Below are positions 1-64,000 of a stretch of DNA of 64,000 bases, one piece after another. How positions within the stretch are numbered: position 1 is the stretch's first letter; the number at the start of each line of letters is the position of its first letter. The notes beneath the pieces were generated by a model. That model had not been told where the DNA came from. It saw only the letters and a list, made by a program, of their open reading frames with translations, and did not search any database. This DNA comes from Bacillus multifaciens (lineage in GTDB: Bacteria > Bacillota > Bacilli > Bacillales > Bacillaceae_G), in contig NZ_JAVBXD010000009.1 of the NCBI RefSeq assembly GCF_030756675.1, positions 60,047-124,046 of the forward strand, given 5' to 3'. A program made the position numbers and the translations under genes.

Positions 1-530
1 CAAAAGCATGGTTTGCGCTAATGGATAAGCTTGCAGATATGACTATTACGTATTTAAAAGCGCAAATTAATGCCGGCGCAAAAGCAATTCAAATTTTCGA
101 TTCTTGGGTTGGGACAGTAAATGTGCTTGATTACCGCGTATTTATTAAACCAGTAATGGAGCGCATTTTCACAGAGCTTAGGCAGGTGAATGTACCGCTT
201 ATTATGCACGGTGTTGGAGCGAGTCATTTAGCAAATGAATGGAATGATCTCCCGCTTGATGTTGTCGGTTTAGACTGGCGTTTGCCGATTGAAGAAGCGC
301 GTGCACGAGGGATTCAAAAGGCTGTCCAAGGAAATTTAGACCCATCCATTTTACTTGCGCCGTGGGATGTGATTGAAACGCATGTAAAAGCGATCTTAGA
401 TCAAGGAATGAAGCAGCCAGGATATGTATTTAACTTAGGACATGGTGTTTTCCCAGAGGTGAACCCAGATACGTTAAAACAAATGACTGCATTTATACAT
501 GACTATTCAAGAGAACAGCTGGCGAAGTAA
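1..530 (+). CDS. hemE: Uroporphyrinogen decarboxylase, C-terminal half (cut by window edge)
   Basis: The frame is open from base 3 and gives the last ~176 residues of a family that is usually ~350 long. The enzyme decarboxylates the four acetate side chains of uroporphyrinogen III to give coproporphyrinogen III in the cytoplasm. Visible family blocks are IQIFDSWVG near the start, MHGVG in the middle, the VVGLDWR block and VQGNLDP with the late [14 protein letters not shown] stretch. It is followed 13 bases later by the ferrochelatase gene, so it is the first visible gene of a hemE-hemH-hemY operon. The real start lies outside the window. Confidence 0.95.
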
Positions 531-543
531 AGGAGAGGACTGC

Positions 544-1479
544 ATGAAGAAGAAAATCGGTTTACTTGTAATGGCATATGGAACGCCGAATAAAGAAGAA
601 GATATTGAACGTTATTATACACACATTCGCCACGGCAGAAAGCCAAGTGCGGAAATGTTAGAAGACTTAACAGAACGATACAAAGCAATTGGCGGAATTT
701 CGCCTCTAGCGAAAATTACACTAGAACAAGCAACAAAATTAGAAGCGTATTTAAATGAAATGCAAGATGACGTGGAATTTAAAATGTATCTCGGTTTAAA
801 ACATATTGAGCCATTTATTGAAGATGCAGTGAAGAAGATGCACGAAGACGGAATTGAAGATGCAATTGCGATCGTGCTCGCGCCGCATTACTCTACTTTC
901 AGCGTGAAGTCTTATATCGGACGAGCACAAGAAGAAGCAGAGAAACTTGGCGGCTTGCAAATTCACGGTATTGATAGCTGGTATAAAGAACCGAAATTTA
1001 TTGATTACTGGGTAAACGAAGTGAAAGCAATATATGAAAAGATGACAGCTGATGAGCGTGAAGAAGCGGTACTTATCGTATCTGCACATAGTTTACCAGA
1101 GAAAATTATTGCAATGGGCGACCCGTATCCAGAGCAATTGAGTGAAACGGCTGATTATATTGCCCGCGGAGCTGAAGTGAAAAACTATGCAGTCGGCTGG
1201 CAAAGTGCTGGTAATACACCAGATCCATGGATTGGGCCGGATGTACAGGACTTAACACGTGAATTGCATGAGAAATATGGATACACATCTTTTGTATACG
1301 CACCTGTTGGCTTTGTTGCTGATCATTTAGAAGTATTATATGACAATGATATCGAGTGCAAAGTTGTGACAGAAGACATTCAAGCGAACTATTATCGTCC
1401 AGAAATGCCAAATGCAAAGACTCCATTTATTTCTTGTTTAGCAGATGTTGTTATGAAAAAGTGGAGTGCAGTTTCATAA
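544..1479 (+). CDS. hemH: Coproporphyrin III ferrochelatase
   Basis: 311 residues, starting at ATG 544 behind AAGGAGAGG; an upstream in-frame ATG at 499 lies inside hemE and has no ribosome site. It inserts Fe2+ into the porphyrin; in Gram-positive bacteria with this operon the substrate is coproporphyrin III (CpfC activity), which is established for the family. Seen: the N-terminal [23 protein letters not shown], the SAHSLPEK block with the metal-binding His, and the late [15 protein letters not shown] block with the catalytic Glu. Length is normal. Translation is probably coupled with hemE and hemY. Confidence 0.95.
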
Positions 1480-1501
1480 AGTGAGAAAGAAGGAAGCAGT
1501 C

Positions 1502-2926
1502 GTGAAAAAGAAGGTAGTGATTATAGGCGGCGGGATTTCCGGCTTAACAACAGCATATTATTTGCAAAAAGAAATTCGTGAACAAAATTTGCCGATTGAT
1601 ACGATGCTTATTGAAGCATCAGGAAAGCTTGGCGGGAAAATTCAAACCATTAGAAAAGATGGATTTACAATTGAACGTGGCCCGGATTCGTTCCTCGAAC
1701 GAAAAGAGAGTGCTGCAAGGTTAGCACGTGAATTACAACTTGGTGATCAACTTGTTAACAATGCGACAGGGAAATCGTTTGTACTTGTGAATAATCGATT
1801 GCATAGCATTCCAAGCGGTTCAATGATGGGAATTCCAACACAAATTACACCATTTGTATTTTCAGGGTTGTTTTCTCCTATTGGAAAGATTCGTGCAGGA
1901 TTTGATTTTGTGCTGCCTCGTTCAAAACCAGTATCAGATCAATCGCTCGGTCAATTTTTCCGTCGCCGTTTAGGCAATGAAGTGGTTGAAAATTTGATTG
2001 AGCCATTGTTATCAGGTATTTATGCCGGTGATATTGATAAAATGAGTTTGATGGCTACGTTCCCGCAGTTCTATCAAGTCGAACAAAAATATCGCAGCAT
2101 TTCACTCGGTATGCGTACATTAGCTCCGAAACAACAAAAGGATGCAACGGCAAAAACAAAAGGAATCTTTTTAACGTTAAAAACAGGTTTACAATCTATT
2201 GTTGATGGAATTGAAGAACGACTAGAAGATGGAACAGTTTTGAAAGGGACGCGTGTCGAAAAGATTACAAAGATCGATGACCGCTATAACATTGCACTTA
2301 GCAATGGAAAAGAAATAGAAGCAGATGTAGTTGTGATGGCAGCATCTCATAAATGGCTGCCATTGATGTTCTCTCAATATAAACAGTTTCACTTCTTCCG
2401 CAGCATTCCATCTACATCAGTGGCGAATGTAGCATTAGCATTCCCGAAAGAAGCGATTCAGCGCGATATTGAAGGAACCGGATTTGTTGTGTCACGTAAT
2501 AGTGATTTTACGATTACAGCATGTACGTGGACACATAAAAAATGGCCGCATACAACGCCAGAAGGAAAAGTACTCCTGCGCTGTTATGTTGGGCGCCCCG
2601 GCGATGAAGCAATTGTGGAACAAACAGATGAAGAAATGATTCGCTTCGTATTAGAAGATTTGCAAAAGACAATGGATATAACAGCTGATCCAGAATTTGT
2701 GGTTGTGAGCCGCTGGAAAGATGCGATGCCGCAATATACGGTCGGTCATAAAGAGCGCATGAAAACGTTAAAAGAGTTCATGAGCGAAGAACTACCTGGC
2801 ATTTACTTAGCAGGAAGCTCTTATGCCGGTGCTGGATTACCAGATTGTATCGATCAAGGTGAAGCAGCTGTAAAATACGTATTGTCTTATTTAGAACAAA
2901 CGAATCAAAAAGAGTTAATGGCGTAA
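1502..2926 (+). CDS. hemY: Coproporphyrinogen III oxidase (HemY type)
   Basis: 474 residues from GTG 1502, preceded by AAGGAAG; GTG 1481 just after the hemH stop is the alternative. An FAD enzyme that oxidises coproporphyrinogen III (and protoporphyrinogen IX) before iron insertion. The dinucleotide-binding motif GGGISGLTTAYYL is at the N-terminus, followed by GGKIQT and ERGPDSF blocks; the C-terminus has YLAGSSYAGAGLPDCI, which closes the FAD fold. It ends the heme operon, with a terminator 10 bases later. A diverged paralogue sits at 53008-54408. Confidence 0.95.
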   Translation: MKKKVVIIGGGISGLTTAYYLQKEIREQNLPIDTMLIEASGKLGGKIQTIRKDGFTIERGPDSFLERKESAARLARELQLGDQLVNNATGKSFVLVNNRLHSIPSGSMMGIPTQITPFVFSGLFSPIGKIRAGFDFVLPRSKPVSDQSLGQFFRRRLGNEVVENLIEPLLSGIYAGDIDKMSLMATFPQFYQVEQKYRSISLGMRTLAPKQQKDATAKTKGIFLTLKTGLQSIVDGIEERLEDGTVLKGTRVEKITKIDDRYNIALSNGKEIEADVVVMAASHKWLPLMFSQYKQFHFFRSIPSTSVANVALAFPKEAIQRDIEGTGFVVSRNSDFTITACTWTHKKWPHTTPEGKVLLRCYVGRPGDEAIVEQTDEEMIRFVLEDLQKTMDITADPEFVVVSRWKDAMPQYTVGHKERMKTLKEFMSEELPGIYLAGSSYAGAGLPDCIDQGEAAVKYVLSYLEQTNQKELMA

Positions 2927-2935
2927 TAAGAGGAG

Positions 2936-2972
2936 GGCTGACCGAAATGATTTCTGGTCAGTCTCTTTTTTT
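2936..2972 (+). terminator. Terminator of heme operon
   Basis: Stem GGCTGACC / GGTCAGTC (one wobble) followed by a run of seven T, 10 bases after the hemY stop. Confidence 0.85.
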
Positions 2973-3183
2973 ATCGGTGTTATAGAATATAAAGACCTTT
3001 GGCTAATGTTCAACGTGTAGGAAAGTGAATAACCCCTCCTTATCATTCCTTGAGGAAGGGAAATTCTTTTGGAAGTATGTTAAATTTTTTGTAAATTTAT
3101 ATAAATATAATGTTCTTTATATAGAACTCTGCTATGATAGACATGCTAGGGAATAGGAAAAATATTTAGGGGGAGGATTTTCT

Positions 3184-5544
3184 TTGAAAAAGCTAGCAAT
3201 TATCTTTTTTTCACTTGTATTCGTTGTACTAGTATCAGATGTTGTAGCGAAGGCCGAACAAGAACAAGTATTAACTGTTGATGAAGCAATTCAATTGTTT
3301 CAGCAGCAAGGCAAAAAACCAGCAGTAGTAGAGGGATATATTGTTGGATACACACAAAATCCAGGAAAATATACGAAAGATCCAGCAAAGTTTGGTGATA
3401 CAAACGTTGCAATTGCCGCTTCTCCAGATGAAGTGAACGCTGATAAAATTATGCCTGTTCAGCTGCCGATAGGTGAAGTTCGCAAAGCAGTGAATGTAAA
3501 GGATCACCCAGAAAATATGGGGAAAAAGGTTCGTCTAACAGGTACGCTAGATAGTTATTTTAGCAGTCCAGGGTTAAAATCTGTTACAAATTATGTGTTT
3601 CAAGATAAAGAAACGCAGAAAGTAAGTGATGTCATTGCTAGTCCAAACGGGGGCGAAGTAGAAAAAGGAACAGCAGTAACATTATCCACTGTAACAGAAG
3701 GTGCGACGATCTATTATACGTTAGATGGATCAAATCCAACGACTCAAAGCATTCGTTATAATGAACGAATTATACTGAATGAAAATAGTGTAATTAAAGC
3801 GATTGCCGTGAAAGAGGGATTTGAAAATTCCGCTACCTCGACATTCTCGTATACCATGATAAAAAATGAACCGGTTCGTATTCACGATATTCAAGGGAAA
3901 TCTCATATTTCTCCTTACAAGGGAAAAGACGTGAAAGCTGTTACTGGTATTGTCACACAAGTAGATAAATCTGGATTTTATATGCAAGATCCGCAGCCTG
4001 ATGAAGATCCAGCTACATCAGAAGGAATTTATGTTTATAAAAAAGACGGCGGCGTAAAAGTCGGCGATTCGGTTTCTGTTGATGGACAAGTAGAGGAATT
4101 TATCGGAGCAGGATACGCAGACCGTTTTGATACAGATTTATCAATTACAGAAATTAAAGCAAAGCTTGTTATCGTAAATGAGAGTAATCAAACATTACCT
4201 AAAGCAGTTGTATTAGGAGAAAACGGTGTGAAAATACCGGACGCAATTATTGATAATGATGGATTTGGCATTTTCGATCCAACAGAAGATGCAATTGACT
4301 TTTATGAAAGCCTAGAAGGTATGCTTGTAAAAGTGCCACAGCCAAAAGTTATTGGACCGCAAAAGAATGGGAACTTGTATGTAACAACTGCAAATGGCAG
4401 CCAAAAAGTAACGACGAAATTTGGAACGCCGCTTTTGCAAGCTGACAATGCAAATCCAGAGCGCCTTTCTATTAAAGTAGCGCGTAACTATGTCGCAAAA
4501 GCAGGGGATCAACTTCTTGGAGATGTAACAGGTACCGTTGGCTATGATTACGGAAACTATCGCATTTCACCAATTGGAGATTTTCCGGCTCTGCAAGACG
4601 GCGGATTTAAACAACTTGGCGCTAATATTCAACCGCGCCTTGATAAACTAACAGTTGCAACATATAACATTGAGAACTTCTCAGCAAATAAAAAAGAAAC
4701 ATCAGATGAGAAAGTAAGACGTCTTGCTTACGCTATTAAATACAATTTAAAAATGCCAGATATTATTGGTGTGCAAGAAATGCAAGATAACAATGGAACA
4801 GTTAATGATGGTACAACAGACGCAAAACTTAGTGCGCAGCGTTTAATCGATGCCATTCAAGAAATTCGCGGACCAAAGTATGAATATGTAGAAATTGCAC
4901 CAGAAAATAATAAGGATGGCGGTGCACCAGGAGCGAATATTCGCGTTGGTTTCTTCTATAATCCGTCCCGCGTGAAATTAGCACAAAAACCAGTTTTACT
5001 TGAGAAAAATGTTGTCCGAATTGGAGAAAATAATGCATTATTTGACGATACACGTAAACCGTTAGCTGCTGAATTTACATTCCAAGGACAAAATATCGTT
5101 GTCATTTCTAATCACTTAAACTCTAAATTAGGAGATGCATCGCCGTTTGGAAAAATCCAGCCGCTTGTATTAAAAAGTGAAGCAAGACGCGTGCAGCTTG
5201 CTGAGGAAGTAAATGGTTTTGTAAAAGGCATCCAAGGGCGACATGCAAACGCACCAGTTGTTGTAGTAGGCGATATGAATGACTTTGAATTCTCAAAACC
5301 AATGCAAGCATTAAAAGGCGACATTATGAAAGAAATGCTTGAAACAGTTCCACAAGAAAATCGTTACACATATATTCATGATGGGAACGCACAAGCATTA
5401 GACCATATTTTCGTAACGAATAATATCGCACCGCACACAATTGTTGATCCAGTTCATTTAAACTCAAACATTATGGAAGAGAATGGACGCATGAGTGATC
5501 ATGATCCAGTGCTTGCGCAAATTGATTTGAAGAAGGCTTCGTAA
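3184..5544 (+). CDS. Secreted multidomain endonuclease/exonuclease/phosphatase-family nuclease
   Basis: 786 residues from TTG 3184 behind GGGGGAGG. Residues 1-24 are a signal peptide ending at VAKAEQ. Then an N-terminal domain of the DUF6359 kind (~25-130), a chitobiase C-terminal/Ig-like domain (~150-225, with GATIYYTLDGSNPT), an OB-fold-like region (~235-340) and a C-terminal EEP nuclease domain from ~490. The EEP motifs are visible: ATYNIENF, IIGVQEMQ, SNHLNSK, VVGDMNDF, LDHIFVTNN and SDHDPV. It probably degrades extracellular DNA or RNA, as YhcR/ExeM-like enzymes do; the exact substrate is inference. No sortase motif is present, so it is likely released. Single-gene unit, terminator downstream. 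Confidence 0.85.
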   Translation: MKKLAIIFFSLVFVVLVSDVVAKAEQEQVLTVDEAIQLFQQQGKKPAVVEGYIVGYTQNPGKYTKDPAKFGDTNVAIAASPDEVNADKIMPVQLPIGEVRKAVNVKDHPENMGKKVRLTGTLDSYFSSPGLKSVTNYVFQDKETQKVSDVIASPNGGEVEKGTAVTLSTVTEGATIYYTLDGSNPTTQSIRYNERIILNENSVIKAIAVKEGFENSATSTFSYTMIKNEPVRIHDIQGKSHISPYKGKDVKAVTGIVTQVDKSGFYMQDPQPDEDPATSEGIYVYKKDGGVKVGDSVSVDGQVEEFIGAGYADRFDTDLSITEIKAKLVIVNESNQTLPKAVVLGENGVKIPDAIIDNDGFGIFDPTEDAIDFYESLEGMLVKVPQPKVIGPQKNGNLYVTTANGSQKVTTKFGTPLLQADNANPERLSIKVARNYVAKAGDQLLGDVTGTVGYDYGNYRISPIGDFPALQDGGFKQLGANIQPRLDKLTVATYNIENFSANKKETSDEKVRRLAYAIKYNLKMPDIIGVQEMQDNNGTVNDGTTDAKLSAQRLIDAIQEIRGPKYEYVEIAPENNKDGGAPGANIRVGFFYNPSRVKLAQKPVLLEKNVVRIGENNALFDDTRKPLAAEFTFQGQNIVVISNHLNSKLGDASPFGKIQPLVLKSEARRVQLAEEVNGFVKGIQGRHANAPVVVVGDMNDFEFSKPMQALKGDIMKEMLETVPQENRYTYIHDGNAQALDHIFVTNNIAPHTIVDPVHLNSNIMEENGRMSDHDPVLAQIDLKKAS

Positions 5545-5578
5545 GAAAGAAAACTGAATTGTAATGTCTGTTATGTGA

Positions 5579-5620
5579 AAAACACACTCGTTTATATGGA
5601 GAACGAGTGTGTTTCTTTTT
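5579..5620 (+). terminator. Terminator after secreted nuclease
   Basis: 13-bp stem AAACACACTCGTT / AACGAGTGTGTTT with a C-T5 tail. Confidence 0.85.
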
Positions 5621-5798
5621 GCTTTGATATAAGAATAATCCGAATTTTATCAAAGGAGCAGGGTTATTTTCCATCTTATAGAACGTATAATGGGATAAGT
5701 AAGAACAGAGGAGGTGAAAAATGAAAGAAGGGCTAAAAGAAACCTTCACCAGCTTCTAAATAAAAAATAATTTTCAGGCTTTTCTTTCATTGTCTGTT

Positions 5799-5972
5799 AT
5801 GAAAAAAATGGTGAATGCGATTGATACGATACTCCTGTTTTTAGTGGTATTTGTATTTTTGTTCGCATTTGATTTTTATAAGTTTCCTGTTTGGTCTATT
5901 GCCTTTGTTATAAGTGTGGGAATCTGGGTAATCAGTGTAATTGTTAAAGTAAAAGCTGTTAAAGATAAATGA
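5799..5972 (+). CDS. Small two-helix membrane protein, unknown function
   Basis: 57 residues from ATG 5799; a TTG three codons upstream is possible. Two hydrophobic helices (about residues 8-27 and 31-50) and a lysine-rich tail ending KVKAVKDK predict an inside-facing C-terminus. No strong ribosome site is seen upstream of either start, so the start is uncertain. A short frame of 12 codons (5721-5759) with a good GGAGGTG site lies just before it. I do not recognise the family. Confidence 0.5.
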   Translation: MKKMVNAIDTILLFLVVFVFLFAFDFYKFPVWSIAFVISVGIWVISVIVKVKAVKDK

Positions 5973-5989
5973 TATTATAGTAGTTATAA

Positions 5990-6019
5990 GAAAGGAGAAG
6001 GTTAATACTTTCTCCTTTC
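5990..6019. terminator. Convergent terminator between small membrane gene and phospholipase
   Basis: Inverted repeat GAAAGGAGAA / TTCTCCTTTC between two converging genes; it can serve both. Confidence 0.65.
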
Positions 6020-6025
6020 ATTCAT

Positions 6026-7426
6026 TTATCTACAAGGTACAAACTTCCACGAACTAGGCATTTGCGTTTTTTTACCTAGTACGATCCAACTTTTCTCTGC
6101 ATTTATATTTTCATAATTTAATGGATAACCATCTGTAAAAATATTATATTCTGTAGGGTTATTCGGGTTAATTTGAATTTTAAAATCAGCTAAACTATCA
6201 GATTTTTGAGCAAGGTGAATCCAACTAGAATACTTAGACCAATTTAAATATTGATATTGATCATAATTGGAGTGCTTCATGCGAAGATATACGCTCTCAC
6301 CATGGTGCAATTTTGCATCATGATCTTTGTAAAATACAAATTCGATAGGTGTACCAGATGGTGCATTGTTGTTTTTATTTGCAAGTAAGACATAATCGTA
6401 ACGATTTGCCATGTACCATTCAAATGTTAAACCTTGATAAGGGGATTCACTTGGGACGATATAATAGTTTTTCCCTGCCTCTATAACATCTCCTTCTGTG
6501 TCATAGATTAATGCAGTCTCTATACTTGGAGCAGTCTCGTTTTTCGCAAAAGTTTTAAACCAAAAATTTAAGAAACCTGCAGTGTTGCGCTGCGCTTCTC
6601 CTAAACTTCGCTGCACAGCTGGGGTAACCGTCTCTTGCCATAATTGCGCCTTGATATTATTGTAATATTCAAATATTTTATCGCGTGCGATATTCTCAAT
6701 TTCATGTTTAGCTATTCGTGCAGCATAATCAATCCATTCTTCAGGTTTAGTTAAAGAAGTGTTATAATTTCCACCAGAATGAACTGCAAATTGATCTTGA
6801 ATGGTTGTAACATAATTTTCGAAGTAGCTATGATATTTGATAGCCCTTGTATCAATTGCTGTGAAATTTGTTGCATGCATAGGTTGTGTAGCATCTGTAA
6901 AGTAGTGCGTCGCTACTCCTAAATAATAGAAAGCTTTTTCATAGTCTTTATTTCGAAAATACTCACCAGATTCATAAAAGTATTTCGTTCCTTGTGTTAG
7001 AGCAGTTGGATTTGTTTCGCCTCTATAATTTTTGTGGGTGTCAGGATCGTAAAAGTGGGACTTCCATCCGCCTTTGAAAATTCCGCCGATTCCTAGCCCG
7101 CCATCGTTAAATTCTGAGTTATAATCGGCATCATATAATCCTTTAGAAAATAAATCTTTATATTGGGGGAAATTTAAGAAGTCTACAGCTAGTTTATTTG
7201 ATTCGACGTTAGCTTCTATTTTCATAATTTCAATGGCTTGCTTGGCGATCCATAAATGTGTACTTTTATCAGTATGATACGGAGCCTCTGCAGACCATTT
7301 TTCAGCAATGGGATCATTCTCAGATAAATCAATTTGATCAATGTGTGCATAGCTATTTTGTGGGAATGCACCTAAAATAGTTAAAGTCACTCCAGCTATA
7401 CATAGTGTGGGGATAATTTTTTTCAT
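6026..7426 (-). CDS. Zn-dependent phospholipase C with extra C-terminal domain
   Basis: 466 residues from ATG 7426 (ribosome site AAAGGAAG); a longer upstream frame has no site. Signal peptide 1-27 and a short propeptide, so the mature enzyme should start at Trp44 as in B. cereus PLC. The known trinuclear-zinc ligands all have counterparts: the N-terminal Trp, a His 13 residues later, Asp in LYDADY, His in SHFYDPD, His/Asp/His in THYFTDATQPMH and His/Glu in KYHSYFENY. Classical B. cereus PLC is 283 residues; this one carries ~165 more after the catalytic fold. The added part is aromatic and beta-like with three loosely similar blocks, so a beta-trefoil-like binding domain is my guess; it does not look like the PLAT domain of clostridial alpha-toxin. 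No PlcR box is seen upstream. Confidence 0.88.
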   Translation of the reverse strand: MKKIIPTLCIAGVTLTILGAFPQNSYAHIDQIDLSENDPIAEKWSAEAPYHTDKSTHLWIAKQAIEIMKIEANVESNKLAVDFLNFPQYKDLFSKGLYDADYNSEFNDGGLGIGGIFKGGWKSHFYDPDTHKNYRGETNPTALTQGTKYFYESGEYFRNKDYEKAFYYLGVATHYFTDATQPMHATNFTAIDTRAIKYHSYFENYVTTIQDQFAVHSGGNYNTSLTKPEEWIDYAARIAKHEIENIARDKIFEYYNNIKAQLWQETVTPAVQRSLGEAQRNTAGFLNFWFKTFAKNETAPSIETALIYDTEGDVIEAGKNYYIVPSESPYQGLTFEWYMANRYDYVLLANKNNNAPSGTPIEFVFYKDHDAKLHHGESVYLRMKHSNYDQYQYLNWSKYSSWIHLAQKSDSLADFKIQINPNNPTEYNIFTDGYPLNYENINAEKSWIVLGKKTQMPSSWKFVPCR

Positions 7427-7565
7427 TTTTTCTTCCTTTCTAAAAAGCAATGTTATAATAATTATTATATAAAAGTGAGTAGTAGTTTCAATATCCCTAT
7501 GCAGAATATCTCTTGTTTTTCCCTTCATTGTCACATTTTGCTACAATGGAATCAAAAAATAAAAC

Positions 7566-7594
7566 TTGAAAACATTGGTAAGCTATGGTAATAT
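7566..7594 (+). promoter_or_regulatory. Promoter of tetR gene
   Basis: TTGAAA, 17-bp spacer, TAATAT, with the operator palindrome 7609-7633 just downstream, around the expected transcript start. Confidence 0.6.
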
Positions 7595-7608
7595 CATAAA
7601 CGTACTAT

Positions 7609-7633
7609 ATGACCAGACTGTTCGAATGGTCAT
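7609..7633. promoter_or_regulatory. Operator 1 of TetR/YhgE locus
   Basis: ATGACCA - 11 bases - TGGTCAT, perfect 7-bp arms. The same half-sites and spacing recur at 8251-8273 and 8362-8384, so this is the likely binding site of the adjacent TetR protein and implies autorepression. Confidence 0.75.
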
Positions 7634-7651
7634 TTTTTGGGGGGTGGAAAC

Positions 7652-8224
7652 GTGGCAGTCGATCGAAAACGAGCAATTATTGAAGCAGCAACAAAATCTT
7701 TTTCTGCATTTGGTTATAAAGCAACAACGATGGATCAAGTTGCAAAGCTAGCCAATGTTGGAAAAGGGACAATTTATACGTTTTTCAAAAATAAGGAAGA
7801 GTTATTTGGTGAAATTATTTCTAATTTAATTGCAGAAATGAGGCAAGTAGCCGAACTAGCAATTGATTCAAATGAACCATTTTTTGAAAACGTACATCGT
7901 GCTTTATACAGTATTTTAGAGTTTCGAAAAGACCATCAGCTCATGATTAAGCTCATTCAAGAAGAGCGAGATATGGGAACAAAAGAAGTGCAAGAAGTGA
8001 TGAAACAACTGGATTCTACAGTTATTACGTTTATTAAATTGCGTCTTGAAGAAGCCATTGCCAAAGGCGAAATTATGGAATGTGATCCAGAAATTACAGC
8101 ATTTATCATGGTTCGTCTGTATATATCTCTTATTTTTGATTGGGAAAAACATCATGAACCATTAGAAAAAGAGCATATCGCTGAACTTTTTGAATTATAT
8201 TTATTAAAGGGATTGTCAAAATGA
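7652..8224 (+). CDS. TetR/AcrR-family transcriptional regulator
   Basis: 190 residues from GTG 7652 behind GGGGGGTGG. N-terminal helix-turn-helix at ~10-55 with the family pattern ATKSFSAFGYKATTMDQVA and KGTIYTFFKNKEEL. The C-terminal ligand/dimer region (60-190) is unassigned. It stands 184 bases before the yhgE-like gene in the same direction, and matching palindromes flank both genes, so it most likely represses itself and that gene. The effector is unknown. Confidence 0.9.
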   Translation: MAVDRKRAIIEAATKSFSAFGYKATTMDQVAKLANVGKGTIYTFFKNKEELFGEIISNLIAEMRQVAELAIDSNEPFFENVHRALYSILEFRKDHQLMIKLIQEERDMGTKEVQEVMKQLDSTVITFIKLRLEEAIAKGEIMECDPEITAFIMVRLYISLIFDWEKHHEPLEKEHIAELFELYLLKGLSK

Positions 8225-8250
8225 GATAATCCTCTTATTATTATTAAATG

Positions 8251-8273
8251 TGACCAATTGAATAATGTGGTCA
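8251..8273. promoter_or_regulatory. Operator 2 of TetR/YhgE locus
   Basis: TGACCA - 11 bases - TGGTCA, same half-sites and spacing as operator 1, between the tetR stop and its terminator. Confidence 0.7.
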
Positions 8274-8296
8274 TTAGTCAATGGATGAAGAATTGC

Positions 8297-8352
8297 AAGA
8301 AAATAGCAACATATACGAGAAGATGAAGGGGTCGTTATTTTCTTCTTTTTTT
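8297..8352 (+). terminator. Probable terminator of tetR
   Basis: AAGAAAATA pairs with TATTTTCTT across a long loop and is followed by eight or more T. The loop is large, so the call is moderate. It would separate tetR transcription from the next promoter. Confidence 0.5.
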
Positions 8353-8384
8353 TACAAAAACTGACTAAATGAACAATATAGTCA
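8351..8384 (+). promoter_or_regulatory. Promoter and operator 3 for yhgE-like gene
   Basis: TTTACA (8351-8356), 17 bases, CAATAT (8374-8379), overlapped by the palindrome TGACTA - 11 bases - TAGTCA (8362-8384). The operator sits between -35 and -10, as expected for a steric repressor. Confidence 0.6.
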
Positions 8385-8408
8385 ACTATTTAAAAGGAGG
8401 GATAAACA

Positions 8409-11171
8409 ATGCGAGGATGGAAACTGCTTGGAAAAGAGTTTGCTACGATTATCAAAAGCAAAAAAATCTTAATTCCAATTATTGCGGTCTTATTTATTCC
8501 AGTATTGTACGCTGGTATGTTTCTATGGGCGTTTTGGGATCCATATGATCAATTAGACGATCTACCAGTTGCAGTTGTAAACCTTGATGAAGGTGTAGTG
8601 TATAACGGAAAACCGATTGAAGCCGGTAAAGAACTTGTTAAGAACTTGAAAGAAAAAGAAGGCTTCAAATGGGAGTTTGTCAGCGAGAAAACAGCAAAAA
8701 AAGGAATGGATGATCGAAAATATTACATGACGATTCGCATTCCAAGTGACTTCTCGAAAAATACAACAACATTGTTGGATGCAAACCCGAAAAAATCAAA
8801 ACTAGAGTACATTCCAAATGAAAGCTTAAACTTCTTATCCTCACAAATCGGTGGATCAGCCATTGAAAAAATTAAAGGCGAAGTAGCAGCTTCCGTAACA
8901 AAAACATATGCGGAGACAATGTTTGATTCGTTAAAGGATGTATCGAAAGGCTTTGCTGATGCGAGTGATGGAGCTGGTCAGCTACATGATGGATCAGGGA
9001 AAATCACAAATGGCTTAGGTGAATTATCTGGGAAAGCTAATGATGGATTGAATAAGTTAGCAACTGGTTCTGGTGAACTGACAGGCGGCTTAGGTCAGTT
9101 AATAGATTCAAAAGGAAAATTCCAAAATGGATTGGGTCAATTAGCAACTGGTTCTAATCAAATTACAAATGGCTTAGGCGAGTTAAATAGTAAAGTAAGT
9201 GGCATGCCAGGTGGGGTGAATCAGTTATTGAATGGTTCACAACAAATTACAGGTGGTTTAGGTCAATTTGTAGATCCAAAAGGTGAATTACAATCGAATT
9301 TAGGCAAGTTATTGAGTGGCTCACAACAAGTCACAGGTGTTTTAGGGAAATTAACAAGCGGTTCTCAGCAAATTGCGGGGGGCTTAGGTCAGTTAGTAGA
9401 TCCAAAAGGAGACTTCCAGCTGGGGCTTAATACTCTTTCTGGAGGTTCTAAGAAGGTAGCAAATGGTCTTGGTCAACTTCAAGGTGGTCAAGAAAAATTA
9501 GCTGCTGGAGCAACAGAAGTACAAAAAGGTATTCAGGGCACAAATGATGGTTTGAAAAAATCGTTAGCCGGTGTAACGGATATGCAAAGTAAGTTACCTG
9601 AGCTAACAAAAGGGTCTGAGCAAATAAGTGGTATTGCTCAGAAAACTGCAGGAGGGGCTAAAGAAGTTGCGGACGGCTTAGCGCAGTTACAACAGCAAAT
9701 CAATGGATTACCAGAGGAATATAAACAAAAATTGGCACCAACTGTTCAAAAACTTGTCGAGGGTAGTGAAGGCGTTGCAACTGGTACGGAACAAGTTGCT
9801 GGTGGTACAAAAGCTATTCATGAGAAACAAGTTTTATTACAAGATGGTGTTGGTGCATTGAAAGATGGTCAACAACAGCTTGTAAAAGGTACAAATAAAT
9901 TAGTAGAAGGACAGCAAGCATTTGTAGCAAACTTCCAAACTTTCGGTGATAAATTAAAAGAAGCAACAACTGGTATAAGTACTATAAGTGATGGTTTAGG
10001 TCAACTCTCTACTAAAACAACAACTGGCTTGGATCAGTTATCTGCTGGAGCAAATCAAGTAGCGGATGTTTTAGGTAAGGTGGAGAATGGATCAGGACAG
10101 GTTACAGGAGGAATAGGCCAGTTAGTAGATTCAAAAGGAAAATTCCAAACAGGTTTAAATCAATTGGCAAATGGATCAGGGCAAATCACAGGCGGTCTAA
10201 ACGAACTAGCAAGCAGTGCAGGCCCACTAGCAAACGGAGTAAATGCTTTATATGCGGGCTCACAACAAGTCACAGGCGGTTTAGGTCAATTTGTAGATCC
10301 AAAAGGAGAATTACAAACGAATTTAGGTAAGTTATTAAATGGATCACAACAAATAACAGGTGGCCTAGGACAATTCGTAGATCCAAAAGGAGATTTCCAA
10401 AGTGGGCTAACTAGTTTAAAAGACGGTTCTGGAAAAATCACAGACGGATCCAAAGAACTAGCAACAAAACTTGGCGAAGGTGCTGAGAAAACAAGCGAAA
10501 CAAAAGGCGACGAGAATAAATATGATATGTTCGCGAGTCCGGTGAAAGTGAAAACTGAGAAAGTATCAGAAGTTCCAAACTACGGAACAGGCTTTACACC
10601 GTACTTCTTATCTCTTGGTTTATTCGTTGGGGCATTGTTATTATCTATTGTGTTCCCATTACGCGAAACAGTTGGTATACCGAAATCAGGGTTTAGCTGG
10701 TTTATTAGTAAGTTTGGTGTACTACTTGCAGTTGGTATCATTCAAGCACTTGTGGCAGACGCAGTCTTACTGTTCTGGTTAGGTGTTGAAGTGCAAAGTG
10801 TTCCATACTTCATATTGTTTAGTATTATTACAAGCTTATCGTTTATTGCGTTAGTTCAATTTTTAGTAACGACTTTCGGCGATGCAGGACGCTTTGTTGC
10901 GATCTTGACATTGATTTTACAATTAACAACAAGTGCAGGTACATTCCCACTTGAGTTAATTCCGAAACCGCTGCAAATCTTTAACGCATGGTTCCCAATG
11001 ACATATTCTGTATCAGGATTTAAAGCAGTTATTTCAAGTGGAGACTTCAGTTACATGTGGCAAAACGGAGGTATTTTAATGCTCTTCATTGTTCTGTTAT
11101 CACTAGGAACGATTGGTACATTAACTTGGATGCATAAGCGTCAATATGGGAAATTTACGGAAGCGGAATAA
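8409..11171 (+). CDS. YhgE/Pip-family membrane protein with long repeat region
   Basis: 920 residues from ATG 8409 behind GGAGGG. One membrane helix at ~20-42, a long extracellular part, then about five helices at ~735-905. The C-terminal membrane part resembles ABC-2-type permeases. The centre (~180-690) is built of dozens of imperfect units of about 7-14 residues, such as NGLGQL, GSQQITGGLGQ and FVDPKGELQ, which should form long helical or coiled-coil stalks. Family members include YhgE and phage infection protein Pip; YueB is a related phage receptor and type VII secretion component. Nucleotide repeats of 60-100 bases recur inside (for example around 9230-9300 and 10250-10330), so repeat number may vary between strains. 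Function here is unproven; phage receptor and envelope export are the main options. Confidence 0.85.
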   Translation: MRGWKLLGKEFATIIKSKKILIPIIAVLFIPVLYAGMFLWAFWDPYDQLDDLPVAVVNLDEGVVYNGKPIEAGKELVKNLKEKEGFKWEFVSEKTAKKGMDDRKYYMTIRIPSDFSKNTTTLLDANPKKSKLEYIPNESLNFLSSQIGGSAIEKIKGEVAASVTKTYAETMFDSLKDVSKGFADASDGAGQLHDGSGKITNGLGELSGKANDGLNKLATGSGELTGGLGQLIDSKGKFQNGLGQLATGSNQITNGLGELNSKVSGMPGGVNQLLNGSQQITGGLGQFVDPKGELQSNLGKLLSGSQQVTGVLGKLTSGSQQIAGGLGQLVDPKGDFQLGLNTLSGGSKKVANGLGQLQGGQEKLAAGATEVQKGIQGTNDGLKKSLAGVTDMQSKLPELTKGSEQISGIAQKTAGGAKEVADGLAQLQQQINGLPEEYKQKLAPTVQKLVEGSEGVATGTEQVAGGTKAIHEKQVLLQDGVGALKDGQQQLVKGTNKLVEGQQAFVANFQTFGDKLKEATTGISTISDGLGQLSTKTTTGLDQLSAGANQVADVLGKVENGSGQVTGGIGQLVDSKGKFQTGLNQLANGSGQITGGLNELASSAGPLANGVNALYAGSQQVTGGLGQFVDPKGELQTNLGKLLNGSQQITGGLGQFVDPKGDFQSGLTSLKDGSGKITDGSKELATKLGEGAEKTSETKGDENKYDMFASPVKVKTEKVSEVPNYGTGFTPYFLSLGLFVGALLLSIVFPLRETVGIPKSGFSWFISKFGVLLAVGIIQALVADAVLLFWLGVEVQSVPYFILFSIITSLSFIALVQFLVTTFGDAGRFVAILTLILQLTTSAGTFPLELIPKPLQIFNAWFPMTYSVSGFKAVISSGDFSYMWQNGGILMLFIVLLSLGTIGTLTWMHKRQYGKFTEAE

Positions 11172-11191
11172 ACGAGAGAAAGCCTAAAGGT

Positions 11192-12106
11192 TTAACCTTT
11201 AGGCTCAGAGTGTTGGGAAACCCTTTGGGTTTCCCAACCTCTGATGACCTTTATTGTAACTATGTATAAAAAAATTGTACGAAACAATAAAAAATAAGAA
11301 AAACAGCCCTTCAACTGACCCTTTCTGGTCAGATGAAGGGCTATTTTTTTCATGTTTTGGCAGGCTGCGGTGAGATATGCCTGTATTTGGACAGACTTCA
11401 TCCCTCGGAACCGAGCGTATCGATAGCCATGTAGTTCTTTTGCATCGGCAAAACTCCGCTCAATTGTAGAACAGCGTACTTTATATAATCGTTTTCCTGT
11501 TTTCGTTCGCTTGTATTCTCGTGCAATATCTTTATACTCTTCCCAAATATGACGCGTAATCTCTCGACTTTTTTGAGTAGCTGAAAAGCAATCTGAACGT
11601 AAAGGACATACTGCACAATCCTTTTTGTCCGCTTTATAATGACGATATCCTTCTCGATCTGTTGTCGCATACTTCATAATACATCCCTTTGGACATGTAA
11701 ATACATCCCTTTCAGAAACATAGTGAAATAATCGTCTTGGTACTTCTTTATTTTGATTGCCAAATCGCCGATATCCCATCACCATGAAAATATTTTGCTC
11801 TAATAATTTCTTACAGATATGTCCCGTAAAATACCCTGCATCCAGTGCCACCGCTTCTACTTGGAATTGAAACTTTTGAACTTGAGCTTGAAGACGTGCC
11901 AAATACACCTCGGAATCTGCCACATTTCCAGGCGTAATATATGTATCCGTAATGATATTGTATTTCGCATCAACTGTTCGATGATCTAAATAGTGAAATC
12001 CATTTGGTTTTCCATCTCTCATTAAAAAACCACTGTCTGGATCTGTTGTACTTTCACGGATTTTATCTTTGTCGGCGACACCTTCCTTTTTGGGCTTTAA
12101 AGCTTT
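11192..12106 (-). CDS. IS1182-like transposase, C-terminal part (-1 frame)
   Basis: About 304 codons continuing the transposase in the -1 frame from the slip site at 12103-12109. It carries the second catalytic Asp (in VALDAGYFTG), a four-Cys block (CPKG ... CAVC ... CPLR ... C) and the catalytic Glu in STIERSFADAKELHGY. The N-terminal part is at 12097-12669. A stable hairpin (AGCCCTTCA / TGAAGGGCT, 11305-11342) lies inside the 3' coding part. Without frameshifting the two parts cannot make a full DDE enzyme. Confidence 0.75.
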   Translation of the reverse strand, partial: KALKPKKEGVADKDKIRESTTDPDSGFLMRDGKPNGFHYLDHRTVDAKYNIITDTYITPGNVADSEVYLARLQAQVQKFQFQVEAVALDAGYFTGHICKKLLEQNIFMVMGYRRFGNQNKEVPRRLFHYVSERDVFTCPKGCIMKYATTDREGYRHYKADKKDCAVCPLRSDCFSATQKSREITRHIWEEYKDIAREYKRTKTGKRLYKVRCSTIERSFADAKELHGYRYARFRGMKSVQIQAYLTAACQNMKKIALHLTRKGQLKGCFSYFLLFRTIFLYIVTIKVIRGWETQRVSQHSEPKG

Positions 12107-12669
12107 TTTCCATGATCCTCACGATCTTGTGTGACAGCCTCTTCTAATTCTTCTATATAAGATTTAGGTTTTTCTTGTTTTACTTTATGAATAAACTTAT
12201 TTTTATTGGCATTCGCTTTAATATGAGTAGAATCTGTCATCAATGCACGACCACTTACCATGCGCTGTTCCGTAGCTTGACGTACAATTTCATCAAAGAT
12301 TTCTTCAAAAATATTCGTATGAATAAAACGAGTCCGACGATTCCAGCTTATTGTGGAATGATCTGGTACAGTATCAGATAAAGAAAATCCTAAAAACCAA
12401 CGATAAGCAACGTTCATTTTAATTTCTTTTTCTAATTGGCGTTCAGATCGAATTCCGTAAAAATAACCGATAAACATCATCTTGAATAAAACAATTGGAT
12501 GAATCGACGGTCTTCCATTGTTTTCACAATAATAAGGACGTAATTTTTCTTCAATAAAATGAAAATCGATTGTTGCCTCAATGGCACGAAGGAAATGGTC
12601 TTGCGGAACTAACTCTTCTACAGAAATTGTTACGCGCTCATCACGATGATTTTTCAGCGCTCCCATCAT
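12097..12669 (-). CDS. IS1182-like transposase, N-terminal part
   Basis: From ATG 12669 with GGAGCG upstream; ~190 residues. It has the DUF772 domain (HFLRAIEATIDF, YYCENNGRPSIHP, MMFIGYFYGIRSERQL) and the first catalytic Asp in ALMTDSTHIKANANK. The frame ends at TAA 12097-12099 two codons after an A AAA AAG heptamer (12103-12109), while the rest of the protein is open in the -1 frame. Either a one-base loss broke the gene or the slip site is used. See findings. Confidence 0.8.
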   Translation of the reverse strand: MMGALKNHRDERVTISVEELVPQDHFLRAIEATIDFHFIEEKLRPYYCENNGRPSIHPIVLFKMMFIGYFYGIRSERQLEKEIKMNVAYRWFLGFSLSDTVPDHSTISWNRRTRFIHTNIFEEIFDEIVRQATEQRMVSGRALMTDSTHIKANANKNKFIHKVKQEKPKSYIEELEEAVTQDREDHGKKL

Positions 12670-12883
12670 GGGGCATCGCTCCTTTGCATCTTTTTTATCA
12701 GTGTTGACAGATAAAAAGATGTTCAGACACAAAAACAGGCTGTGGAGAAGGCTTTCTCCACAGCCTGAAAAAACGCTTGGAAAACCAAGCGTTTTTTACT
12801 TTATACGTATGTTCTATTAAAAACTCCTGTTAACTGAATAAAAATTTACTTAACAAGTATCTCCCATAGTTTCCCATAAGTAT

Positions 12884-13726
12884 TTAGCCGTTTACAATTT
12901 CTCCGCCATTCACGTGCAGAATTTGCCCGGATATGTAAGAGGCATCATCAGAAGCTAGGAAAACATAAGCAGGTGCCACTTCAAACGGTTGACCGGCTCG
13001 CTTCATAGGAACATGGTCTCCAAATGTAGCAAGCCATTCTGGAGGTAATGAAGATGGGATTAATGGCGTCCAAATTGGTCCTGGGGCCACACCATTAACT
13101 CGAATCCCTTTCGATGCTAGTGACAATGACAGTGAACGTGTAAATGAAACAATGGCTCCTTTAGATGCCGAGTAGTCAATTGCATCCTGATCCCCATCAT
13201 AGGCACTAAGGGATGTTGTATTTATTATGGAGCTCCCTGAATTCATGTATGGCAAAGCAGCTTTCGATAACATAAACTGTGAAAAAACATTTGTGTGAAA
13301 GGTGCTTGCTCGTTGATTCGAATCTACATCAAGTAGACTGTTCCTTATGTATAGTACACCGGCATTATTCACCAAAATGTCAATACGACCAAATTGTTGA
13401 ATCGTTCGCATAATAACTTGTTGGCAATGCTGCTCATTTCCAATATCACCTGGAATACTAATGCAACTACGGCCGTACTTTTTGACATAGAACTCTGTTT
13501 CTTTTGCATCACTGTGCTCATTTAAGTATGAGATTGCAATGTCAGCACCCTCTTTCGCGAAGGCTACAGCAATAGCTCTCCCAATTCCACTATCCCCACC
13601 AGTTATAAGAGCTATCTTATTTATGAGCTTTCCGGCTGGTTTGTAATTGGGGTTATCAAATATTGGTCTGGGTTTCATTAATGATTCAATTCCAGGTTTA
13701 CTTTGTTGTTGAGGAGGAAAACCCAT
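12884..13726 (-). CDS. Short-chain dehydrogenase/reductase, YhdF/GsiB-neighbour stress type
   Basis: 280 residues from ATG 13726 (site AGAGGGG); an upstream ATG at 13747 is less likely. NAD(P) motif TGGDSGIGRA at ~45, NNAG, catalytic Ser in INTTSLSAY, YSASK with the catalytic Tyr and Lys, and the C-terminal ISGQILHVNGG. The N-terminal PPQQQSKPGIE-type leader is typical of Bacillus general-stress SDRs (YdaD/YhdF/YhxC group). Substrate unknown. Single gene with no obvious partner. Confidence 0.88.
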   Translation of the reverse strand: MGFPPQQQSKPGIESLMKPRPIFDNPNYKPAGKLINKIALITGGDSGIGRAIAVAFAKEGADIAISYLNEHSDAKETEFYVKKYGRSCISIPGDIGNEQHCQQVIMRTIQQFGRIDILVNNAGVLYIRNSLLDVDSNQRASTFHTNVFSQFMLSKAALPYMNSGSSIINTTSLSAYDGDQDAIDYSASKGAIVSFTRSLSLSLASKGIRVNGVAPGPIWTPLIPSSLPPEWLATFGDHVPMKRAGQPFEVAPAYVFLASDDASYISGQILHVNGGEIVNG

Positions 13727-13961
13727 CTCATACACCCCTCTCGACATTTTTCTATAATGTATTTTGATATTCAGGGAAATATATCCTTTTCAAAAAAATA
13801 AATAGAGGGGGGAGGTTATAAAAATGAGTTTTTGCTCCCTTTCTAAAATAATTCTTCAACGTATTCGAAGACTCTGCATAACTGAACTGCCAAAGTAGCT
13901 TATATCTTCTAAGTAATCGAATCCAGGTGGTGAGTCAAAGCTGTTAAAAACGCGTACACAT

Positions 13962-14459
13962 TTACACTTTATGTAGCTCTGATTCTTTATAATGTTTTTC
14001 CACCCTATTTAAAACAACATCACGCTCTTTATCCCATACTGAATGCCACTCAAATGTTCCCGGTTCAAAGAATAGTGGAAACCTTTTTCTAAACCAATCT
14101 TGCATCGGTAAATTTAATGCATCTTTTTGATCTACCCATACTAACTCTCCTTCAGGCGGATCCTCAAGTAGCTTTCCTTCAAAAGATGTTGCCAAATAAT
14201 TAAATACCATATATCGTAACTTTGTGTTTGGCTCACAAAACTCGGTGATTCCTTTAAAGATGATATCTTTTACCATTAAACCTGTTTCTTCACGTACTTC
14301 TCGGATCGCTCCATCTACAATACTTTCTGGAAAGTCGACTTTTCCACCAGGAGCAATGTACCCAGGAAAACCTAAACGATCTGGACGATTCATAAGTAGA
14401 ACTTTGTCCCCATCTTGCACCATACACATCGTTAACATTTTGCATTCAAAATTACTCAT
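13962..14459 (-). CDS. Nudix hydrolase (8-oxo-dGTP diphosphatase-like)
   Basis: 165 residues from ATG 14459 behind AAGGGGGA. The Nudix box is complete: GGKVDFPESIVDGAIREVRE followed by ETGL. It should hydrolyse a nucleoside diphosphate linked to another moiety; the MutT/YvcI-like arrangement (CMVQDGDKVLLMNR, then GGK) suggests oxidised or other nucleotides. It follows the methyltransferase gene by 57 bases, so may be co-transcribed with it and the deaminase, a small nucleotide-related group. Confidence 0.85.
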   Translation of the reverse strand: MSNFECKMLTMCMVQDGDKVLLMNRPDRLGFPGYIAPGGKVDFPESIVDGAIREVREETGLMVKDIIFKGITEFCEPNTKLRYMVFNYLATSFEGKLLEDPPEGELVWVDQKDALNLPMQDWFRKRFPLFFEPGTFEWHSVWDKERDVVLNRVEKHYKESELHKV

Positions 14460-14516
14460 CAAAAATCCCCCTTGTGTAGATTCATTGCTGAAAAATGTAT
14501 TGTAATAAATCACTTA

Positions 14517-15305
14517 TCATTTTTTTCGTGCTAAATACAACGCAACAAACTGTGGTTTTTCAATTTTCCCACCATGTTTTTCAATGACGTTTTGAATACT
14601 ATGAAACAATTTTTCTTTTACCTCTTGTGAAAGCAAATGATGGGCAGATTGCGTATGTAATAATGCAATGTAATCATCACTTGTATATGTATCAGTCCAT
14701 TTATAGGTTTTAACAACTAAATCTTGAAACAAATCATGCTGCATTGTAAGGTTTTTACGTTCTTCAATTAGTTCTTCTGGTGTTGGTAATTTGTTAGGAT
14801 GTAAATGCGGCGCATACTTTTCATAGCAATCTCCAATCTCTCGAAAAACATCTGCACAAGGTTGTATATGATATGTCCAAAAGAAGGCCATTGTCCCATG
14901 TTTATGCAGCGAATTTGCTACTTTTGGATAACCAATTTCAGGATTAATAAAATGAAACGCTGTTGCTGAAACTGCAAGTGAGTATGAATCATCCTGCCGA
15001 TCCCAGGTTTCAAAATTCCCTTGATACACGTGTATCCCATTCTCATTTCGAAATTTAGAAGCTGTAAATTGAGCTAATCGTTCTCCTAGCTCAATACAAT
15101 CAATCTGCTTATATCCTAATCCGACAAGTCCTTCCGTTGCTTTACCTGTACCACAACCAATCTCAAGAATTCGCTCTTCCTTCTCAATATTTGCATACAT
15201 AAACAAATCTTGAAAAAGTTCCTTGGGATATGTTGGTCTTATTTTCTCATATTCTTCGACAATATCATCAAAAGTATATTTTCTTTCTTCAAAATTTACA
15301 TCCAT
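14517..15305 (-). CDS. Class I SAM-dependent methyltransferase
   Basis: 262 residues from ATG 15305. SAM-binding motif I ILEIGCGTGKAT at ~45-57, then an acidic IDCIELG and the motif FHFINPE. The N-terminal FDDIVEEYEKIRPTYPKEL block is typical of UbiE/Methyltransf_25-like enzymes. Substrate unknown. The start overlaps the end of the deaminase gene by 17 bases, which indicates translational coupling. Confidence 0.85.
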   Translation of the reverse strand: MDVNFEERKYTFDDIVEEYEKIRPTYPKELFQDLFMYANIEKEERILEIGCGTGKATEGLVGLGYKQIDCIELGERLAQFTASKFRNENGIHVYQGNFETWDRQDDSYSLAVSATAFHFINPEIGYPKVANSLHKHGTMAFFWTYHIQPCADVFREIGDCYEKYAPHLHPNKLPTPEELIEERKNLTMQHDLFQDLVVKTYKWTDTYTSDDYIALLHTQSAHHLLSQEVKEKLFHSIQNVIEKHGGKIEKPQFVALYLARKK

Positions 15306-15966
15306 TCTTTTCTTCCACCTCTTTCTTTAAAACTTCTACTTCACTTATAATTTCATCTATAATAATTGAAATATCTGTCTTTTCTTGTTTCGCTTGTACT
15401 AACTTATTTAACTCATACCATTTTCGCCCTATCGTAATACCCACCGGACAATCTTGCTCCCACGTTTGTAGTAATCGGTCTACAGCATGTCCTCTCCGCA
15501 ATACAAAATCTGTCTTCAGAACAAATTGGACGATTTCAAGTTCTTTATACGGACCTGAAACCTTCATATTTTTCCCTTGTAAATAAGTATTTGCATCTTT
15601 CAAATTGGTTGCTCCGACCACCTTATCTCTCGCGGCATAGTGAATATTTGTGATTCCAGACATAACAATAGCACCAAAACATAAAGGGCACGGTTCCATT
15701 GTAGAATACAGTTCACATTCCTTACGCGATGCGTTTGTTTCTAAATTGTTTATTTTTAATATTGCATTGATTTCTGCGTGAGCAATTTTGTTATTACATA
15801 TTTCATTTGGTATTGCTTCCATCTTGTAAACTGTATTTCTACCTTTTGAAATGATATTCCCACTTCCATCTACAATTACAGCACCAATAGGAAATGAACC
15901 GTTACAATACGATAACCATGCTTGATTGAAGCATTCTTTCCATGGTTCAGATAATGTATACCACAT
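15289..15966 (-). CDS. Cytidine/deoxycytidylate deaminase-family protein with C-terminal extension
   Basis: 225 residues from ATG 15966 (GGGAGG 11 bases upstream). Zinc site: HAEINA (His and catalytic Glu) and PCPLC. FPIGAVIVDGSGNI is the family opening block. The fold uses about 150 residues; the remaining ~75 form a charged helix-rich tail (VEVLKKEVEEKN at the end), not common in tRNA adenosine deaminase. Likely a nucleoside deaminase; substrate unassigned. First gene of a deaminase-methyltransferase-Nudix run. Confidence 0.85.
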   Translation of the reverse strand: MWYTLSEPWKECFNQAWLSYCNGSFPIGAVIVDGSGNIISKGRNTVYKMEAIPNEICNNKIAHAEINAILKINNLETNASRKECELYSTMEPCPLCFGAIVMSGITNIHYAARDKVVGATNLKDANTYLQGKNMKVSGPYKELEIVQFVLKTDFVLRRGHAVDRLLQTWEQDCPVGITIGRKWYELNKLVQAKQEKTDISIIIDEIISEVEVLKKEVEEKNGCKF

Positions 15967-16006
15967 ATCAGATTGTGACCTCCCTTCATAAATTTTTTAT
16001 CGGAGT

Positions 16007-16150
16007 TTACAGAAGAGAAATGACTTGCTTATATAAATCGTCTTTCTCACCTTCAGGTATTCCTTCTATTAATCTTGCTGCCATATTTCTCTTTCTTCCC
16101 ACAAGTAGACCCCTGCTGTATTTCCTGCTCCAATTTTTCCTTTCATTAGT
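16007..16150 (-). pseudogene. Remnant of an unidentified gene (copy A)
   Basis: Short decayed frame ending ARLIEGIPEGEKDDLYKQV. The last ~75 bases are about 80% identical to 18423-18500, where a second decayed copy ends ARLIEGIPESEKHDLYKQV. Upstream of it, another frame reads GAGNTAGVYLWEERE, which resembles YdhR-like monooxygenases. Frames are broken and I cannot assign the family safely. Confidence 0.45.
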
Positions 16151-16296
16151 TAGTCCTACTTTCATTAATCTTTTATACACCATCTATTTATTTTCTTTCC
16201 ATAGGCTCCTTTTCCTTCTTTATTCGACAAAATTCAAGGGAGATATTGTTGTAGAAAATAGTTAATTCAAAATCAATGTATAGGATTTGAGACAAT

Positions 16297-16336
16297 AAAA
16301 AGCAGCTGTCAAAATTTTTCCGGCAGCTGTTTTTAT
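16297..16336. terminator. Hairpin terminator
   Basis: CAGCTG-centred inverted repeat with T5 on both sides, downstream of the broken sspH copy on the minus strand. Confidence 0.6.
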
Positions 16337-16355
16337 CGAGAAAACATTTAAGCAA

Positions 16356-16521
16356 TTAATACTCTATTAAGCTAGATAATGGAATCTCTTGTTCGTTATT
16401 TAGTTCATTAAGAGGATAGATTCTCGTTGTTTCAATATTTTCATCTACATTTTGAATATAGATTTGAACCATTAGCCATAACTGATGAAGCGACAGTCTC
16501 TTTTGCACGTTGTGTATTCAT
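16356..16521 (-). pseudogene. Broken sspH paralogue
   Basis: Starts ATG 16521 (AGAGG site) with MNTQRAKETVASSVMAN, then a 14-base loss removes the VTYNG codons and shifts the frame; the rest (VQIYIQNVDEN, RIYPL, SSLIEY) is in another frame and ends at 16356. The intact homologue is at 19884-20063. Same strand, own terminator. Confidence 0.85.
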
Positions 16522-16734
16522 GATTCTAACCTCTTTTTCTTTTACTAATTATAATGTGAACTTCACTCACACAAATTATTCTGTAATGAATCGACGGTCT
16601 TCCGAATTACATTAAGACTTTTTTGTCGATGATTGAACTTTTATCCATGATGATTTGAAAACTTAAGGAAACAAAAGAGTTAAAAAACAACTAATTTATA
16701 GTAAGTTATGTAAAATTAAGTGTAAAGATTAAAC

Positions 16735-16772
16735 ATAAAAACCTGCCTAATTCGATTCACGACAGGTTTATT
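16735..16772 (-). terminator. Terminator of M1 peptidase gene
   Basis: AAACCTG / CAGGTTT hairpin just after the stop codon on the minus strand, T-rich tail. Confidence 0.65.
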
Positions 16773-16779
16773 TATACGT

Positions 16780-18273
16780 TTATTCTTGATCAGAAACAAA
16801 TATTCTATGTGACGCAAAGAAATTTTCCAAATCTCTTCCGGTTGATTTCTCCATAATTTGGATAAAATCTTTTGTCGTACTCACACCAAACTTCTTTTCA
16901 TTAAAGTAATCTTTCATCGCTTTGTAAAAGACTTCATCGCCAAGTTCAAGACGAAGATCATTAACTGTTCTTGAACCGTAACCATAAATCATTCTATAAT
17001 ATGCTTCAATCCCGCCTTCTGCAGCACGTTCAGCAAATGTTGAAACAGGATACGAAAGATGATAGTCTCCAACAGGTTCTGCCTTTAGTTGATCAAGTTC
17101 TTTACTGTAGAGCGCAGCTGCAAAACTAGCAAATGATTCGTCAAGCCACGCTTCATCGTGCTCATTATTTCCAATAATGCCGTAAAACCATTGATGTCCA
17201 ATTTCATGCGCAGTAACATTTTTAACCCATTCTTGAGAAGGATTTTTAGCGATACTAATCATCGTTAATTGTGGATATTCCATTCCACCAAACCAGCCTT
17301 CCATGCCAACGATATCTAGTTCTGGCCATGGATACTCTCCAAAACGGTTACTGAACAGCTTGATGCTCTCAACCCCTGCCTCAAGCATAGAATCAGCATA
17401 TTTTGCTTGTTCATCTGTATAATACACATTAATATTTACATTATTTACTTTCTTTTGTTTTACTTTGTAACCTGGATCCATTTCTATTGCAAAATCACGA
17501 ACTTGTTTGGCTTTATAATGATGCGTTGCTAAATTTCCTGAAATATGTGGTTGTCCCACTTCCGTTCCTGTCGTTGCAATGACCTGTTCTTTATCAGTCG
17601 TAAGTGTTACATCAAAATCTCCAGTTAAAGAATAAAAAGATTCTCCATATGGAAAATAAGCATCTACATTCCAGCCCTCTTTATCGTATACTGCTAGAAT
17701 TGGGAACCAGTTTCCAAGCGAGACTGTGTTTTTGTTCCAACCAAAACGATCTTGTTGTTCCGGTACATGAACTACAAAATCCATCGATACAGTAGATTTT
17801 TGATTATTAGGAATTTGAACAGATGAAATATGCAGTGCAGTACTATCCACAGCAAATTTTGCTGTTTTCCCATTTATTTTTACATTAGAAACAGACATAC
17901 TTCCGCCATTTTCTTTAGATGTTTCTGCGTTTCCCCACAAGTTAAAATAAAGTTCGTTCAGCTGCGTACGAGTATTGTTCGTAAAAGTGACTGTCATTTT
18001 TCCTTGAATAGTGTGATTGATAGAATTATAGTAAACGTTCATTTTATAGTTTGGATTTGCTGGACCAAATATATCTTGTCCTTGCTTGTTCATAAATTGC
18101 GACTGAAATGGTGTCTTCAGGTGAACAGGAGATGTAACTGCTGGATGGTATGCTCCTTTTACAGGGGAATCCTTTTCCAAAGCACTTATAGTAAGTCCAG
18201 AAGGAAATAATATACCAGCCATAAATGTCGAAGCTGTTACCCATTTTGCAGTCTGTTTTACAAACTTTTTCAT
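16780..18273 (-). CDS. M1-family zinc metallopeptidase, exported
   Basis: 497 residues from ATG 18273 behind AAGGGGGAG. Signal peptide 1-~33. Zinc motif HEIGHQWFYG with the distal Glu in DEAWLDESFA, and the GGMEYP exopeptidase-like block before it: the classic M1 aminopeptidase set. The N-terminal part is the beta-sandwich of the family. It lacks the long C-terminal helical domain of ~850-residue aminopeptidase N, as usual for short Bacillus members. Probably an aminopeptidase acting outside the membrane. Single-gene unit. Confidence 0.9.
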   Translation of the reverse strand: MKKFVKQTAKWVTASTFMAGILFPSGLTISALEKDSPVKGAYHPAVTSPVHLKTPFQSQFMNKQGQDIFGPANPNYKMNVYYNSINHTIQGKMTVTFTNNTRTQLNELYFNLWGNAETSKENGGSMSVSNVKINGKTAKFAVDSTALHISSVQIPNNQKSTVSMDFVVHVPEQQDRFGWNKNTVSLGNWFPILAVYDKEGWNVDAYFPYGESFYSLTGDFDVTLTTDKEQVIATTGTEVGQPHISGNLATHHYKAKQVRDFAIEMDPGYKVKQKKVNNVNINVYYTDEQAKYADSMLEAGVESIKLFSNRFGEYPWPELDIVGMEGWFGGMEYPQLTMISIAKNPSQEWVKNVTAHEIGHQWFYGIIGNNEHDEAWLDESFASFAAALYSKELDQLKAEPVGDYHLSYPVSTFAERAAEGGIEAYYRMIYGYGSRTVNDLRLELGDEVFYKAMKDYFNEKKFGVSTTKDFIQIMEKSTGRDLENFFASHRIFVSDQE

Positions 18274-18422
18274 AAAAACTCCCCCTTTTCCATTTTCCAC
18301 CACATAAATTCGCCATAAACTGTAAAAACCCCTTGGAATTTTATTTGAAATTACTTGAGAAAGTTATAGGGGAAATCTTAAATGTTTTACTTTAAATTCT
18401 AATAAAATTTTTTAATTTCATC

Positions 18423-18600
18423 TCAAATAAAAGAAAGCACTTGTTTATATAAATCATGTTTTTCACTTTCGGGTATTCCTTCTATTAATCTAGCTGTCAT
18501 AATAGCTAGGAGTTACTTCACTTCCATTTCAACCATTTTAATAATTAACTCTATATGATCTAGTTCCATTATTGTACGTAACCCAATTGGAAAGACCCCC
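18423..18600 (-). pseudogene. Remnant of an unidentified gene (copy B)
   Basis: One frame reads LRTIMELDHIELII ... VEMEVK, a TAA stop, then ARLIEGIPESEKHDLYKQV to a TGA at 18423. It matches copy A at 16007. It looks like the C-terminal part of a regulator but is too short to name. A perfect 11-bp hairpin (AATTGGAAAGA arms, 18583-18611) sits at its 5' end. Confidence 0.45.
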
Positions 18601-18668
18601 GCTCTTTCCAATTGATACTCTATATAGTTCATCATTCTTTATCTAAGAAATCTTTACTAGAAAAAAGT

Positions 18669-18698
18669 AACCTCTCAATCTTTTATGAGAGGTTCTTT
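18669..18698. terminator. Hairpin terminator
   Basis: AACCTCTCA / TGAGAGGTT with a short T tail, in a gene-poor stretch (18612-18837) that otherwise holds only an inverted ATCCTGTCA / TGACAGGAT pair at 18732-18766. Confidence 0.55.
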
Positions 18699-18837
18699 GT
18701 AATTAACATAGTCAGTCTTAATGACAGTGGAATCCTGTCAGCATTCCACGTTGTTGACAGGATCCCGCTTATCAGCAGCAAGAAAAAAACAGTCTCTTAC
18801 TCTCGTAAGAAATCTGCCTTCTTCTCATTCTATTACT

Positions 18838-19554
18838 TTATACTCTTGCACTTTCTTTACCTTTTTCAACATAACTCATATCTCCAACAGATTCGATTGT
18901 ATACTTCCCATCTTTATAGAAAACTTTAGTTACACTTGCATTTTCTAGTCCAAGTTTTATTTTACTACAATCAATCATGTCTACTAATGCTGTGATTGTA
19001 ATGCCATGAGAGACAACTAAAACGTTACCTCCTCCATTTTGAGCAGTCTCTTCACTAATTTTATCAAGCTCTCTTTTTATACGGGTTGAAAAGGTTTTCC
19101 AATCTTCAGCTTGATTTGTATCGTCTGCTGCTGCAATGAAATTCACAATTTCTTCAATAGAGAACCTCATTAATTCATCTGCTGATTTCACACCAGCAAC
19201 AACCCCGATCATTTTTTGCATATTTTCATTTTTATCACCTTCAAAAATCCCGAAATTTAATTCGCGTAAGTCTTTCCTTTGTTCAAGTTTTAACGTTGAT
19301 TGCTCACTATATTTTAATACTAAGTTAACAGTTTCAATTGCACGCCCACTATCACTACTATAAGCATCAACAAAATGAATATCTTTTAAGCCATGTCCTA
19401 AATTTTTGGCTACTTCAACACCCGTTTCTACTAATGGAGAATCCGCCCAGCCTTGCACACGTCCACTAGCATTTAACATTGTTTTCCCGTGTCTAGTAAT
19501 ATATAACGTTACGATATTATCTAATGTATTATTACTCTTTTCCATCTTATTCAT
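18838..19554 (-). CDS. Histidine phosphatase family protein
   Basis: 238 residues, ATG 19554. The phosphohistidine motif ITRHGKTMLN is at ~18-27, with the second Arg in SDSGRAIETV, an acidic ELNFGIFEGD block and the late VVSHGITI. This is the phosphoglycerate-mutase-like fold, usually broad phosphatase rather than mutase. No signal peptide. Substrate unknown; isolated gene. Confidence 0.85.
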   Translation of the reverse strand: MNKMEKSNNTLDNIVTLYITRHGKTMLNASGRVQGWADSPLVETGVEVAKNLGHGLKDIHFVDAYSSDSGRAIETVNLVLKYSEQSTLKLEQRKDLRELNFGIFEGDKNENMQKMIGVVAGVKSADELMRFSIEEIVNFIAAADDTNQAEDWKTFSTRIKRELDKISEETAQNGGGNVLVVSHGITITALVDMIDCSKIKLGLENASVTKVFYKDGKYTIESVGDMSYVEKGKESARV

Positions 19555-19621
19555 TACTTTCTCCCCTTTTAGGCTATAACCTATCTGTGTAAATTCCTGA
19601 GTAAAAAAATTGAAATTTAGC

Positions 19622-19693
19622 TTAATCCTCTATTGCTTGAGGAGTTTTATAATCAGTACTAGCTTGTATTCTTTTACAATTATACCATCCATA
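19622..19693 (-). pseudogene. Scrap of an IS3-family transposase (OrfB end)
   Basis: 24 codons reading YGWYNCKRIQASTDYKTP and a stop. The WYN-KRI--S--YKTP pattern is the C-terminal signature of IS3/IS150 OrfB transposases. Nothing else of the element is left; the rest of 19555-19787 is empty as far as I can see. Confidence 0.5.
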
Positions 19694-19787
19694 GAGTTAG
19701 ATTTTCCATTTTGGGCGCTAACACGATACAAGCGTTAACATCCTGAGATTTTCTATTACATTAACTTAGTTATCTTCTTATAACAAT

Positions 19788-19836
19788 AAAAAGAGTGAAA
19801 TCCTGCATAATCAATACAGAATTTCACTCCTTTTAT
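19788..19836 (-). terminator. Terminator of sspH
   Basis: AAAAAGAGTGAAAT / ATTTCACTCCTTTT stem, downstream of sspH on the minus strand. Confidence 0.7.
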
Positions 19837-19883
19837 AAAAAATCAGATTTAATTCTAAAACTAGAGCTATCAAAATTTTTTAT

Positions 19884-20063
19884 TTAATGCTCAATTAGGC
19901 TAGATACAGATACCTCTTGTTCATTATCCGGTTCGCTTAGAGAGTAAATTCTTGCTGTTTCGCTCGCTTCATCTACATTTTGAATATAGATTTGAACCCC
20001 GTTATAAGTTACATTCGCCATAACTGGTGAAGCTGCAATTTGTTGTGCACGTTGTTTGTTCAT
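19884..20063 (-). CDS. sspH: Small acid-soluble spore protein H
   Basis: 59 residues from ATG 20063 (ATG 20066 also possible) behind AAGGGGG. Sequence features NKQRAQQIAASPVM, VTYNGVQIYIQNVDE and ARIYSL match the SspH family of minor spore core proteins (59-60 residues). Expected to be made in the forespore; no sigma-G box was confirmed. A broken paralogue is at 16356-16521. Confidence 0.92.
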   Translation of the reverse strand: MNKQRAQQIAASPVMANVTYNGVQIYIQNVDEASETARIYSLSEPDNEQEVSVSSLIEH

Positions 20064-20186
20064 CATTATAAACCCCCTTTTCGGTTAACAATTATAATAT
20101 GGACTGTCACTCCCTTAAATATTCTGGTGAATTCATATTAAGTTAACAAGAAGAGAGATTGAAAAATATAGTTGCTTAATGAACAG

Positions 20187-20226
20187 AAAAAACGTAGTTT
20201 GATTTTTTCATCAAACTACGTTTTTT
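20187..20226. terminator. Strong terminator after ABC permease
   Basis: AAAAAACGTAGTTTGAT / ATCAAACTACGTTTTTT, perfect 17-bp stem; works in both directions. Confidence 0.9.
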
Positions 20227-20242
20227 CATTCGTTATATACTT

Positions 20243-22792
20243 CTATTTACTTTGCAGTAGATGTATCGGCTTAGCTGATAACGATTGTTTTGCTGCAATC
20301 CAGACAACAATTGCTGTTGTGCTAACAGATAACAGTATACCTAAAACAGACCAAGTTACATCAATTTTCATTGGCATTTGGAATAAGAATCGCAAAACAA
20401 CACCTGAAAAAGCTAAAGCAACTCCAGCCCCGACTAATCCGGCTGATAAGGAAATGATGGTGTTTTCTAATAAAATGGACTTCATTAAATTACCGGAAGA
20501 CATACCTACTGTCTTGATAATCGCTACATCCCGCGTTTGTTGAAGTAAGCGAATGACCACTTGATTTCCAATTGTCAGAACAGCAGTTAAAAATGCAAAT
20601 AACGCTACGATAGAAAAGAAAGTACTTTGCATATGAATGATGTATTGTAGACTATCGATTGCTGTAGCAGCAATCGAATAGGCCATTGCTGAATTAGGAA
20701 GTTTATTATTTAACTCTGTTAGAATCGTATTCGTTTGTTTTGGATCGCTATCTAATGAATAGGTAATGCGATTCGGCTTTCCATATGTAGCTAATGTTTT
20801 TGTTGGAATACGAATACCCACCGTTTTTACAATACCTGATTGAAAGAAGCCGACAATTTCACAATTCACTAATTCATTTCCTATTTGAATATCAACTGTA
20901 TCACCTGTTTTTACCCCAAGCTTTTTATAACTATCCAACAGGATTGCTTTTTTCCCTCCTGCATCCGCCGATGTTAAATCGCGACCTTCAGATATGGTAT
21001 ATGCTTTAGAAGTAAGAGCGGTATCTATGCCTTCTACTGAAATTTTAGTTGAACTAAAAAATTTATCTTCTTTTACTTTTTGGCTGAATTTAGTTGCCGC
21101 TTCTTCACCGTTAATATTTTGAATCCTTCCATCTAGTTGATAACCTTTTTTCCATGCCTTTATTTCCTTCATCGATTGAATTTGCTTTTCCACTTTTTCT
21201 TCATCGTTAACTGAACTTGTAATAAGGAGATTTCCCATTACCTCTTTTTCTAATTGTCCTTGCACAGATTCAATTAAATTATCAGCAAATACGTGACTGG
21301 AAACTACAGAAACGACGCCTATCGTTAAGGTAACTGCTAATAATCCATTTCGTTTATTCGTAGCAGCTATATTATGCAGGGCAAGAAAAAGACTTTGTGG
21401 GACCCTGTTTTTCAAAGCGCCAATCATTCGGAATAATAAAGCGTATATAAATCCAATCAAACGAACGAAAGCAACCACACATAACACAATACCAGTTGTA
21501 AGCATGAAAGCAAGGAGCCATTTAAACACACTACCATTTGCATTGGCTGTAAATGCTATTTTGTAAACATAAACAGAAAGAATACCACAAACTAAAAGAA
21601 AAAGTTGAAAATTTTTCCTAAAAGGTAACGAATAATTAACACTAGTATTCTCTGTATCTCGTAACATTTGAAGAGGTGACACACGCATTCCACTTTTTAC
21701 TGGTATCCATGATGCTAAAAAGGTTACGACAAATCCGACGATGATTGTAGTACCAATAACAGACCATGACATCCCCCACGTAAGAGGTAAAGAAAGTACA
21801 CTTGATAAATATGAGGTGAGCCATACACTAGCTAATAGCCCAATTCCAATGCCACCAGCTGTTCCAAGGATCGCTAACCAAAATGCTTCTAGCAAAAAAT
21901 ATCGTACGATAGACCGTGTTTTCATTCCTACCGATTTCATAACAGCGATATCATGTGTGCGCGTGGCAATGATTACTTTCATTGTATTTGAAGTTGTGAT
22001 TGCTGCGATTCCAAGAGCTAATACACTAAATAGTTGAAGAAATGGAAGTAACATATGCAAATCTTTTTGTTTTTCTAATTCTTTATCACGAATGTCAATT
22101 ACACTGCTTTGCGGTAATTGTTCTTGCATTTTACTTTTAAAAGTAGAGACGTTAACGTTATCATTCAATCCAATTAAAGCTTCATTAACTGTATTTGCTG
22201 GTACATGTAAGAGCTTTTGAGCTTGATCTAAATGCAGATAAGCTGTTCCAAAGATAGAAGCATCGCCGTAAGATTCTTGAACCCCTTCAACGAAACCACG
22301 AATTTTATAAGAAGACATTTCTCCAGTAGAACGATTCGGGATCTCCACTTTATCTCCGACTTTCACTTGTAAACGATCCCCAGTACTTTTTGATAGAAGC
22401 ACTTCATTTTTTTGTAAATTGCGAACGTTAGGAAACTGTTTATCTCCATACAGCGGATATTGCTTCGGTTCTATTCCCTTTATTATTAAACTTGTTGTTT
22501 TTTTATCAGATTTCACCATACTCTGGCCTAATAAAGAGGTTGTAAGTGCTTTTTGTCCTTCTTTAGGAATAGAAGAAATCAATGTATCACGATTAACAGG
22601 GTTTAAGTAGGATTGAATAGCTACGTCTCCTCCTAGAAGAATTTTAGAAGATTCGTGAATAGAACGAGGAACTAATTCGACTAACATTGACATTGAGAAA
22701 AAGCTAGCTACTCCAACTACAATACTAAGCACAGTAAAGAAGGTTCTCAAACGATTTCGCACTAAACTACGTAATGCCGATTTTAATAACAT
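20243..22792 (-). CDS. FtsX/MacB-like ABC transporter permease
   Basis: 849 residues, ATG 22792, overlapping the ATPase stop by 10 bases. Two FtsX-type domains: one around residues 260-380 and one at the C-terminus (~730-845), with an N-terminal helix at 17-40 and two extracytoplasmic domains (~45-240 and ~510-700). Extra helices lie at ~405-470. This is the layout of LolC/MacB-like and YknZ-like permeases with about ten helices. Substrate unknown; lipoprotein, peptide or envelope stress roles are possible. Confidence 0.88.
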   Translation of the reverse strand: MLLKSALRSLVRNRLRTFFTVLSIVVGVASFFSMSMLVELVPRSIHESSKILLGGDVAIQSYLNPVNRDTLISSIPKEGQKALTTSLLGQSMVKSDKKTTSLIIKGIEPKQYPLYGDKQFPNVRNLQKNEVLLSKSTGDRLQVKVGDKVEIPNRSTGEMSSYKIRGFVEGVQESYGDASIFGTAYLHLDQAQKLLHVPANTVNEALIGLNDNVNVSTFKSKMQEQLPQSSVIDIRDKELEKQKDLHMLLPFLQLFSVLALGIAAITTSNTMKVIIATRTHDIAVMKSVGMKTRSIVRYFLLEAFWLAILGTAGGIGIGLLASVWLTSYLSSVLSLPLTWGMSWSVIGTTIIVGFVVTFLASWIPVKSGMRVSPLQMLRDTENTSVNYSLPFRKNFQLFLLVCGILSVYVYKIAFTANANGSVFKWLLAFMLTTGIVLCVVAFVRLIGFIYALLFRMIGALKNRVPQSLFLALHNIAATNKRNGLLAVTLTIGVVSVVSSHVFADNLIESVQGQLEKEVMGNLLITSSVNDEEKVEKQIQSMKEIKAWKKGYQLDGRIQNINGEEAATKFSQKVKEDKFFSSTKISVEGIDTALTSKAYTISEGRDLTSADAGGKKAILLDSYKKLGVKTGDTVDIQIGNELVNCEIVGFFQSGIVKTVGIRIPTKTLATYGKPNRITYSLDSDPKQTNTILTELNNKLPNSAMAYSIAATAIDSLQYIIHMQSTFFSIVALFAFLTAVLTIGNQVVIRLLQQTRDVAIIKTVGMSSGNLMKSILLENTIISLSAGLVGAGVALAFSGVVLRFLFQMPMKIDVTWSVLGILLSVSTTAIVVWIAAKQSLSAKPIHLLQSK

Positions 22793-23493
22793 GACGTTGT
22801 TTCACCTTCTTTAATTAACAGTCCATCTTCTATTTGTAAAATACGATCTGAAATCTTTGCTACGTAAGAATCATGTGTAGCAATAATAAAAGTCATGTTG
22901 AATTGATCACGTAGTTGAAAGATTAAGTCCAAAATAGTTTGTCCTGTTTTCGTATCTAAATTACCGGTAGGTTCATCCGCAATAACAATAGCGGGATTGT
23001 TTACTAATGCACGGGCAATTGCCACGCGCTGCTGCTGACCTCCTGACAGCTGACTTGGTAAATGATGATAACGTTCTTTCATCCCAACAAGATCAAGCAT
23101 CTCTCTTGCCTTTTGGATCATTTCCTTTCGATTCTTCATCCCGGCACACATAAGCGCCATCATTACATTTTCCTCGGCCGTCATTGTTGTCACTAAATTA
23201 TAGGATTGAAAAACAAAACCAATTTTTTTCGCACGAAAATCTGCTAAATTTTCTTCAGACAGTGATGTAATATCCTCATTTCCGATGATAATATGCCCTT
23301 CACTTGGAATATCTAAAGAACCTAGTAAACCAAGTAATGTAGACTTCCCACTACCGCTAGGACCTATAATACTAACCACTTCTCCGCGGTAAATTTGTAT
23401 ATCAATTCCTTTTAAAATAGGAATGATTCCTGCTTCTGTTTCATAATTTTTCTCTAGGCCCTGTACTTGAAGAATAGACTGTTTAGCTACCAT
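22783..23493 (-). CDS. ABC transporter ATP-binding protein (LolD/MacB type)
   Basis: 236 residues from ATG 23493 (GGAGG 8 bases upstream); a longer frame to 23571 has no good site. Walker A GPSGSGKST, Q-loop FVFQSYNL, signature LSGGQQQR, Walker B IVIADEPTG, H-loop ATHD. It energises the permease whose start it overlaps. The 3.2-kb pair has a shared terminator and no regulator next to it. Confidence 0.92.
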   Translation of the reverse strand: MVAKQSILQVQGLEKNYETEAGIIPILKGIDIQIYRGEVVSIIGPSGSGKSTLLGLLGSLDIPSEGHIIIGNEDITSLSEENLADFRAKKIGFVFQSYNLVTTMTAEENVMMALMCAGMKNRKEMIQKAREMLDLVGMKERYHHLPSQLSGGQQQRVAIARALVNNPAIVIADEPTGNLDTKTGQTILDLIFQLRDQFNMTFIIATHDSYVAKISDRILQIEDGLLIKEGETTSCY

Positions 23494-24004
23494 GCTTTTT
23501 TCCTCCATAATTTTTTTATTTGAACAAGAAGACAAGTATGTTTCTAATGAAAATACCTTTTTCATGCTCACGCCTTAAGCTTTCTCTTCTCTTCCCCCTA
23601 CTCTCTATGCAAGAAATAAAATAAATACTAAAAATGCTGCTAAAATCCTCGGTGTTTCCCCCTTCCTTAACAATATTTATAGCTATTTCTAATTTTGTCA
23701 TAAATACACTATTTTTTCTATATTAAGGAAATTGTATTTTTGTGAATTTTCAATTTGTAATTACTACTAATATAACTTTGAAATAATACCATTAACCTTT
23801 ATAAACGAACAAAAGAAAAGAGCGTGTTTTGAAAAAGGTTAATCAAAACACGCTCTCCTTTTTTTATTTCTATTTTATCTATTCAATTTAATAATCAATT
23901 AGTACTTTCTTCTTCATGTACAGAAACGGAGCAGTTTAGGTGAAGAAGGATTTTTGGGAACGAGAACGAATCATTTACATAATCCTTAGAATGAGGTGGT
24001 TACA
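23494..24004. other. Gene-free stretch before grpB remnant
   Basis: No coding frame I can support. It holds a strong hairpin (GAGCGTGTTTTGA / TCAAAACACGCTC, 23820-23855) with a T7 tail on the plus strand, a probable terminator, but no plus-strand gene precedes it. Confidence 0.5.
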
Positions 24005-24156
24005 ATGAAATAAGATTAGAAGCATATACAGTTGATTGGCAGAAAGAGTTTCATAGGGTGAAACAGGATATTCTAAATTCAACACCTATTCAGGAAAATC
24101 GAATTGAACATATTGGAAGCACAGTTATTAAAGATATGGTTGCCAAACCAATATTG
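24005..24156 (+). pseudogene. GrpB-family gene, 5' fragment
   Basis: Starts ATG 24005 (GAGGTGG site) and would read RLEAYTVDWQKEF ... NRIEHIGSTVIKDMVAKPIL, the N-terminal block of GrpB/UPF0157 proteins. One A is missing in the ATGAAA run, so the frame is already broken after codon 2. It stops exactly at PIL, where the 1.27-kb segment 24157-25427 is inserted; the gene resumes at 25428. Confidence 0.85.
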
Positions 24157-24164
24157 TGTGCAGA

Positions 24165-24182
24165 GATAATAAAGTTGTTTAA
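24165..24182 (+). repeat. Left inverted repeat of cassette
   Basis: GATAATAAAGTTGTTTAA, 18/18 inverse match to 25403-25420, 8 bases inside the junction. Confidence 0.8.
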
Positions 24183-24433
24183 AAATCCTTCTTCCACTAA
24201 CGGTGCAGGTTAGCTCAATAAGGAATCAAAATAAGAGAACTTGTAAGCTTCTGAAGAGGTGGACAAAAGAAAGGTTTAAAATATAAAGTAGACTATGTTA
24301 TACAGATATAGAGAGATATTATAATTAATTTGTGGTAAGTTATGAATAGTTTGATTTATTTTAACTAGGTAGAAGAATATAAAATGTATGTGATTTTTTG
24401 CAAATCCCATACGTCTTATTCTATGGAGGAAAT

Positions 24434-25138
24434 ATGCTTAAAGACAATTTTAAAATTAGTAATATTCCCGCAGTTTTATGGGGAGAAAAGAGTGAAAAAA
24501 TTTTTATTGCAGTACATGGAAATATGTCAAATAAAGAAGATGCAGTGATTCAAATATTAGCTGAAGAAGCCAATCAAAAAGGTTATCAAGTATTAAGCTT
24601 TGATTTACCTGAGCATGGAGAAAGAAAAAATGATAATACTCCTTGTAAAGTACAGTTTTGTGTTAGTGAATTATCTATAATTATGAATTACGCAAAAGAA
24701 CATTGGAAAGAAGTAAGCGTGTTTGCATGTAGTATGGGAGCTTATTTTAGCCTTTTAGCTTATCAAAATGATGTGCTAAAAAAGGCATTATTTTTATCAC
24801 CGGTATTTAATATGGAACGAATTATCGAAAATATAATGAAATGGTTTAATGTAACACCAGAGCTTTTGCAAAAAGAAATGACTATAGAAACACCTATTGG
24901 TCAAAAGTTATATTGGGATTATTTATGCTATGTAAAAGAACATCCTATTAATACATGGAATACAGATACATATATTATGTATGGAGCCAAGGATGAACTA
25001 TGCGAATTTGAAACTATTAACTATTTTACAAAAAAACACAGTTGTGAATTAGAAGTCATGGAAGCAGGTGAACATTACTTTCATACTGAAGAACAGTTGA
25101 AAGTATTTGAGCAGTGGTTACACAAGCACATCGATTAA
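24434..25138 (+). CDS. Alpha/beta hydrolase (passenger gene of cassette)
   Basis: 234 residues from ATG 24434 behind GGAGGAAAT. Alpha/beta-hydrolase fold: IAVHGNMSNKED near the N-terminus (oxyanion side), nucleophile in ACSMGAYFS (first Gly of GxSxG replaced by Ala), Asp in MYGAKDELCEF and His in GEHYFH near the end. No signal peptide, so cytoplasmic. Substrate unknown. Codon use is more AT-rich than the neighbouring operons, fitting recent arrival with the cassette. Confidence 0.85.
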   Translation: MLKDNFKISNIPAVLWGEKSEKIFIAVHGNMSNKEDAVIQILAEEANQKGYQVLSFDLPEHGERKNDNTPCKVQFCVSELSIIMNYAKEHWKEVSVFACSMGAYFSLLAYQNDVLKKALFLSPVFNMERIIENIMKWFNVTPELLQKEMTIETPIGQKLYWDYLCYVKEHPINTWNTDTYIMYGAKDELCEFETINYFTKKHSCELEVMEAGEHYFHTEEQLKVFEQWLHKHID

Positions 25139-25346
25139 CAAATTACAATTTATCTAAGAGATTTAGTGAAGAGCCTGTTAGAGAAGAATTGTGAATATAT
25201 AAACTGATATTATATTTGAGAGGAATTATAAATGTGAATTTATTCACTTAAACAAACAGGTGCTTTAGTTCAATAAGAATTAAACTACTTTATTAATGAT
25301 TTTTAAGTACAAATACCTTTTAAATGTATAGAAATTAAACAACTTT

Positions 25347-25390
25347 AAAGAGCCTTACTACACACTAGATTGTAGCAAGGCTCTTATATT
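25347..25390 (+). terminator. Terminator inside cassette, after hydrolase
   Basis: AAGAGCCTT-CTAC / GTAG-AAGGCTCTT stem followed by ATATTTT. Confidence 0.7.
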
Positions 25391-25402
25391 TTCATAACAA
25401 AA

Positions 25403-25420
25403 TTAAACAACTTTATTATC
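25403..25420 (-). repeat. Right inverted repeat of cassette
   Basis: TTAAACAACTTTATTATC, exact reverse complement of 24165-24182. Confidence 0.8.
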
Positions 25421-25427
25421 GATTTAC

Positions 25428-25598
25428 ATATTGGATTTTGTCGTGGGTGTAGATGATATTGAAAATGTTGATAATGCTATTTTTCAGGGGCTAAAGGAGG
25501 CAGGCTTTTTAAGACTTCAGATTCAACGTCCTAATGAAATCGTGCTTTCCAAGTTTACTGATGAAACCCACGAAGAAAAGACTCACTTTATTCATTAA
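25428..25598 (+). pseudogene. GrpB-family gene, middle fragment
   Basis: Reads ILDFVVGVDDIENVDNAI and on to DETHEEKTHFIH and a TAA. Joined to the 5' fragment it restores the family block AKPILD-VVGV. The usual C-terminal FRDYL block is missing, so the 3' end is lost as well. Confidence 0.82.
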
Positions 25599-25602
25599 TA
25601 AC

Positions 25603-25884
25603 TTATAGTCTAACCTTAACCTCAGTACCGTCCTTAGCTTTGACATCTACTAGCACGATCCCCTTATAATTTTTCAGTTCCTTGACGATAGGCTTTAGCG
25701 TTTTTTTGTCTATTAGTGGAAAGGTAAAGTCCAGGTTTTTTCTTTCGAAGTGCTCTTTTGTCCATTTGTTTGCATTTTGCTGAAAAAATTTTGAAGTCAA
25801 AATTGAAATAACAATGTTTAAAATAGCATATGGGATTGGGATGGTAAACCGAACATCTTTTGCTTTCACTTTTACATGCATCAT
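25603..25884 (-). CDS. Small conserved protein of DUF2089 cluster
   Basis: 93 residues from ATG 25884, 10 bases after the upstream stop; no clear ribosome site, so coupling is likely. One hydrophobic stretch (IPIPYAILNIVISIL), then a charged domain ending in VDVKAKDGTEVKVRL. Family not recognised. Its ending echoes the end of the upstream protein (AKDGTEVKV versus ANGDTVAVI), so the two may share a small domain. Position suggests a joint role with the two genes before it. Confidence 0.65.
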   Translation of the reverse strand: MMHVKVKAKDVRFTIPIPYAILNIVISILTSKFFQQNANKWTKEHFERKNLDFTFPLIDKKTLKPIVKELKNYKGIVLVDVKAKDGTEVKVRL

Positions 25885-25894
25885 AAGCAAATCA

Positions 25895-26284
25895 CTAATC
25901 AATGATGACCGCAACGGTATCCCCGTTTGCCGATTTAATATCAACAATTTGGCCATCTAATTCGTTTTCGATTGCTTCAATAATAAGGCTTATGTCTATA
26001 TCTTTAACGTATTTTTCCGATTGAGGAATACTCGCTGCGATGCTGTGTCCAGCCATTAATACTGCCTTGACAAGTTTTATAGGCAAATTAACCGTGACGT
26101 TATCATTTTCGGCTGATACAACACGAATTTTTAATATTTTATCTAGATATTTAGTCGGTTTTTCCAAAAGCTTATTACCTGTTTCTTCTTTCTCTTTTAA
26201 TACTTGAATCAGTTCTGATCCCTTTTCAGCATCAATCTTTCCTTCTTGAACCATTGTTAACACTCTTGTAATTTCCTCTTTCAT
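25895..26284 (-). CDS. SHOCT-like/YvlB-type N-terminal protein
   Basis: 129 residues, ATG 26284 behind GGGAGG. The N-terminal helix pair EITRVLTMVQEGKIDAEKGS is the SHOCT-like motif seen in YvlB and LiaX. The rest is a compact alpha/beta region (VNLPIKLVKAVLMAG ... IDISLIIEAI). Probably a cytoplasmic oligomerising or regulatory partner; function unknown. Middle gene of a three-gene unit. Confidence 0.72.
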   Translation of the reverse strand: MKEEITRVLTMVQEGKIDAEKGSELIQVLKEKEETGNKLLEKPTKYLDKILKIRVVSAENDNVTVNLPIKLVKAVLMAGHSIAASIPQSEKYVKDIDISLIIEAIENELDGQIVDIKSANGDTVAVIID

Positions 26285-26297
26285 GATAAATTCCTCC

Positions 26298-26666
26298 CTA
26301 TTCCTCTTTTAAGAGCTTAATGGCTTCTTCTGGTGTGATTTCGCCATTTTCCAACATGGTGACAACTTTTTTCTCGTCTACTTCATTTTTCTTCTTCTTC
26401 GGCACATATCCAAGGAATGAAATGATGTCTGTTAGCTTACCTCGAACCGTTGGATACGAAATCCCCAGTTCCTTTTCAACTTCTTTGATATTCCCTCTGC
26501 ATGTTAAAAATACTTCCACAAAATGAAGCTGATCCTTTGATAAGGATGCCAACTTAGATAATTCAAACTCATTTTCAATCGTAGTGTGACAATGGGAGCA
26601 CTGCAACTTTGTAATTTTCAATGTTTTACTGCAGACAGGACAATTTGTGATTACTTTATAAGCCAT
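26298..26666 (-). CDS. DUF2089 zinc-ribbon/HTH protein
   Basis: 122 residues from ATG 26666 (GGAAGGG). N-terminal zinc ribbon CPVC ... CSHC, a helix-turn-helix (VEKELGISYPTVRGKLTDI) and a C-terminal SHOCT-like motif (MLENGEITPEEAIKLL) shared with the next protein. This is the DUF2089 layout, a likely DNA-binding regulator heading its own operon. The target is probably its own promoter; no palindrome was found that I would call. Confidence 0.82.
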   Translation of the reverse strand: MAYKVITNCPVCSKTLKITKLQCSHCHTTIENEFELSKLASLSKDQLHFVEVFLTCRGNIKEVEKELGISYPTVRGKLTDIISFLGYVPKKKKNEVDEKKVVTMLENGEITPEEAIKLLKEE

Positions 26667-26748
26667 AATGAAATCCCTTCCTTTTAGTTGATTCAATTAT
26701 ATAACAAGTAATCAAAAATATAAATAAAAAAGTTAAATTTTTAAATCA

Positions 26749-26793
26749 AAAAAATCAATAATATTAATCCCTAACTTAATATTATTGATTTTT
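26749..26793. promoter_or_regulatory. Long AT-rich inverted repeat
   Basis: AAAAATCAATAATATTA / TTAATATTATTGATTTTT, perfect 17-bp arms, upstream of the DUF2089 gene and downstream of the ligase terminator. Terminator or operator; undecided. Confidence 0.5.
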
Positions 26794-26862
26794 CGATTTC
26801 GTTATTCATTTTTTATAAACAGATCAACTTTGTTTCAGACCGACAACTAATAAACACAAACA

Positions 26863-26899
26863 AAAAAGCAAACTCCTTCATATCGGGAGTTTGCTTTTT
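26863..26899 (-). terminator. Terminator of ligase / leucine operon
   Basis: AAAAAGCAAACTCC / GGGAGTTTGCTTTTT hairpin, 4 bases past the ligase stop. Confidence 0.9.
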
Positions 26900-26903
26900 A
26901 AAA

Positions 26904-28847
26904 TTATCGTAGCTTCTGAGACTGTATTGCTTGAATATATGCCACAACCTCAGGATTCACAAGTGAAGATAAATCTCCAAGTTCTTTTCCTAAATACGCA
27001 GCTTTAATAACGCGGCGCATTACTTTTGAATTACGTGTTTTCGGCAGATCTTCGACAACATGAATATCTTTCGGACACAATGCTTTCCCAATATGAGAGT
27101 TTACTAGGCTTAATAATTCTTTTTTCAGTTCTGGTGTAAACACAGTGCCTTCACGTAACACAACAAAACAATGACATACTTCACCTTTCACTTCATCTGG
27201 AACCCCAATTGCACCAGCTTCGATTACATCATGGTGTTTTACAAGAATGGACTCATACTCCGCAGGTCCAATACGTTTTCCGGCAATATTTAACGTGTCA
27301 TCAGAACGACCTGTGATGATGTATTGTTCTCCATCATATAATACCCAGTCACCATGCACCCATTTGTTTTCAAACCGGGACCAGTATGTGCTTACATAAC
27401 GCTCGTCTTCTTCCCAGAAACTTTTCGTCATTCCGACCCACGGTTTTTCTAGACATAGTTCTCCGACTTCATTTTGAACTGGTGCACCGTTTTCATCTAA
27501 TACAACAGCGGCCATTCCTGGCAGCGATGCGTTAAAACTAATTGGCGCAATTGGTTTAATGAGGACGTTTCCAAAAATACCACCAGAAATTTCAGTGCCA
27601 CCTGAGTAGTTACAAATTGGTACTCTTTTTTTGCAAACTGTTTCAAAGAGCCACATCCATGGGTCTGGATTCCACGGCTCACCTGTTGAACCGATTACTT
27701 CTAAACTTTGCAAGGAATGTTTCTCAACCCATGAATCACCTTTTGCCATTAAGGAACGAATTAATGTTGGTGAAATACCAAGATGCGTTACTTCATAACG
27801 ATCAACCATTTCCCATAAACGATCTGGTTCTGGATAATCAGGAACCCCTTCATACATAACCATTGTCGCACCGTTAAGAAGAGAACCAAATAGTAAAAAC
27901 GGCCCCATCATCCAGCCCATATCAGTAATCCATAACACACGGTCACCTTGTTTCACATTCATGCCAAAACCAGCATCAAAAGCTGCTTTTAATGGGAACC
28001 CCGCATGCGTATGAACGGTCCCTTTCGGCTTCCCTGTTGTACCAGATGTATAAATAAGCATAAGCGGGTCGTCACTTTTCATTTCTTCTGCGTGCGTAAA
28101 TGGTTTGTCTTTTTCTAAAACACTCCATGAAATATCGTAATCCTGCGGTGTAAATTCATTCCCCGCATGACGAACAATTACGACTTTTTCCACACTCTTG
28201 CAATGCTCACACGCCTTATCTACTTCGTCTTTTAAAGAAACCGTTTTACCGCGGCGCGCAAATCCATCAGCAGTAATAATCATTTTAGAGCCTGCAGCTT
28301 GTACGCGCGTCATCACTGCATCTGAAGCAAACCCAGAAAAAATAGGAGACATGATCGCACCAATTTTCATGACAGCTAACATGGCAACTACTGTTTCGGG
28401 AATCATTGGCATGTAAATGGTTACACGATCTCCTTTTTCAATTCCTAAATGCCTTAATCCATTTGCAACGCAGCTTACCCAGTGGTCTAGTTCCTCATAT
28501 GTAAATGATTTTGATGTACCATTTTCGCCTTCCCAAATAAGAGCCTGCTTTGTTTTCGTATCATCTTCCGCAATCCAACGAGATAGTGCAGATTCTACAA
28601 CATTGCAAGTTCCATCCGCATACCACTTTGCAAATGGAATGCCGTTTGCTAAGTCTAACACGTCTGTGTATGGACGCATCCATTGATAACCTACCGCACG
28701 CTCTGCTTCTTCCCAAAACCATGCCGGGTCTTCAATTGAATTTTCATAAAATGTTTCATAATCATCATATCCGAGCGATTGCATCCATTGATATAAGCGT
28801 GTGTTTGCTTTATATTCCTCTGTTGGAAACCAAACTGCTTGCTTCAC
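26904..28847 (-). CDS. Acyl-/acetoacetyl-CoA synthetase (AMP-forming)
   Basis: 647 residues from GTG 28847 behind AAGGAGGG; the longer frame to 28904 lacks a site. Adenylate-forming enzyme of the acetyl-CoA synthetase family: N-terminal ACAS block, P-loop YTSGTTGKPKG, GRSDDTLNIAGKRIGPAE hinge and the C-terminal catalytic Lys in KTRNSKVMRR. It lies at the end of the leucine-degradation genes, whose HMG-CoA lyase releases acetoacetate, so acetoacetate is an attractive substrate; propionate or another short acid is possible. In B. subtilis the same place is held by YngI. The 220-base leader upstream is structured. Confidence 0.85.
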   Translation of the reverse strand: MKQAVWFPTEEYKANTRLYQWMQSLGYDDYETFYENSIEDPAWFWEEAERAVGYQWMRPYTDVLDLANGIPFAKWYADGTCNVVESALSRWIAEDDTKTKQALIWEGENGTSKSFTYEELDHWVSCVANGLRHLGIEKGDRVTIYMPMIPETVVAMLAVMKIGAIMSPIFSGFASDAVMTRVQAAGSKMIITADGFARRGKTVSLKDEVDKACEHCKSVEKVVIVRHAGNEFTPQDYDISWSVLEKDKPFTHAEEMKSDDPLMLIYTSGTTGKPKGTVHTHAGFPLKAAFDAGFGMNVKQGDRVLWITDMGWMMGPFLLFGSLLNGATMVMYEGVPDYPEPDRLWEMVDRYEVTHLGISPTLIRSLMAKGDSWVEKHSLQSLEVIGSTGEPWNPDPWMWLFETVCKKRVPICNYSGGTEISGGIFGNVLIKPIAPISFNASLPGMAAVVLDENGAPVQNEVGELCLEKPWVGMTKSFWEEDERYVSTYWSRFENKWVHGDWVLYDGEQYIITGRSDDTLNIAGKRIGPAEYESILVKHHDVIEAGAIGVPDEVKGEVCHCFVVLREGTVFTPELKKELLSLVNSHIGKALCPKDIHVVEDLPKTRNSKVMRRVIKAAYLGKELGDLSSLVNPEVVAYIQAIQSQKLR

Positions 28848-28865
28848 AATTTGTCCCTCCTTAAT

Positions 28866-29031
28866 TTTTTTGAAAAAGAAAACCCTTTGGCAGGGCGTTC
28901 TCACTTTTATAAAACTTTATTTTGATGTTTCAACATCTAGACCACCGTTATACAAAGCAAGAACCGAGTTGCTTTTATTTTCGAGAAAAAGGATCTGACC
29001 ACACCTGTGCACGGCCAGATGCTCTCGTCCA
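28866..29031 (-). promoter_or_regulatory. Structured leader of ligase gene
   Basis: On the minus strand: a hairpin with arms ATCTGGCC / GGTCAGAT enclosed by CGAGA / TCTCG (28981-29025), a GATGTT / AACATC hairpin near 28923-28936, then CCCT-AGGG followed by TTTTCTTTTT (terminator-like) just before the ribosome site. The first ~45 bases recur at the right edge of the window (63955-64000). It could be an attenuator or a dispersed repeat. No riboswitch class fits. Confidence 0.4.
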
Positions 29032-29067
29032 TCTAAAAAGAAAAGGTTTTTATGCCTTTTCTCATTT

Positions 29068-30609
29068 CTATACTGGATAAACTGGATGTTTACGATCTGT
29101 AAATACTTGATACTTACTCATATACATCTCAAAACGTTGCTTCAATTCAGTGCGTAATTGGTTTGGATGAACAATACCATCGATAACCATTTCTGATGCA
29201 AGACGATAAATATCAATATCTTGTTTATACTCTTCACGTTTTTGCGCGATATAGCCTTGGCGCTCTTCTTCTGGTAGCGCTGCGATTTTATTTGCATACA
29301 CTGCATTTACAGCTGCTTCTGGTCCCATTACCGCAATCGAAGCTGTTGGAAGAGCAAGACAGCAATCAGGTTCAAATGCAGGACCTGCCATCGCATATAA
29401 ACCTGCACCATATGCTTTTCGTACAACGATAGAAATTTTCGGCACAGTTGCTTCGCTCATAGCGGAAATCATTTTCGCACCGTGACGAATAATACCAGCT
29501 CGCTCTACCTTCGTACCAATCATAAATCCTGGTACGTCAGCTAAGAATAAAAGCGGAATGTGATAAGCATCGCAAAGTGTAATAAATTTCGCTGCTTTAT
29601 CCGCAGAGTCATGGAATAATACACCGCCTTTCATACGAGGCTGATTCGCAATAATACCAATTGGCATACCGTTAATACGCGCAAACCCAGTAATAAGCTC
29701 TTGTGCAAATAACTTTTTCACTTCAAAGAAAGAGTCTTCATCAATTACACGTTTAATTAAATCGTGCATATTAAAAGGTGCATTTTGATTTTCCGGGATA
29801 ATTTGTTCTAACGTCTTTTCGAATTCTTTCGGTTCTTGAGGTTCTGTCATTGGAGCTTTTTCTAAGTAGTTGCTTGGGAAGTAAGAAATATATTGACGTG
29901 CTTTTGAGATTGCATCTTCTTCTGTTTTGCAAAGTACATCTCCGCAGCCAGATACAGAGCAATGCATACGTGCTCCGCCCATTTCTTCTAATGTCACTTT
30001 TTCACCGATAACCATTTCAGCCATACGAGGCGAACCAAGATACATAGATGCATTTCCTTCAACCATCATTACAACGTCGCAGAAAGCAGGAATATATGCA
30101 CCGCCGGCAGCAGATGGGCCAAATAGTAAACAAATTTGCGGTACTTTTCCAGATAATTTCACTTGGTTATAAAAAATACGCCCTGCCCCGCGTCTGCCTG
30201 GGAACATTTCAACTTGATCTGTAATACGCGCGCCGGCAGAGTCGACAAGATAAAAAAGTGGTACACGTAATTTTTCAGCTGTTTCCTGAATACGTAAAAT
30301 TTTTTCTACTGTACGAGAGCCCCATGATCCTGCTTTTACAGTCGAATCATTTGCCATTACACAAACAGTGCGTCCATTTACTTTACCAGTTGCGGTAACA
30401 ACTCCATCTGCAGGCAATCCTTCTTGTTCACAGTTTGCAAATAACGCATCTTCTACGTACTCACCGTTATCAAACAAAAGTGCAAGACGCTCACGAACAA
30501 ATAATTTCCCTTTTGATGCATTTTGCTCATGATATTTAGGCGCCCCGCCCTGCCTTATCGTTTCTACACACTCTTCTAATGTACGAGATTGTTGTTTTTG
30601 ATCTAGCAT
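29068..30609 (-). CDS. yngE: Acyl-CoA carboxyltransferase subunit (methylcrotonyl-CoA carboxylase beta type)
   Basis: 513 residues from ATG 30609 (AAGGGGGA 7 bases before); ATG 30615 is too close to the site. Both carboxyltransferase halves are present: GSWGSRTVEKILRIQE and GPSAAGGAYIPA, then PGFMIGTKVERAG and VVRKAYGAGLYAM. It moves CO2 from biotin to the acyl-CoA; operon context (HMG-CoA lyase, hydratase) points to 3-methylcrotonyl-CoA. The stop of the hydratase gene overlaps its ribosome site. Confidence 0.9.
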   Translation of the reverse strand: MLDQKQQSRTLEECVETIRQGGAPKYHEQNASKGKLFVRERLALLFDNGEYVEDALFANCEQEGLPADGVVTATGKVNGRTVCVMANDSTVKAGSWGSRTVEKILRIQETAEKLRVPLFYLVDSAGARITDQVEMFPGRRGAGRIFYNQVKLSGKVPQICLLFGPSAAGGAYIPAFCDVVMMVEGNASMYLGSPRMAEMVIGEKVTLEEMGGARMHCSVSGCGDVLCKTEEDAISKARQYISYFPSNYLEKAPMTEPQEPKEFEKTLEQIIPENQNAPFNMHDLIKRVIDEDSFFEVKKLFAQELITGFARINGMPIGIIANQPRMKGGVLFHDSADKAAKFITLCDAYHIPLLFLADVPGFMIGTKVERAGIIRHGAKMISAMSEATVPKISIVVRKAYGAGLYAMAGPAFEPDCCLALPTASIAVMGPEAAVNAVYANKIAALPEEERQGYIAQKREEYKQDIDIYRLASEMVIDGIVHPNQLRTELKQRFEMYMSKYQVFTDRKHPVYPV

Positions 30610-30611
30610 AT

Positions 30612-31400
30612 TCATTCCCCCTTATAAATCGGCTTCCGTTTTTCGCGAAATGCTTGTAATCCTTCTAAGCGGTCTTTCGTATGAATAACACCTTCGTACG
30701 CTTGCTTTTCCATTTGCAAACCTGTCTGCAAGTCAACTTGCATCCCATTTGTAATTGCTTCCTTCGCACGACGAACTGCAATTGGACCATTCACTGCAAT
30801 TTTTTTGGCGATTTCAATTGCTTTTTCTTCTAATTCTTGGGCAGGAGTAACATACTCAACAAGTCCGTATTCCTTTGCTTCTTGGGCTGATATACGTCTT
30901 GCCGTATAAATTAATTCTTTTGCGCGTCCCATTCCAATTAAACGCGGAAGACGCTGCGTCCCGCCAGCTCCTGGAATAATCGCAAGCGAAGTTTCTGTTA
31001 AACCGAGACTTGCTGATTCTGAAGCGATGCGAATATCACAAGCAAGGCTTAATTCTGTCCCGCCGCCAAGCGCAATTCCGTTTATTACTGCAAGAACAGG
31101 TTGTGATAATTGTTCTACCATATCCATAGTAGAACGGATCATTCCAACTGCATCACGTACTTGTTCTTCGTTCATATTGGCACGCTCTTTTAAATCTGCA
31201 CCTGCACAAAATGCTTTTGTACCTGCTCCTGTGATCATTACGACACGAACATCGTTTTCTTCATTAATACGACTTAGTGTATCTTGTAGTTCTTCTAAAA
31301 GAGAAAGTGATAAAGAGTTTGCTTGGCCTTCACGATTCAATGTGATTTTCACGATATGAGGCGTTACATAATCAACTGAAATATTTTGCAGCTGTAACAT
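30612..31400 (-). CDS. yngF: Enoyl-CoA hydratase (methylglutaconyl-CoA hydratase type)
   Basis: 262 residues, ATG 31400. Crotonase fold: AFCAGADLKER oxyanion loop, GGGTELSLACDIRIAS and PGAGGTQRLPRLIG with the catalytic Glu region. In this operon it should hydrate 3-methylglutaconyl-CoA to HMG-CoA. Four bases separate it from the lyase gene upstream. Confidence 0.9.
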   Translation of the reverse strand: MLQLQNISVDYVTPHIVKITLNREGQANSLSLSLLEELQDTLSRINEENDVRVVMITGAGTKAFCAGADLKERANMNEEQVRDAVGMIRSTMDMVEQLSQPVLAVINGIALGGGTELSLACDIRIASESASLGLTETSLAIIPGAGGTQRLPRLIGMGRAKELIYTARRISAQEAKEYGLVEYVTPAQELEEKAIEIAKKIAVNGPIAVRRAKEAITNGMQVDLQTGLQMEKQAYEGVIHTKDRLEGLQAFREKRKPIYKGE

Positions 31401-31404
31401 AAGA

Positions 31405-32316
31405 TCACCTACTCACAGTTTTATGTTGCAAAGCGTGGTATACATGACTCGGAATCTGCGTACCTAGCTTGCTTTGGATAAATTTTGTTGCTTGTAATAG
31501 CTTTTCTTCATTTATATTTGTTTGTACACCCATTTTATGAAGCATATGAACTAAATCATTTGTTGCGATATTCCCAGACGCACCTGGTGCATACGGACAT
31601 CCGCCAAGACCGCCGCAAGAACTATCAAAAGTTGTAACACCGCACTCTAATGACTTTACTACATTAGCTAGTGCCATACCGTACGTGTTATGGAAATGCA
31701 TCGCAAACTTAGAAGAATCATATTTTTGGAGTAAGTGCTCTAGTACACGCTCTACTTGCACTGGATTTGCCACCCCAATTGTATCCCCAAGCGATACTTC
31801 ATAAATGCCATATGAAAACAACTTGTTACAAAGTTCATCAACTTTATGAATGTTTACTTCACCTTCATATGGGCAACCAAATACAGTCGATACGTATCCT
31901 CGAACCGTTTTCCCAGCAAATAATGATTGTTTCGTTATCTCTTCAATAACAGACAGTGCTTCATCAATCGATTTATTAATATTTTTCTTATTATGTGTTT
32001 CACTAGCAGATAAAAAGACGTTCACCTCATCTACATCTTGCAGCAGCGCCCGTTCCAAACCATTTTGATTTGGAACGAGAGCTGCATATGTAACATGCGG
32101 TTTCCGCTCAAGCGCAGCAAACACATCTTGTGCATCGGCTAAAGCAGGAATCCATTTAGGGTGAACGAATGATGAAACTTCAATATAAGAAAGACCTGCG
32201 TCTGCCAGCATATGAATCCATTTCACTTTATCTTTTGTACCAACAACTTTCTTTTCATTTTGCAAACCATCACGCGGCCCGACTTCTTTAATAGAAGCAA
32301 AAGAAGGTAATTTCAA
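31405..32316 (-). CDS. yngG: Hydroxymethylglutaryl-CoA lyase
   Basis: 303 residues, ATG 32316. TIM-barrel HMGL family: EVGPRDGLQNE metal/substrate loop, AMHFHNTYGMALAN and the signature GLGGCPYAPGASGN with the catalytic Cys. It cleaves HMG-CoA to acetyl-CoA and acetoacetate, the last step of leucine breakdown. Confidence 0.93.
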   Translation of the reverse strand: MKLPSFASIKEVGPRDGLQNEKKVVGTKDKVKWIHMLADAGLSYIEVSSFVHPKWIPALADAQDVFAALERKPHVTYAALVPNQNGLERALLQDVDEVNVFLSASETHNKKNINKSIDEALSVIEEITKQSLFAGKTVRGYVSTVFGCPYEGEVNIHKVDELCNKLFSYGIYEVSLGDTIGVANPVQVERVLEHLLQKYDSSKFAMHFHNTYGMALANVVKSLECGVTTFDSSCGGLGGCPYAPGASGNIATNDLVHMLHKMGVQTNINEEKLLQATKFIQSKLGTQIPSHVYHALQHKTVSR

Positions 32317-32337
32317 TCGATTGCACCCCGTTTCTCA

Positions 32338-32550
32338 CTATTCAATTTCTACTAAAACATCTCCCTCGTTCACAAAATCGCCTTCTTGCACAAGAATTTT
32401 CATTACAGTGCCAGCTTCTTCTGCAGCGATTGGAATTTCCATTTTCATAGATTCTAAAATGACGACATCTTGATCTTCCTCTACTGTATCTCCTACACCC
32501 ACCACAATTTTCCAAACATTTCCTGCCATCGATGCATATACTTTTGTCAT
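32338..32550 (-). CDS. Biotin carboxyl carrier protein
   Basis: 70 residues from ATG 32550 (ATG 32553 also possible). A single biotinyl domain with the modified Lys in ESMKMEIPI, flanked by the usual glycine turns. Free-standing carrier for the carboxylase made from the genes on each side; B. subtilis has the same arrangement (YngHB). Confidence 0.92.
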   Translation of the reverse strand: MTKVYASMAGNVWKIVVGVGDTVEEDQDVVILESMKMEIPIAAEEAGTVMKILVQEGDFVNEGDVLVEIE

Positions 32551-32581
32551 CATTTATTTCCCCCTTTACATTTCGTAACCT

Positions 32582-33919
32582 TTATTTTTTCACAAGCTGC
32601 TTCGTTACAAAGCTTGTTGTGTAAATACCGCTTTGGAATACTTCATCTTCTAAGACTTGTAGAAGCATCGGCGTATTTGTTTTAATACCCTCTACTTTTA
32701 GTTCGTCTAATGCTACCTGTAGCTTTTGGATTGCTTCTCCTCGCGTTTCACCATGTGCAATTACTTTTGCAATCATCGGATCATAAAACGGAGTAATTGC
32801 TACACCATCTTCTAAGAAATGATCAATCCGTACTGATGTTGGAAGGGACAGAGATGTAATTTTTCCTGGTGATGGGAAGAACGTTTTAGGATCTTCAGCA
32901 TAAATGCGTGCTTCAATGGCATGACCACTTCGTTTTACTTCATCCTGTGTAAACGAAAGGGTTTCACCTGATGCAATTCGCAATTGCTGTTCGACTAAAT
33001 CAAGACCAGTAATCTCTTCTGTTACCGGATGTTCTACTTGTAATCTCGTATTCATTTCTAAGAAATAGAAATTCTTCTCATCATCAACAAGAAATTCAAT
33101 TGTTCCTGCATTCGTATAACCGAGCGCTTTCGCAGCTTTGACTGCAACCTCTCCCATTTCTATGCGCGCTGCTTCATCTAAAAATGGAGACGGAGCTTCT
33201 TCAATTACTTTTTGATTGCGGCGCTGTACCGAACATTCACGTTCCCACAAATACACCGTATTCCCTTGTTTATCAGCAAGCACTTGAATCTCAATATGAT
33301 GCGCATTTGTAATCAATCGTTCCATATACATTTCTCCGTTGCCGAAGAAATTCTTTGCGCGCGTTTGATTACTTTCAAATGCTTGAGTGAGCGCTTGTTC
33401 AGTTTCTATCACTTGCATACCAATGCCCCCGCCGCCAGCGGATGCCTTCAACATAAGCGGATAACCAATTTGGCCTGCAATTTCTTTTGCTTCTTCAACT
33501 GTCGGAATGTTAGATGAAATACCAGGTACAATCGGAACTTCAGCCGCTAACATTGCTTTGCGAGACTCAATTTTACTTCCCATCTTTGCAATCACATCTT
33601 TGGAAGGACCGATAAAAACAATTCCTTCTTCTTCACAACGCGCTGCAAATGTTGTATTTTCTGATAACAATCCGTAACCTGGATGGATTGCCTCTACTTT
33701 TGTTTCTTTGGCAATTTCAATGATCTTTTCAAGATTTAAATAACTTTCTTGAACACGCGGACCACCAACAAGATGTGCTTCACTTGCCATTTTCACATGA
33801 AGGGCAGATTCATCAGCTTCTGAATAAATTGCTACAGTTTGAATTCCAAGTTTTTCACACGTTTTTATAATACGAACAGCAATTTCACCGCGGTTAGCAA
33901 TTAATATTTTTCGAAACAT
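32582..33919 (-). CDS. yngH: Biotin carboxylase subunit
   Basis: 445 residues from ATG 33919 behind GAGGAGGG. ATP-grasp enzyme that carboxylates biotin: ILIANRGEIAVRII start, HPGYGLLSEN, glycine-rich KASAGGGGIGM and EMNTRLQVEHPVTE with catalytic Glu/Arg. It is an AccC paralogue belonging to this catabolic operon, not the fatty-acid accBC pair. Confidence 0.92.
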   Translation of the reverse strand: MFRKILIANRGEIAVRIIKTCEKLGIQTVAIYSEADESALHVKMASEAHLVGGPRVQESYLNLEKIIEIAKETKVEAIHPGYGLLSENTTFAARCEEEGIVFIGPSKDVIAKMGSKIESRKAMLAAEVPIVPGISSNIPTVEEAKEIAGQIGYPLMLKASAGGGGIGMQVIETEQALTQAFESNQTRAKNFFGNGEMYMERLITNAHHIEIQVLADKQGNTVYLWERECSVQRRNQKVIEEAPSPFLDEAARIEMGEVAVKAAKALGYTNAGTIEFLVDDEKNFYFLEMNTRLQVEHPVTEEITGLDLVEQQLRIASGETLSFTQDEVKRSGHAIEARIYAEDPKTFFPSPGKITSLSLPTSVRIDHFLEDGVAITPFYDPMIAKVIAHGETRGEAIQKLQVALDELKVEGIKTNTPMLLQVLEDEVFQSGIYTTSFVTKQLVKK

Positions 33920-33933
33920 AGTGAACCCTCCTC

Positions 33934-35079
33934 TTAACGACATCCTAAATGTCTTGAAATAACGAGACGTTGAATTTCAGAAGTACCTTCACCAATTTCT
34001 AATAGCTTTGCATCACGAATATGACGCTCTACTTCATATTCACGCATATATCCGTAACCACCATGAATTTGCACAGCTTGGTTAGATACACGGCTTGCTG
34101 TTTCAGATGCAAATAGTTTTGCCATTGCAGCTTCTTTTCCAAATGGTTTATCATTGTCTTTTAACCAAGCAGCTTTATGTACCATATTCCGTGCTAATTC
34201 AATTTCTGTTGCCATATCTGCTAATTTAAATTGAATTGCTTGGAAGTTTGATAGAGAGCGACCAAATTGCTTGCGCTCCTTTGCATATTGCAGTGCACGC
34301 TCAAATGCAGATTGAGCAATCCCTACTGCCAATGCAGCGATCGAAATACGACCACCATCTAACGTATATAAAAATTGTTTAAATCCTTTATTTACATCCC
34401 CAAGAATATTTTCCTTCGGTACACGAACACCATCTAAAACAATTTCACATGTATTGGAAGCACGAACGCCCATTTTGTCGTACGGACTAGAAATTGTTAA
34501 TCCTTCGCTATTTGTCGGTACGATAAAAGCAGAGATGCGTTTTTTGCCGCTTTCATCCATACCATTTATAGCGGTTACAATAATCGTATTTGCATACTCA
34601 GCGTTTGTAATCCAGCACTTCTCACCGTTAATTACATATTCATCGCCATCCAATACCGCTTTCGTTTGTGTACCGCCAGCATCAGATCCAGCATTTGGCT
34701 CCGTTAATCCAAATGCACCAAGTGTCTTACCAGATGCCATTGGAACTAAATATTTTTGTTTTTGTTCTTCTGTGCCAAAATAATAAATCGGAGAAGCTCC
34801 AAGTGAAATTGTTGCCGCATAACTTAATCCTGTACCACCGCAAGCACGGCCAACTTCTTCAACTGCTAGTGCATACGATAACGTATCACCGCCAGAACCA
34901 CCGTATTCTTCAGGGAATGGGATTCCTAACAAACCAAGTTCGCCCATTTTTTGAAACGTTTCATATGGGAATTCTGCCGTTTTGTCATAATACACAGCCT
35001 TCGGAGCGATTTCCTTTTCAGCAAAGTCGCGCACCATTTCTTTGATCATTTGTTTTTCTCTAGTAAGAGTAAATTCCAT
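33934..35079 (-). CDS. yngJ: Acyl-CoA dehydrogenase (isovaleryl-CoA type by context)
   Basis: 381 residues, ATG 35079. FAD enzyme with AFGLTEPNAGSD, CWITNAEYA, LDGGRISIAALAVG and the C-terminal IHGGYGYMREYEVER plus GEGTSEIQR. First gene of the operon, fitting the first step isovaleryl-CoA to methylcrotonyl-CoA; a Glu sits in the position used by short-chain enzymes, so branched short-chain acyl-CoAs are all possible. The operon promoter must lie in 35080-35220; no box was clear. Confidence 0.9.
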   Translation of the reverse strand: MEFTLTREKQMIKEMVRDFAEKEIAPKAVYYDKTAEFPYETFQKMGELGLLGIPFPEEYGGSGGDTLSYALAVEEVGRACGGTGLSYAATISLGASPIYYFGTEEQKQKYLVPMASGKTLGAFGLTEPNAGSDAGGTQTKAVLDGDEYVINGEKCWITNAEYANTIIVTAINGMDESGKKRISAFIVPTNSEGLTISSPYDKMGVRASNTCEIVLDGVRVPKENILGDVNKGFKQFLYTLDGGRISIAALAVGIAQSAFERALQYAKERKQFGRSLSNFQAIQFKLADMATEIELARNMVHKAAWLKDNDKPFGKEAAMAKLFASETASRVSNQAVQIHGGYGYMREYEVERHIRDAKLLEIGEGTSEIQRLVISRHLGCR

Positions 35080-35225
35080 TTGTCACACCCCTTATCGAAT
35101 TCGTTATTTCGACAGCGTGCGCGTATATAGTACAAACATTACTCTATATAAAGAATGAATAGTAGTAAGATAATTGCTACAATTCTGTCACAATTTAATT
35201 GTAAAACAGAATCTGTACTAATGCA

Positions 35226-35268
35226 CAAAAAAATTCCTACATTGTTCTACAACAACATAGGAATAAAA
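35226..35268 (-). terminator. Terminator of ABC-TetR-DUF523 operon
   Basis: ATTCCTA-TTGT / AACA-TAGGAAT hairpin with T7 on the minus strand, 24 bases past the DUF523 stop. Confidence 0.8.
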
Positions 35269-35291
35269 AGTCGAATTATGCGGTTTTTCGT

Positions 35292-36260
35292 TTAATAATC
35301 TCGACCTTTTCCAGAATCTGTGATTTCCACTAACATTTCTGGATATGGTTCGAAATACGTTTGTCTTAATAAATATGTTTCTTCAAATCGGATTGCCCAA
35401 GACTTTAAAACGGTAAGTAAACTGCTTAATGGTATTTTCTTTTCGGCATACTTACTGAGTAAAGAAAGAAAATGGTCTTTTTCTTCTTTCTTCAATTTAT
35501 TTTTAAAATACCCCAAAATATGCTGACATACGTTGATATTTGATGTATACCGCGGTGTCCGGTTTAGCAATACGTACAATATTTCTTCATATTTTGCAAA
35601 CACTTCATCAATCGAATGCTTTTCCTTATTCGCAATGATGCGCCCCAATTCTTTTTGCTTCGTTTGATTATATGCCATGAATAAATACTTATGATTAGAC
35701 TGAAATTCAACTAATACTTTCATGTTCTTATTTTTCTTCAATGTTTTAAAATGCGCAAGTGTAAATAGCTGCGTCAAAAAATGTTCACGAATGATAAAAT
35801 TCGACAATCTTCCTTCTTCCTCAATCGCTAAATGTGAAAATCGCGCTAAAACTGCACTACCAAATAATCCGGCACCCTTGCCTTTTGTGGGTGCTTTTTC
35901 TAATCCAGCATATATTTTCACGTCACGTGTTCCGCAGCTTGGTGACCTATTTTTTAAAATAAAACCATCCACATCCGGTAGAGAGGATAAAAATAAATCT
36001 GAAAACTGCTGCATTTTCTCCGTCAAATCAGCACCTGTTGATGGCTGCACTAATTTTTGCGTTCCATCATGTTCCACAATACGAATTGTTTCTCTTGGAA
36101 TCCCAAGTCCAATCTCCACTTCTGGACAAACTGGGATGAATTCTACATATGGCTGTAAATTACGTACGGTTGCATCGGACAGCTTATCACCGTTATAACG
36201 ACATGCTTCAAATTCTAAACATTTACTTACGACAACTGTTGGTTTTACAAATTGCCTCAT
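35292..36260 (-). CDS. DUF523-DUF1722 protein (TudS-like)
   Basis: 322 residues, ATG 36260. Residues ~8-150 are DUF523 with Cys14 (VSKCLEFEAC), Cys45 (PVCPEVEIGLG) and Cys109 (NRSPSCG), the three positions that hold the 4Fe-4S cluster of thiouracil desulfidase TudS. Residues ~170-310 are DUF1722 (YbgA). A role in sulfur removal from thiolated bases or in repair is inference. It is the last gene of a four-gene operon, 4 bases after tetR, so it shares that regulation. Confidence 0.8.
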   Translation of the reverse strand: MRQFVKPTVVVSKCLEFEACRYNGDKLSDATVRNLQPYVEFIPVCPEVEIGLGIPRETIRIVEHDGTQKLVQPSTGADLTEKMQQFSDLFLSSLPDVDGFILKNRSPSCGTRDVKIYAGLEKAPTKGKGAGLFGSAVLARFSHLAIEEEGRLSNFIIREHFLTQLFTLAHFKTLKKNKNMKVLVEFQSNHKYLFMAYNQTKQKELGRIIANKEKHSIDEVFAKYEEILYVLLNRTPRYTSNINVCQHILGYFKNKLKKEEKDHFLSLLSKYAEKKIPLSSLLTVLKSWAIRFEETYLLRQTYFEPYPEMLVEITDSGKGRDY

Positions 36261-36264
36261 ATGA

Positions 36265-36918
36265 TTACCTCCGAGGAGTTAGCCCGTATAAAATGAATTG
36301 AACGGTAGATTCGATTTCCGTCTCATCATCCCATTGTTCTTCTGGTAATAATAAAAAACGAGTTAAAATCAAGCCAATAACAGCTGATAAAGTGAATCGT
36401 AATACTGCTGGAGTTGGAAGTTCAATAATTTGTCCTTGTTTCTGAAAGTGATCCACAATGTTTTCAAAACGAGAGTAAATTTCCTTTGCGAGTAATTGTT
36501 GGATTTCATCTTTCAATTCAGGTTGAAACGGTACTTCTTGAATTAAAATTTTCAGCATTGGGAAATGTTTTCTCGCAAATTCAAAGCGGTTTCGGATCAC
36601 CGTACGTAAGAAATTTTCATATGAATCATACGTATTTTCAAATATTTCTTTCGCGAAAGTTTGTACGAAGAACGGAGCAGCAAACTTCGTTAACGTTGGC
36701 ATCACAACAGCAAACAACAAATCTTTTTTCGTTTTATAGTAGCGAAAAATCGTCCCTTCTGCTACACCGGCACGCTTCGCAATTTCACTCGTTGAAGTTG
36801 CCGAATACCCTTTCTCACTAAACATGTCTACCGCCGCTTCTAAAATGCGCATTTGCCGTTCATTGCGCTTATCTGTTCCTGTGGCGGCAATTAGTTCTTC
36901 TAGCCAATCCTCTTTCAT
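36265..36918 (-). CDS. TetR-family regulator of ABC operon
   Basis: 217 residues, ATG 36918. HTH at ~22-65: AAVDMFSEKGYSATSTSEIA and EGTIFRYYKTKKDLLFAV. Third gene of the operon, so probably an autorepressor acting on the palindrome 38715-38728 at the operon promoter. Ligand likely a toxic substrate of the exporter. Confidence 0.9.
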   Translation of the reverse strand: MKEDWLEELIAATGTDKRNERQMRILEAAVDMFSEKGYSATSTSEIAKRAGVAEGTIFRYYKTKKDLLFAVVMPTLTKFAAPFFVQTFAKEIFENTYDSYENFLRTVIRNRFEFARKHFPMLKILIQEVPFQPELKDEIQQLLAKEIYSRFENIVDHFQKQGQIIELPTPAVLRFTLSAVIGLILTRFLLLPEEQWDDETEIESTVQFILYGLTPRR

Positions 36919-36940
36919 AAAATACCCCTTTTTCGTTCCA

Positions 36941-37960
36941 TTATATTCTTCTATGCTTCTTCAAAGCAAACACGTTACCAAATGTAAACACAATCGCAAA
37001 TAATAATAAAACGCCAAGATCGCCAGCAATTTCGCTAAATCCTTGATTTCGAATCATAACTTGCCGCATCGCATCTGCACCGTATGTTAATGGAAATAAC
37101 TTTCCTAATAGTTGTAACCACGTATTCATAGATTCAATCGGAAATAAACCAGAAAAGAAAATTTGCGGCACGATGACTAATGGGATAAACTGAATCATTT
37201 GAAATTCATTGTTTGCATATGCTGATAAAAATGTTCCAAGTGTTAACGCTGTTAATGAAAGCATGCATGTAATGAGTAGCGTCAGCCAAGGCGAACCTGC
37301 AACATATAAATCAAGAACATACACAGAAAAACTAACAATGAGTACAGATTGGAAAAATGCAAAGATACCAAATCCAATTATATAACCTGCGACAATTTCC
37401 CAGCGCCGAATTGGCGTCGATAACAATCGTTCCAAAGTACCGCTTAAACGCTCCCTGACAAATGAAACTCCTGATAAAATAAAAACAAAGAAGAATGTAA
37501 AGAAACCGATTAATACCGGACCTAATCCATCAAACATCGTAAAATCAGCTGATCCATGCAAATAAGAAACATCAGGCTTCATAGTCGTCGTTTCGGTTTT
37601 CTCCATACTCTTTTGCAAAACTTGCATGACAGCACGATTTTTCGATGAATCACTGCCTTCTAACGTTACTTTCATCTTTCCCTGTTCTACAATAACTATC
37701 GCATCAATTGTTTGATCTTCTAATTTACTTTGTGCTTTCTCTTTATCATACTCATAAAAAGAAGCATTTTGTTTTTTCATTGCGTCTACAATTGGTGCTG
37801 GTACATCGACTAAAGCAATATGAGGCTTATAATCTTTTTGTGTGAATACAAGTGAAAGAAGCCAAAGAAGTAGCATCGGTGCTCCGAACATAAGCGCAAG
37901 TGACCGTCTATCTCGGAAAAACTGACGAATAATACGGATAACAACTCCAAATACTCTCAT
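36941..37960 (-). CDS. ABC-2 type exporter permease
   Basis: 339 residues, ATG 37960, overlapping the ATPase stop by 4 bases. One helix at ~20-40, an extracellular domain to ~150, then five helices (ABC2_membrane_3) with SFVRERLSGTLERLLSTPI, the typical coupling region. Drug or lipid exporter of the YhgE/DrrB-like class; substrate unknown. Confidence 0.9.
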   Translation of the reverse strand: MRVFGVVIRIIRQFFRDRRSLALMFGAPMLLLWLLSLVFTQKDYKPHIALVDVPAPIVDAMKKQNASFYEYDKEKAQSKLEDQTIDAIVIVEQGKMKVTLEGSDSSKNRAVMQVLQKSMEKTETTTMKPDVSYLHGSADFTMFDGLGPVLIGFFTFFFVFILSGVSFVRERLSGTLERLLSTPIRRWEIVAGYIIGFGIFAFFQSVLIVSFSVYVLDLYVAGSPWLTLLITCMLSLTALTLGTFLSAYANNEFQMIQFIPLVIVPQIFFSGLFPIESMNTWLQLLGKLFPLTYGADAMRQVMIRNQGFSEIAGDLGVLLLFAIVFTFGNVFALKKHRRI

Positions 37961-38688
37961 CGTTCCATCGCTCCTTCCAGTAAAAAGACATCCTCAATAC
38001 GTCCAGATGTTGTTCTCGCTTTTAATTCTACCGGGGAACCAGTTGCAATTAACTTCCCCTCACGAATTAAACCGAGACGTTCACAAAACTCAGCTTCATC
38101 CATAATGTGCGTTGTCACAATAATTGTTGTTCCTTGTTTTTTCAGCTCATAAAATTTATCCCAAATTGATTTTCGAAGAACAGGATCAATCCCAACAGTT
38201 GGTTCATCTAAAATAAGAAGCCTTGGTTCATGCAAAAGTGACATAGCAAGTGATAAGCGCTTCTTCATTCCACCGGAAAAATGTTGCACTTGTTTTTTTG
38301 CATCCTCAGATAACTGCACAAGCTCAAATACTTCAGAGATACGTTCTCTCTTTTGTTTTCCCTTTAATCCATACATTGTCGCGATAAAATCAGCATTTTC
38401 ATAAGCGGATAGTTCTTCATACAATGCATCAGCTTGCGCCATATACCCGATGTGTTTCATTCCATTTAAATTCGGCATAACTGTTTGCAGTGCTGTTACG
38501 TCACCTGACGTTGCTTCACTTATACCTGCAACCATCTTAATAAGAGTGGTTTTGCCAGATCCCGAAGGACCAACTAAGCCAAAAATTTCAGCTTCGCGGA
38601 CAGAAAATGAAATATCTTGAATCACTTGTTTCTTTCCAAAGTACTTGGAAACATGATTAAGCGTTACAGCCTCGTTTATTAGAGACAT
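37957..38688 (-). CDS. ABC exporter ATP-binding protein
   Basis: 243 residues, ATG 38688 behind GAGGAGG. Walker A GPSGSGKTT, signature FSGGMKKR, Walker B LLILDEPTVG, H-loop TTHIMDE: DrrA/CcmA class. First gene of the operon with the TetR operator directly upstream. Confidence 0.93.
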   Translation of the reverse strand: MSLINEAVTLNHVSKYFGKKQVIQDISFSVREAEIFGLVGPSGSGKTTLIKMVAGISEATSGDVTALQTVMPNLNGMKHIGYMAQADALYEELSAYENADFIATMYGLKGKQKRERISEVFELVQLSEDAKKQVQHFSGGMKKRLSLAMSLLHEPRLLILDEPTVGIDPVLRKSIWDKFYELKKQGTTIIVTTHIMDEAEFCERLGLIREGKLIATGSPVELKARTTSGRIEDVFLLEGAMER

Positions 38689-38714
38689 AAACTTTCCTCC
38701 TCTTTATTTTAATG

Positions 38715-38759
38715 AGTGAGTACTCACTTTTATTTTAACCTAATTTTAATCTATGTCAA
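38715..38759 (-). promoter_or_regulatory. Promoter with TetR operator
   Basis: Minus strand: TTGACA (38754-38759), 17 bases, AAAATA (38731-38736), followed at the start point by the perfect palindrome AGTGAGTACTCACT (38715-38728). Likely site of the TetR protein encoded in the operon. Confidence 0.78.
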
Positions 38760-39011
38760 AAGGTTCTTTTTGTTGTTGATTTCAAACACCTTTTCCTGCC
38801 TCATGCTGCAGTTTAGTAATTAAGTTTGAAAAAAAGACACTGCTAATCCTTATTAGACAGTAAGCAAAAAGAATCTATTTTGAAAATAGATCAATCAAAA
38901 TGGATTCTACATTTTTGATAAAGATGTGATTTTTATCAAAAAGTTTACTTGTGTTAGGCTAGACTATGTTGGACATTTTATACTAGTAAAAATGATTCGT
39001 AGATATTATCA

Positions 39012-39152
39012 CTATCTAAAAAAATGTTTTATTGCTTCAAGTTGTATTTTATGATTACATTCTTCACAACAATATTTTCCTTCCCGATTTTTCTTAAATC
39101 GCTTATATTTTTCAGTTCTTTCATTTGAAACTATTTCTATAACAGCGAATAG
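39012..39152 (-). pseudogene. Fragment with a Cys pair
   Basis: Reads ... ERTEKYKRFKKNREGKYCCEECNHKI and a stop at 39012. It looks like the end of a small zinc-ribbon or DNA-associated protein; too short to name. Lies in the gene-poor 38760-39612 stretch, where I see only this, the SDR scrap and AT-rich hairpins (38927-38945). Confidence 0.35.
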
Positions 39153-39321
39153 CGTGTTTTTTATTGATTCACACGAACCTTTCTACTTACTTTACATACA
39201 AACCTCATTAATTTCTGTGGACTGATGTAAATAATGCGAAAATAATGTCTATCGTTCTTCGCATCGGCATTGGACAAATAATTAGTTTATTTTTATAAAT
39301 ACCATTAAGCGTTATTTTTGC

Positions 39322-39483
39322 CTACGGAGACATCATTTTTTGTTTTTTCAACTGTTCAGTTATCACTGATTTATCAATATTAACTGCTTTTGCGGTATGG
39401 AAAATTGGCGTATCAACGAATGTGGGGCATAATGTGCTTACTTTAATACCATATTCTTCTGCTTCATAATGTAAAGATGTGAG
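39322..39483 (-). pseudogene. Short-chain dehydrogenase, C-terminal scrap
   Basis: Frame reads SLHYEAEEYGIKVSTLCPTF then VDTPIFHTA and a stop at 39322, the region after the catalytic Tyr of SDR enzymes. The upstream part is missing. Confidence 0.65.
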
Positions 39484-39612
39484 TATTCATATACAATATT
39501 TCGGCATTTTCTTCTCGCTAATTTAACTGATGAATCCACTTTTCAAATGTTTATTCACTTGGTCTAGATATCTATTCAAAACAAAAAATGAAATAAAGAA
39601 CCGTTTAAAAAC

Positions 39613-39650
39613 AAAAAAATTCTTCAACATAAATGCTGAAGAATTTTTTA
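39613..39650 (-). terminator. Terminator of gtrA-like gene
   Basis: AAAAAAATTCTTCA / TGAAGAATTTTTT hairpin, 10 bases past the stop. Confidence 0.85.
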
Positions 39651-39659
39651 TAATATGTT

Positions 39660-40052
39660 TTACATAGCAGCTTCTTTTTTTGTAACTAATATTTTTTTAG
39701 ATATTGCAAATGTAAAAGGAATTGCGATTACAGATGATATTAAAGGTGCAATATCTTTATTTAAATTCAATACATCAACTAAAACATAAATACTAATTGT
39801 CGTAATGATAAAGTTTACAATATAAGTTAATGGAAACTGGAAAAACTTCTTTAATGTTACTTTTGTTTTATAAGTAAAGTATGTATTCATAAAAAAAGAA
39901 CCAATCATACTTATGATAAAAGCAATACTATGTGAAGTTAAAACATGAAAATGAAAAACATGGGTAAATAATAAATAGAGTAGCCAGTAGTTTAATGTAT
40001 TCATACATCCTACAAAAACAAATCTAATTATTTGTTTGTAATTATTGTTCAT
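39660..40052 (-). CDS. GtrA-family membrane protein
   Basis: 130 residues from ATG 40052 (GGAGG); the upstream frame extension lacks a site. Four membrane helices with FVFVGCMNTLNYWLLYLLF and SFFMNTYFTYKTK, the GtrA pattern. Such proteins help lipid-linked sugars across the membrane or act with a glycosyltransferase; none is encoded here, so it is an orphan. Confidence 0.85.
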   Translation of the reverse strand: MNNNYKQIIRFVFVGCMNTLNYWLLYLLFTHVFHFHVLTSHSIAFIISMIGSFFMNTYFTYKTKVTLKKFFQFPLTYIVNFIITTISIYVLVDVLNLNKDIAPLISSVIAIPFTFAISKKILVTKKEAAM

Positions 40053-40207
40053 CGTCAACCTCCTTTCACGCAAATTATACCATTCTAAGAAATTGTTAAC
40101 AATTTGAGGATTATATACGACCACTTATCAGTAATAAAGAAAGGCTCACTCTTAAGATAACAAGGAATGCATTTTTTACTTACTGCTTGAATAAATGATT
40201 CCACAAA

Positions 40208-40669
40208 TTAATATAATTTTTCAACTTGCTTTATAAACGAAGATACGTTTCCTAAACAACAAGAACCTTGAGGATTATTTACCTCGCACCCACAACGATT
40301 TGCTTTAATATGCATTGATATCTCATGTACCGCTTCGCTCTTTCCCGTTTGCTTTATTTCTTCACGAATACGTGCTCGTGTCCAATTAAAACAGTAACAA
40401 GCAAGTACATCTTCTTTTAAATCTTTTTGAAAAACAGGAACCTTAAGATCGTTTTTGATAAATACTTGCTGTTCTTCATTAAAGTACACTACATTACATT
40501 CTTGCTCTGAACAAAAGTAGTATGTTTTATCTGACTCTAATTGAGCGAGGGCATTAGCGTTCAGTAAGCCTTCTAATGTAATCAACTTGACTTGTTTTCC
40601 TTTCGTTTTGGATAAAGGACAAACAACATTGCTAGTTACACTTTTCGAAGCACCACAGCAGCTTTCCAT
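40208..40669 (-). CDS. CopZ-like iron-sulfur/metal chaperone
   Basis: 153 residues, ATG 40669 behind AAAGGAGG. Cys-rich: CCG at the N-terminus, CPLS, YFCSEQECNVVYF, LACYCFNWTRA and a C-terminal CGCEVNNPQGSCCLG. The middle matches the N-terminal 2Fe-2S/Zn domain of archaeal CopZ ((2Fe-2S)-binding BFD-like). Usually linked to metal or mercury handling; no metal ATPase is present here. Confidence 0.75.
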   Translation of the reverse strand: MESCCGASKSVTSNVVCPLSKTKGKQVKLITLEGLLNANALAQLESDKTYYFCSEQECNVVYFNEEQQVFIKNDLKVPVFQKDLKEDVLACYCFNWTRARIREEIKQTGKSEAVHEISMHIKANRCGCEVNNPQGSCCLGNVSSFIKQVEKLY

Positions 40670-40957
40670 TTTATATAAAGCCTCCTTTCTTCAACACTCA
40701 AAAATTTTTCAATTTTATTTAATTAAAAAACTTCAGCTATTAAGCTTTAAATAAATTACACCATATCATTATTCATACGTAATTTTAAGGGTTTCTACTT
40801 AATATCCGTCTGCTAAAGCATGAAAAATAGAGTTTGATTTTTAAGGAGAAACTTTTGCTAAAAAATAATGTACCTTCCTTACCATAAATAATAATATACA
40901 TACGCTCTTTATCTTACTAATCAATACTCTCTTCTTTTAGAGAATTCCATTCTTACC

Positions 40958-42631
40958 TTATTTCGTTACAGGCGGCAATGCTGAATATTCCTGATCTTTT
41001 GCAGTCAATGTTTCTTGTTTTTTTAACATAAATAACTTATCGCCAACTCCGTAGCATTTCCCTTCATCAGTTAACCAAATAAAACGAAGAGCTACTTTCG
41101 CAGTTTCTCCTTCAAAATTTGGCAAATCCACTACATGATCCAAATATAATATAGGGTCTTGATAGGGCTGTTCATTTTGATAAGGTTGTTTCCAGGTATA
41201 TGTATTTCCTTTTTCGTCCTTTAACTTTCCTAAAATAAAGACTGGCCACGGATTTTTTCTACTAAAAGAAGCATCCATTTTATATTTTCTAGGGAGTGGG
41301 CTTACTTCTATTGTTTCGTTTGCAAAAGCTTGATCAATATCAATATCATTTGTTTGAGTTTGCCCTTTGTAAAATTCTCCTTTTTTCGATTGATTCCAAA
41401 ATACCTCTTTAAATAAACTACGATGAGTTTCTGTTGGTAAGACAACGGTATAGCGCTCTTTCTTTGTTTTTTTCGAAATATCCGTGATACTAAGTCCAGG
41501 ATCTGGTGCTTCTTCATCCATACTGATTTGTCTGTCGTTTTGATTTTCTCCAAATAACTTTTTAGCTTTTTGAGTAGGTTCTTCCGCATTCACTAATGAA
41601 ATCGCTGATATAGAAATAACAGCAGTAAGACCCAATAGCGACCAACGATACGATTTTTTTTGAAATTGTTTAATCATCAAAATTCTCCTTTTTAATGCTA
41701 GCTTGTTCCTTGTTAAATTTGCTAAGCTCGGAATCTGATAACGATTTGAATAGTTTTCTATTAAATTGATAATTGTATGTCCGTAAGCAATTCTCTGTTC
41801 ACAATCGATATATGTAAGCGCAAGTGCATCACATGCAATCTCTTGATCTTCACGCATACGGTAATATGCATACCAAAGAATTGGATTAAACCAGTGTAAA
41901 ATAAGTACGCTATTCATCAAACAATTCATGCCAACGTCTTTTCGCTTCACATGCGCTAATTCATGGTAGAAAATAAAACGTAGTTGATCATCATCTAGCG
42001 TTCTCATATGATTTTCAGATAGCAAGATTCTCGGTTTTATAAACCCAAGAACTGTTGGACTTGAGATGTTACCAGATACAACTATAGGAATATTTCGTTT
42101 AATAGACATTGTACGTTTACAATGCTCCAAAAGATTGATAATTCTTTTCTCAGTAATAAGTGGTTGTTTTTTTATATACATATAGACACGCTTGTTTAAT
42201 ACAATCATAAAAATTCCAAAACAAACAACGCCAAACAACCACACATATAGTACAATTTTGTAAACTGAACTGTAATTTTTATGGTGCGATTTTGATTGGG
42301 TAAATGATCCTTTTCCTCTTTCAATAGTGACTGCTTCACCGGAAACATTTGTCTTTTCATAATTCACAGTAGAAACATTGACAGTAGGAGGAACTTCACG
42401 ATTCGGTAAGAAGATGTTATATATACTGTACGAGCTTTCAGGTGCAGACGGTAAAAGTAACCGAAAAATAACAATAATCCATACTATATACTGCCATCTC
42501 GGCGTTAGCTTGTTTTTAAGCACAAGTTTAATAAATAAAATGATTCCAACTAAAATACTAGCCATTAATGAAGATTCAAGTATCCAATTGAAAACTTGCG
42601 TAAGTTGACTATTTAAAATTTCTATACTCAT
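40958..42631 (-). CDS. BlaR1/MecR1-like M56 sensor protease
   Basis: 557 residues, ATG 42631, overlapping the BlaI stop by 4 bases. Four helices (~20-40, ~45-60, ~120-140, ~325-345) and the zinc motif FYHELAHVKRKD with a downstream Glu (DQEIACDALA). In BlaR1/MecR1 the C-terminus is a penicillin-binding sensor with SxxK; here the ~200-residue outer part has no such motif (it reads like an unrelated beta-rich domain). It should cleave the BlaI partner upon signal, but the signal is unlikely to be a beta-lactam. Confidence 0.82.
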   Translation of the reverse strand: MSIEILNSQLTQVFNWILESSLMASILVGIILFIKLVLKNKLTPRWQYIVWIIVIFRLLLPSAPESSYSIYNIFLPNREVPPTVNVSTVNYEKTNVSGEAVTIERGKGSFTQSKSHHKNYSSVYKIVLYVWLFGVVCFGIFMIVLNKRVYMYIKKQPLITEKRIINLLEHCKRTMSIKRNIPIVVSGNISSPTVLGFIKPRILLSENHMRTLDDDQLRFIFYHELAHVKRKDVGMNCLMNSVLILHWFNPILWYAYYRMREDQEIACDALALTYIDCEQRIAYGHTIINLIENYSNRYQIPSLANLTRNKLALKRRILMIKQFQKKSYRWSLLGLTAVISISAISLVNAEEPTQKAKKLFGENQNDRQISMDEEAPDPGLSITDISKKTKKERYTVVLPTETHRSLFKEVFWNQSKKGEFYKGQTQTNDIDIDQAFANETIEVSPLPRKYKMDASFSRKNPWPVFILGKLKDEKGNTYTWKQPYQNEQPYQDPILYLDHVVDLPNFEGETAKVALRFIWLTDEGKCYGVGDKLFMLKKQETLTAKDQEYSALPPVTK

Positions 42632-43026
42632 CGTTCTTTTCTTCGCTCAGCTTCACTTTTATCATCAAGAATACGTTTAAGTTCATTAATTTCTTCTTGT
42701 GAAAGCTTTTCTTCCTTTAAAAAGTTTACAAGCAATGGTTTCAATGCTGCACCATAAAAACGTTTAAGAAATGACTTTGTTTCTACTTGCAAATAATGAT
42801 CTTGAGAAACTAAAGGATTATATGTATACATTTTTCCGATTTCTTGATGAGCTGATATTGCTTCTTTTTGCACTAATCTGTTAATTAACGTTCGAATTGT
42901 TTTTGGACTCCAATCCATTTTCCCTTCAAGGTCTTTAATAATTTCATTTGCTGTTTGAGGCGCCTTTGACCAAAGAGCTTTCATTATTTCCAGCTCAGCT
43001 TCAGATATTTTAGGGATTTTTTTCAT
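42628..43026 (-). CDS. BlaI/MecI-family repressor
   Basis: 132 residues, ATG 43026. Winged-helix with ISEAELEIMKALWSKAPQTA and WSPKTIRTLINRL; C-terminal dimerisation part follows. It should bind the two TACA-N2-TGTA boxes at 43052-43086 and be inactivated by the next gene product. No beta-lactamase gene is nearby. Confidence 0.92.
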   Translation of the reverse strand: MKKIPKISEAELEIMKALWSKAPQTANEIIKDLEGKMDWSPKTIRTLINRLVQKEAISAHQEIGKMYTYNPLVSQDHYLQVETKSFLKRFYGAALKPLLVNFLKEEKLSQEEINELKRILDDKSEAERRKER

Positions 43027-43051
43027 ATTTATGCTTTCTCCTTTCCAATAT

Positions 43052-43101
43052 TACAAATGTAGTCTAATAAATATATTACATTTGTAGTCTGATATTGTCA
43101 A
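43052..43101 (-). promoter_or_regulatory. blaI-like promoter with two operators
   Basis: Minus strand: TTGACA (43096-43101), 17 bases, TAATAT (43073-43078). Boxes TACATTTGTA (43077-43086) and TACAAATGTA (43052-43061) fit the BlaI/MecI half-site rule and cover the -10 and the start point. Confidence 0.85.
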
Positions 43102-43202
43102 CCATATTTTGGGCATGAAAACAAGTGCAATTTTCATCTTAAAATTGCACTTGTTTAACATAAATAAAGCTTTCACAACAACGAAGAAATAACAAATTAT
43201 AA

Positions 43203-43337
43203 TTAGCTACGTTTTTGTCTCTTATTTGATGAAGGAACTTTAGCGTAACCTGTTTCGTGTGTAGTCGTTCCTTGACCTTCAACTTGAGAAGAGCCAAGAC
43301 CTGCTCTAGAAGGATCCTGTTTAATTTTTCGACCCAC
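43203..43337 (-). CDS. Small hydrophilic protein, spore-protein-like
   Basis: 44 residues from GTG 43337, 7 bases after GGAGGTGA (GTG 43346 overlaps the site). Reads MGRKIKQDPSRAGLGSSQVE and ends NKRQKRS: basic, Gly/Ser/Gln-rich, no hydrophobic stretch. This composition is typical of minor spore core proteins of Bacillus, but I cannot name a family. Followed by no clear terminator. Confidence 0.6.
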   Translation of the reverse strand: MGRKIKQDPSRAGLGSSQVEGQGTTTHETGYAKVPSSNKRQKRS

Positions 43338-43529
43338 TTTGCTCACCTCCAACGTTACTTTTTGCTTTGAGGCGTGAAACTATGCAGGGCAAAGGAAAAG
43401 ATTCCCCTTTTCTCTTAATAAACCGCTTTTTCATAGTTTCTAACAGGAAAGTCAAAAATGTTAGTTGTATATTTAAAGTAAGCTATTTCTTTATAATTTG
43501 AATTCAACTGAAACTGGAGGGATTTTTAA

Positions 43530-44045
43530 TGAAGTATTCTGTCTTACAAGCTTATAATTATCACGTTTGGGCTAACAAAAGGCTTTTTGAACACTTAAAG
43601 ACATTACCAGCAGACATTGTCTACAAAAATACAAAGTGTATTCCCTTCTATTTCACAAACGTTTATACATATGTATATTGCTGATACAATCTAGCTAGGT
43701 ACTTTATTAGAAAAACCTTTTGATGAGATGAAGACATCTGCCATACACCTTACAGAAAAAATAAAAGATACAACTCTTCAAGAAATGGAAAAATTACTTT
43801 TTATTTTATCCGAAGATTATCAAGGATTTTTCGCCCGTGAAGAAAACTTAGAGAAAGTCATTTCACCTGAACATCCTCACTTTGGACGATTAGACACGAA
43901 TGCCTTTGAATTGATTCAACATGTTGTGAATCATGGAACATATCATCGCGGGAATATAACGGCTATGTTAAGACAGTTAGGTTATACGGGAACTTCGACT
44001 GATTATATTTTTTACTTGTATACAATGAGTGGGGCAAATAAATAA
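43530..44045 (+). pseudogene. DinB-family protein, broken
   Basis: ATG 43530 behind GGAGGG. Starts YSVLQAYNYHVWANKRLFEH, a DinB/YjoA opening. A frameshift in the A-run near 43626 is followed in the new frame by SVFPSISQTFIHMYIADTI, then a TAG where the family has TGG (Trp), then LGTLLEKPFDEM and the intact C-terminal half with HVVNHGTYHRGNITAMLRQLG (third metal His). So one frameshift plus one nonsense change. Confidence 0.88.
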
Positions 44046-44149
44046 TTTTTATTTTTTATAAACAAAAATATATAATAAGCAATTGCCATTAAATATCTAA
44101 ACATTTATATTTATTAGGGAAAATATGAATTCTAAATACAGACAAAATA

Positions 44150-44192
44150 AAGCAGATAAGCATTCATCTATTTTGAATGTTTATCTGCTTCT
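44150..44192. terminator. Convergent terminator
   Basis: AAGCAGATAAGCATTC / GAATGTTTATCTGCTT between the DinB remnant and the MFS gene. Confidence 0.8.
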
Positions 44193-44282
44193 TATGTTGA
44201 AGTAAAAATTTTTAGTACTCTAGTTAAATACAATCTTCTTAAAGAAGTTGTATATCTTCACTGAAAGTATATGTAAATCTTT

Positions 44283-45540
44283 CTAACAAGAACGTTCTAT
44301 ACTTGGTTGCTTTCCAACAGGTTCAACCAATTTGTTTGTGTAGTATGCAATTAACCAATATAAGCTCACAATCACACAAAGCAAACCAAATAATAGCCCG
44401 ACGCATTGAGGACTAATGTAGCTTAGCAAAATACCAGTGAAAAAAGTAGACAGTTGCATAAAAGAGGAATACGTAACGGTATGAAAAGTAAAAACCCGCC
44501 CTAATATTTCATTAGGTGTATATTTTTGAAGTAGTGTACTATCTATAGGAGAGATTAATCCCCCGGCTGCTCTCAAAATAAATAATAAAATTACACCTAA
44601 CCATAATTGGCTCGAAATGATAAAAAATACGAAAAATAAGCCTTGAATGAGATAGGCCCATCCAAACACTTTTTTCATTTTGTTTGTATTTGTACTATAA
44701 TATTTCGCAACAATCCAACTCCCAACTAGAGTACCAATCCCTTGAGTAGAATATAATACTCCAATACCAACCTCTCCTGCATGAAAGATTTTCGTGGCAT
44801 ATATGATGATTAAAACTTGATCGGCCCCTGCTACAATGCCCCAAGACATACCAACCAACACCAAAGCTGATACAATCTTATTTTGTAAAATAAATCTATA
44901 TCCTTCTACTGTACTTTGCATGTAAGTCATCTGCTTTGATTGAGCTCTGTTTTTCATTAAAGGAATTGTAGTAAATGATACGATTAAAGCACAAAGAAAA
45001 AAGGACAAGGAATCAATTAGAAAAGCAAATTTATAAGAAACGAAAGCCGTTAACGTCCCGCCTAACGAAGCACCTATAATTCCCATCGCTCCATAAACCA
45101 CATTAGAAAGAGAATTAGCTATGATCATTCTTATGTACTAAAGCAGGTATAGTTGCCTGTCTTGCTGGGGTGAAAAATATACTTGCTACTGAGTTTAAAA
45201 TAGTGAGTATAAACAAAGCTGGTAGATGATTTGAAAAAGGAATCGCCAATATAATGAAGCATCCCCTAAAAAGATCTGTTATTATCATTATTTTTTTCTT
45301 ATTAAAGCGGTCAATAAAGACTCCTACAAAAGGGCTGAACAAAAGCCTCGGCAAGGCTCCTGCTAACAATATCATGCTAACTACTTGAGGTGAATTAGTA
45401 GTTTTATATATGAATCCCATAAGGGCTACAGAGTAAAACCAATCACCCAATGTACTGATAGATAATGCAAAAAATAAATTTCTAAATGGAATGTTATTTT
45501 TTAATAAATCTTTATATGTTAAAGGAGAATTTTTCGTCAT
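44283..45540 (-). pseudogene. MFS transporter split by a frameshift
   Basis: Two overlapping frames, 45540-45115 (141 residues, four helices, GDWFYSVALMGFIYKTT and a typical DRFNKKK loop) and 45128-44283 (281 residues, remaining helices), together make one ~420-residue MFS protein of the macrolide-efflux/YfmO-like kind. The break is at VHKND(HS) / MIIANSLSNV near 45120; a five-base loss between ATGA repeats would explain it. Export substrate unknown; probably inactive. Confidence 0.8.
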
Positions 45541-45590
45541 TCTTTACGCCTTCTTATTCATCAACACCAATCATTATTCAACCAGTGAAT

Positions 45591-46298
45591 TTAGCAAACC
45601 CTAGGGCAAGTAAGGGATTTCCCATTATCATTTGATGTAATGCTAAGTAAATACGGAACAGCAACATGTGACCAAGCCTCAGCTGTTGGAGAACTCGATA
45701 CATACTCTGGTGCACATGATTGTAACATCGAAGTATGAATGCCTCCACCTGGATCTAGTGCAACTACTGCCAGTTCTTTCGGTAATTCTAGTGCCATTGA
45801 TTGGGTCAAACCCTCTATAGCAAACTTGGAAGCGCAATACGGTGCAAGTTCTGCCTCACCGGAACGTCCCCAACTTGAACTAATATTGATTATGATCCCT
45901 CGTTTATTATGAATCATAGCTGGTACAAATGCCCGTATCACATTGACTACACCATTCACATTGATGTTCATAACATTTGCAAATTCTTTCGAAGAAATAG
46001 TCCAAAGCGTTGCATTTTTATTTACAATAGAGGCATTATTAATAAGTAAATCTGGTGCACCATATCGCTGAAGAATATATTCTCCCCAAGCTTTAACAGC
46101 CTTATCGTCCGAAACATCAATGGATTGAAAATCATATTTGTTGTCAAATTGTCTCTTGACTTGTTCTATCTTACTTTTTGAACGACCACATCCAACAATC
46201 AACCAACCTAGTTCAGAAAAACGGTCAATTAATGACCGACCTAATCCTTGTGTTATTCCAGTGATTACCACAAGTTTTTTATTATTTTCTCTATCCAA
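45591..46298 (-). CDS. Short-chain dehydrogenase/reductase
   Basis: 235 residues, ATG 46298. TGITQGLGRSL cofactor loop, NNAS, catalytic Ser in ISSSWG, YCASK. Resembles YueD-like carbonyl reductases. The substrate is unknown. Same strand and spacing as the MFS gene, may have been co-transcribed with it. The C-terminus (SLTCPRVC) is unusual and may reflect a recent frame change. Confidence 0.82.
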   Translation of the reverse strand: MDRENNKKLVVITGITQGLGRSLIDRFSELGWLIVGCGRSKSKIEQVKRQFDNKYDFQSIDVSDDKAVKAWGEYILQRYGAPDLLINNASIVNKNATLWTISSKEFANVMNINVNGVVNVIRAFVPAMIHNKRGIIINISSSWGRSGEAELAPYCASKFAIEGLTQSMALELPKELAVVALDPGGGIHTSMLQSCAPEYVSSSPTAEAWSHVAVPYLLSITSNDNGKSLTCPRVC

Positions 46299-46497
46299 TT
46301 GTTTTCTCTCTCCCTTCCAACATTTTGATTCTTAAATTTATTTTACATTTTTTCAATTAATGATACTTGCTACATATTGACTATATTTTTTACAACTTTA
46401 GTAGTAGAATAAATTTTTTATAAACTGGAAATTTACGGTCCACTAAGATGCGAACCTTTTTTACATATAAATATTAAAAATCTAATTGAGCAAAAGA

Positions 46498-46722
46498 TCA
46501 ATCATTGCAATCGCAGTCTAAGTCTGAGCATTCGCCACAATCTAAAGGACCATCGCTTGAATGTCTTTTTTGAGACTTTCTTCTGAGATAAATACGTAAT
46601 AATACTATGAATATAAAGCAAACAATAAAAGCTATTATAGCTTCTACATATTTTTCATAAATGATAAAACCGATGCCGCTACCACCGGATATGACAATGA
46701 GAAGGGAATAGATCCAAAACAT
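46498..46722 (-). CDS. Small membrane protein with Cys/Asp-rich tail
   Basis: 74 residues, ATG 46722 behind CGGAGG. Two helices (~3-21 and ~28-46), an Arg/Lys-rich segment and the C-terminal tail DCGECSDLDCDCND with four Cys. The tail should face the cytoplasm and could bind a metal or a cluster. Family not recognised. It follows the DUF2085 gene and the two-component genes on the same strand. Confidence 0.68.
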   Translation of the reverse strand: MFWIYSLLIVISGGSGIGFIIYEKYVEAIIAFIVCFIFIVLLRIYLRRKSQKRHSSDGPLDCGECSDLDCDCND

Positions 46723-46756
46723 ATAAAATACCTCCGATTATTAAATAAAAACGATT

Positions 46757-47086
46757 CTAAGAGATTATCCAACTAATACTTGATGAGATTAGTAATGCCA
46801 TGCCATTTCCACTTAGAAATCCAGTTGAAACTCTTAGTATGTTTGTGCTGCTTCTCCATCCCCACTTCTGGGTAAACCCATCGATTAACAATGGAACTTG
46901 AGCAAAGAAAGATAAAGCTAATACGAGAATAAAAGTATATGAGGTCAAAAAATAAATCGGAAACAAAAGAAAACCTAAAAGTATACCAGTACAACGTGCA
47001 CATAAAGGTATATATTTTTGTAGTGAATGATAGCTCCTTTCAGGCTTTCTATGACAAGGAATTTGTGAAATATAACTATGTAGCAA
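46757..47086 (-). CDS. DUF2085 membrane protein
   Basis: 109 residues, TTG 47086 with AAGGGTG upstream. Opening CHRKPERSYHSLQKYIPLCA with RCTG is the DUF2085 signature; three helices follow. The conserved Cys/His pair suggests metal or thiol chemistry. Function unknown. It stands 76 bases after the response regulator gene. Confidence 0.8.
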   Translation of the reverse strand: MLHSYISQIPCHRKPERSYHSLQKYIPLCARCTGILLGFLLFPIYFLTSYTFILVLALSFFAQVPLLIDGFTQKWGWRSSTNILRVSTGFLSGNGMALLISSSISWIIS

Positions 47087-47161
47087 TAATGAACACCCTT
47101 TCTCTTTATACTGCCTTTAGTATATAAGAAATGCTTACTTTGTAAGGGGACAAAACTATTT

Positions 47162-47767
47162 TTAATAATTAGGCTGAATATACCCTAATTTTATTCCTCT
47201 CGTTACAGCCTCTAACGAAGATGAAACATCCAACTTATCAAATATGTGTTGAATATGATTTGAAACAGTGCGTTCACTTACAAATAAAATAGAAGAAATT
47301 TCTTTACGCTTATATCCATCACATAATAATTGTAAAATTTGTTTTTCACTATTAGTTAATTCCTCAACATAGTCCGTAGACATTGGAAAATAACAAATAC
47401 CCTTATTAATCTCAATTAAAATCTGCAACAACTTATCTGGCATAATGTTTTTATTAATAAAACCACTTACACCGATTTTTTGAGCTTCATACCGATAAAC
47501 TGGCAAATCATAGCCTGTTAATATAACTATTTTCGTATCACATTTGCTATCTAAAATATGTTTTGCTACGCCTAAACCATCTTCATTACTGATGTTACTT
47601 AAATTAATATCTATTAATGTGATATTTGGCTTAAACTCATTAATGAATGCCATAACCTGTTCAATATTTTGTAATGAGTAAAAATGATCTATTTCAGGAT
47701 AATCTTCCAAGGCTATCTCTAAACTTTTTGCAAATAAAGCGTGATCATCTATTAATAAAATATTCAT
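47162..47767 (-). CDS. NarL/LuxR-family response regulator
   Basis: 201 residues from ATG 47767 (ATG 47776 possible). Receiver domain: DDH at the N-terminus, phospho-Asp in ITLIDINLS, Thr in VILTGYD, Lys in GFINKN. C-terminal LuxR HTH with LTNSEKQILQLLCDGYKRKE and RTVSNHIQHIF. It starts inside the kinase gene end (23-base overlap), so it pairs with that kinase. Confidence 0.92.
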   Translation of the reverse strand: MNILLIDDHALFAKSLEIALEDYPEIDHFYSLQNIEQVMAFINEFKPNITLIDINLSNISNEDGLGVAKHILDSKCDTKIVILTGYDLPVYRYEAQKIGVSGFINKNIMPDKLLQILIEINKGICYFPMSTDYVEELTNSEKQILQLLCDGYKRKEISSILFVSERTVSNHIQHIFDKLDVSSSLEAVTRGIKLGYIQPNY

Positions 47768-49358
47768 AGGAATCATCCCCTTTCATTGGGATAAGAATAG
47801 CAATGCATAACCCAGAAGGATTACATTCTGAAATTGTCATTTTACCGTTTAATAAAAGCAGCTGTTCTTTAATAGAATTCCATCCTCTATGACCATTAGG
47901 AACATATTTCTCATTAATCACTAAGCCTATACCATTATCTTTTACTATAAGCTCTATTTCGTCATTTTCTAGTTTCAAACTCACAATTAGCTTTGAACAT
48001 TTAGAATGTTTGAATGCATTTGTTACCAATTCTTTTAAAATTCTGTATATAACATATTCATAGGGCTCAACTAAAAATAATTTTTCACTACAATTAAAAG
48101 TGATATCAATATTTTTTATTCCATATTTTTGCTGCACCATTTCTAGTAAATTACTATAATTTTCTTTTAAGGTGAGTGTCTTTAATAGTGTTGGATAGTA
48201 CTCTTCCATTTGTACTCGTATAGACAAATTTAAGTGATCTAACGTTTTTACTATTATTTCATGAATCTCCTCATTGTTAGATTTATTCATCATATTTTTA
48301 ACGGCTAAAATATCTTGTAAAATTTCATCATGCAAAAAATTAGAAAAATCACGTTTTAATTTTTCCTCTTTAGTTATCTGTACGAGGTTTTGAGCATAAA
48401 AACTTTCTGATTTAATTTTTGCTCCTCCTGTATCTGAATTTAATATAGTTTTTTGAATGTCTTTATATAATAAGGTGAAATAAAGTAACACGAACCAAAA
48501 AGTCGTATGTATTATGATGAAATAGGTAATCATATTAAACTTAAACAATAACCCAAGTGAAATAATACAAACAAGAAAAAAGAAGAGAATCAGTCCTTTT
48601 TTACCTTCCTTTAAAAGAAAATACTGCTTTATAAATCTATGATTTTTAAAAGCAACTGCATGAATACTAAATAACGGGAAAAGGATCATGATATACCATG
48701 CTAGATTATTTAAATATTCAGGATTGTCTGCAAAAAACATGGCGTATCCAATAAAGAAAAAAATAAGAACAGCAAAAGATTTAAGTAAATGATTTTTTTC
48801 GCTTTTTAAGATAAACATGATTCGTTCTCGATGTTTCAAAAGTAAGAAAACAATACAAATAAAACTTAAAATAAATTGACACAAAAATAGAATGGCGAAC
48901 ATTTTATCGTTGATCACTTTCGCAACCAATGTCAATAAACATATAATCTGTAATATCCAGTCTATTTCTTTTTTATACATATAAGTAGAATCTTGAAAAA
49001 AGAAATAGAGAAAAAACTGTGCTGTCTGATATAGAATCACTACGCTAAGTAGCGTACTTAACGTATAAAAAATTTGTGTTTCACTAAGTGTGAATAAAAA
49101 CTGCCATGAAGCAAGGATTAGCAAATTAGAAAATTTCCATAGGGTACTATTTTCTTTTATGTTTACAAATCCAATGTAATCCCCGTAAATAACCAAAATA
49201 GTAATAAGTGTCAATGGAAGCAACTTTGCTGTTCCTACAATATTATTTTGCGAAAATTCATAGCATAAAAAAATAATCATACACAGTTGGTTAATTAAGA
49301 TGAGAAGTTGCTTTTGCTCATAATACTTTTTCATAAACTCCCTTACCTTTACTAGCAT
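47745..49358 (-). CDS. Polytopic NarL-type sensor histidine kinase (ComP-like)
   Basis: 537 residues, ATG 49358; ATG 49334 is an alternative. About nine to ten membrane helices in residues 1-300 with almost no extracellular loop, then HisKA_3 (FLHDEILQDILAVKN with the phospho-His) and HATPase_c (ELVTNAFKHSKCSKL, VKDNGIGL). The architecture resembles ComP/LiaS-like sensors of peptides or membrane state. Output is through the adjacent LuxR-type regulator. Downstream of the ABC transporter by 54 bases. Confidence 0.9.
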   Translation of the reverse strand: MLVKVREFMKKYYEQKQLLILINQLCMIIFLCYEFSQNNIVGTAKLLPLTLITILVIYGDYIGFVNIKENSTLWKFSNLLILASWQFLFTLSETQIFYTLSTLLSVVILYQTAQFFLYFFFQDSTYMYKKEIDWILQIICLLTLVAKVINDKMFAILFLCQFILSFICIVFLLLKHRERIMFILKSEKNHLLKSFAVLIFFFIGYAMFFADNPEYLNNLAWYIMILFPLFSIHAVAFKNHRFIKQYFLLKEGKKGLILFFFLVCIISLGLLFKFNMITYFIIIHTTFWFVLLYFTLLYKDIQKTILNSDTGGAKIKSESFYAQNLVQITKEEKLKRDFSNFLHDEILQDILAVKNMMNKSNNEEIHEIIVKTLDHLNLSIRVQMEEYYPTLLKTLTLKENYSNLLEMVQQKYGIKNIDITFNCSEKLFLVEPYEYVIYRILKELVTNAFKHSKCSKLIVSLKLENDEIELIVKDNGIGLVINEKYVPNGHRGWNSIKEQLLLLNGKMTISECNPSGLCIAILIPMKGDDSYEYFINR

Positions 49359-49412
49359 AAATCCATATAAAGCTAATGCTTAATTACTACTATTAGCCTT
49401 ATATAGGAATTT

Positions 49413-51383
49413 TTACTTTTTATTGTCAAAGATAATTTTATAGCATGCTCGCTGTGTTAACAAATAATAAATCATATACACCAAAGTGAAAATAATTAGC
49501 GCTAAAAGAATTGGGAATATGAAGGCACTGTTTTTTCCTAATAAATCGTCCATTAAAGCCGTTTTGTAGGCTATCAGTGCAAAAATACTATGCGCTAATC
49601 CTAATACGTAGGGAATGCTAAATAACGTAAGGACCTCTTTACTTATTATTCTTTTTATCTTTTTCTTGTTATACCCCATTCTTTTTAAAATGATAAATTC
49701 ATTTTTGTTTGACATCATACTCGAAAGGTTATGGAAGTATAGAATACTACCCGTTGCAATAAAAAAGATGATCGTAACAAAACTAATGAGCAAGAATGTT
49801 GAACTATTTTGCTGAATAATGTAATCATTTTTTTGATAACTACTTGTAAAATAAATATTATTTTTAAATAGCGGAGCTAAATTTTCATAAACTTTCTTAT
49901 TATCTTTCATATCAGCTCCATTAAAACTCATCATTGTTGTTTCTTTATGCCCTAAGGTTTTTATCTTTTTATATAGTTGATCTGAAATGACAAGAGTTCC
50001 TACACTATTTGCAAACCCGATTGGATTAAGTAAAGTAGTATCTTTAACTTTTATATCCATGTTATTTGTAGTTGTTAAGTTCAAAGTATATATTTTCCCT
50101 TTATCTAACTTCTCTTTTTCAGGGCGGTATTTTACTAAGATACTTTCATTTTTAGCTAAATTATCAAAGTCTATGTTTTTCCCTTGCATTTTTATTAATT
50201 CTTTATAATCCGACTCGGACATAAGATCAAATCCATGTTCTTTCTTTATGCTATATTCTTTAGGTAAATTGTCAGAAGAGGATGTTACGTGAATAATAGT
50301 TGTTTCTTTATATTTCATATTTTCTTTACCAACAGTATCTTGTACACTTTTAATTGCTTTAGCAGCCAATTGTTTATCTTCTACTCGAAACTCAATAGCT
50401 GACGGTATGATACGTTCTGTAGCAGCAACAGGATAGTAGAGTGTTAGTAATGTAGAACCGAATATAGCCAAAGTTCCTGCAACTAATAAAGTTAACAAAA
50501 TTAAAGTTTTTGCCTTCGAACGGATTTTACATACAAATTTTGGAACGATAATAATATTCGCTTCCTTATAAAACCATGTTTTCTTTTTCTTTAATTTTTG
50601 AATAACATATGGTAGAAAAGAATGAATAAAGAAAATTGTCCCTAGTATTACACTTAACATTGTTAAAAGCGCGATTGGTGAAAACCCTATCGTTTTCCAC
50701 AATGATTTCGTTCCTCTTGTAATATCAATAGCTAAGAAATAACCAATTAAAATCAAGAATAATCCCAGTAACGAGAAAGCTGTATTGATTTCCACCTTCT
50801 TTTCTTCCTTTTTTTCCATACGTACTAAAGTCAGTAAGGAACTTTTCCGAAGAATGATCCAGTTTGATAAAAATAAAACAGTCAAAACAGCAAATATAAA
50901 AACAAAAGTGAATAGTACCGCATCAGGATTAATAAGTGGCACTTCAGAAATATCGATTTGTAATTTTAGTATTCTAACTATCGCTTCGACAATTCCTTTA
51001 TGAGTAAGAGCCCCAAAAGCGATTCCTACAATTAGAGCAGCAAAACAAATAATAATATTTTCAAAGGTTAATAATTTTAGCATTGTTGACTTTCGATACC
51101 CCAAAAGCGAATAAATTCCAAGTTCTTTCATTCTTTTTTTCATAAAGAAAGTATTGGAGTATGACATATAGAATAGTACAAATGTCATAACAAAGATTGC
51201 CACCGTCCTCGACATTGTTTCTACTCTACCATCAGACGAAATCTTTTCCATGATCATATCGTTCATTGAAAAAGAAATAAAGGAGAAAAACACCATCAGC
51301 ACAAAAGCTACTGAAACGAAATAGAACGAATAGAAGGAATAGTTATTCTTCAAATTCTTTTTTGCTATTGTTAATAATCCCAC
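49413..51383 (-). CDS. BceB-like ABC transporter permease
   Basis: 656 residues, ATG 51383. FtsX domain at ~50-180, ten predicted helices and a large extracellular domain (~310-510) between helices 7 and 8, the hallmark of BceB/peptide-sensing permeases (646 residues in B. subtilis). The family gives resistance to bacitracin, lantibiotics or other cell-wall peptides and usually signals to a BceS kinase with an OmpR regulator; here the nearby kinase is of a different type. 23 bases after the ATPase gene. Confidence 0.9.
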   Translation of the reverse strand: MGLLTIAKKNLKNNYSFYSFYFVSVAFVLMVFFSFISFSMNDMIMEKISSDGRVETMSRTVAIFVMTFVLFYMSYSNTFFMKKRMKELGIYSLLGYRKSTMLKLLTFENIIICFAALIVGIAFGALTHKGIVEAIVRILKLQIDISEVPLINPDAVLFTFVFIFAVLTVLFLSNWIILRKSSLLTLVRMEKKEEKKVEINTAFSLLGLFLILIGYFLAIDITRGTKSLWKTIGFSPIALLTMLSVILGTIFFIHSFLPYVIQKLKKKKTWFYKEANIIIVPKFVCKIRSKAKTLILLTLLVAGTLAIFGSTLLTLYYPVAATERIIPSAIEFRVEDKQLAAKAIKSVQDTVGKENMKYKETTIIHVTSSSDNLPKEYSIKKEHGFDLMSESDYKELIKMQGKNIDFDNLAKNESILVKYRPEKEKLDKGKIYTLNLTTTNNMDIKVKDTTLLNPIGFANSVGTLVISDQLYKKIKTLGHKETTMMSFNGADMKDNKKVYENLAPLFKNNIYFTSSYQKNDYIIQQNSSTFLLISFVTIIFFIATGSILYFHNLSSMMSNKNEFIILKRMGYNKKKIKRIISKEVLTLFSIPYVLGLAHSIFALIAYKTALMDDLLGKNSAFIFPILLALIIFTLVYMIYYLLTQRACYKIIFDNKK

Positions 51384-51406
51384 AATTATGTCTTCCTTTC
51401 ATACTC

Positions 51407-52162
51407 TTAGTTATTTCGATTTTCATCAATTTTCGCAATTCCCTTTACAATCTCTTCAAAAAATTCTTTTCTCCCCTGTCCATTTCTTCTTAATTCTTTT
51501 ATGATATTTCCATCTTTAAATATTAAAATTCTACTTGAAAAACTTGCTGCATAAGCATCATGGGTTACCATTAAAATTGTTGTATGAAGTTCCTCATTAA
51601 CCTCTCTTAATTTTTGGAGTAGCTCTGTTGCAGAGCTTGAATCTAATGCGCCTGTCGGTTCATCTGCAAATAAAATACTTGGCTGTTTCGCAATTGCTCT
51701 CGCTGCTGCAACCCTTTGTTTTTGTCCCCCTGAAAGTTGACTAGGGTACTTAGATAATTGTTCAAGTATTCCAAACCGCTTTGCTAAACTATGTATAGAT
51801 GATTCAATTTCTTTTGGAGATTTATGTAGCAAAGTAAGTGGCACAGCGATATTTTCCATTACTGTTAGACTATCGAGTAAGAAATACTCTTGAAAAATAA
51901 AGCCTAAATGATCCTTCCTAAAATCTGTAGATTTATTATCATTGAGTTTTTTAATATCGATGCCCTTTATCAAAACATCTCCATCTGTAGGCGTATCAAT
52001 GGTTGATAGGATATTTAATAAAGTTGTCTTTCCAGATCCAGAGGCTCCCATAATACCAACAAATTCCCCCGATTCAATATCAAAAGATACTTTATTAAGA
52101 CTAGGTAATTGGTTCTTGTTGTAAATCTTTATCAGATTTTTCGCAGATAATAGTGCATTCAT
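51407..52162 (-). CDS. BceA-like ABC transporter ATP-binding protein
   Basis: 251 residues from ATG 52162 behind AAAGGAGC. Walker A GASGSGKTT, Q-loop GFIFQEY, signature LSGGQKQR, Walker B ILFADEPTG, H-loop VTHD. First gene of the transporter/kinase operon. No operator was recognised upstream. Confidence 0.92.
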   Translation of the reverse strand: MNALLSAKNLIKIYNKNQLPSLNKVSFDIESGEFVGIMGASGSGKTTLLNILSTIDTPTDGDVLIKGIDIKKLNDNKSTDFRKDHLGFIFQEYFLLDSLTVMENIAVPLTLLHKSPKEIESSIHSLAKRFGILEQLSKYPSQLSGGQKQRVAAARAIAKQPSILFADEPTGALDSSSATELLQKLREVNEELHTTILMVTHDAYAASFSSRILIFKDGNIIKELRRNGQGRKEFFEEIVKGIAKIDENRNN

Positions 52163-52365
52163 TATATTTGCTCCTTTCAATTTATTTACATGTTAAGTTT
52201 ATTCTTTAATATGCAAAGAAGCATGAGTAAAAAACGCAATCTTCTATTATAAAACGAAAAACTGCAGTTGAATTCTTACTCATAAAAAAAGGCTGTCCAC
52301 AAGCCCGTTACACCGACTTATGAGACAACTCTTTTCCCATCCCAAACCTATTTAAATCAATGACT

Positions 52366-52500
52366 TTGTTTCCCGCAATACTTCAATAAAATACTCTAGT
52401 TATTCATAACGGAAAGAATGCTTACATGCTTATCTGGTGTGTGAACATGAAACATATCTGGTCTGGGTGAAATCGCATCTAGTTCTGGAATTTTCTCCAT
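52366..52500 (-). pseudogene. Decayed 3' end of a pepD copy
   Basis: Reads MEKIPELDAISPRPDMFHVH then TPDKHVSILSVMNN and a frameshift at the Trp codon; the matching intact text is at the 3' end of pepD (54857-55010), about 80-85% identical in DNA. A duplicated fragment, now dead. Confidence 0.85.
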
Positions 52501-52509
52501 TATCATGTT

Positions 52510-52757
52510 TTAGAATGTTACCGCACTTTCCAATTCTTCTAAACACCTTTTGAAATACTGTAACATACTGCGGATTTCTCTTTCTTTATAATGATTCATA
52601 CAAGCTATTTGAATCCAATTTCGCTCTTGTAAATAAGCAGATTCATAATGCAAAGCATAGCCTTGCAGCGCTAACATATCTCCCTGCGAAGAAATGCAAT
52701 CGTAACATTCAACATTAGAAAAACTTTGTTTACCAATGAGGAACTTTGTTAGTTTAT
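52510..52757 (-). pseudogene. C-terminal fragment of an unknown gene
   Basis: Frame reads ... FLIGKQSFSNVECYDCISSQ then GDMLALQGYALHYES, YLQERNWIQIACMNHYKERE and ends ESAVTF. It is coherent protein-like sequence but lacks a start. Family not recognised. Confidence 0.4.
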
Positions 52758-53007
52758 TATTAAATTTATATCATAAGCCGGTTTTGAGTAATTTGTTCAT
52801 TTATTTAGTTAAAACAAGTGTAGCTTTGAAATCAATAAAGATGTTAAAAAAAGAAAGTCTTTTAATTTACAAGAGAAATTAAAAGTGTTCGTATATATTG
52901 TCTAATTTTTTACAGACTGTGTAAGCTGCTAGTCGAGAAAGCTAACTTTTGGGTATAATAATAAAGAAATTTATCAATTTATAGTATCGGTTAGGAGCTC
53001 AGTAGAT

Positions 53008-54408
53008 ATGAAAACAGTTGTTGTCGTAGGTGGAGGTATTACAGGACTCTCTACTATGTTTTACTTAGAAAGATTAAAAAAAGATTACAATATAGATTTA
53101 AAATTGATCCTTGTAGAAAAAAAGGAATATTTAGGCGGAAAAATTCACAGTGTAAAAGAAAATGCTTTTATTATGGAAACAGGAGCAGATTCAATTGTTG
53201 CTCGAAATGAAAATGTGATGCCCCTTGTAAAAGAACTGAATCTAGAAGATGATATGGTATATAACGAAACTGGTATTTCTTACATTTATTCAGAGAATAC
53301 GTTACATCCTATTCCCGCTGATACAGTATTTGGAATCCCTACAAGTGTAGAGTCGTTGTTTAACAGTACGTTAGTCTCAACGAAAGGGAAAATTATTGCA
53401 CTGAAAGATTTTATTACTAAAAACAAAGGTTTTACGAAAGATACATCGCTTGCTTCATTTTTAGAAAGCTTTTTAGGAAAAGAATTAGTTGAGAAGCAAA
53501 TTTCTCCTGTCCTTTCAGGGGTATATTCTGGTAAATTAAATGAACTTACAATGGCATCTACATTACCATATTTACTTGACTATAAAAATAAATACGGCAG
53601 TATTATTAAAGGGTTTGAAGTGAACAAAAAACAATTCCAGGCAGCTGGAAATAAAAAGTTTTTATCGTTTAAAGGAGGACTTTCTACGATTGTTAATCGG
53701 TTAGAAGAGGTGTTGACTGAGACGGAAATACGAAAAGGAGTAACAACAACGAATGTAAGTAGAGTCGGTAATGGGTATGAAGTTTCTTTTTCGAATCAAG
53801 AGAAACTAAAAGCGGATTACATTGTTTTAGCTGCTCCTCATGATATTGCACAAGCAGTATTAAATTCTGCCGAATTAAACAGTGATTTCAATAAATTCAA
53901 AAATTCATCTCTTATTAGTATTTATTTAGGATTTGAAATACCTGATAATCAATTACCGGCAGATGGGACAGGTTTTATCGTTCCAGAAAATGGTATTCTA
54001 TATTGTGATGCTTGTACATGGACAAGTAGGAAATGGAAGCATACATCAAATAAACAAAACTTATTAGTAAGAATGTTTTATAAAAGTTCAAATCCAGCGT
54101 ATGAAAAGATTAAAAATAATAGTAAAGAAGAATTCATTCAAGTTGCTTTATCTGATATTAAAAAAAGTCTTGGAATTCAGGGTGAGCCGCAGATTGTTGA
54201 AGTTACAAACTGGAAAGACTTAATGCCAAATTATCATTTAGAACATAATCAGGCAGTTCAATCTTTGAATGAGAAATTATCAGCTGCTTTTCCAAATGTT
54301 TACTTAGCTGGTGCTTCATATTATGGTGTAGGCATTGGAGCTTGCATAGGGAATGGAAAGAATACGGCAGATAAGATTATGAAAGCATTACATAATTGTT
54401 CGGAGTAA
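53008..54408 (+). CDS. Second HemY-type porphyrinogen oxidase
   Basis: 466 residues, ATG 53008 (AGGAGC 10 bases upstream). FAD motif VVGGGITGLSTMFYL, GGKIHS and METGADS, and the C-terminal YLAGASYYGVGIGACIGNG in place of hemY's SSYAGAGLPDCI. Same length and layout as hemY at 1502 but clearly diverged and standing alone. Could oxidise coproporphyrinogen or another tetrapyrrole or be a resistance variant. No second heme genes beside it. Confidence 0.88.
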   Translation: MKTVVVVGGGITGLSTMFYLERLKKDYNIDLKLILVEKKEYLGGKIHSVKENAFIMETGADSIVARNENVMPLVKELNLEDDMVYNETGISYIYSENTLHPIPADTVFGIPTSVESLFNSTLVSTKGKIIALKDFITKNKGFTKDTSLASFLESFLGKELVEKQISPVLSGVYSGKLNELTMASTLPYLLDYKNKYGSIIKGFEVNKKQFQAAGNKKFLSFKGGLSTIVNRLEEVLTETEIRKGVTTTNVSRVGNGYEVSFSNQEKLKADYIVLAAPHDIAQAVLNSAELNSDFNKFKNSSLISIYLGFEIPDNQLPADGTGFIVPENGILYCDACTWTSRKWKHTSNKQNLLVRMFYKSSNPAYEKIKNNSKEEFIQVALSDIKKSLGIQGEPQIVEVTNWKDLMPNYHLEHNQAVQSLNEKLSAAFPNVYLAGASYYGVGIGACIGNGKNTADKIMKALHNCSE

Positions 54409-54499
54409 TGCTACCTTTATCCCGCTATTCGCGAGCAGTAATACTCCCACCTCAAAAGAGAGGTTTTATGTCGGTTTTTTAATTGATGTATATATCTTA

Positions 54500-54660
54500 C
54501 TATTTAACTTTGATTAAGGTTTCTACACGTGTAGTTTTATTTTCTTTAATTGTTAAAGTAACATTTCCAGCTTCTTTAAATGAGTAAGGAGAAATTCGAT
54601 ACACTTCTTTAATTTTATATTTCTTATCGATTTCTTTTGTTGATGTATTTGTTATTAAGG
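54500..54660 (-). pseudogene. C-terminal scrap of a secreted-protein-like gene
   Basis: Frame reads TNTSTKEIDKKYKIKEVYRI then SPYSFKEAGNVTLTIKENKT and a stop at 54500. Beta-rich and lysine-rich; no start, no family recognised. The remaining 54409-54499 holds a small terminator-like hairpin (54451-54480). Confidence 0.3.
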
Positions 54661-54675
54661 ATATATGTAAACGTC

Positions 54676-54724
54676 AAGTAACTCCAAAATATACGACAAA
54701 AGTTAATTTTGGAGTACTTTTTTA
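54676..54724. terminator. Hairpin terminator
   Basis: AAGTAACTCCAAAAT / ATTTTGGAGTACTT with T6. Confidence 0.65.
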
Positions 54725-54806
54725 TATTTCTTTTTTATTATTTTATATAATTTATTAATACGGTATGTGAAATTAAAAGAGATTTTGTGTGATTACTGCA
54801 GCAAAC

Positions 54807-54842
54807 AAAAGAGATGCTTTCAATGAAAGAGCATCTCTTTTC
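54807..54842 (-). terminator. Terminator of pepD
   Basis: AAAAGAGATGCT / AGCATCTCTTTT hairpin, 15 bases past the stop. Confidence 0.85.
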
Positions 54843-54856
54843 CCTCTTAAATACGT

Positions 54857-56323
54857 TTAAACTAACGACTTCGTTTCCCGCAATACTTCAATAAAATACT
54901 CCCAGTTATTCACTACAGAAGGAATGCTTACATGCTCATCTGGTGTATGAACATGGAACATATCTGGTCCAAGTGAAATTGCATCTAGTCCTGGGATTTT
55001 TTCCATAAATACACCGCACTCAATGCCGGCATGAACCGCAAAAATCTCTACATCTGTGCCATACTTTTCTTTATGCACCTTTTCAAATAAGCTGCGGATT
55101 GAGGAGTTTGGATTATATGGCCATTCTGGATACTCAGATTCTTTTTCAAACTGCGCTCCCACTACTTCTGCGATATGCTTAATTTCATTTACAATATGTT
55201 GTTTTAAGCTTTTCACAGAACTTCTTACTTCGTTTCTTAATTTTATTTCAGTATGTAACGTTTCTACAACACCTAAGTTTGTAGAACTTTCCACTAGTCC
55301 TTTTATTTCCATACTCATGCTTTGAATACCGTTAGGCATTAAGAATAATGAAGAAATAAGTTGTTTTTGTGTTTCTTTTGCAAATACATTTTCAATTATT
55401 TCTTCTGATTTTGTAAGAGAAACATGCACATCTGGATCTACAGCGCGTAGTTCTTCTTGTAAAATGCTTGTCCACTCTTTCACTTTCTCTTCTACTTTTT
55501 GTACATCACTTCCAGAAAGTAAAATCGTTGCTGCACTTTCACGTGGGATTGCATTTGTTTTTAATCCGCCATGAACACCGCTCATAGAAAATGCAATTTC
55601 ATTGGATAAATCATAAAGGACTCTGCCTAAAATTTTATTGGCATTTCCTCTTTCTTTATCAATTTCCATTCCTGAATGTCCGCCTTTTAATCCGCCTACA
55701 AAAAGACGATACGGTAATACGTTTGCTGGTGTTTCTTCCCAAACAATAGATATTGTCTCAACTGCTTTTGCACCGCCCGCACTGCTTACTAACAATTTAT
55801 GGTCTTCTTCTGAATCAATGTTAATAAAGATTTTACCGCTAAAATGGCTAGGATCAACTGCAAAAGCGCCGCCCATCGTTGTCTCTTCTTCTGTCGTAAT
55901 CACGACTTCAAGAGCAGGATGTGGAATATCGGTTGCGTCTAATAAGGATAATGCATAGGCAACCGCAATCCCATTATCCGCACCTAACGTTGTCTGATTC
56001 GCATACAGCATATCCTCCACAATTCGTAATTGAATTGGATCTTTCTCAAAATCATGAACAGTTGCTTGGTTCTTTTCACATACCATATCCATATGTCCTT
56101 GAATAATAATCGTTGGTACATTCTCATATCCAGCTGTTGCTGGTTTCTTGATAATGACATTTAACGCACGATCTTGTACAACTTCTAAATTTCTCTCTTG
56201 TGCAAATTTTACTAAATAATCACTAATTGCCTTCTCATTTCCCGATCCTCTTGGAATCTTTGAAATTTCAGCAAAATGATGAAACACAGGATGCTTAATT
56301 AACTCTTCTAAATTGTTATACAT
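54857..56323 (-). CDS. pepD: Aminoacyl-histidine dipeptidase (beta-alanyl-His dipeptidase type)
   Basis: 488 residues, ATG 56323. M20 metallopeptidase: IQGHMDMVCEK with the first metal His, LGADNGIAVAYAL, EEETTMGG catalytic Glu pair, and VHAGIECGVF near the C-terminus. It cleaves Xaa-His dipeptides in the cytoplasm and also has broad Xaa-Xaa activity in the family. Length normal. A decayed 3' copy is at 52366. Confidence 0.92.
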   Translation of the reverse strand: MYNNLEELIKHPVFHHFAEISKIPRGSGNEKAISDYLVKFAQERNLEVVQDRALNVIIKKPATAGYENVPTIIIQGHMDMVCEKNQATVHDFEKDPIQLRIVEDMLYANQTTLGADNGIAVAYALSLLDATDIPHPALEVVITTEEETTMGGAFAVDPSHFSGKIFINIDSEEDHKLLVSSAGGAKAVETISIVWEETPANVLPYRLFVGGLKGGHSGMEIDKERGNANKILGRVLYDLSNEIAFSMSGVHGGLKTNAIPRESAATILLSGSDVQKVEEKVKEWTSILQEELRAVDPDVHVSLTKSEEIIENVFAKETQKQLISSLFLMPNGIQSMSMEIKGLVESSTNLGVVETLHTEIKLRNEVRSSVKSLKQHIVNEIKHIAEVVGAQFEKESEYPEWPYNPNSSIRSLFEKVHKEKYGTDVEIFAVHAGIECGVFMEKIPGLDAISLGPDMFHVHTPDEHVSIPSVVNNWEYFIEVLRETKSLV

Positions 56324-56549
56324 CTGCTTCCCCTCTTTTCAGTTATAGTAAAATAACAACTTTATATAAGTATTGTACCATTTTCAGTTGATATATAAGC
56401 TATTTTCTTATTGTTTTATAACGAAAAGTGAAAAGAAAACCCGAACTGAAAAGTTGATTAAGAAAAGAGCTTAATCACAGATTAAGATAAAGCTTATCAT
56501 GTCATAAAAGTAGTACCTTTTTGTTGTTTAAAAATTCTCAAGTAATAAA

Positions 56550-56594
56550 AATAGGCACTTCACTGTTTAAGATAAAAACAGTGAAGTGCCTATT
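56550..56594 (-). terminator. Very strong terminator
   Basis: AATAGGCACTTCACTGTTT with a perfect 18-19-bp inverse copy; T-tract on the minus strand. The rest of 56324-56621 is empty. Confidence 0.85.
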
Positions 56595-56621
56595 ATAGTA
56601 ATCAGCTAGCATTTGATTCGC

Positions 56622-56900
56622 TCATGAATGGGAGCAAACTTTTATATATGTGCCTCTTTCTATTGTTTGCTTTGCTTGTTCCGTCAACATCTTGGTACTA
56701 GTCGACAAGTATGATACGGGAACAAGTTGACCCGAAACGATAACAAGTGGGTCAATCAGGCGTTGTTTTGTTGTTTGATGGACGTCATAACAAGATGGGA
56801 TTCCGGTCTCGACTTTGCTGTTTAAAAGCGTATGCAGCATAGCTAAAATGTCTCTATCACCAGAGTCTTTTAACAAACGAATTACATATATCCTTTTCAT
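56622..56900 (-). CDS. Small protein of unknown function
   Basis: 92 residues, ATG 56900 with a weak TAAGG site. Starts MKRIYVIRLLKDSGDRDILA; no signal, no membrane helix. It sits 30 bases after gpmA on the same strand and has its own strong terminator, so read-through from gpmA is likely. Unrecognised. Confidence 0.6.
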   Translation of the reverse strand: MKRIYVIRLLKDSGDRDILAMLHTLLNSKVETGIPSCYDVHQTTKQRLIDPLVIVSGQLVPVSYLSTSTKMLTEQAKQTIERGTYIKVCSHS

Positions 56901-56930
56901 TAAACCTTATTACCAAACTATACCTCTTTA

Positions 56931-57668
56931 TTAGAAGTGTATATGCTTCGGAATTTCCCCTTCTGGAACTTCTCCATCCATGCTCAAATAATAATGTCGA
57001 ATCGGTTTTAAGTTATTATCTAATTCATATACAAGCGGAATACTTGTAGGAATATTTAACGTAACAACGCCATCATCAGATAAGTGATCTAAATATTTTA
57101 CAAGCGAACGAATTGTATTCCCATGCGATGAAATAATCACTTTCTCGCCCTTTTGTAATACTGGCGCAATTTCTTCATGCCAATATATCAGAACACGTTT
57201 TTCTGTATCTTCTAGACACTCGGTAAGAGGAAATTCCCCTTCTTTTAAATATTTATATCTAGGATCTGAAATTTCATAACGCGGATCGTCTTTCGTAAGT
57301 GCTGGCGGTCTGACGTTTGTACTTCTGCGCCATATTTGTATTTGTTCTTCTCCGTACTTCTTAGTTGTTTCATCTTTATTTAAGCCTTGCAGTGCACCGT
57401 AATGCCGTTCATTTAAATGCCATGATTTATAGACTGGTACCCAGGCAAGATCCATTTCATGAAGAATGATCCATAACGTTCGAATTGCTCGTTTTAATAC
57501 AGAAGTATACGCAACGTCAAACGTATAGCCATTCACCTTTAAAATCTGCCCAGCTTCTCTTGCTTCTTGTAATCCATTTTTAGACATATCAACATCGGTC
57601 CATCCAGTAAACCTATTTTCCACATTCCATACACTTTGACCGTGACGAAGAAGCACAAGCTTAATCAT
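56931..57668 (-). CDS. gpmA: 2,3-bisphosphoglycerate-dependent phosphoglycerate mutase
   Basis: 245 residues, ATG 57668 (AAGGAGGAG region). Phosphohistidine motif [10 protein letters not shown] at 6-15, [27 protein letters not shown]. Interconverts 3- and 2-phosphoglycerate in glycolysis. Most Bacillus species rely on the cofactor-independent enzyme GpmI; B. cereus group genomes also carry this one. Confidence 0.94.
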
Positions 57669-57720
57669 AACAATATCTCCTCCAAGGAATAAAAATGTTT
57701 ACATCTATCATGTACTACTC

Positions 57721-58413
57721 TTACATTTTTCTTAGTTTCAATTTAGATAATTCATTATCAGAAATGTCGTGATGTTTGTAATTCATTAGTTGAACCTCAC
57801 CTCCACCCTTTACTCGAAATCTCATCGTCTCTTCTCCGTACGGTGGATTATGGGCACCTTTAAACGTAATAACTTGAACAATAACATAAAATTCAAAGTT
57901 CGCTTTATCTTTCTCAATACTTAATATCTTTTCGCTCCCTCTGTACCAGAGCCTCCCTTCACCATAATAATCTTTTACAGCATCACTAATATTCTCTACA
58001 AGTCGTTCAATAAGAACTTCCTTTAGCAGTTCTTTTGGAACAGGGATTCTATTTATAATCTTCTTTTCTTCTCTTAAAATCGTCCAATTCTCTTGTACCT
58101 TTTTTATATGATAAAGAACATTCATACCATTTTGTTTTACAATATGAACATACCCTAAATTCCCTTTTACATACACTCTCGGTTCTAATGCCCATTGTTG
58201 TTCTCTCCGTAAAATTTCAAAAAATACTTTTGTTAGAGAAGTAACTTTTCCCTCATTAATAAGTTCGACAAAATCGTCTAGAACATACAAACGAGATCCG
58301 CTTATATTCACATCAAAATAATCTTGTACCTTGTTCTTTTCTTCACCATGTACGAGACTAGTTAAAGAAAACATAAGTAAAGTGAAAACAATGATTGTGA
58401 CAAACTTCTTCAT
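57721..58413 (-). CDS. Exported protein of unknown function
   Basis: 230 residues from ATG 58413 (CGAGGTG). Signal peptide 1-24 (FTLLMFSLTSLVHGEE). The mature part has a YVKGNLGYVHIVKQNGMN segment and a beta-rich C-terminus, reminiscent of DUF3888-type Bacillus secreted proteins; this resemblance is weak. Alone on the strand. Confidence 0.75.
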   Translation of the reverse strand: MKKFVTIIVFTLLMFSLTSLVHGEEKNKVQDYFDVNISGSRLYVLDDFVELINEGKVTSLTKVFFEILRREQQWALEPRVYVKGNLGYVHIVKQNGMNVLYHIKKVQENWTILREEKKIINRIPVPKELLKEVLIERLVENISDAVKDYYGEGRLWYRGSEKILSIEKDKANFEFYVIVQVITFKGAHNPPYGEETMRFRVKGGGEVQLMNYKHHDISDNELSKLKLRKM

Positions 58414-58458
58414 CAAATCACCTCGCCTGTTAGTATATCCTAAATTTTTTTACGCACA

Positions 58459-58497
58459 AAAAAACATGAGTCCTCTCTTTAAAAGGTCCTCATGTTC
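58459..58497 (-). terminator. Terminator of DEAD-box helicase gene
   Basis: AACATGAG-CCT / AGG-CTCATGTT with T7 on the minus strand. Confidence 0.85.
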
Positions 58498-58518
58498 AAT
58501 AATTACTATATTTCCAAC

Positions 58519-59841
58519 TTATCTTCCGCGCTTTTTCTGTCCCGGCTTTGCGCTGCGCTTCTTTTTACTTGGTTGATCAAAACGAGATTTCTCTGTTTTT
58601 GGTCCTTCTTTTCTATCACGACGTCCAGATTGACCAAATTGTTTCTTCTCTTTAAATGGTTTCTTTTCTTTTGGCTTTTGCGATTTTTGCTCTTTTTTCA
58701 CAGGCTCTTGTTTGTTAGGTAGTTCTACTTCTTGTCGTTGCAATGATGCGTTAATTCCTTTTTCAATTTGTTGCAAATACATTTTATCCTTCGGTGCAAC
58801 TAATGTAACGGCAATCCCACTTCCACCAGCACGGCCTGTTCGTCCGATACGATGAATGTAACTTTCGACATCTTCGGGGATATCGTAGTTAAATACATGT
58901 GTAACACCTTCTACATCAAGTCCTCTTGCCGCTACGTCTGTTGCGATTAAATATTGGCTTTCAGCATCTCGAAAACGTTTCATAACACGCTCGCGTTTTG
59001 CTTGTGATAAATCACCATGAAGTTCATCACAGTTATAACCATATCCTTTCAGCGCTTCATACAGTGTTGTAGCTCTACGTTTCGTACGGCAGAAGATAAC
59101 CGCTAAAAACGGTTGATCCTGTTCCATGAGTTGACGCAGCGTATCTTGTTTTGCCCGATCTGTCGTCTCAACAACACGTTGTGTAATATTATTTACTGTA
59201 ACCTCTGCACTTTGAATTTTTATAATTTCAGGTTTTCTCATATAGCGCTTTGCAAGCGATTGAATTTGCTTTGCCATCGTCGCAGAAAACAACATCGTTT
59301 GTCTCTCTGCTGGTGTTTGTTCAATAATTTCTTCTACCTCTGGTAAAAAACCAAAATGCAGCATTTGATCAGCTTCATCTAAAACAAGCATAGATACATG
59401 CGATAATTCAATTGTCCCGCGGCGTAAATGATCTAATAATCGGCCCGGTGTCGCTACAACAATATGGGTATTACCTTGTAATTTCTTCATTTGTTGTGAA
59501 ACATCTTGTCCGCCATAAACTGCAAGCACATGAATATCCTTTACATGTACAGTCATTTTTTCAATTTCACTTGTGATTTGCAATGCTAATTCTCGTGTTG
59601 GCGCTACAATTAACGCCTGGACATGACTAGACTGCGGATTTATTTTTTCTAATATCGGCAAAATAAATGCTAATGTTTTTCCTGTTCCTGTTTTTGCTTG
59701 TCCAATAATATCTTTTCCTTCTAGAACTACTGGGATTGCTTTTTCCTGAATCGGCGTCGATTCCGCAATTCCATTTTCTCTTAATGTATCATTTAACGTA
59801 GGGCTAATTCCTAATTCTAAAAAACCTTTCAAATCGATCAC
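58519..59841 (-). CDS. DEAD-box RNA helicase
   Basis: 440 residues, ATG 59841. All motifs are visible: Q-motif [31 protein letters not shown], the C-terminal ARGLD and [10 protein letters not shown]. After ~370 the tail is a low-complexity basic region ([19 protein letters not shown] and on), typical RNA-binding tails of CshA-like helicases. Role in ribosome assembly or mRNA decay, often cold-linked; exact paralogue not assigned. Confidence 0.94.
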
Positions 59842-59937
59842 TTCTTTTCACTATTTTTCATATCAAATATTGATTGTACCATTTATTTTGCAAAATATGA
59901 AAAAGAAGATTATATTTATTCTATTTTTCAAATATAA

Positions 59938-59984
59938 AATAACCCCTCACTTCAAAACGTACTACCGTTTAAATGAAGGGTTAC
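59938..59984 (-). terminator. Terminator of mutS2-like gene
   Basis: AACCC-TCA-TTCA-AAACG / CGTTT-TGAA-GGGTT imperfect stem with flanking T-rich DNA. Confidence 0.65.
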
Positions 59985-59995
59985 TATCAATTGAA

Positions 59996-61891
59996 TTATT
60001 TTTTTCTTATTTCTTTTTGTATTTTTCTTAATGCTTTTTTAGAGCCTCGTTCTATATCGTGTTGCAGCTTTCTCTCTGTATAACTTACAAACAAAGTATT
60101 TAAATCATAGCCTTCTGGATACAACTCTGCTGCTTTCAGTTCCAAAATAACACGCTTACAATTCACTTCAATAAACTCTTCTTTGTATAGTACTACAATA
60201 TTATTGAAACTATCTTTTGTCTTGTATACAATACCAGAATCATTGTGATCTAATAATGTTACTTTGTCTCCAATCTCATACTCATAAGTTTCTTTCGTTT
60301 TCACCGCATTCACTTCAGGGTTCTTTATTTTATTTTCTTTTACAAGCTCTAAGTTGTAATCTTTATTTTCCATATAACACTGTGCTCGCTCTAAAACACG
60401 TTCCCGTAAATTCATCTTTCTAGAGATCCAAAGTGCGTTACTATCCCCAGATTCTCCAATCATTAACCTATACATCGGCTCTAATGTTTCATTATTAAAT
60501 TGCATAGCCGCATTCATAAAGTCACTGTGAATTTCTGAGAATCGTTTAATTTCACCATAATGAGTCGTCGCAACTGTGATACAACCCATTTGATAAAACT
60601 CTTCTAAAATGGCAATCGCAAGTGCAGCACCTTCATTCGGTTCTGTACCACTACCAATTTCATCAAATAACAACAACGTATTATTGTTAGATATTCTCAT
60701 GATTTCTGAAATATTTTTCATATGTGAAGAAAAAGTACTTAAGGCATTTTCAATACTTTGATTATCACCAATATCTACAAAAATAGAATCAAAAAGGGCA
60801 ATCTCAGTCTCCTCATTACCATGAATATGAAACCCTGACATTGTTGCTAAAGTTAATAATCCAATTGTTTTTAAGACAATCGTTTTTCCTCCAGCATTTG
60901 GTCCCGTAATGACTAAACTACGATATTCTTTTCCAATCTCAAAATGTAATGGAACAATCTCACCTTGTAAAAGAGGATGTTTACATGCAACGAGTTTTAT
61001 ATATCCATGACTATTTAATTTCGGTGCGATACCATCAATACTCTTACTAAACTTAGCCTTCGCGAAAATCATATCGTATTGACTAATAAGCTCAATATTA
61101 ATGTTTATATCATGAACATTCTCAAAAATCATTCCTGATAAAGTCGCTAATATTTGATACTCCTCTATCGCCTCTTCTGCTTTTAAGCTCGCTAATTCCC
61201 CACTTAATTTTGAAATAACAGCCGGTTCCATAAATACTGTTGAACCTTTAGAAGACATCTCTACCATTGTTCCTGCAACTTGATTTTTATAAGAAGCCTT
61301 AATAGGAATCGTATATCGATCATCTTTTTTACTAATAAAGAATTCTTGAATATACTCCTTATTTGCACTGCTCTTTAAAAATTTATTTAAACGATCTCCA
61401 ATCTTTTCTTCTGTTGTTTCGATTTGATTTCGAATTCGCTTGAGTTCTTTACTCGCCGCAGAATCAACTCGATTCCCTTTAATAGAAAAATGAATCTCTT
61501 CCTCTATATTTTTGAACTCCGCCATAGAATATGCGTAAGAACTTAAAACAGGCGCAAAAAATGTTTTACTTAACATAAATCCTTTAATTTTTCTGCACCC
61601 TCTTAAAAAATCTGATACGCTCACTAATTCGGCTGGTTCCAAAATTATCCCTTTTTCAAGTTTTCCAATTATGTTTTCTATATTAGAGATCCCAACTAAT
61701 GGAACGTGACTTTCTGTATTTAATATTGCTTTTGCTTCAGTTGTTTCATTTAAGCGGTTATTGACTACTTTTATATTCGAACTTGGCTGCAGTTTATCTA
61801 ATAATTGTTTTCCTAATCCACTTACACAATATGACTTTACGATTTCCTTTAATTCGTTATACTGTAATTTTTCAAAAGTCATTGTATTCAT
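59996..61891 (-). CDS. MutS2-like ATPase without Smr domain
   Basis: 631 residues, ATG 61891 (AGGAGAAC). N-terminal core and lever (1-~300), ATPase with Walker A GPNAGGKT, Walker B LLLFDEIGSG and ATTHYGEIKRF, a coiled-coil clamp, and a KOW-like GDKVTLLDHNDSGIVYK at ~535. Full MutS2 is ~785 residues and ends in a Smr nuclease domain, which is absent; the C-terminus is a short basic helix (KKALRKIQKEIRKK). MutS2 acts in recombination control and ribosome rescue; a Smr-less form should lack nicking. Confidence 0.88.
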   Translation of the reverse strand: MNTMTFEKLQYNELKEIVKSYCVSGLGKQLLDKLQPSSNIKVVNNRLNETTEAKAILNTESHVPLVGISNIENIIGKLEKGIILEPAELVSVSDFLRGCRKIKGFMLSKTFFAPVLSSYAYSMAEFKNIEEEIHFSIKGNRVDSAASKELKRIRNQIETTEEKIGDRLNKFLKSSANKEYIQEFFISKKDDRYTIPIKASYKNQVAGTMVEMSSKGSTVFMEPAVISKLSGELASLKAEEAIEEYQILATLSGMIFENVHDININIELISQYDMIFAKAKFSKSIDGIAPKLNSHGYIKLVACKHPLLQGEIVPLHFEIGKEYRSLVITGPNAGGKTIVLKTIGLLTLATMSGFHIHGNEETEIALFDSIFVDIGDNQSIENALSTFSSHMKNISEIMRISNNNTLLLFDEIGSGTEPNEGAALAIAILEEFYQMGCITVATTHYGEIKRFSEIHSDFMNAAMQFNNETLEPMYRLMIGESGDSNALWISRKMNLRERVLERAQCYMENKDYNLELVKENKIKNPEVNAVKTKETYEYEIGDKVTLLDHNDSGIVYKTKDSFNNIVVLYKEEFIEVNCKRVILELKAAELYPEGYDLNTLFVSYTERKLQHDIERGSKKALRKIQKEIRKK

Positions 61892-62040
61892 TTTTTGTTC
61901 TCCTCACTATGATTTATTAATCGAATCATGTATGAAGATACCTAATAATAAGATTTCAATGAATTTATAAAAAGAAAACTTCTCTCAGAAAAAATCAGTT
62001 CGCATCCATGCGAAAGAACCCTTCCTATCCAAAAGTCGTG

Positions 62041-62076
62041 AAAAAAATAAAAAAGCTGCGGGGATACCACAGCTTT
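62041..62076 (-). terminator. Terminator
   Basis: AAAGCTGTGG / CCGCAGCTTT (one wobble) followed by TTTATTTTTTT on the minus strand. It would end transcription of the small broken gene at 62153. Confidence 0.7.
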
Positions 62077-62152
62077 ACATACATTTACAAGACAAGTGTA
62101 GAAACAAATATTTATTATTAAACAAACCTTCTCTAAATAAAGGTCTAGATCT

Positions 62153-62317
62153 TTAATAACAAATACCGCCACATGTTTTATAAAGTGTTGTAGGTATCTT
62201 CATAGGTAACTTAAATAAATCCATGACCAAATACAGGGTATAGATTGATATAAAAATACCCTTCGTCATTAGATTTATTTCATTAAATTTTTCCTATTTA
62301 GATACTACTCCACTCAC
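62153..62317 (-). pseudogene. Possible small peptide gene with an early stop
   Basis: GTG 62317 behind GACGAGGTG opens a 54-codon frame, MSGVVSK then TAG, then EKFNEINLMTKGIFISIYTL, YLVMDLFKLPMKIPTTLY and a C-terminal KTCGGICY. Except for the TAG at codon 8 the frame is clean, has one hydrophobic stretch and two Cys, and a terminator follows. An internal ATG (codon 17) could serve. Not recognised; may be chance. Confidence 0.3.
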
Positions 62318-62462
62318 AAAAAGCACCTCGTCTAATTTATTTTTTATTCTCATTGAAATCTAAATTATGGAATTATTATACTATATGTACAAAATCAAGT
62401 AAAGGTACATAAAATCACCATTAAAATTATTCCGATGAACATTCTCCTAAAAAACAATTTTC

Positions 62463-62978
62463 CTATTTTGTTGGAAGCTGTACTTCAAATTCAATAATAG
62501 ATTCCTCATTTTCTCCTATGCTTTCTACTACAATTTTATCAATAGTGAATCGCATCGTATCTCGAAGTGGAGGAAGATTTTTTATTACACGCAAGGCCAT
62601 TTCTTTATCATTTTTTCTTCCTACTGTTACGTGTGGAAAATAAGGAATCTCTTTATGAAGAAACGGTTGAAGAAAATCTGAATACAACTTATTATGTAGC
62701 TCAATTATATTTTCTTTCCCTTCTTCTATGATTAAAAATAAGTATTCCCCTGCATTGGTAACCAATGGATTTAACGTAATATGAAAAGAATTCATATTAC
62801 TTACATTTGTTATTATATGTTTTTCTAAACGCTCGTTTGATACTTCACTTATGAAAGGGAATACTAATGTAATATGAGGAGGAATTAAACCAAATAAAGG
62901 ATCATGCTTTCTTCTAATTCCTTCAATTTCATACAAATCACCACTATTTAAAAAAATTAGTATTGTTCTTTGCATCAT
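62463..62978 (-). CDS. 2'-5' RNA ligase-like protein (2H phosphoesterase)
   Basis: 171 residues, ATG 62978 (or 62975). Two HxT motifs: PHITLVFPF at ~34 and PHVTVGRK at ~120, the pair of catalytic His of 2H phosphoesterases (LigT, YjcG). Substrate unknown. Three bases after the methyltransferase gene, so co-transcribed. Confidence 0.88.
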   Translation of the reverse strand: MMQRTILIFLNSGDLYEIEGIRRKHDPLFGLIPPHITLVFPFISEVSNERLEKHIITNVSNMNSFHITLNPLVTNAGEYLFLIIEEGKENIIELHNKLYSDFLQPFLHKEIPYFPHVTVGRKNDKEMALRVIKNLPPLRDTMRFTIDKIVVESIGENEESIIEFEVQLPTK

Positions 62979-62980
62979 AA

Positions 62981-63694
62981 CTATAATCTCTTTCTAAACA
63001 GCGCTGTCCAAAGAAACGCTTCTCCAAACACCTCATTCGATTGCTTAATTTCATTCATTTTACGCAGCTCAATAACTTCAAAATCTTGAAAAACATTACG
63101 CAGTTTCTCTTCTGAATACGCAATTCCTCCCTGCAAGCTCCAGCCCCGATATACATCCCAATCTGATATTTCCGAACCATTTTTTTCGTCTAGTTCCCCA
63201 GCAGCAAAACATGTTAAACCAAAATACCCGTTTGGCTTTAATGCTTTCTTCACTAATTCGACATAATGGATTCTTCGGTGAGGCGGGATATGGTGTAAAC
63301 AACCCGAATCATATACGAAATCATATTGGTTTTCGACTTGTAAATCGAAAATAGATTTACAGATAAAATGAACTGACACATCTTGCTCAGCCGCTCTTTC
63401 TTTCGCCCATTTTATCCCTTCTTCTGATAAATCAACTGCGTCTACTTCACAACCTGTTTTTGCTAAATACAAAGCATTTCGGCCAGGACCACAACCAAAC
63501 TCCAACACTTTTCCTTTCTGAATCATCTTTCTATCAAAATATGAAACTAAATTTTCATCTGGTACATTCACAAAGAAAGGGACTTCTTTATCACGGTCAG
63601 AATAGAATTGATTCCAAAATGGTTCAGGAGATCTTAATAGAGAGTCTAACATTGTAATTACATCATCCATACTGTGTAACGTTTCATTTTTCAT
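62981..63694 (-). CDS. SAM-dependent methyltransferase
   Basis: 237 residues from ATG 63694 behind GGAGGGG. Motif I VLEFGCGPGRNALYLA, VDLSEEGI, motif IV FVYDSGCLHHIPPHRR. The profile fits thiopurine/tellurite-type Methyltransf_25 enzymes (TehB/TPMT-like). Followed by the 2H phosphoesterase in one transcript. Confidence 0.88.
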   Translation of the reverse strand: MKNETLHSMDDVITMLDSLLRSPEPFWNQFYSDRDKEVPFFVNVPDENLVSYFDRKMIQKGKVLEFGCGPGRNALYLAKTGCEVDAVDLSEEGIKWAKERAAEQDVSVHFICKSIFDLQVENQYDFVYDSGCLHHIPPHRRIHYVELVKKALKPNGYFGLTCFAAGELDEKNGSEISDWDVYRGWSLQGGIAYSEEKLRNVFQDFEVIELRKMNEIKQSNEVFGEAFLWTALFRKRL

Positions 63695-63954
63695 GAGTGA
63701 ATTTCCCCTCCTATAAATTATAGTTACCATATTATTATACCAAATATTAACTTAATTCCATTTAAAGATTTTAAATAATTCGAACAATTAAAATATACTT
63801 AAGTTTTTTTCAAGAACAGTAAGAATATATACAAACGAATTGTTTAGAAATACTATATAAATTCATTTTGATTTTCCGACATATAGATTGCTGCTATGCA
63901 GAAAAAAAGGAGCTTCCACTCGCTTTCTCCCTTTGTTTTCACTTCGCATGTGGC

Positions 63955-64000
63955 AGGAAAAGGCACTGACCGCTTCTATGCATGGCCAGATGCTCTCGCC
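63955..64000 (-). repeat. Structured element shared with the ligase leader (cut by edge)
   Basis: On the minus strand reads GAGAGCATCTGGCCATGCAT then GGTCAG; ~35 of 45 bases match 28985-29030, including the CTGGCC / GGTCAG stem. 63695-63954 upstream shows no gene, only a GGAG-rich stretch (63910-63931). Confidence 0.45.

Follow-up and report, generated by a model that had tools for sequence, protein, structure and literature searches.

The 1,272-bp insert that interrupts a grpB gene in the DNA analyzed here is very probably a natural, non-autonomous mini-Tn7, a single cargo gene that would have been moved in trans by a matching clade of TnsB. It occupies 24157..25428 (+) of the window, by which we mean the whole 64,000-nucleotide stretch of Bacillus multifaciens DNA under study. 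In favor of this reading we count the TGT/ACA boundaries with a duplicated TATTG, the empty sites of relatives, the existence of other elements that have these ends around differing cargo, and tnsB-bearing elements that have the same repeat.

The insert begins with TGTGCAGAGATAATAAAGTTGTTTAA, and its final bases are the reverse complement of TGTAAATCGATAATAAAGTTGTTTAA, giving TGT...ACA termini, and copies of TATTG stand in the flanking sequence at 24152..24156 and 25429..25433. The target duplication of Tn7 is likewise 5 bp. An earlier note had seen ATATTG at both junctions; five of these bases are duplicated, but the extra A at the right junction is part of the ACA end. Its report of a split GrpB gene holds up, since the whole grpB genes of relatives align with both the 5′ part (24006..24156, +) and the 3′ part (25429..25598, +); the two score 23.8 and 18.9 bits against Pfam GrpB, below the gathering cut-off of 25.5. 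The gene has a second lesion besides the insertion: its 3′ part ends early, after THFIH, where relatives continue. An Rfam search of 23,900-25,700 returned zero matches at E<=1. A phage origin was considered and rejected, the insert having no match in phage records and the 31-bp left-end pattern no exact match in viral contigs.

The uninterrupted allele that the earlier note had predicted exists in relatives. When the two window flanks were used as separate queries, they fell adjacent to one another within a 175-aa grpB at three loci (L129, L130, and L131), with an overlap of 5-6 bp, as predicted from a 5-bp duplication. The empty site reads CCAATATTGGATTT in L130 and L131 and differs by one base in L129; at about 80% identity to the window, these loci represent relatives of other species.

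The perfect 18-bp inverted repeat noticed previously, 8 bp inside each end, is present at 24165-24182 and 25403-25420. Allowing up to three mismatches, the 64 kb contains three matches to it (two with none, and one with three at 25280), against a mean of 0.35 in shuffled sequence; two further inner copies in the right end, absent from the earlier note, start at about 25280 and 25335. A repeat search resolves the right end, on the reverse strand, into three AATAAAGTTGTTTAA-like, TnsB-type repeats with a spacing of 55 and 68 bp: an innermost (25278..25302), a middle (25332..25349), and an outermost repeat that includes the ACA end (25403..25428). A hairpin between the two outer repeats (25348..25385, +) was not called by a terminator scan. 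The left end (24157..24182, +) has one such repeat, whereas intact relatives have three, about 20 bp apart. It equals the canonical left end minus 40 bp between two identical 17-bp repeats, so its single site fits a deletion between those repeats, and this shortening may have left the window copy stranded or immobile.

Tn7-like elements are recognized by several TnsB-type repeats at each end in an unequal layout, by TGT...ACA termini with a 5-bp duplication, and by genes for TnsB and its partners. The family described below has the first of these, with the window's left end at one site, and the window element has the second; TnsB and its partners are not encoded, the hydrolase being the sole long ORF, and the element is therefore filed as a non-autonomous derivative. 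In the accessible text of a survey of Tn7-like elements, Tn7 has three sites in its left end and four in its right, and the median distance between the boundary and the outermost TnsB site is 12 bp (PMC8649781). An insertion cassette of the IS231 type, or an element derived from some other IS family, might be proposed instead, as non-autonomous mobile insertion cassettes with passenger genes have been described, in the literature available to us, for the B. cereus group. The end repeats and layout nonetheless match Tn7-like elements with tnsB. On that likeness, rather than on a comparison with IS231 ends, the IS231 reading was set aside, and we give it next to no credence.

As the earlier note stated, the insert contains no transposase; its single long ORF (24434..25138, +) encodes a 234-aa alpha/beta hydrolase (Pfam Hydrolase_4). 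The ribosome site ascribed to this gene is present as GGAGG before the ATG at 24434, but the terminator ascribed to it was not called by the scan. Homologs with 82-96% protein identity occur in records of Clostridia, Lysinibacillus, and Paenibacillus. The Lysinibacillus copy is 97% identical at the DNA level to 24284-25138, and element ends are not near it; a Cytobacillus solani plasmid has the hydrolase gene together with the right end, at 91%, and the left end is absent.

The search for the repeat elsewhere, which the earlier note had proposed, was productive: the same ends enclose differing passengers. BLAST searches of plasmids placed them around other genes in Cytobacillus, Bacillus arachidis, Priestia, Niallia, and other records. 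Across 261 genomes of the order around a Lysinibacillus genome (E<=0.001), a right-end match was found in 71, with at least 140 of the 169 columns covered in 19 by reading of the rows by eye; many of the shorter matches may be just hairpin or terminal repeats. The 26-bp left end, at up to three mismatches, occurred in 10 of 398 genomes of a class-level sample, with zero for the reversed-pattern control among the matches listed. At 10 loci, leaving out one weak partial pair (L043), profile searches recovered a right end together with a left end that scored well. Perfect 5-bp duplications bound seven of the ten: TATTG in the window, TCTGA in L069, CATGG in L071, CATAT in L076, TATCT in L081, TTTGC in L003, and TTTAG in L036. 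These seven elements are about 0.8-3 kb long, and one of them (L003) lies on plasmid pBO1 of Cytobacillus oceanisediminis. Family cargo includes hydrolases, a beta-lactamase-family protein, a relative of CAAX proteases accompanied by a LytTR protein, and products that match nothing in Pfam; among end pairs that lack a duplication, the cargo includes a cadmium transporter and a MarR regulator. Three end pairs (L002, L039, and L078) have no perfect 5-bp duplication, and 21 of 28 right ends checked, some of them incomplete, could not be paired with a left end to give a perfect duplication. A separate record, L004 (CP079755, Klebsiella grimontii pNY3A), combines the left end of a mini-element with a hairpin resembling H3, beside SMI1/KNR4 and AbrB-type neighbors; although labeled Klebsiella, it may be a misnamed Bacillales plasmid.

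Within the window element, two hairpins sit just inside the TnsB-type sites, before and after the cargo: H3 (24192..24218, +), with five mismatches to the array consensus, and H1 (25251..25277, +), with two mismatches to its pattern. Each is the only match in the 64 kb, with zero for the reversed controls. A loose scan of 11 mini-elements found both hairpins, ordered and placed as expected, in eight (the window, L069, L071, L003, L036, L002, L078, and L039, the downstream hairpin of L071 being scored as H3), against 0-2 matches for each reversed-motif control. L076 has the downstream hairpin only, L081 has only H3 in the expected place, and neither is clear in L128.

Because unequal, multi-site ends follow the Tn7-like plan, TnsB was sought in genomes with these ends, and 11 of the 24 searched had a Mu-transpos_C match. 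Seven Tn7-like loci (L089, L091, L092, L093, L095, L097, and L098) lie directly downstream of a gene that we take to be glmS from its N-terminus, MCGIVGY. Their end repeats have a common core near AATAAAG and mostly differ in the second half, a variation that is perhaps a TnsB recognition code; the second half seen in the mini-elements is found in one of them, in G061. All the other TnsB loci first drawn from right-end-positive genomes were set aside for want of clustered matching repeats. A TnsB search of the 261 genomes yielded four further close relatives of the G061 protein (59-62% identity), the rest reaching at most 49% among the matches listed. The TnsBs of matching elements are 61-62% identical to that of G061, compared with at most 49% for those without these sites; the TnsB of G138 is 59% identical, and its contig is too short for the ends to be assessed.

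The elements of G061, L172, L173, and L174 are 14.2-15.5 kb long, carry a cluster of the mini-element repeat at each end, and are bounded by perfect 5-bp duplications (TGTGT, AAGCG, AATTC, and AACCC, respectively) where the mini-element geometry predicts them. L-end spacing in these four is 66 and 54-55 bp, compared with 68 and 55 in the window; the middle L-end site of L173 and L174 has three mismatches, and L173 has TGA rather than TGT at one end. Mini-element profiles match the four elements' ends, by matching end type, with E-values from 1.4e-7 to 0.0016. Weaker profile matches in L090, L094, L099, L101, and L175 are partial or consist of hairpin parts. Clustered sites were absent from the other 15 of the 19 Tn7-like stretches, some of which have scattered single sites, and the reversed motif formed zero clusters in all 19. 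Pfam identified TnsA, a Mu-type TnsB, TnsC, TniQ/TnsD, and TnsE in three of the four matching elements (L097, L172, and L173), with the TniQ and TnsD parts of L097 on separate ORFs; inspection of the ORFs of L174 revealed no TnsE-sized ORF beside tnsD. The elements of G061 and L173 are sited at glmS, and L172 and L174 are elsewhere. A matching TnsB was found in three of the 71 right-end-positive genomes. In one of these, G162, the right-end match is the transposon's own end, and G061 has the partner element along with three candidate right-end places elsewhere. No TnsB match was found in the order of G302 (five genomes).

This distribution bears on whether such elements are instead decayed full Tn7-like transposons, shortened where they stand by internal deletions, without ever having moved in the short form. 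The absence of a matching TnsB from most right-end-positive genomes, and of two sites from the window's left end, would suit decay. Short elements with differing cargo, however, each have both ends and a duplication of their own, and the H3-gene-H1 layout of eight mini-elements is not that of the four full elements, which lack H3 and H1 save for one weak internal H1-like match in L172. We therefore consider decay in place quite improbable. Against the mini-Tn7 reading itself we count the rarity of a matching TnsB, the 21 right ends and three end pairs without a duplication, the TGA terminus of L173, and the missing TnsE-sized ORF of L174.

Under the mini-Tn7 reading, one cargo gene lies between two ends readable by TnsB, which would be acted upon in trans by TnsAB together with TnsC. 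TnsAB of the matching clade, driven by TnsC, would move the mini-elements by cut-and-paste. The target selector would more likely be TnsE than TnsD, since TnsE is encoded by three partners and mini-elements lie at scattered places, plasmids among them. According to the available text of PMC8649781, TnsE directs integration into replicating DNA. Among 26 hand-picked right-end matches, 11 were dropped because the contig start lacked a DnaA motif, and 12 of the remaining 15 are oriented with replication (p 0.035); this bias fits TnsE targeting and, equally, an ordinary gene-direction bias, and is not used as evidence. The earlier note had proposed that the element is non-autonomous and that an enzyme elsewhere moves it, and the empty sites, the family with the same ends, and the candidate partners sharing end repeats all favor that proposal. 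The enzyme it left unnamed is one that the evidence points to as Tn7-like TnsAB. The earlier inference is right in outline, with the insert as one of a probable mini-Tn7 family in Bacillota.

The larger lead is nonetheless the arrays in which the same hairpins occur. H1 was found in 113 of 261 genomes, with up to 163 copies in one, and the reversed pattern in none. In G160 and G263, eight stretches of 17-20 kb (L200-L207, in G160:C1 and G263:C15) each contain 15-30 sites, with a reversed control of zero, and read gene, H1, spacer, H3, gene, with nearly all sites on one strand and single genes between them. The H3-H1 spacer of about 140 bp seen in L203 at about 9342-9481 is repeated many times across H1-rich genomes. 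The arrays of G160 cluster around mid-chromosome and switch strand there: 46 of the 47 H1 copies are no more than 0.7 Mb away from it (33% expected). With the strand switch placed at 2.04 Mb, a post hoc choice, 42 of 47 run with replication, compared with 34 of 47 at the exact midpoint. When the sites were folded as single strands for comparison with attC, 13 of 33 had at least six arm-arm pairs.

Duplicated blocks in the arrays tend to end at hairpins. In a set of 58 end points, whose rows are not independent, 18 fall at a hairpin (8.2% expected) and 29 within 30 bp of one (18% expected). This set includes a repeated 1.8-kb segment of G160 (L201:9018-10868, with copies in L202 and L205 at 97-99% identity), which is probably an insertion sequence and in several cases has a hairpin at or near one side. 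For eight gene blocks of at least 94% identity, in G160 or other genomes, 10 of 16 end points lie within 10 bp of a hairpin (7.8% expected); these blocks were picked among the matches listed, with the recombinase unit, one spacer repeat, and rows of lower identity set aside. Dispersed repeats undergoing homologous recombination may instead account for the arrays and for this enrichment.

The arrays contain a 279-aa tyrosine recombinase, antiparallel to them, whose gene lies in or near arrays at L203:7632-8471, L200:16069-16908, and L221:18573-19412. It scores 223.8 against XerA_Arch (cut-off 220) and 89.5 bits against the integron integrase model TIGR02249 (cut-off 265), and so falls outside the IntI that defines an integron. 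With fragments and stop-containing copies counted, a homolog of at least 80% identity is present in 23 of the 27 genomes that have 10 or more H1 copies and in 17 of the 234 others (Fisher p 2e-18, kinship ignored); the H1-rich genomes without one are G079, G137, G144, and G154. A Sporosarcina psychrophila plasmid has a homolog at 94.6%, and a shorter one, at 73.9%, occurs on the Cytobacillus solani plasmid that also has the window's hydrolase. The recombinase unit, about 1.0 kb long and delimited by H1 and H3, is itself repeated, and H1-spacer-H3 could be a small mobile repeat of which this unit is the autonomous form.

It could be argued from this association that the window insert is itself a gene cassette put in by a tyrosine recombinase at H1/H3 hairpins, with incidental Tn7-like repeats: its cargo is framed by H3 and H1 as in the arrays, and a recombinase gene accompanies many hairpins. 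The boundaries and the 5-bp duplication, however, lie outside the hairpins, at Tn7-type termini, which makes this very unlikely, and the mini-Tn7 reading remains the preferred one for the insert. For the arrays, we give slightly less than an even chance to an undescribed cassette system in Bacillota, in which H3/H1-framed genes would be shuffled by the XerA-like recombinase and H3-gene-H1 units carried by mini-Tn7s to plasmids and new chromosomal sites.

Laboratory mini-Tn7 vectors place two Tn7 ends around a passenger and receive the transposition proteins in trans; the window family has the same plan, but is natural and has many passengers. Besides the 5-bp duplication of Tn7, the mini-element has in common with Tn7 and Tn7-like elements, as the accessible text of PMC8649781 presents them, TnsB-type repeat arrays at unequal ends and cargo. 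It differs in the absence of tns genes and in size, at about 0.8-3 kb for the seven elements with duplications compared with the medians of 14-29 kb given there by a tnsB-based survey. Surveys of that kind would be blind to elements without tnsB. Mobile insertion cassettes and MITE-like elements (for MITEs, the available text of PMC7043111) are likewise non-autonomous, keep their ends, and may hold passenger genes; the mini-element differs from them in its Tn7-type ends and in one or a few whole genes per unit. In the mainly open-access literature at hand, including the accessible portions of PMC8649781, PMC7043111, PMC11406308, PMC10293859, and PMC8725734, we found no natural mini-Tn7, nor, among the papers listed for cassette systems, a report of an H1/H3-type one in Bacillales. 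Many orphan gene carriers may depend on a single Tn7-like clade, and the second half of the TnsB repeat may act as lock and key, making cross-mobilization predictable from sequence.

The arrays invite comparison with integron cassettes. Both have single genes in one direction, palindromic intergenic sites of about 90-115 bp, and a tyrosine recombinase in the array; they differ in that the array recombinase is XerA-like, not IntI. If the arrays are indeed a cassette system, common bacteria would engage in an integron-like trading of genes that has seemingly gone unnoticed until now, and the proposed system, with its pickup by mini-Tn7s, would naturally parallel the integron carried within Tn7.
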